20,554 bases of DNA from Cryomorphaceae bacterium (GTDB taxonomy: Bacteria > Bacteroidota > Bacteroidia > Flavobacteriales > Crocinitomicaceae): NCBI GenBank assembly GCA_021298235.1, contig JAJTDX010000030.1, positions 1 to 20,554 of the forward strand, read 5' to 3'. Made by a program: the position numbers and the translations under genes. Position 1 is the stretch's first letter. Each line of letters opens with the position of its first letter. Of this stretch, positions 1 to 20,554 are shown one piece after another. The notes beneath the pieces were generated by a model. That model saw nothing but the letters and a program-made list of their open reading frames with translations, was not told where the DNA came from and did not search any database.

Positions 1-98
1 GTCCTTATGGAACAGCTGAGGCTCGAAAGCGTGAGAAGTATCTTAAAAGTACTGCTGGAAAGAATTTTTTAAGAAAGCTGGGAATTATTTTTAACTGA
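1..98 (+). CDS. GIY-YIG nuclease, C-terminal end only (partial at window edge)
   Basis: Read in the frame starting at base 3, the first 98 bases encode about 31 residues ending at a TGA (96-98). The peptide contains EARKREKYLKSTAG followed by a Lys/Leu-rich end. This is the typical C-terminus of small (80-100 residue) Bacteroidota GIY-YIG endonuclease-like proteins, in which an EA.KRE.YLK.. segment follows the catalytic core. The catalytic GIY-YIG half lies upstream of the window and cannot be judged. A tRNA-like spacer, a terminator and the start of a second GIY-YIG copy follow, so this is probably one unit of a tandem cassette. Members of this family are usually annotated as putative endonucleases, and the cellular role is not established. 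Confidence 0.8.
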   Translation, partial: PYGTAEARKREKYLKSTAGKNFLRKLGIIFN

Positions 99-99
99 C

Positions 100-168
100 A
101 TAGAAAAGAGTCGGCGGTTCAAGATTCCCTGTCTGCTTGACGCAGTCAGGCAGGCGTCCATCACCACC
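100..168 (+). repeat. tRNA-3'-end-like spacer with an 11-bp hairpin, linking GIY-YIG copies
   Basis: After the GIY-YIG stop comes GTCGGCGGTTCAAGATTCC, which resembles a tRNA T-arm (GG.GGTTCAA.TCC) but is degenerate. It is followed by a stem-loop at 131-155 (GTCTGCTTGAC, loop GCA, GTCAGGCAGGC; 11 pairs including G-T wobbles). The stretch then ends with CACCACCA-like sequence (162-168). No anticodon arm or acceptor 5' strand is visible, so it is not a working tRNA gene. I recall, but cannot check here, similar spacers with a tRNA-like tail and a CTGCCTGACGCAGTCAGGCAG-type palindrome between tandem GIY-YIG genes in other Bacteroidota. I take it to be part of that repeat unit. Confidence 0.55.
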
Positions 169-197
169 AAGGGCGATCTGAAATGATCGCCTTTTTT
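169..197 (+). terminator. Rho-independent terminator
   Basis: Stem 169-178 / 185-194 (core GGCGATC / GATCGCC, extended by A-T and G-T pairs) with loop TGAAAT, running into a T tract. It ends the transcript of the upstream GIY-YIG unit directly before the start of the next copy. Confidence 0.8.
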
Positions 198-199
198 AT

Positions 200-295
200 G
201 TGAGCTATTCTGTTTATTTTCTGAAAAGTGAGAAGGACGGTACGACATATGTCGGAATGGCAAAAGGGGTGTTGATTCTTTTTAGAGCACATCCT
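200..295 (+). pseudogene. Truncated, frameshifted N-terminus of a second GIY-YIG nuclease gene
   Basis: From a GTG at 200 the frame gives MSYSVYFLKSEKDGTTYVGM. This is the GIY-YIG start: the first conserved motif as V-Y-F and the second as Y-V-G, with the usual ten-or-so residues between. The expected continuation (arginine-containing helix, then EHN) is not found in frame. A shifted frame at about 275-285 gives LEH, suggesting a frameshift, and similarity is lost by about 295. The frame happens to stay open into the next gene, so an automatic caller would fuse the two. The remnant lies 2 nt after the terminator of the upstream copy, which fits a tandem duplication with a decayed last unit. 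The right boundary is approximate. Confidence 0.7.
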
Positions 296-352
296 ACGCA
301 CAGATCCTCTCTTCTTTTGTCTAACCCAAGTGATATATTTTTAAATTCGTCT

Positions 353-1189
353 ATGCGTATAATTGTAGATAGCGGTTCAACCAAAAGTGATTGGGTTGTG
401 ATAGATGGGGATTCGGTTAAGTATTTTACTACATCTGGTTTAAATCCTTTGTTCCACACAATAGATTCTGTGGCAGAGACTGTATTCAATCATTCGGAGC
501 TTTTCCAATATTCCAAGGATGTTCAGGAGCTCAATTTCTACGGAGCAGGCTGCTCCGCTGGTCCAATGAAAAACATCATTCAGACAGGTTTGCAAACAGT
601 TTTTACCAATGCCAGAATTAACGTGGATCACGATCTTGCTGCTTGCGCTTATGCAACATATACAGGGGAACCGGCCATTGCGTGCATTTTAGGTACTGGT
701 TCGAATTCTTGTTTCTATGATGGCAATGTAATTTTTCAAGCCATTCCTGCTTTGGGCTATATTTTAGGAGATGAGGGCAGTGGTACTTATCTCGGGAAAC
801 GCTTACTAAGGGATTTTTTATATCAAAGATTGCCTCAATCATTGAGTGAACACTTAAAGAAAGATGCGCAATTAGATAAAGAAAAAATAGTTGATCTAGT
901 CTACAGAAAACCAAATGCGAATGTTTTCCTTGCATCACTGGCTAGTCATTTATATGCATTCCGAGATGAGGAATACGTCATAGAAGTGGTCAGTGAAGGC
1001 TTCAGAAAGTTTTTTGAAATTCATGTGAAAGCATATCCTGAGTATTCGAATTTTCCTGTACATTTTGTCGGATCAATAGCCTACCTCTTTCGTGACGAAC
1101 TCACAAACGTTGGTCGTGAATTAGAGATCAGAACAGGAACTATTTTACAAAAACCGATCGAGGGCTTGGTGAGATTTCATCAAAGGTGA
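353..1189 (+). CDS. BadF/BadG/BcrA/BcrD-type ATPase, N-acetylglucosamine-kinase-like
   Basis: A 278-residue protein of the actin-like ATPase fold. The phosphate-1 loop is at residues 5-14 (VDSGSTKSDW, compare the family's DGG.TKTD). A catalytic-type aspartate lies in VDHDLAAC, and the phosphate-2 motif GTGSN is near residue 120, followed by GYILGDEGSG, typical of the N-acetylglucosamine kinase branch. The length matches Bacteroidota members (about 280). The likely role is cytoplasmic phosphorylation of an amino sugar, possibly in cell-wall sugar recycling; the substrate cannot be read from sequence. I chose the ATG at 353 because family proteins start a few residues before the phosphate-1 loop. 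The 51 codons upstream in the same frame are GIY-YIG debris. No strong promoter is seen; a TATATTTT at 334-341 is one base off the phylum's -7 element. Confidence 0.8.
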   Translation: MRIIVDSGSTKSDWVVIDGDSVKYFTTSGLNPLFHTIDSVAETVFNHSELFQYSKDVQELNFYGAGCSAGPMKNIIQTGLQTVFTNARINVDHDLAACAYATYTGEPAIACILGTGSNSCFYDGNVIFQAIPALGYILGDEGSGTYLGKRLLRDFLYQRLPQSLSEHLKKDAQLDKEKIVDLVYRKPNANVFLASLASHLYAFRDEEYVIEVVSEGFRKFFEIHVKAYPEYSNFPVHFVGSIAYLFRDELTNVGRELEIRTGTILQKPIEGLVRFHQR

Positions 1190-1242
1190 AGATGTGGAGA
1201 AACTATTCCCAAGTGTTTTTTTATCAATTTTAAACAATAAAA

Positions 1243-1267
1243 AAGGAGAACCAAGTTGGTCCTCCTT
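1243..1267 (-). terminator. Terminator of the minus-strand barrel gene
   Basis: On the minus strand AAGGAGGACCAA and TTGGTTCTCCTT form a near-perfect 12-bp inverted repeat (one G-T), followed by a T-rich tail on that strand. It lies just past the stop of the gene at 1290-1925. Confidence 0.75.
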
Positions 1268-1289
1268 CATACATAATAATTTAATATTA

Positions 1290-1925
1290 TTACAGACGGA
1301 ATGAAATTCCGACAGAAGCATTGAAGATATTACCCATTCCGTTGTTCACTGAGCTGTTAAAAACTCTGTCAACGTAATGGCTTTGCTTAGCTAGCAGAAC
1401 TAGGGATAGATCAGCATTTACAGAAAGTTGCTCTGTTAAATGATATTGAGGATTCAATCCGAAAATAAAGTTGATCATATCGTCGTTTCCTTTGAAAAGA
1501 GGATCTTCAAACTCTCCAATGTTTGTTCTATAGTTGTCTTTGAAGCCAGGGTTCGAGTTTGTATAAAATCCAAATCCTCCATGAAACTTCAATCCAAAAG
1601 TTTCGGTTCCAAAGCCTGCGAGGTCACTTACGTTAACGACACCTTGCAAAGATGCACGGATTCCCAGTGAGCGATCAACATCACTTGCATTGTTTGTTGC
1701 AGTGTAGGTGTCAAAGCCAAGATCACCTTTAAGTGAATAGAGTTCATTTATTTCATAGCCAACGCCCCCCTCAAGGTGTAATCCTGCGCCTAGAGTTGAT
1801 GAGTCTGAAACAAATCCACCGACGCGGGTTCCAACATTCAGGTCAAAGTAAAGGTTTTCTGTAAATGACTGCGCACTCGCACCCAAAGCGAAAAGCGTAA
1901 AAACGGAAACAATAATTTTTTTCAT
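1290..1925 (-). CDS. Outer-membrane beta-barrel protein (porin-like family)
   Basis: A 211-residue protein. Residues 1-18 (MKKIIVSVFTLFALGASA) form a clear Sec signal peptide cleaved before Gln. The rest alternates hydrophobic and polar residues in short strands with many Gly/Asn turns and ends in S-V-G-I-S-F-R-L, an aromatic-containing last strand typical of outer-membrane barrels. The length suits an eight-stranded barrel of the OmpW/OmpA-like or PorT-like type. Function is not predictable; such proteins are abundant in Bacteroidota envelopes. It is transcribed alone, with a promoter element at 1949-1956 and a terminator at 1243-1267, and is divergent from the lipoprotein pair. ATG start, no Shine-Dalgarno. 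Confidence 0.75.
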   Translation of the reverse strand: MKKIIVSVFTLFALGASAQSFTENLYFDLNVGTRVGGFVSDSSTLGAGLHLEGGVGYEINELYSLKGDLGFDTYTATNNASDVDRSLGIRASLQGVVNVSDLAGFGTETFGLKFHGGFGFYTNSNPGFKDNYRTNIGEFEDPLFKGNDDMINFIFGLNPQYHLTEQLSVNADLSLVLLAKQSHYVDRVFNSSVNNGMGNIFNASVGISFRL

Positions 1926-1948
1926 AGGTCTTTTTGTTTAATTGTGAG

Positions 1949-1956
1949 CAAATTTA
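1949..1956 (-). promoter_or_regulatory. -7 promoter element (TAAATTTG) for the barrel gene
   Basis: The minus strand reads TAAATTTG, an exact match to the Bacteroidota TAnnTTTG element, 24 bases before the ATG at 1925. No clear -33 TTG is seen at the right distance. Confidence 0.45.
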
Positions 1957-2064
1957 AAACAATTTGGGTAGGTCTTACGCTGTTTCTTTTGAATTGTTTC
2001 GAATCGTTAAGAATTTTGTTGAAAACTAACGATGAATTTCGTTCATTTTGAATCTATCCTTATC

Positions 2065-2072
2065 TAGTTTTG
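2065..2072 (+). promoter_or_regulatory. -7 promoter element (TAGTTTTG) for the lipoprotein operon
   Basis: TAGTTTTG matches TAnnTTTG exactly and lies 24 bases before the ATG at 2097. The nearest TTTG upstream (2047-2050) is only 14 bases away, shorter than usual, so the -33 element is uncertain. Confidence 0.45.
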
Positions 2073-2096
2073 CCTCAAACTTAAATTAATCTACGT

Positions 2097-2705
2097 ATGA
2101 AAAAAGAGAAAATCTTTCGGTCAGGTAGTATTGCTGTTTTCTGTGCGCTGATGTTATTGGCGACTTCTTGCAGTACTTACCAACATTCTCACCGGGTATC
2201 TAACATTGCCGAAGAGAATATTGTTGTAACCAACAAGATCGCTGTCGATCTCAAGGTTGATTTAAATAAATCGTGTCGTGGTAGATCCGGCCGTCACAAA
2301 AATGTGAAAGATGCAAAGGATGAAGCATACTATGATGCGATTCAGACAAACACAATTCATGTGTTGGTCGATCCTATTTACAGTGTAACTACAACTCGCA
2401 CACTTTTTGGAAAAATGAGCACGGCGGATGTTGTAGGATTTGCGGGATACTACCGAAATTCGAGAAGTTTAAAAAGTATCGAAGATGCACTAAAGTCAGA
2501 ACAAGCTGAAAAAGATAAGGTTGCTTTCCAAACGGCTTTGAAGAACTACAAGACACTTGCCGCAATTGGAGGGTTATCTTCAATTACGGAGGTAGAGAAG
2601 TATCGTATCGACGAAAATTGCAAGCCTTGTACCATTTATAAAAATGAATCTAAAACGAAATCAACAGATGAATTCTTTAAGTTCGTTTCAAGATTGAAAT
2701 ACTAA
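2097..2705 (+). CDS. Lipoprotein of unknown function, first of a tandem paralogous pair
   Basis: A 202-residue protein. The signal peptide ends in a lipobox, LLATSC, with the lipidated Cys at residue 25. Then follow S-T-Y-Q-H-S-H-R and a segment KDAKDEAYYDAI...HVLVDPIYS, then ADVVGFAGYYRN, then a Lys/Glu-rich helix. The next gene has the same blocks in the same order, so the two are paralogues; this copy is shorter and lacks the coiled C-terminal extension. The A.YYAI...VLVDP.Y pattern resembles small Bacteroidota lipoproteins that carry an 'acquire-a-residue-rich' conserved core, but I do not recognise the family. The two genes are 22 nt apart and probably co-transcribed. It is expected to sit in the periplasm, anchored to a membrane. 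Confidence 0.7.
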   Translation: MKKEKIFRSGSIAVFCALMLLATSCSTYQHSHRVSNIAEENIVVTNKIAVDLKVDLNKSCRGRSGRHKNVKDAKDEAYYDAIQTNTIHVLVDPIYSVTTTRTLFGKMSTADVVGFAGYYRNSRSLKSIEDALKSEQAEKDKVAFQTALKNYKTLAAIGGLSSITEVEKYRIDENCKPCTIYKNESKTKSTDEFFKFVSRLKY

Positions 2706-2727
2706 TTAATCCATTAAAGAAAGACAA

Positions 2728-3501
2728 ATGAAAAATATTCATATAAATGGTTTTCTGGGTGCAATGGTAATTGTGGCCGGAACAATGACATCCTGTAGTT
2801 CTTACAAGCACTCTCACAGGCTTTCTCAGATTCCTGAGAAAAGTGTTGTTATTGCAGACAAGGTTGGGGTTGAATTGAAAGTTGATGAAAATAAAGTAAT
2901 TCAGGCTACCTCAAATAAAAGACATGCTTCTCCTCAGGATGCTAAGGACGAAGCATACTACAACGCTATTGTGAACAACAATTGTCACGTGTTGGTAGAC
3001 CCGATCTATAAAATTCAGACTTCAGCTAAAATCTTGATCTTTGGCGGTAAAAGTACTGCGACTGTAACTGGTTTCGCAGGTTACTATCAAAATCCGAGAT
3101 CTTACAAAGAGATCAAAGATGAGTTAGAGGCTGAAGAGTTGAAGGCAAAACAAGAAGCTTTTGACCAGGCTGCAAAGCAAATGAAACAATTGAAAGATGA
3201 TGGTGTAATTAAGCAGAACACCACAGTTTCTTCAAGTGATTCTAAGACAACTAACGTTGACGCAGTAGGTAAACTTCAGGAACTTTCATTAAACACGCTT
3301 ACAGTGGAAGCTGAGTATGAGGTAACCAAAACGACGGAGACTACTTCATTGGTTGATGAATATGAAGCATTCTTGAAAGGCGTAAATAATCCTTCAACAG
3401 TTGGTATCTCTGAGAATAGCGCAGACAGTGCGTTCGGTGCAGAAGAACCTGCTGAGAAGAAAAAGGGTCTACTTCGTAGATTGATGTTCTGGAAGAAATA
3501 A
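2728..3501 (+). CDS. Lipoprotein of unknown function, second of the pair, with charged C-terminal extension
   Basis: A 257-residue protein. The signal segment ends TMTSC (Cys 23). That lipobox is less canonical (M at -3) than its paralogue's but in a matching position, followed by S-S-Y-K-H-S-H-R. It shares the blocks DAKDEAYYNAI, HVLVDPIYK and TVTGFAGYYQNPRS with the preceding gene. After about residue 130 comes a long Glu/Lys/Gln helix (EELKAKQEAFDQAAKQMKQL), then a Ser/Thr-rich stretch and a strongly basic end, KKKGLLRRLMFWKK. That amphipathic basic tail is odd for a periplasmic lipoprotein and may bind membrane or a polyanion (inference). No own promoter fits in the 22-nt gap. A hairpin follows at 3519-3538. 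The family is not recognised. Confidence 0.7.
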   Translation: MKNIHINGFLGAMVIVAGTMTSCSSYKHSHRLSQIPEKSVVIADKVGVELKVDENKVIQATSNKRHASPQDAKDEAYYNAIVNNNCHVLVDPIYKIQTSAKILIFGGKSTATVTGFAGYYQNPRSYKEIKDELEAEELKAKQEAFDQAAKQMKQLKDDGVIKQNTTVSSSDSKTTNVDAVGKLQELSLNTLTVEAEYEVTKTTETTSLVDEYEAFLKGVNNPSTVGISENSADSAFGAEEPAEKKKGLLRRLMFWKK

Positions 3502-3518
3502 TTCAGATTTTTTAATAA

Positions 3519-3538
3519 GGCGGAACTTCGGTTCCGCC
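3519..3538 (+). terminator. UUCG-capped hairpin between lipoprotein and barrel genes
   Basis: GGCGGAAC, loop TTCG, GTTCCGCC: eight perfect pairs closed by a stable C(UUCG)G tetraloop. The following tail (CTTAAAATAAG) is a poor T tract, and the next ATG is only 14 bases past the stem. It may be a leaky terminator or an mRNA-stabilising 3' structure rather than a full stop. Confidence 0.6.
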
Positions 3539-3552
3539 CTTAAAATAAGTAC

Positions 3553-4215
3553 ATGAAAAATATCTTTTCAGCGGTTTTATTTTTTTGTTCAATTTCATTG
3601 TTTGGTCAATCCACTAATCAGAGTACCCCAAAGAAAAGTAACCCGTTGCCAAATTCATTATTTAATTTGGATGTTAATTATGCGCTTGGATCGCCGATTT
3701 TAGGTATCAAAAGCGTTATTGGCTCTAACAATTCTGGGTTTTTACTAGGCTTTCAGTTCGGTGGATATGAATTTTCCCCTATTGATTATTACAGTGAAAT
3801 CGAAGCAGCCCGGGTTGAAGGGTATAACGAAACATATAATTTTAAGTCATTGAGAATCGGCTATCAAGGATCAATTTTTAATGGTTTATATTGGAATACA
3901 TCTATAGACCTTTGTTCAAGTTCATATTATAACTATAGTTCCTATGATTACGACGCTGGCTATTACCAATCTTACTCAGATTATGGCGATAGAAGGGGTT
4001 ATAGAGTAAACCTTGGAATTGGATATACGCTGTCATTACTAAAATCAAAGAGATTGTATCTTAATTCAGAATTTGTAGTTCACGTGTTGGACAGGTCTCA
4101 ATTTAATACAACTAGAATTCAAGCATCTTTCGGAATTGGATATCGAATCGGTACACCGGCCAAAACAACTTACGAAGGCGTTAAGGAAATAAGAACTGTT
4201 CCAATGCAGCCTTAA
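3553..4215 (+). CDS. Secreted beta-barrel-like outer-membrane protein, Tyr-rich
   Basis: A 220-residue protein. Residues 1-18 (MKNIFSAVLFFCSISLFG) are a signal peptide with cleavage before Gln. A short Pro/Ser/Asn linker is followed by strands such as LDVNYALGSPILGIK, GFLLGFQFGGYEF and VNLGIGYTLSLL, each alternating in hydrophobicity, and a GIGYRIG strand near the end. The middle (about residues 120-148) is unusually rich in Tyr, Ser and Asp and probably forms a surface loop. The short region after the last strand (TYEGVKEIRTVPMQP) is non-canonical for a barrel, which usually ends in the last strand. With no room for a promoter after the hairpin, it is probably expressed with the two lipoprotein genes, as an envelope unit. 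Specific function unknown. Confidence 0.65.
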   Translation: MKNIFSAVLFFCSISLFGQSTNQSTPKKSNPLPNSLFNLDVNYALGSPILGIKSVIGSNNSGFLLGFQFGGYEFSPIDYYSEIEAARVEGYNETYNFKSLRIGYQGSIFNGLYWNTSIDLCSSSYYNYSSYDYDAGYYQSYSDYGDRRGYRVNLGIGYTLSLLKSKRLYLNSEFVVHVLDRSQFNTTRIQASFGIGYRIGTPAKTTYEGVKEIRTVPMQP

Positions 4216-4239
4216 TGGTAATTGAACAACATTGAATTG

Positions 4240-4270
4240 AAGGGAGGCTATTGTCTCCCTTTTTTATTTT
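4240..4270 (+). terminator. Rho-independent terminator
   Basis: AAGGGAG (4240-4246), 8-nt loop, CTCCCTT (4255-4261), then TTTTATTTT. It ends the plus-strand envelope operon. Its tail runs into the stop codon of the convergent minus-strand gene, whose own direction has no T tract here. Confidence 0.8.
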
Positions 4271-5091
4271 AGGAACTCTCGAAGTTCATTGATTTTGAAG
4301 CCTGTAGACGAGCTGCTGATCGAAAAACATGCCTCTGCAAGCCCAAAATCTGCCTCGAATATCATTTCGGAATTGTCATTCAGTGCTATTCGCATTGTAG
4401 AGAGTGGGATGGGTTCAAATGCTTTTTTATTGTAGAAACAACCTGGAGACCCACTTTTAAAGGAGGTGTAGTCTTCCTCAAAACGCTGATTGATCATCTT
4501 TTCCAACTCGGCAATCTTTTCTGCTTTAAACAGATCCACATTGGACAGTTTCGAAGCTGCGCTTGTCTTTATATCGAAGATCTCAGTGGACCAGAGATAC
4601 CTGCCTTTCGAATCTGGGGTGCCTTTCTCGATGAATTTGTATGTGCGCCACAAACAGGTGTTGATTACAACTGGCGGTGCATTGTTGTTACTGGATTGAA
4701 TTTCTTCAGAACAGGTAATCAGCGTGTAATTGATACGTGAAATTGAGTCAAGTAGCTCGTAAACTTCCTTCTCCAGCTGTGTCCGCGTAGCGCGTGCCGA
4801 TTCTTTCTCGTTAAACACATCGCCTTTAAGTGCAATAATTTCTTTTTTGAGGTGAACAATCTTTTCAGCGGCTATATTTACAGATGAACTTAAACTGTCA
4901 TTTGCACGCTTCAAGCTGTCTGTTTTGGCTTCTAGACGTTCAATTTGTTTGCTTTTACGGTTAGGAAAGAAATGGTCCAGCTGTTTTTCAAAGAAATTTT
5001 GACCGTGTAGTGTAAAACACGAGAAAATTAGGATAGTAAAAACAAGGATCAACTTCACCTGATATGCTCTTTGATGCACAAAAATGCACAT
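4264..5091 (-). CDS. Secreted coiled-coil protein of unknown function
   Basis: Up to 275 residues. A hydrophobic signal segment (residues 12-30, VKLILVFTILIFSCFTLHG, then Q) is followed by a charged linker and a heptad-like Lys/Glu/Leu/Ser region (about 48-110; LEAKTDSLKRANDSL, VHLKKEIIALKG) that should form a coiled coil. A C-terminal globular part (about 145-275) has two or three cysteines (C-L-W-R-T-Y; G-S-P-G-C-F-Y; E-A-C-F-S-I). The start is uncertain: ATG at 5091 is only 1 nt after AAGGA and gives a long n-region, while GTG at 5079 or 5058 would give a more normal signal peptide. It lies 8 nt after the stop of the kinase gene at 5100-5459, so the two are probably one transcript. The family is not recognised; a periplasmic or envelope-attached location is inferred. 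Confidence 0.65.
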   Translation of the reverse strand: MCIFVHQRAYQVKLILVFTILIFSCFTLHGQNFFEKQLDHFFPNRKSKQIERLEAKTDSLKRANDSLSSSVNIAAEKIVHLKKEIIALKGDVFNEKESARATRTQLEKEVYELLDSISRINYTLITCSEEIQSSNNNAPPVVINTCLWRTYKFIEKGTPDSKGRYLWSTEIFDIKTSAASKLSNVDLFKAEKIAELEKMINQRFEEDYTSFKSGSPGCFYNKKAFEPIPLSTMRIALNDNSEMIFEADFGLAEACFSISSSSTGFKINELREFLK

Positions 5092-5099
5092 TCCTTGAA

Positions 5100-5459
5100 T
5101 TAAATTCCCGGCTCGGTGAAAAAATATTTGAACAAAAGCAATAGTCCAATAATGAGTGCGAATGCGCTCAGGATGAGCACTGCTCCTGCTGATATATCTT
5201 TAATGCGAGCAATTTTTGTGTTGTTTTCTGTTGAGTATAAGTTGCATAGCTCTTCAATGGCAGTATTGATTCCCTCCGCAGCGAGCACGCAACCGGAGGT
5301 TAATAAAACCAACAACCATTCGATTAGAGTAAACGAAACTAGAACTCCAAAAATGCAAATCGTAGCAAATAGAAATAAATGTATTTTGAAATTACGGCCC
5401 TGTAATAGGTGTTTGATGCCTTTAAAGGCAAACAGAAAACTTTGCAGAAAAGATGTCAT
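5100..5459 (-). CDS. dgkA: Undecaprenol/diacylglycerol kinase (DgkA family)
   Basis: A 119-residue integral membrane kinase. It has the N-terminal amphipathic SF..AF.GI segment (residues 7-15), NFKIH (23-27), two hydrophobic helices (about 28-60), the signature AAEGINTAIEEL (60-71) with the catalytic-type Glu 69, KDISAGAVL (87-95), and a third hydrophobic helix (about 94-112). Length and residue numbering match the classical DgkA (about 120 residues). In Bacteroidota and Firmicutes this type often phosphorylates undecaprenol to replenish the wall-lipid carrier; in Proteobacteria it recycles diacylglycerol. Sequence alone does not settle the substrate. The usual Asp two or three residues after the signature reads Asn (C-N-L), a mild deviation. 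It is divergent from metH and followed closely by the coiled-coil gene. Confidence 0.85.
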   Translation of the reverse strand: MTSFLQSFLFAFKGIKHLLQGRNFKIHLFLFATICIFGVLVSFTLIEWLLVLLTSGCVLAAEGINTAIEELCNLYSTENNTKIARIKDISAGAVLILSAFALIIGLLLLFKYFFTEPGI

Positions 5460-5515
5460 GGCAAAAAATCATAGTTCATTTTGCTAAAATATACTTAATA
5501 CGTTAAAATACTCAG

Positions 5516-5523
5516 TAACTTTG
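5516..5523 (+). promoter_or_regulatory. -7 promoter element (TAACTTTG) for the riboswitch/metH transcript
   Basis: An exact TAnnTTTG match 20 bases before the first aptamer helix (5544), which places the transcript start just upstream of the SAM riboswitch. No convincing -33 TTG at 17-23 bases was found. Confidence 0.6.
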
Positions 5524-5543
5524 TTGCACGTTCATTCAGATAA

Positions 5544-5647
5544 ACTTATGAAGAAAGGTGGAGGGATCGGCCCTGTGAAACCTTGGCAACCCTCGACATG
5601 AGAAGGTGCCAAATCCAATTTCGAATGTATTTCGAAAAAAGATAAGT
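5544..5647 (+). promoter_or_regulatory. SAM-I (S-box) riboswitch aptamer
   Basis: All conserved S-box blocks are present in order. P1 is ACTTAT (5544-5549) with ATAAGT (5642-5647). The core is AGGGATCGGCCC then TGTGAAACC then TTGGCAACC (5562-5591). P3 is closed by GGTGCC (5605-5610), followed by AAATCC. P4 is TTTCGAA (5619-5625) with TTCGAAA (5631-5637). It binds S-adenosylmethionine and lies directly upstream of the split methionine synthase genes, so high SAM should lower their expression. Confidence 0.95.
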
Positions 5648-5659
5648 AATCGTCAATCG

Positions 5660-5698
5660 ACCTTTCTCATAGTTCTTTGAAACTTACTGCACTATGAG
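5660..5698 (+). promoter_or_regulatory. Riboswitch expression platform: hairpin masking the metH start codon
   Basis: CTCATAGT (5666-5673) and ACTATGAG (5691-5698) are exact reverse complements, giving an 8-bp stem that holds the AUG at 5694-5696 in its 3' strand, with a 17-nt loop. The upstream strand is shared: ACCTTTCTCAT (5660-5670) can also pair with ATGAGAAGGT (5598-5607), the 3' strand of aptamer helix P3, over 10 pairs with one bulged T. The two pairings exclude each other. The inferred logic is that SAM stabilises P3, frees 5660-5670 and lets it mask the AUG, while without SAM the strand is held by the aptamer and the AUG is open. No intrinsic terminator is seen in the leader. Confidence 0.7.
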
Positions 5699-6713
5699 TA
5701 ATATTCGTGATATATTAAAACGCCGTATCCTCGTGCTAGACGGAGGAATGGGAACCATGATTCAACCATACAATCTGGAGGAAGAGGATTTCCGTAGAAA
5801 TTGGTTTGAAGGTCATTCAAAACCACTGAAAGGAAACAACGATCTCTTATCCCTAACCCGTCCGGAAATTATTAAGGAAATTCACAGGCAATACCTTGAA
5901 GCCGGTGCGGATATTATCGAAACCAATACGTTTTCGGGTACCTGGATCGCTCAAGCGGATTATGAGCTGGAGAGCTCAGTGTATGACATTAATTTTCATG
6001 GTGCCAGATTGGCAAAACAAGTGGCAGAGGAATTTACAGCATTGAATCCCGATAAACCACGTTTTGTGGCAGGGTCAATTGGTCCAACCAATCGAACAGC
6101 ATCTATCTCACCGGACGTCAATGACCCAGGTTTTCGTGCTATCACATTCGATCAACTTGCGGATGCGTATCGTCAGCAGGTCGAGGCACTCATCGATGGA
6201 GGTGCGGATCTACTCCTTGTAGAAACCGTTTTCGACACCTTAAATGCCAAAGCTGCGTTATTTGCAATTGATGATGTTTTAAAGGAACGAGCACTTGAAC
6301 TCCCAATTATGGTTTCCGGCACGATTACAGACCAAAGTGGACGTACCCTTACAGGCCAAACGACAGAAGCTTTTCTGATTTCAGTTTCACATATGCCCTT
6401 GTTGTCTGTTGGCTTGAATTGTGCTCTTGGGGCTTCGATGATGCGACCGTATCTGCAGGTTCTAAATCGGCTTTCGCCGTTTGCTGTTAGCGCACATCCA
6501 AACGCTGGTTTGCCCAATGAATTTGGCAAATACGACGAAACGCCCGAAATGATGGCCGACCAGATCAAAGAATTTCTTGAGCTGGGATTAGTAAATATTA
6601 TTGGGGGCTGTTGTGGCACAACTCCGGACCATATCCGAAGTATAGCCGAGCTTGCCAGTAAGTATAGTCCGAGAAGTTATGCTGAACAATTAAATTCAGA
6701 GGATCATGAGTAA
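5694..6713 (+). CDS. metH: Methionine synthase, homocysteine S-methyltransferase subunit (split MetH, N-terminal part)
   Basis: A 339-residue TIM-barrel homocysteine-binding module equivalent to the first domain of cobalamin-dependent methionine synthase. Visible features: [10 protein letters not shown] (residues 15-24), [19 protein letters not shown], and the three zinc-binding cysteines, Cys 243 in GLNCALGA and Cys 306/Cys 307 in GGCCGTT. It activates homocysteine as a zinc thiolate for methyl transfer from the corrinoid on the partner subunit. It ends at the natural domain border, and the next gene starts 8 nt before its stop (ATGAGTAA overlap), so the two products are probably made in coupled fashion and act together. 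Controlled by the SAM-I riboswitch upstream; the start codon sits inside the predicted masking hairpin. No Shine-Dalgarno. Confidence 0.92.
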
Positions 6714-9375
6714 AGTAACCCTGCGTTTATCAGGTCTCGAACCTCTGATTGTTTCGGCAAAGAGTAATTTTATCAATGTTGGTGAACGAACCAATGTCAC
6801 CGGATCAAGGGCTTTTCTCAGAATGATCAAAGAAGGAGACTTCGAGTCCGCGCTTTCTGTTGCACGAGATCAGGTGGAAGGCGGTGCCCAGATCATTGAT
6901 ATTAATATGGATGAAGGAATGATCGATGGGGTAGAAGCCATGGTCAAATTTCTGAATCTAATTGCCTCTGAACCCGACATTGCTCGTGTTCCAGTCATGA
7001 TCGATAGCTCTAAATGGGAGATTATTGAAGCGGGATTGAAATGTCTTCAAGGAAAGGGAGTTGTGAATTCCATCTCTTTGAAAGAAGGTGAGGCAAAATT
7101 TAAAGAGCAAGCAACAAAGATCAAGCGCTATGGGGCGGCTGTTATTGTCATGGCATTTGACGAAAATGGTCAGGCTGATACCTTCGAGCGCCGAATTGAG
7201 ATTTGCAAAAGGTCCTATGACATTTTAATCGAGCAGGTGGGTTTTCCAAAGGAAGATATCATCTTCGATCCGAATATTTTTCCTGTAGCTACAGGAATGG
7301 AGGAACACAATAACAATGCGGTGGACTTTTTCCGGGCAACACGGTGGATTCGGCAAAATCTACCCGGGGCTCATGTGAGCGGTGGAGTTTCGAACGTCTC
7401 ATTTTCTTTCCGAGGAAACGATAAGGTGAGGGAAGCAATGCATTCGGCATTTTTATACCACGCTATTCGTGAAGGAATGGACATGGGAATTGTAAATCCA
7501 ACCATGCTTGAAGTGTATTCCGACATTGAGCCTACTTTACTAGAATACGTTGAGGATGTATTACTCAACAGACGACCGGACGCTACTGAACGCTTGCTTG
7601 AATTCGCAGAGACAATAAAAGGTGACGGAAGGAAAAAGGAAGTTGATCTTTCCTGGCGAGACACAACTGTTGAAAAGCGTTTGGAACACGCGCTTGTGAA
7701 AGGGATTACAGATTATATTGAGGTCGATGTTGAAGAGTGCAGAACTCGATTCGAGCGACCTATTCAAGTCATAGAGGGGCCGCTGATGGCAGGGATGAAT
7801 GTGGTGGGAGATCTCTTTGGATCTGGACAAATGTTTCTTCCACAGGTAGTTAAATCAGCGCGTGTAATGAAAAAGGCAGTCGCATATCTGCTGCCATACA
7901 TCGAAGCTGAAAAGAATGGGGAGCGTTCTTCTGCAGGTAAAATTCTCATGGCAACTGTCAAAGGAGATGTTCACGATATTGGCAAAAATATTGTCGGAGT
8001 TGTGCTCGGTTGTAACAATTACGAGGTAATTGACCTCGGAGTAATGGTTCCTTTTGAGAAAATAATTGAAACAGCAATTACCGAAAAGGTCGATGCAATT
8101 GGGTTGAGTGGGCTGATCACACCTTCTTTGGATGAGATGGTTACGGTGGCAAAGGAAATGCAACGTGCCGGACTAACTATTCCGCTTTTAATTGGAGGTG
8201 CAACTACCTCTAAAGTTCATACAGCAGTTAAGATCGAAGAACATTATCTGGGTGGTCAAACTGTTCATGTTCTGGATGCATCCAGAGCAGTGACGGTGGT
8301 GGAGAGCTTGCTTGGAGGTAAAAAAGATTCGTTCGTTCGGGAGGTTAAAGAGGAATATGAACGAGTTCGAGAACACCACCAAAAGCACCGCGCGTCCAAA
8401 CAGCTTTTATCGTTGAGCGAAGCAAGAGCCAATAATTTGCGTTTAGAGTTTAATCCTGACAAACTCACTGCGCCCAATCGACTCGGATTAACGGTTTTTG
8501 AGGATTTTGACTTGAAAGAGTTGGTCGCTTACATCGATTGGACACCTTTCTTCCAAACTTGGGAGTTACACGGTAAATTTCCGGGTATTTTGAATGATGA
8601 GGTGGTGGGTCAGGAGGCGCAACGGCTCTTCAATGATGCCCGACAGATGCTTCAACAAATCGTTGATGAACAGTGGTTGAAGGCAAGAGCGGTCATCGGA
8701 CTTTTTCCTGCGAATTCGACAGGTGATGACATAGAAATCTACGATCCGCAAGATAGAAAAACCGTTATTGCCATACAACATACCTTACGCCAGCAGACTA
8801 AAAAAGCAGCAGGACAACCAAATAGTGCACTTGCAGACTTCATTTCACCTAAGGAATCAGGGCAAATGGATTACATTGGTGGATTTATTGTGACTACAGG
8901 AATTGGTTTGGATAAGCACGTGGAGCGATTTGAAGCAGAGCATGATGATTACAATTCTATTCTCTTGAAAGCCCTTGCCGACCGACTTGCTGAGGCGTTT
9001 GCAGAAAAAATGCACGAACTTGTGAGAAAGGACTACTGGGGTTATGCGCCTAACGAACACTTGTCTAATGAGTTGCTGATTAAAGAAAGTTACCGAGGAA
9101 TTCGTCCGGCTCCAGGATATCCTGCATGCCCGGATCATACGGAAAAAATAACATTATTTAAATTGCTTGAGGGTGTAAAAAATACCGGCGTTTCTCTTAC
9201 TGAAAGTTTAGCGATGACACCTGTTTCTTCTGTTTCAGGGTGGTATTTCGCACATCCGGATGCTTCCTATTTCGGACTCGGAAAGATCACAGATGAGCAA
9301 GTATTGGATTTGTCAGCTAGAAAAGGGGTATCGGCAGATGATATGAGGAGATGGTTATCTAGCGTAATGCATTAA
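6706..9375 (+). CDS. metH: Methionine synthase, folate/cobalamin/activation subunit (split MetH, C-terminal part)
   Basis: An 889-residue protein carrying the remaining domains of MetH in the usual order. The pterin-binding barrel has [11 protein letters not shown] (residues 24-34). The four-helix cap with MFLPQVV.SA..M comes next. The B12 domain has DVHDIGKN (421-428), with His 423 as the lower cobalt ligand, and an [11 protein letters not shown] helix. The SAM-dependent reactivation domain has [14 protein letters not shown] (about 796-809) and [13 protein letters not shown] (about 845-857). It transfers methyl from methyltetrahydrofolate through cobalamin to homocysteine. The length matches residues beyond about 340 of single-chain MetH, so nothing is lost by the split. 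Such splitting is common in Bacteroidota. It needs cobalamin, and no metE or metF lies in the window. A hairpin follows at 9381-9402. Confidence 0.93.
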
Positions 9376-9454
9376 ATAAAAAAAGCGCTCGAAAGCGCTT
9401 TTAACCTAACCTAACCACTATTCACTGAAAAAGACTTTTGTGTCTAATTGACAC
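9376..9454 (-). ncRNA. Candidate small RNA antisense to the metH 3' flank
   Basis: On the minus strand a promoter-like pair (9459-9489) is followed within a few bases by a perfect GTGTC-AATTA-GACAC hairpin (9454-9440), a short linker with GGTTAGGTTAGGTT (9417-9402 region), and the T-tailed terminator hairpin (9402-9381). Together this is a self-contained transcription unit of roughly 75-80 nt with two hairpins and no open reading frame. It is inferred only from this layout; no known RNA family was recognised. Confidence 0.35.
9381..9402. terminator. Bidirectional hairpin terminator
   Basis: AAAAGCGCT, loop CGAA, AGCGCTTTT: nine perfect pairs. On the plus strand it ends the metH transcript with T residues that belong to the stem. 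On the minus strand the stem is followed by a longer T run (TTTTTTTATTTA), so it works at least as well for a minus-strand transcript. Confidence 0.8.
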
Positions 9455-9458
9455 TATT

Positions 9459-9489
9459 CAAATCTAGTTCCAAAAAATCAGCAGTCCAA
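9459..9489 (-). promoter_or_regulatory. Bacteroidota-type promoter for the candidate small RNA
   Basis: The minus strand reads TTG (9489-9487), a 20-nt spacer, then TAGATTTG (9466-9459). This fits the TTG-N17-23-TAnnTTTG consensus in both elements and spacing, the best promoter match in the window. Confidence 0.45.
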
Positions 9490-9758
9490 CTCATATTTTA
9501 TTACTACATACTTTGAAAGATTGAGCGTTCACAGGAATGTTTAATTTAAAAGGTGATTTGTATAACAAAAAGATATATTCATAGAATAAAATAGTTATTT
9601 CATAGAAAAAGCTGAAGATCTATTCTTGAAATCCTAAAAATATTAAAGGATCAAATCATTTTCGACAAAAAATCTCTAATCTTCGACGAATATACCTTAG
9701 TCGTTTCATAAATAGAACGTTGTGTTCTTCAATGAATTTGACTAATTTTAACTGTTCA
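9490..9758. other. AT-rich intergenic stretch without recognisable features
   Basis: Together with 9376-9489 this makes a 383-base gap between metH and rnhA. I see no open frame with protein-like composition, no tRNA, no strong hairpin with a T tail and no exact TAnnTTTG on the plus strand. The rnhA promoter must lie here but is not identifiable. Confidence 0.5.
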
Positions 9759-10235
9759 ATGGAGGTTGTAAAGATTTTTACGGATGGTGCCGCAAAAGGA
9801 AATCCTGGTCCCGGAGGATTTGGGGTATTAATGAAATTTCGTGATCAGGTGAAGGAGTTTTCTCAGGGCTATCGTTTGACCACCAACAATAGAATGGAGC
9901 TACTGGCTGTCATCCATGCGTTGGAGCAACTTAAGAGCAATAAATTTCCTATTCAGGTCTATTCTGATTCGAAGTACGTTACGGAGGCCATTAATCAAAA
10001 ATGGGTCTTTGGATGGCAGACCAAGGGTTTTAAGGGTAAAAAGAATCCGGACCTATGGAGGAGATATCTGGCCATACATTCAAGTTTCAATCTTACATTT
10101 CATTGGATTAAAGGCCATAATGGACATCCTGAAAATGAACGATGTGACGAGTTAGCTGTTCAAGCTGCAACATCTGATGGGTTGCTAGTAGATGAATTCT
10201 TCGAGGCTGAGCAGGAGAATTTGCTCAAAGATTAG
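9759..10235 (+). CDS. rnhA: Ribonuclease HI
   Basis: A 158-residue protein close to the 155-residue classical enzyme. The four catalytic carboxylates are visible at Asp 9 (FTDGAAKGNPGPGG), Glu 47 (NNRMELLA), Asp 70 (VYSDSKYV) and Asp 130 (ERCDELA), with the loop His 120 in IKGHNGHPEN. The basic handle region (QTKGFKGKKNPDLW) is present. It cleaves the RNA strand of RNA-DNA hybrids in the cytoplasm. I chose the ATG at 9759 because family proteins begin three to five residues before the first strand; a TTG at 9720 and an ATG at 9732 are in frame but would add an unconserved leader. Its 3' end overlaps the convergent gene by 11 nt, so each transcript reads into the other's end. Confidence 0.93.
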   Translation: MEVVKIFTDGAAKGNPGPGGFGVLMKFRDQVKEFSQGYRLTTNNRMELLAVIHALEQLKSNKFPIQVYSDSKYVTEAINQKWVFGWQTKGFKGKKNPDLWRRYLAIHSSFNLTFHWIKGHNGHPENERCDELAVQAATSDGLLVDEFFEAEQENLLKD

Positions 10236-10908
10236 TTACAGAATTCATACACGCTTTCATGAAGGTATAGATCAAGGCATGGGGAATTTCACGAGTGGAT
10301 GAAATCTGAGGACAATATGAGCAAGCCACGAAAAAATGGTGTTTCCTAAGGCTGAGTACTTCTGGTTCTTCAAACTGATTATAAGCTTCAACATCGATCA
10401 ATTCCTCTGTCAGAGCATGGATAAGTTGAGGGTAAAGACTGTAACGAGAGGATGTAAGCTCGGTAGTGTTGTGATGCTCATAAAGGGTGATGAAGGCCTT
10501 GGAATGTGGTACAACCTGTATGCGTTCAAAATGATTCCCTTCGACAAGGTTATCTGAGACTAGCTTCTCACCGTTTGGGTTTAGCTGGTAAGAGGTGATC
10601 ATCACTTCCACAAAACTTCTCAGACTGTCTCCGGTCAATAAAACAGGTATAGCTAATTGAGAAATGGATCGAATGATCCCGTTGAGGAAAAATAAGTTTT
10701 GAAAGGGTCCCGGAGCAATAAGGATTCCATCGTATTCTTCGAATTGACTCGGCCTAAACTGAGCAGCGTCGTTTACTTTTATCCAGTAGTAATTGACTTC
10801 GATTTCGAGAAACCTGCTTGAATGATCTAAGGCTAAATTCGTGGCTTGGTGCGAGTTGTACGTGAAATTGTAATCGCCAATGATCGCTATTTTTAAAGTG
10901 TTTCCCAA
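10225..10908 (-). CDS. CTP-synthase-C-terminus-like protein (class I amidotransferase fold) lacking the catalytic triad
   Basis: A 227-residue protein. KIAIIGDYN..YNSHQATNLAL (residues 6-27), YDGILIAPGPF (59-69), a strand-plus-turn IPVLLTGD (87-94) and HHFFVACSYCPQ (190-201) follow the order of the family called CTP synthase C-terminal region-related (seleno)protein. In active amidotransferases the turn after the fourth strand holds the nucleophilic Cys (Cys or Sec in this family). Here that position is Gly 93, codon GGA. The later His-Pro-Glu position reads Cys-Pro-Gln (199-201). It should therefore not be an amidotransferase and may bind a small molecule or partner (inference). The start is a TTG at 10908; no in-frame ATG exists before the upstream gene's stop. 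A terminator lies between it and the upstream lipoprotein. Confidence 0.6.
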   Translation of the reverse strand: MGNTLKIAIIGDYNFTYNSHQATNLALDHSSRFLEIEVNYYWIKVNDAAQFRPSQFEEYDGILIAPGPFQNLFFLNGIIRSISQLAIPVLLTGDSLRSFVEVMITSYQLNPNGEKLVSDNLVEGNHFERIQVVPHSKAFITLYEHHNTTELTSSRYSLYPQLIHALTEELIDVEAYNQFEEPEVLSLRKHHFFVACSYCPQISSTREIPHALIYTFMKACMNSVTNL

Positions 10909-10920
10909 CGTTTTAGAAGA

Positions 10921-10941
10921 AAAAAGCCGTTGTTTGGCTTT
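10921..10941 (-). terminator. Terminator after the minus-strand lipoprotein gene
   Basis: On the minus strand AAAGCC, a 7-nt loop and GGCTTT are followed by TTTTCTTCT. It sits between the lipoprotein stop (10948) and the TTG start at 10908, so the downstream gene depends on read-through or an unseen promoter. Confidence 0.65.
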
Positions 10942-10947
10942 GATAAA

Positions 10948-11580
10948 TTAGCGTTGGAACCACCCCTTGAAAATACCATTTTCTATATAAACGGAATCCC
11001 AAAGCAGCGTAACAGCGTCCTGACGGTAAACGTAGCAGTTGAAATTACAAGTGAATTTTGAGTAATCACCAAGTGTGTCAGACTCTTGAATAATCCCGGT
11101 AAACGTAACATTTTGAGGGTTCACGCTATTTTGTTTAGAGGTCCAGACAAGACCACTGGCATCTTTGAAGGATACTTCAAAACCTGAACCCCCTGCCGTG
11201 GAGTAAGAAGGTGAGGTGTTTGTTGAGTGAAATGTATTAAATGCACTTAAATCTGGAGCTGCTGACACTGAAGCATCCCATAGAACACTGCCTAAAACAA
11301 TTTTGATCGAGCTCATTTGTGTAGTGGATAGCATTTCAAAATTATATGCCGCACTCGACACAGATGGCGCCGGTAGAATGTTCAAATTCTTTGTAGCCTT
11401 TCCGGTGTAATTGTTTACATTTTCTGTAAGCTCAAGCTGTGTTCCGTTGATGGTTCCAACGAAATGACACGAGAGATCAACCATAGGAACCGGAGCCGGA
11501 ATGACTTCATGTTCAATGCATGATTGGAAAACCAAAAGAGTGGAGAGAATGGCAAGAATGCCAAATTTATAGTTCTTCAT
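10948..11580 (-). CDS. Lipoprotein of unknown function
   Basis: A 210-residue protein. The signal peptide MKNYKFGILAILSTLLVFQSC has a lipobox ending at Cys 21, followed by an acidic/Pro linker (IEHEVIPAPVP). The remainder is rich in Ser, Thr, Asn and Phe/Val with alternating strands (SCHFVGTINGTQLEL, FEVSFKDASGLVW, VTFTGIIQESD), suggesting an all-beta domain. Two later cysteines (C-N-F-N-C) may form a disulfide. This look is common among small Bacteroidota surface or periplasmic lipoproteins that describe a 'net-folding' beta sandwich; no family was recognised. Followed by its own terminator. An imperfect inverted repeat TGCCTTAAAC...TTAGGCA lies just upstream of the start (about 11600-11620) and could be regulatory. 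Confidence 0.65.
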   Translation of the reverse strand: MKNYKFGILAILSTLLVFQSCIEHEVIPAPVPMVDLSCHFVGTINGTQLELTENVNNYTGKATKNLNILPAPSVSSAAYNFEMLSTTQMSSIKIVLGSVLWDASVSAAPDLSAFNTFHSTNTSPSYSTAGGSGFEVSFKDASGLVWTSKQNSVNPQNVTFTGIIQESDTLGDYSKFTCNFNCYVYRQDAVTLLWDSVYIENGIFKGWFQR

Positions 11581-11685
11581 AGCTGTGGTGTTCTTTCAAT
11601 GCCTTAAACAAGCTTAGGCAATAAAAAGTTACACGAATATATAAAAAATAAAGTCCTGTTGTTGCAATCAGAACATTTTTAATAC

Positions 11686-12000
11686 TTAAGCCCTTATTTT
11701 CATTATCGCTTTTTCATTTTCAAATAGTCCCATTGAGATGATTGTTTTAGTTAGAAACCCGGTGTTCAAAAACATAAAGATGTTTCCTTCGGGATCTGCT
11801 TGACTTTCAAAGCTTTCGGCAAGATCAGACGTAGAATTTATTTGCTCGAGCATTCCCAGGATTCGGTTTAGTTGAGAATGATTCACATAAAGTGAGGTGG
11901 GATAATGCATGACTCCTTGCTGAGCATTTCCTTGGATACAAACTTCTTGTCTGTTGACACAGATAATGATCTCTTTAATTTCAAATGAACTTGATTTCAT
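11686..12000 (-). CDS. Small hypothetical protein
   Basis: A 104-residue protein without signal peptide or membrane segment. The N-terminal half reads as short strands (FEIKEIIICVNRQEVCIQG), the middle as a helix (LNRILGMLEQINSTSDLAES), and the end as strand and helix (IFMFLNTGFLTKTIISMGLF). The composition is protein-like and there is no competing frame. I do not recognise it. It is divergent from aminopeptidase P; a perfect inverted repeat (12036-12052) lies in the shared region. A near-match to the -7 element (AATCTTTG on the minus strand, about 12017-12024) precedes it. It ends 105 nt before the lipoprotein gene on the same strand, so linkage is unclear. Confidence 0.5.
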   Translation of the reverse strand: MKSSSFEIKEIIICVNRQEVCIQGNAQQGVMHYPTSLYVNHSQLNRILGMLEQINSTSDLAESFESQADPEGNIFMFLNTGFLTKTIISMGLFENEKAIMKIRA

Positions 12001-12035
12001 AGTGTTTAATTTTTTACAAAGATTCTACTTGTAGA

Positions 12036-12052
12036 TCGTAAACAATTTACGA
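12036..12052. promoter_or_regulatory. Perfect inverted repeat in a divergent promoter region (possible operator)
   Basis: TCGTAAA-CAA-TTTACGA is a perfect 7-bp dyad with a 3-base centre, placed 36 bases from the minus-strand start and 70 bases from the pepP start. The size and symmetry suit a dimeric regulator site; no T tract follows, so it is not a terminator. The regulator is unknown. Confidence 0.4.
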
Positions 12053-12121
12053 ACAACAAAAATTCCTTAAAATCCTGCAATTTTTTTTCAGATATCGTAT
12101 TTTCGACCAAAATTCAACAAC

Positions 12122-13414
12122 ATGAAGTACGACCGCATTCCCAAAGAGCTTTACATTAAAAACAGACAAAAATTCACTTCGCACATGGAAAAGGGTGCGC
12201 TGGCCGTTTTCAACTCAAACGACATTTATCCAATAAGTGCCGACAGTACGATGCCATTTCAACAGCACCGGGATATTCTTTACCTCTCAGGTGTAGATCA
12301 GGAGGAAAGTATTCTTGTTCTGTTTCCTGATTCCAAGGACAAGGAACACAGAGAAGTACTATTCCTTCGTGAAACAAATGATCACATCGCGATTTGGGAG
12401 GGTGAAAAATTGACCAAAGATGCAGCGTTTGAAACCTCAGGTATTCGAAAGGTTTACTGGCTCAATCAATTTGATGCGATCTTCAGAAAACTAATGGCCG
12501 AAGCGAATGCCATTTACCTGAATAAAAACGAGCACCTTCGAGCTTCTCTGGAAGTAGAAACGAGAGAAGACCGCTTCATCAAAAAAATCAAGCAGGATTA
12601 CCCAGCACATGAGGTCAGAAAAAGTGCACCTATCCTGCATCGCATTCGCTCGGTAAAGGAAAAAGAAGAGCTTGAGTTGATGCAGCGGGCGTGCAACATC
12701 ACTGAAGCTGGATTTAGACGCTTGCTAAACTTTATAAAACCCGGAGTTTGGGAGTATGAAATAGAGGCAGAGCTCGCTCATGAGTTTCTTCGAAACCGCT
12801 CTCGTGGATTCGCTTACACTCCAATTGTGGCCTCTGGAAAAAACGCTTGTGTCCTGCATTATATCGAAAACAATAAGCAGTGTAATGCAGGCGATGTCAT
12901 TTTGCTGGATGTCGGCGCAGAATTCGCAAATTACGCTTCTGATTTAACACGTTGTGTACCCGTGAGCGGGAAATTCACACCACGCCAAAAAGAGGTATAC
13001 AATGCAGTGCTGCACGTCAAGAAGGAAGCGGAGAAGCTTCTCGTGGCTGGCACTATGCTCGCTGAATATCATATTGAGGTTGGAAAGCTTATGGAGGAAC
13101 AACTGCTGAAGCTTAAATTGATTGATAAAACAGATGTCGCCAATCAGCGACCGGAATGGCCGGCGTACAAAAAATATTTCATGCACGGGACCTCTCATTT
13201 TTTGGGTCTTGATACACACGATGTAGGGTTATGGCATGAACCAATTCAGGCAGGGATGGTCTTTACCTGTGAACCGGGAATCTATATTCCGGAAGAAGGT
13301 CTTGGGATCCGACTCGAAGATGATCTGGTTGTTCAAAGCAATGGTGCACCTTTCAACCTCATGGCGTCAATTCCAATTGAGGCAGATGAGATCGAAGAGC
13401 TTATGAATTCCTGA
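12122..13414 (+). CDS. pepP: Xaa-Pro aminopeptidase (aminopeptidase P, M24B)
   Basis: A 430-residue cytoplasmic metallopeptidase that removes N-terminal residues preceding proline. An N-terminal aminopeptidase-P domain (about 1-165; FQQHRDILYLSGV) is followed by the pita-bread catalytic domain. All five metal ligands are in place: Asp 263 and Asp 274 (LLDVGAEFANYASDLTR), His 359 (HGTSHFLGLDTHD), Glu 384 (CEPGIYIP) and Glu 399 (IRLEDD). The accessory His 355 and His 366 are also present. Length matches the family (about 430-440). The ATG at 12122 is the first good start; a TATTTTCG at 12098-12105 weakly resembles the -7 element. The stop overlaps the next ATG by one base (TGATG), so the hydrolase downstream is translationally coupled. 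Confidence 0.93.
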   Translation: MKYDRIPKELYIKNRQKFTSHMEKGALAVFNSNDIYPISADSTMPFQQHRDILYLSGVDQEESILVLFPDSKDKEHREVLFLRETNDHIAIWEGEKLTKDAAFETSGIRKVYWLNQFDAIFRKLMAEANAIYLNKNEHLRASLEVETREDRFIKKIKQDYPAHEVRKSAPILHRIRSVKEKEELELMQRACNITEAGFRRLLNFIKPGVWEYEIEAELAHEFLRNRSRGFAYTPIVASGKNACVLHYIENNKQCNAGDVILLDVGAEFANYASDLTRCVPVSGKFTPRQKEVYNAVLHVKKEAEKLLVAGTMLAEYHIEVGKLMEEQLLKLKLIDKTDVANQRPEWPAYKKYFMHGTSHFLGLDTHDVGLWHEPIQAGMVFTCEPGIYIPEEGLGIRLEDDLVVQSNGAPFNLMASIPIEADEIEELMNS

Positions 13415-14163
13415 TGTTGCTCCATCACACCACCCTTGGAACAGGAGCTCCTGTTCTTTTTTTGCATGGATTTCTTGAATCTTCATCTATGTGGGAGCTT
13501 CTGAAAGAAAAGGATCTTCCCTTCAAGGCTGTGCTAATCGATCTTCCCGGACATGGTGCATCGGACCTGGGAGAGGCGATCACACCTCCTTCATTGGATT
13601 ATTTTGCTCAACAGGTCATGGAGTTGGTTGATTATCTAGGCTTGGAAAGGTACTATGTGGTAGGTCACTCGATGGGAGGGTATGTAGCACTTTTGTTGAA
13701 AGAATTGGATTGCCGCTGCGAAAAGATAGTATTGTTGAATAGTAATTTCTGGCAGGATCACGAACAAAAAAAATCAGACCGCATTCGCGTCGCGGATTTG
13801 GCGTTCAATGCGCGCGAACACCTCATACGTGAAGCCATTCCCGGTTTGTTCTGGAAGCACAGTGCAGCTGATCCGATTGTCAGAAAGCTTATTTCGGAGG
13901 CACTGAAAATGTATGCTGAAAATATCGCCTATGCCTCTTTGGCAATGATGATTAGGGAAGACAAAAAAAATTTACTCGTGAAGTTCCCGAATGACTTCCT
14001 ATTGATCAATGGTGCGCACGATCCATTAATGCCCGTGACTTTACTGAAAGAAAAGACTTCTGAGCTTAACGTCAGGGTCGAATGGCTCGAGGAATCTGGT
14101 CACATGGCACACTTCGAACAACCAGAAGCGCTCTGTAAATTATTCGCTGAATTTCTTTCTTAA
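13414..14163 (+). CDS. Alpha/beta hydrolase
   Basis: A 249-residue alpha/beta-hydrolase-fold protein. The oxyanion region is LFLHGFLESS (15-24), the nucleophile elbow is GHSMGG with Ser 86, the acid is Asp 203 in INGAHDPLMP, and the base is His 230 in SGHMAHFEQP. The family includes esterases, MenH- and BioH-like enzymes; the motifs fix the chemistry (serine hydrolysis) but not the substrate. No signal peptide, so cytoplasmic. It shares one base with the pepP stop (TGATG), and the pair likely forms an operon. The family is often paired by chance, so the link to peptide turnover is only suggestive. No terminator with a T tail was seen in the 156 bases that follow. Confidence 0.85.
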   Translation: MLLHHTTLGTGAPVLFLHGFLESSSMWELLKEKDLPFKAVLIDLPGHGASDLGEAITPPSLDYFAQQVMELVDYLGLERYYVVGHSMGGYVALLLKELDCRCEKIVLLNSNFWQDHEQKKSDRIRVADLAFNAREHLIREAIPGLFWKHSAADPIVRKLISEALKMYAENIAYASLAMMIREDKKNLLVKFPNDFLLINGAHDPLMPVTLLKEKTSELNVRVEWLEESGHMAHFEQPEALCKLFAEFLS

Positions 14164-14237
14164 AAACCTTTAACGGATTGTTTCGTAAAGTAATCTGTAG
14201 TTTAAGTCTGCTAAAGTGTATTCTAATGGATGTGAAC

Positions 14238-14296
14238 GGTACTTTTATTTCTTCGAAGTTTAATACTGAATAGTATCTTGTATGCAAAAGAGTACC
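14238..14296 (+). repeat. Nested inverted repeats in the leader of the LytTR regulator gene
   Basis: An outer pair GGTAC (14238-14242) and GTACC (14292-14296) encloses an inner perfect hairpin ATACT-GAAT-AGTAT (14263-14276), all within 85 bases of the regulator's ATG. It could be an operator or leader structure, but short repeats in AT-rich DNA can arise by chance. Confidence 0.25.
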
Positions 14297-14319
14297 ATCA
14301 TCCCTAAAACGTTAGCCCT

Positions 14320-15099
14320 ATGAAACTGCGCGCACTGGTTGTCGACGATGAAGAGTTTGCAAGAAAGAACCTCATCATGCTTTTGGAAGAATACTGCCCG
14401 GATATCGAGGTAATTGGTGAGGCCGCCAGAAAGAGCGATGCCAAAGCCATTATTGAATCCTCAAGTCCTGACGTAGTATTTTTGGACATTCGAATGCCGT
14501 CCGGGTCCGAGGGATTTGAACTGCTCGAGGAAGTAGAAGCAAAAAATTTCCTGGTGGTATTCGTAACCGCCTTTAAAGATTATGCCATTCGCGCCTTCAA
14601 TGCAAATGCAGTCTATTACTTGCTTAAACCCATTGACATTGAGGAACTTCAAAATGCTGTTCAAAAGCTGGTTGTAACAAGACGTGTGTTTTCTGAAGAT
14701 CCGGAAAATTATGCTACCTATTATGACTCGCTAAAGAATCTATCTGAGACCTTGCTCCGAAATACTCCAAGTAATCGCATCGCCATCGCGCATACAAAAG
14801 GATTGAAGATCGTAGAAGATGATTCTATTTCTCATCTGGAAGCAAGCGGAAATTGCACTACAATTTATTTCAAAGACGGAACGCGTTATCTTGATACCCG
14901 AACTTTGAAAACCTATGAAACAATTCTTAATCCTTCTAAGTTTTTCAGAACACATAAATCACACATTATTAATATGTCCCTGCTTACGGAATACCTCAAT
15001 GAAGACGGACATTTTGCCGTGCTGAAAGGAGGGTTACGTATTCCTGTAGCCCGCAACAGAGTCGCAGATTTTGTAAAAACAGTCAAATCTGGTGTATGA
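14320..15099 (+). CDS. LytTR-family response regulator
   Basis: A 259-residue protein. The receiver domain (about 1-120) has the acidic pocket Asp 9/Asp 10, the phospho-acceptor Asp 56 (VFLDIRMPS), Thr 83 (FVTAF) and Lys 103 (LLKPID). A linker leads to a LytTR DNA-binding domain (about 155-255) with LEASGNCTTIYF, FFRTHKSHIIN and IPVARNR, the last two being typical recognition-strand motifs. It should bind DNA direct repeats after phosphorylation by a LytS-type kinase. The gene ends with ATGA, overlapping the start of the sensor gene by four bases, so the two are translationally coupled and almost certainly cognate. Target genes are not evident; the small lipoprotein downstream is in the same direction. 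Confidence 0.92.
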   Translation: MKLRALVVDDEEFARKNLIMLLEEYCPDIEVIGEAARKSDAKAIIESSSPDVVFLDIRMPSGSEGFELLEEVEAKNFLVVFVTAFKDYAIRAFNANAVYYLLKPIDIEELQNAVQKLVVTRRVFSEDPENYATYYDSLKNLSETLLRNTPSNRIAIAHTKGLKIVEDDSISHLEASGNCTTIYFKDGTRYLDTRTLKTYETILNPSKFFRTHKSHIINMSLLTEYLNEDGHFAVLKGGLRIPVARNRVADFVKTVKSGV

Positions 15100-18071
15100 G
15101 GTTTGTTTGCACGATAGCACTTCTTTTTTTGAGTGGATTTATTTTTTCACAGCGATTTGCTTTCGTGAATTTCAATACGGCTCAGGGCTTGCCTCAATCA
15201 CAGGTTACCTCGATAGTACAAGACGACCTTGGAGCACTTTGGGTCGGTACGTTGGGTGGTATTGGACGGTTTAACGGGAAAGAATTCACCTCGTATACCA
15301 CCGAAAACGGCCTGCTCAATAACCGGATCAGCTGTCTTTCAATTGAGGGAGAGAAGGTTTGGGCGGGACATGAAGGAGGAGTATCCGTTCTTCAAGGCAA
15401 AAAGGTGTTCAAATTGTCTTTTGGTAAGACATATCAGTCTTTATCTGTTACGGATATACTTGTATTTAAAGATCATTTGATTGTTGCAACCAATGGGGAG
15501 GGCTTGTTCGAGATTGCTGATGGCAAGCTAAAACGCATACCCTTCTCTTTTTCGCCGATTTTTATGGAAGGCTCGGAGGATGCATTGTTGTTGAATACCG
15601 GTCGGGAGGATCTGTTGCGCATCCGTGACTTACATGTAGTTGGAAAAAAACTTTATCTGGCCACACGCGCCGGGGTACTCACAACAGAGGATTTGCGGGG
15701 GTTTCGTTCGATTGGGTCCGTGGAGGGATTAAGTATTTCCTCGATTCAAACATCTGGTCAACACCTGTATGTCTCCACTTTTGGAAATGGATTGTTTCGC
15801 TTAGATCAAGAAAAGTACAATGCTGTTCAAGTGGAAAGTATAGATCCCATGTTGTCCGTACGGAAATGCCTGATTGACAAAGAAAAGGATATCTGGGTGG
15901 TATTGAATGATGGAGTCATTCAGCTACGGAATGAACAGGTTCGACTCAAATTAGATCAAAATCGAGGTTTACCGGTCGAAAGTATTCGCAGCATCTTTCA
16001 GGATAAAGCGGGTGCTATCTGGTTAGGAAGCGAAGGGAAGGGAATTCTGCGGTTTTCGGGAGAGCATTTTTTACACTATGGAAAAGAAGATGGCCTTACC
16101 TCGGAGCTCATTGTGAGTGTTGCCCAGAAGAAAGACGGAGCTTTTTGGCTGGGAACTTTTGACAAAGGAATCATCTATTTTTCCCCAGGCAAAGAGTCAA
16201 AATATGTGTGGCTCGAGAATAGTCCAACGGTATGGGCTATTTTAACGGATTTGGTAGGTTCGGATTGGTTCGGAACAGAAAATGGCTTGGTTCAAAAAAA
16301 GGGACTGATAAAAAAGGTCTTTTATGCTGAAAACGGGTTGCCAGGCGATAAAGTGGCCGCCCTTTTCAGAACGAGTGCTTCCTCCTTTCTGGTTGGTGGC
16401 AGCGAAGGTGTCAGCGTATACAGGAATGGGAAATTTATTCCTTATCTAATGAAGGAACCTGCTACCGTGAGAGCTTTTTGTCAGTCTAAGGGAAAAACCT
16501 ATTGTGTTGCAGACAATGGGTTTTACGAGATCAAGAACAATCAATTAGTTCGAATTTCTGATTTTAGCAGAACCGCATATGCTGTTGTTGCCGATGAACA
16601 CGGAAATGTTTGGATTGGTACGGAGGAAGGCTTATATCGGTATACGGCCGGAAAAATAAATGCAGTTGACTTGTCGGGTTCGGCCTCATCTAATTACATT
16701 AATTTCTTGGTTAACAACAATCAAGGCCTGTTCGTTGGGACGAACAATGGGGTATATTTTCTTTCAGAGCTGAACAAATCCGAGGTCCATGTTCATCATT
16801 TAGGGATTCCTGAGGGGATTCTCGACCTCGAGACAAATATCAATTCTGGTTTTGTCGATCGAGCAGGCATCCTTTGGTTTGGTACCGCATCCGGATTGGT
16901 CAGATACGATCAACGTTTGTTCAAAGCACTTCATGCCACGCCATCCATTAGTGTAAAGGGCATGCTTGTAAATTATTTGAACGAAGCAGCGCAGTATGGT
17001 GAGCGGATCAACAGCTATGGGTTTCCGGGACTTCTTGATCTTCCTTACACTAAAAACAATCTGACTATTGAATTTGAAGGAGTAGATCTGGATAATTATA
17101 CCGGATTGCGTTATCAGTACTGGTTGGAGGGCTTGGATCAAGGCTGGTCTCCATTAACATTGAATGCACTCATCTCGTTCAATGGATTACCGTCAGGCAG
17201 TTATATTTTGCATGCCCGATGTATTGATGCTGCAGGCAGACGTTCAAGGGAATTTGTGTTACCCATAACGGTGAATGCACCATTTTACCTTTCCTGGTGG
17301 TTTCTGACGCTGGCCATAATCGCTTTGACATCTGTCATTTGGTGGTTTATACGCAATCGCCTCGATCGCGAACGGGACAAGGTGGAACGGGAAAAGCTCG
17401 AATATAAATCTCGCTTACTTCATCTGGAGCAACGTTCGCTTAATGCGTCGATGAACAGGCATTTCATCTTCAATTCACTCAATTCGATCCAGTATTTCAT
17501 TAACACACAAGACAAGGTGGCTGCCAACCGTTACCTGACCAATTTTGCACAATTGATCCGCAAGAACTTGGACTCGTCAGATGAGGGAAATCTCGTTTCA
17601 TTACAACAGGAACTAGAACGACTTGAGCTTTATCTTTCTTTGGAATCCATGCGTTTCAATCAGCGTTTTGAGTATCATATTCAATGCGATGAGCACATCG
17701 ATACGGAAGTGGTCATTATTCCGGCCATGATGATCCAGCCTTTTCTGGAAAACAGCATCATTCACGGAATATTGCCGAATGAGGCGCAAAAAGGAAAAAT
17801 AGAACTTATTATCGAATTAGATAAGGAGGTTCTTACCATCCGAGTTAAAGACAACGGGGTGGGCATTGAACACAGCTTGAGTCAGAAGCTGGAGAGCAAA
17901 GGCGATCATGAGTCGAAAGGAACTGAGATTACGCTCAAACGGATTGAATTATTGAAAAAACTGACTCAAAAGGAGTTTGAATTGATAGGACCTCGACAAG
18001 TTTTTCATACGGATGGTTCAATTGCCGGAACAGAAGTTCTGTTGAAATTTATTGTCGAAAATTTGGAATAA
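15096..18071 (+). CDS. Propeller-sensor histidine kinase (LytS-type His_kinase domain)
   Basis: A 991-residue sensor. Signal peptide 1-18. A periplasmic region (about 20-620) contains 14 repeats of the two-component-propeller type that I can count (WVGT..GI.RF, IWLGSEGKGILRF, VWIGTEEGLYRY, LWFGTASGLVRY and so on), enough for two seven-bladed propellers. Next is a Y_Y_Y-type beta domain (about 645-725; LRYQYWLEGLDQGW, LPSGSY.LHA). One membrane helix follows (about 731-753), then a coiled linker, the His_kinase box with His 789 (MNRHFIFNSLNSIQ) and an ATPase domain with N box Asn 886 (FLENSIIHG) and G box (DNGVGI, 919-924). The residue before His 789 is Arg, where family members usually have Pro (NPHF). 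It probably senses an envelope or carbohydrate-derived signal; the ligand is unknown. Overlaps the regulator gene by four bases. Confidence 0.92.
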   Translation: MRFVCTIALLFLSGFIFSQRFAFVNFNTAQGLPQSQVTSIVQDDLGALWVGTLGGIGRFNGKEFTSYTTENGLLNNRISCLSIEGEKVWAGHEGGVSVLQGKKVFKLSFGKTYQSLSVTDILVFKDHLIVATNGEGLFEIADGKLKRIPFSFSPIFMEGSEDALLLNTGREDLLRIRDLHVVGKKLYLATRAGVLTTEDLRGFRSIGSVEGLSISSIQTSGQHLYVSTFGNGLFRLDQEKYNAVQVESIDPMLSVRKCLIDKEKDIWVVLNDGVIQLRNEQVRLKLDQNRGLPVESIRSIFQDKAGAIWLGSEGKGILRFSGEHFLHYGKEDGLTSELIVSVAQKKDGAFWLGTFDKGIIYFSPGKESKYVWLENSPTVWAILTDLVGSDWFGTENGLVQKKGLIKKVFYAENGLPGDKVAALFRTSASSFLVGGSEGVSVYRNGKFIPYLMKEPATVRAFCQSKGKTYCVADNGFYEIKNNQLVRISDFSRTAYAVVADEHGNVWIGTEEGLYRYTAGKINAVDLSGSASSNYINFLVNNNQGLFVGTNNGVYFLSELNKSEVHVHHLGIPEGILDLETNINSGFVDRAGILWFGTASGLVRYDQRLFKALHATPSISVKGMLVNYLNEAAQYGERINSYGFPGLLDLPYTKNNLTIEFEGVDLDNYTGLRYQYWLEGLDQGWSPLTLNALISFNGLPSGSYILHARCIDAAGRRSREFVLPITVNAPFYLSWWFLTLAIIALTSVIWWFIRNRLDRERDKVEREKLEYKSRLLHLEQRSLNASMNRHFIFNSLNSIQYFINTQDKVAANRYLTNFAQLIRKNLDSSDEGNLVSLQQELERLELYLSLESMRFNQRFEYHIQCDEHIDTEVVIIPAMMIQPFLENSIIHGILPNEAQKGKIELIIELDKEVLTIRVKDNGVGIEHSLSQKLESKGDHESKGTEITLKRIELLKKLTQKEFELIGPRQVFHTDGSIAGTEVLLKFIVENLE

Positions 18072-18114
18072 CGTGTTATTTAAAATAAATTTGTTAGTAG
18101 TTTCTCGAAAGAGT

Positions 18115-18345
18115 ATGAAAAAGACAACCTACATATCGTTCATTTTGCTTGTTTTTCTGGCTGTATCCTGTCAGAAGGAAGTGATCCGTCCGGAGTGTGG
18201 AATTCAAACTCAAGAAACTAGAATGCTCAAAACCGGCAGTGTCGTTGATTTAGGGGAGGAAGATACGGACGATGAAACTTCGGAAGGTGATATCACAGAC
18301 CCAAACAGCGACAAAGACGAATCAGTTCGAAGAAAACGTCGCTAA
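18115..18345 (+). CDS. Small acidic lipoprotein downstream of the sensor kinase
   Basis: A 76-residue protein. Signal peptide with lipobox FLAVSC, Cys 19. The mature part begins QKEVIRPECG, continues with a strongly acidic stretch (LGEEDTDDETSEGD), then ITDPNSDKDES and a basic tail RRKRR. The start at 18115 is preferred because the signal peptide begins there; the frame is open 21 codons further up, overlapping the kinase end. It lies 43 nt after the kinase stop, before a strong terminator, so it belongs to the sensor operon. Small lipoproteins with a DPN.D-type ending next to LytTR/propeller systems seem familiar from Bacteroidota, but I know of no assigned function. A role as accessory to or target of the sensor is inference. 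Confidence 0.65.
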   Translation: MKKTTYISFILLVFLAVSCQKEVIRPECGIQTQETRMLKTGSVVDLGEEDTDDETSEGDITDPNSDKDESVRRKRR

Positions 18346-18358
18346 AAGATACGATTTT

Positions 18359-18386
18359 AAAATGCACCGAAAGGTGCATTTTTTAT
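18359..18386 (+). terminator. Rho-independent terminator of the sensor operon
   Basis: AAAATGCACC, loop GAAA, GGTGCATTTT: ten perfect pairs followed by TTATTT. It lies 13 bases after the small lipoprotein's stop. Confidence 0.88.
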
Positions 18387-18535
18387 TTCCCAAAGTTCTT
18401 ATAACTCTCATTTCTTTCCGAGGCACGTTGAATAAAATTTGTAGGGCGCCCAGTTCAATCAATCATCCTTACCATTCACGATTTTAAAAGAATCTGTACC
18501 CCATAGAAACGTAATTTCATACGAAACACTACGTT

Positions 18536-20041
18536 ATGGCAACACGTTTACGAGATTCAATCTTCGAGCTCATCCAATCACTGACACGTTCAGAAAAACG
18601 TTATTTTAAGCTTTATGCCAGCAGGCATGCATCCATCGAAAACAATGTCAATATAAAACTTTTTGAGCTCATTGATGAGCTAGATCACTACGATGAACAG
18701 CTGATTTTCGAACGTCTGCAAGGAGATGCATGTCTCAACCGCTTTGTCATTACCAAAAAACGACTTTATGACCTCATTCTTGCCTCCCTCGATGCATTTC
18801 ACGCGTCAACATCAGTGGATGCACAGCTATATCGCCTGATCCATTCCGCAGATATTTTGCGATCAAAGTGCTTGCACGATCAAAGTAAGAAGGTCCTGAG
18901 GAGTGCTGCTAAGCTGGCCAATAAATACGAACGTAAAGCGATCTGTATCGAGATTTCACAGAAATTGAAATCGCTCTTGGAAACCATGGAATGCGATAGC
19001 GCAGAAATCCGACAGCTATGTGAGAACGAGAATTTACTCTTAACGGATCTAAAACAGATGAATGAAATACTAATCAGATTGAATGGAGATCAAGGAGTTG
19101 ATTTATCCGAACAAATGCGTAGAGCTTTCTCGTTGGATCGTGATGTTTCTCAGAGGGTATTGAATAACAACTTGGAAGTGGCTGCTACTCTACGTTCCGG
19201 AAATATGCAACATGCAGTTGTACGGTTGCAAAACAGCCTTGAAACGTATGAAGAGAACAGCCATTTAATCTCGGAGCACCCTTTAAGCTATCTGCGTGTG
19301 CTTGCTGAGCTGGGTCATCTTCAACTTCGCATGGGGCACTGGGATGAGGCGCAGATTTCACTTTTGAAACTGGAAAACTATCAACAAGCGTTGATCTGTC
19401 TCGACCATCCGGAGCTTTGTCGTTACCTTGAGCTTGTAGTATCGCGAATGACACTGGAGCAAAAGGTTAGAAGAGGTCAGCTTGACAGTACCTCGGAAGA
19501 ACTTTCCAGGTTGCTCACACTTGCTTCAAATGAATTGCATACCGAACATAGGGCGGTAATTCAGATGTTGGTGGCGGGAATATTTCTCAATAGTTCGGAG
19601 CTAATCAAGGCAAGAAAGCTATTGAATAAGGTCATAGATCGGGGGGTAAAAAACCGGAAAAATGAAGCTTGGAAAGGATGCGCACTCGTGATGAAACTCA
19701 TCATTGAGCTAGAGACGGAACCTGCACATTTCGTGATTCAATCCGTTAAATCGATCCGGCGTCAGCTGATACAGACCAACCAGTGTACCTCATCGGTTAA
19801 ACTTTTTCTCTCGTATGCCCAGAAAATTACAAAAGCGGTACATCCCGTTCAGAAACAAGAGCTTTGGAAAGAGTTGTCTGAGGAGTTGTTGACCTCCGCG
19901 CCACCACAGGAACACTTCGATCTGGTATATTTTGACCTGAGAAGCTGGGCATTGTCCAAAGCTTCAAACGTTAGGTACTCTGTTAAACTTTCTGAAAGGA
20001 ATGTTCTCACCGCAAACAATGCGCTCCGTATCAGTGCCTGA
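18536..20041 (+). CDS. Conserved helical protein of unknown function
   Basis: A 501-residue protein with no signal peptide or membrane segment, so cytoplasmic. The N-terminus (DSIFELIQSLTRSEKRYFKL, then ASRH) and VITKKRLYDLILASL match a widespread Bacteroidota protein type that I recall without a named function. The rest is almost all alpha-helical, with repeated pairs of amphipathic helices (for example LAELGHLQLRMGHWDEAQISL), suggestive of TPR-like repeats. This makes a scaffold or regulatory partner role plausible, but nothing catalytic is visible. The ATG at 18536 follows a 150-base gap with no exact promoter match. Its 3' end overlaps the convergent thiL gene by 11 nt, as with rnhA and its neighbour. 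Confidence 0.75.
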   Translation: MATRLRDSIFELIQSLTRSEKRYFKLYASRHASIENNVNIKLFELIDELDHYDEQLIFERLQGDACLNRFVITKKRLYDLILASLDAFHASTSVDAQLYRLIHSADILRSKCLHDQSKKVLRSAAKLANKYERKAICIEISQKLKSLLETMECDSAEIRQLCENENLLLTDLKQMNEILIRLNGDQGVDLSEQMRRAFSLDRDVSQRVLNNNLEVAATLRSGNMQHAVVRLQNSLETYEENSHLISEHPLSYLRVLAELGHLQLRMGHWDEAQISLLKLENYQQALICLDHPELCRYLELVVSRMTLEQKVRRGQLDSTSEELSRLLTLASNELHTEHRAVIQMLVAGIFLNSSELIKARKLLNKVIDRGVKNRKNEAWKGCALVMKLIIELETEPAHFVIQSVKSIRRQLIQTNQCTSSVKLFLSYAQKITKAVHPVQKQELWKELSEELLTSAPPQEHFDLVYFDLRSWALSKASNVRYSVKLSERNVLTANNALRISA

Positions 20042-20554
20042 AATGGTTCCAGCCCTGCGCTTTAAGTTCTACGGCAGATCCGTTCTTATCGATGAAATAA
20101 ATTCCGTCTTGAGGGTGCGTCATATGGCCGATGATGGTCATGTGCGGATTGCCTTTGATCTTGTCAAGATCGGATTGCTTGATGGTGAAGAGTAACTCGT
20201 AATCTTCTCCACCGTTTAACGCACACGTTCCGGGATCAAGGTTGAAATCAATGGCGGTCATCGAGGTTTTGGCATCGATCGGCAGTTTGTCATCGTAGAT
20301 ATGGCAACCAACATTGCTTGCTTTGCAAAGGTGAAGGATCTCTGAAGCCAAACCGTCTGAAATATCAATCATGGAAGTGGGAACAACCTCTAATTCTTTC
20401 AAGAACCCAATGATGTCTTTTCTGGCCTCTGGCTTTAATTGTCGTTCAATGATGTAATCGTGTCCGTCGAGGTCGGGCTGGATATCAGGGTTCGCAGTAA
20501 ATACTTCTTTTTCACGCTCCAGCACCTGCAAGCCCATGTAGGCAGCACCAAGAT
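20031..20554 (-). CDS. thiL: Thiamine-phosphate kinase, C-terminal part (cut by the window edge)
   Basis: About 174 residues are visible up to the stop at 20031; the frame is open to the window end, with LGAAYMGLQVLERE matching the middle of ThiL, so the ATG at 20537 is internal and not the start. Signatures: SMIDISDGLASEI, a metal/nucleotide-binding segment, and NGGEDYELLFT, both diagnostic of ThiL in the AIR-synthase-like superfamily. The enzyme phosphorylates thiamine monophosphate to thiamine diphosphate with ATP in the cytoplasm. The N-terminal half, with its Asp-rich metal site, lies outside the window, so integrity cannot be fully judged. The gene is convergent with the helical protein and overlaps its stop by 11 nt. 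Confidence 0.92.
   Translation of the reverse strand, partial: LGAAYMGLQVLEREKEVFTANPDIQPDLDGHDYIIERQLKPEARKDIIGFLKELEVVPTSMIDISDGLASEILHLCKASNVGCHIYDDKLPIDAKTSMTAIDFNLDPGTCALNGGEDYELLFTIKQSDLDKIKGNPHMTIIGHMTHPQDGIYFIDKNGSAVELKAQGWNHFRH

Follow-up and report, generated by a model that had tools for sequence, protein, structure and literature searches.

A SAM-I riboswitch of a Bacteroidota metH gene that probably exchanges one strand between the aptamer P1 stem and the start codon

Classic S-box riboswitches of the Bacillus type are attenuators that alternate between a terminator and an antiterminator, the latter being built on the 3′ strand of the P1 stem of the aptamer. For the SAM-I riboswitch of the Xanthomonas campestris met operon, the part of the report considered here (PMC7270179) gives a model from in-line probing in which the Shine-Dalgarno (SD) sequence and the AUG are both masked with SAM, and the AUG is exposed without it. 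According to the same part, control is mainly exerted on translation, and the expression platform binds uncharged tRNA-fMet. In the portion of Barrick and Breaker (2007; PMC2258182) examined for this study, ‘translation attenuation’ is the commonest class outside Firmicutes, the decision tree does not predict masking structures, and no masking structure for Bacteroidetes is presented. Whole-riboswitch covariation models from 2026 (PMC13273304), which combine the RF00162 aptamer with its platform, took 132 sequences carrying predicted terminators as their seed, and according to the sections consulted the SAM aptamer shows no significant covariation with its platform. Bacteroidetes mRNAs naturally lack SD sequences, as stated in the consulted part of another study (PMC6847099), and therefore the mode of action of their translational riboswitches is a fair question.

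The locus described here lies on a contig of a Cryomorphaceae bacterium (JAJTDX010000030.1, positions 1 to 20,554), and this whole stretch of 20,554 nucleotides is called the window below. The sole match in the window at the Rfam gathering level is to RF00162 (SAM), with a score of 89.4 bits compared to a cut-off of 44.4 (E 1.9e-20) that extends across the full aptamer. Gene context also assigns this RNA to the SAM-I class, as evident by the metH gene located directly downstream and a promoter-like motif just upstream. The S-box aptamer proposed in an initial annotation, which had been made by a model from the sequence letters, is therefore real. The gene is split into two ORFs that overlap by 8 bases, and the first of them (5694-6713) aligns through residues 3-331 with positions 11-339 of NF007024, a methionine synthase model. 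A first metH ORF of approximately 330-345 codons is also present in several relatives. Upstream of metH is a divergent diacylglycerol kinase gene (PF01219; window 5100-5459, minus strand). Within the P1 5′ strand, an AUG opens a 17-codon ORF that runs through the aptamer (window 5548-5601); relatives that carry CUUAUAAAG have no such AUG in this strand.

Table 1. Positions of the metH leader features in the window, with the basis for each.
Feature	Position	Strand	Basis
Promoter-like TAnnTTTG (TAACTTTG)	5516..5523	+	motif frequency before P1 in leaders
SAM-I (S-box) aptamer	5543..5648	+	RF00162, 89.4 bits, model 1-108 of 108
Proposed anti-aptamer target: P1 5′ strand, J1/2, start of P2 5′ strand	5543..5559	+	minimum-energy fold, co-variation
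P1 5′ strand	5544..5549	+	pairs with 5642-5647 in SAM-bound form
P3 3′ strand, initially proposed anti-aptamer partner	5598..5607	+	complementary, not conserved
P1 3′ strand	5642..5647	+	partner of 5544-5549
Putative switching strand D	5660..5674	+	pairs with 5543-5559 (ON form)
5′ arm of start-codon hairpin (OFF form)	5666..5673	+	inside strand D
3′ arm of start-codon hairpin, includes AUG	5691..5698	+	exact complement of 5666-5673
metH start codon AUG, A at -3	5694..5696	+	ORF, NF007024 match, relatives' match starts
metH first part, 339 aa	5694..6713	+	NF007024 positions 11-339, 530.3 bits
metH second part, 889 aa	6706..9375	+	NF007024 positions 341-1229, 1538.7 bits

Relatives of this leader were collected by using the first part of MetH as the query against genome contigs and keeping the best 80 of 150 relatives, which by their titles are mainly Crocinitomicaceae, Fluviicola, and other Flavobacteriales or Bacteroidota MAGs. 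Their matches bear on the metH start: most of the 80 loci begin to match at query residues 1-4, and some at 8 or 9. An S-box is located shortly upstream of metH in 66 of the best 80 loci; the other 14 carry no S-box as judged by a sequence pattern rather than by the covariance model. Including the window, this yielded 67 leaders, and 50 after removal of those with >93% similarity. Two of these (L048 and L058) carry strong intrinsic terminators between P1 and metH and were left out of the tests on variable bases and sequence classes (48 leaders). The permutation and shuffle tests additionally leave out L004, whose leader is 97 nt long (47 of 50). In the permutation tests, partners are swapped between leaders 20,000 times.

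In 47 of 50 leaders, the 60 nt that precede P1 contain a TAnnTTTG motif, which we take to be the Bacteroidota -7 box, as compared to 178 of 5000 random 60-nt windows drawn from the same loci. Moreover, 36 of the 47 leaders having the motif place it 19-23 nt before P1. Given this position and frequency, the metH leader RNA probably begins just 5′ of the aptamer, a few bases after the motif. At the other end, P1 is separated from the metH AUG by 46 nt. The longest run of T nucleotides in this interval is 3 and no GGAGG-like stretch is visible by eye before the AUG, and thus the window has neither an intrinsic terminator between aptamer and AUG nor a visible SD sequence, as the initial annotation had stated. 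By what can be seen, this leader is a SAM-I riboswitch by its aptamer, while being neither an S-box transcription attenuator nor an RNA that masks an SD sequence.

What the region between aptamer and gene does contain is a sequence complementary to the start site. Nucleotides 5691-5698 (ACTATGAG) are the exact reverse complement of 5666-5673 (CTCATAGT), such that 8 base-pairs can enclose the AUG, just as annotated. When the leader is shuffled by mononucleotides, a perfect complement between leader and start region that is this long or longer arises in 149 of 20,000 cases, and the pairing of the start region in the window has a p value of 0.020 relative to dinucleotide-shuffled leaders. The longer segment that includes 5666-5673, which we call strand D, can form 15 Watson-Crick pairs with nucleotides 5543-5559, interrupted by two single bulges (5547 and 5552), with a p value of 0.015 for pairing of the P1 5′ strand relative to dinucleotide-shuffled leaders. 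Because 5666-5673 lies inside D, the two helices share a strand and are mutually exclusive, and one of them covers the start site, which is the arrangement of a sequestor and an antisequestor.

Folding of nucleotides 5542-5711 without constraint yields a minimum-energy structure of -43.7 kcal/mol that contains the helix between D and the P1 5′ strand and in which the AUG is paired with a probability of 0.13. When P1 is forced to form, this probability rises to 1.00, and the formation of P1 costs 3.9 kcal/mol without ligand in folds that leave aside the pseudoknot, the kink-turn, and the ligand itself. SAM binding could pay this cost. These predicted values agree with the earlier suggestion that the AUG is masked in the ligand-bound form and open in the ligand-free form. 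The effect is uneven when all 50 leaders are treated in the same way: the gain in AUG pairing on forcing P1 exceeds 0.2 in 19 leaders, pairing falls in two, and the energy difference has a median of 0.67 kcal/mol, with many free folds that do not favor the helix formed by D.

The initial annotation had likewise proposed mutually exclusive structures, and its AUG helix and shared strand are retained here, but it assigned the competing pairing to the 3′ strand of P3 instead of the 5′ strand of P1. In the window, nucleotides 5598-5607 and 5660-5670 can indeed form ten pairs with one bulged U, whose duplex energy of -12.0 is near the -12.8 of the P1 5′ strand, and P3 duplexes of -9.8 to -10.5 are also found in L001, L005, L027, L051, and L067. 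However, this pairing is borderline in the window relative to dinucleotide-shuffled leaders (p 0.055), beats the shuffles at 0.05 in 5 of 47 leaders, a count close to that of a control window (4 of 47), and does not co-vary (z +0.3 and +0.4, the latter among the 47 leaders with -5.53 kcal/mol for own and -5.63 kcal/mol for permuted partners). In the whole leader of the window, the ensemble energy with forced pairing is -40.4 kcal/mol for the P3 partner and -48.3 kcal/mol for 5547-5559, making the P3 pairing less favorable by 7.9 kcal/mol. We consider it hardly credible that D binds P3 in the SAM-free form, and P3 was rejected as the anti-aptamer on the basis of its missing co-variation, control-like shuffles, and worse energy.

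The partner favored here, the P1 5′ strand, behaves differently in the same 47 metH leaders. Its pairing with the downstream region averages -11.50 for own and -9.03 for permuted partners (z -9.8), with none of 20,000 permutations reaching the observed value, and it beats dinucleotide shuffles at 0.05 in 44 of 47 leaders, compared to 4 of 47 for the control window. Two variable bases in P1 and J1/2 reveal how the complementarity is maintained. Among 48 leaders, the first is present as G-C in 26, A-U in 13, and U-A in three, and is unpaired in six, whereas the second is A-U in 33, C-G in four, and U-A in two, and is unpaired in nine. All paired cases are therefore Watson-Crick, with three pair types at each base, in the pairing register chosen by the duplex program. 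For example, aptamers with CUUAUGAAG are followed downstream by CUUCAUA (L045), aptamers with CUUAUAAAG are followed by CUUUAUA (L026 and L037), and the downstream partners of UACUUAUAC and UUAUUUAG are GUAUAAGUA (L031) and CUAAAUAA (L019), respectively. The energy of the helix formed by D is preserved in relatives despite these sequence changes, although in L049, L051, L053, and L064 just 6-7 pairs with the P2 5′ strand remain.

The same relationship emerges when the class of the aptamer is disregarded. With 15-nt probes, a preference of at least 3.2 kcal/mol for the GA probe is seen in the downstream regions of all 26 GA leaders, and it is absent from 11 of 13 AA leaders. This energy-difference test took the place of a confusion matrix with 10-nt probes, which was correct for 20 of 26 GA, three of four AC, two of three TT, three of 13 AA, and neither of two TA leaders; part of the misclassification arises because G also pairs with U. 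The best tree requires at least 14 class changes, many of them on weak branches. On well-supported branches there are two pairs of independent class switches, both with the right direction in most pairings, which are too few for significance. Taken together, the comparative sequence data strongly support the P1 5′ strand over the P3 3′ strand as the likely anti-aptamer partner.

Pairing at the start site is also evident from co-variation. For the region from -6 to +15, pairing with the downstream part of the leader averages -9.03 for own and -6.96 for permuted partners among the 47 leaders (z -6.8, 0 of 20,000), while five coding windows that begin at +18, +39, +60, +90, and +120 are flat (z -1.1 to +0.6). 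Both signals persist when the set is collapsed to 13 leaders, with 1 of 20,000 permutations for the P1 5′ strand and 24 of 20,000 for the start. In individual leaders the start pairing is less uniform, beating dinucleotide shuffles at 0.05 in 18 of 47 (4 of 47 for the control window), and in 14 of 50 leaders the AUG is paired more than in shuffles (at 0.05) when the downstream region is taken by itself.

The manner of masking also appears to vary. In the window and in L001, L006, L011, L014, and L016, strand D itself can cover the AUG. In L003, L015, L043, and L045, it is codons 2-5 that are covered, with matching changes, by a strand that overlaps D or lies immediately upstream of it, and in L049, L051, L053, and L064 an upstream stretch pairs inside codons 2-5 and hardly with the AUG. 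Compensating helices at the start include ATATCCCTC/GAGGGATAT (L045), TGTCCTTCAT/ATGAAGGACA (L043), CACTGTT/AACAGTG (L051), and GCGCTGTT/AATAGCGC (L053). Almost no start pairing (-1.6 to -3.2 kcal/mol) is found in L009, L026, and L046, and the pairing in L019 does not touch the AUG. Compensating changes are thus present for both helices in the leader sets, while single relatives are not always convincing. The predicted masking of the start therefore has good support in the group as a whole and in the window (p 0.020), but not in every member. Many leaders, including L002, L006, L017, and L022, carry a small hairpin between P1 and D (e.g. GTAC-ATTC-GTAC in L002 and GTGAG-TTTTT-CTCAC in L017). 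A search for mimicry, in which a start region would resemble its own P1 5′ strand more than those of other leaders, found none (z 0.4).

A broader view was obtained from the class Bacteroidia, where a SAM-I match is present in 286 of 395 sampled genomes. We read the 110 best-scoring loci among the matches listed, with G001's own left out, and therefore weaker aptamers are not represented. An ORF follows in 108 of the 110, and 56 were terminator-less by an automatic filter. Removal by eye of 13 that were terminator-like or had a misplaced start left 43, of which 31 have leaders of 25-135 nt, and these collapse at 85% to 27. By short motifs in their translations, as opposed to family searches, these 27 precede 17 metH, four metX-like, three cysteine-desulfurase-like, two PLP-enzyme, and one other gene. 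Two loci, L105, which passed the terminator filter, and L113, which is in the unfiltered set only, were read in the wrong orientation, and neither is among the 27.

In these 27 terminator-less leaders, both pairings co-vary (P1 5′ strand z -6.7, start z -4.8, each 0 of 20,000) and controls do not (z -0.7 and +1.3). The two sets are not fully independent, since L100 and L104 resemble leaders of the close set. Both pairings are also apparent in the ten non-metH leaders taken by themselves (11 and 27 of 20,000). Relative to shuffles at 0.05, the P1 5′ strand is significant in 18 of 27 leaders and the start in five of 27; when manual removal and collapse are omitted (20-260 nt), the corresponding numbers are 24 and 10 of 54, with controls at two and three of 54. 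The P1 3′ strand was ruled out as a partner of D in the terminator-less leaders, where it exhibits no co-variation (z 0.1).

The complementarity to the start could conceivably have arisen through composition or shared ancestry, in which case a pyrimidine-rich D would face a purine-rich start without regulatory role and only the helix with the P1 5′ strand would matter. The class-wide leaders with terminators illustrate this concern, as all windows except the P1 3′ strand, controls included, give z values of -2.0 to -3.0 in the permutation test. This result is uninformative because its controls are significant, and it indicates that composition can fake some signal. The start pairing is, moreover, individually weak in most relatives. 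However, controls are flat where the start is at z -6.8 in the metH set and -4.8 in the class-wide terminator-less set, and codons 2-5 carry matching changes in several lineages. We therefore judge this explanation to be quite improbable.

An alternative that deserves somewhat more weight, although we still regard it as unlikely, is that the switch acts mainly on transcription, which would be terminated by Rho or at a non-canonical hairpin, with masking of the start as a consequence or an aid. By the automatic filter, 31 of the 58 metH SAM-I leaders among the 110 best-scoring loci class-wide carry an intrinsic terminator. The terminators of L048 and L058 in the close set indicate a change of platform type at one and the same gene. 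Furthermore, blocked translation often exposes mRNA to Rho. On the other hand, T runs before the AUG do not exceed 3 in the window, and co-variation with the leader is seen in terminator-less leaders for the start region but not for windows further into the coding region.

The aptamer, both helices, their overlap, their co-variation, and the prediction that the AUG opens and closes, all computed here, can be combined into the following mechanism. Without SAM, strand D would hold nucleotides 5543-5559, P1 and P2 would come apart, and the AUG would be open (‘ON’ state). With SAM, P1 and P2 would stay closed and D would be released, permitting its 3′ part to close over nucleotides 5691-5698 and to block initiation by the ribosome (‘OFF’ state). 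The target would be the start codon, or codons 2-5 in a number of relatives, there being no visible SD sequence to hide. In this scheme, we infer that the aptamer binds SAM, that expression falls in response, and that translation is affected primarily, rather than mRNA decay or Rho-dependent termination. It seems quite likely that this SAM-I riboswitch shuts off metH translation when SAM is plentiful by exchange of strand D and masking of the AUG. An OFF switch acting on the start codon itself had been foreseen in the initial annotation, and the comparative data support its start pairing well but not its P3 partner.

With somewhat less confidence, we lean towards the view that terminator-less SAM-I riboswitches of Bacteroidia may share one platform principle suited to translation that does without an SD sequence, wherein a strand would pair by turns with the 5′ strand of P1 and P2 and with the start codon and first codons, its sequence drifting and both partners following. 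Genes under this principle would include metH, metX-like, cysteine-desulfurase-like, and PLP-enzyme genes, and in evolution it would alternate with ordinary terminators at the same gene.

A second type of SAM-I locus was also encountered, in which an ORF of 19-49 codons begins 8-10 nt after P1 (7 of 9 loci found by pattern: L087, L088, L089, L091, L165, L190, and L194). Several of these short ORFs are rich in Cys or Met near the end, as with MMCCCCCCIC (L087), HCCCC (L091), MCCFCMA (L190), and MCMCFGMYMF (L194), while that of L088 has one Cys only. In L090 and L092, a long ORF that is metX-like by sequence begins where the short ORFs do. The short ORFs possibly encode a cysteine or methionine leader peptide.

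A full-text literature search, with subscription journals mostly outside its reach, yielded no paper that we recognized as describing this arrangement. As far as this search extends, the exchange of the P1 5′ strand and a target without an SD sequence appear to be new, whereas masking of the AUG together with an SD sequence is already known for SAM-I. The initial annotation held that most S-box platforms use a terminator or hide an SD sequence, and to this must be added the Xanthomonas precedent for AUG masking, as presented in the part of PMC7270179 considered. Like that RNA, the metH leader joins a SAM-I aptamer to probable control of translation with an AUG that is predicted to be masked with SAM. 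Unlike the Xanthomonas RNA, which in the part considered has separate anti-SD and anti-AUG stretches, the window has no visible SD sequence, one strand would do both jobs, and the masking strand competes for the P1 5′ strand (PMC7270179).

The comparison with the classic S-box attenuator is similarly mixed. The aptamer and the OFF logic through P1 are the same, and terminators are found at metH itself in relatives L048, L058, L108, and L115, yet the window has no terminator and uses the 5′ rather than the 3′ strand of P1. From what the consulted portion of PMC2258182 describes, the Barrick and Breaker decision tree would place terminator-less SAM-I RNAs with a distant start in the translation attenuation class. 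Co-variation now offers an answer to how such riboswitches might act in this phylum, with the start codon and first codons as the target of the switch and the P1 5′ strand as the element exchanged, and the metH leader provides a case in which start-codon accessibility in Bacteroidota can be tested by mutation. In contrast to the whole-riboswitch models, as far as the consulted sections of PMC13273304 describe them, co-variation between aptamer and platform is found in this clade and in the terminator-less leaders of the class, and it is the splitting of the data by clade and by terminator that brings it out.
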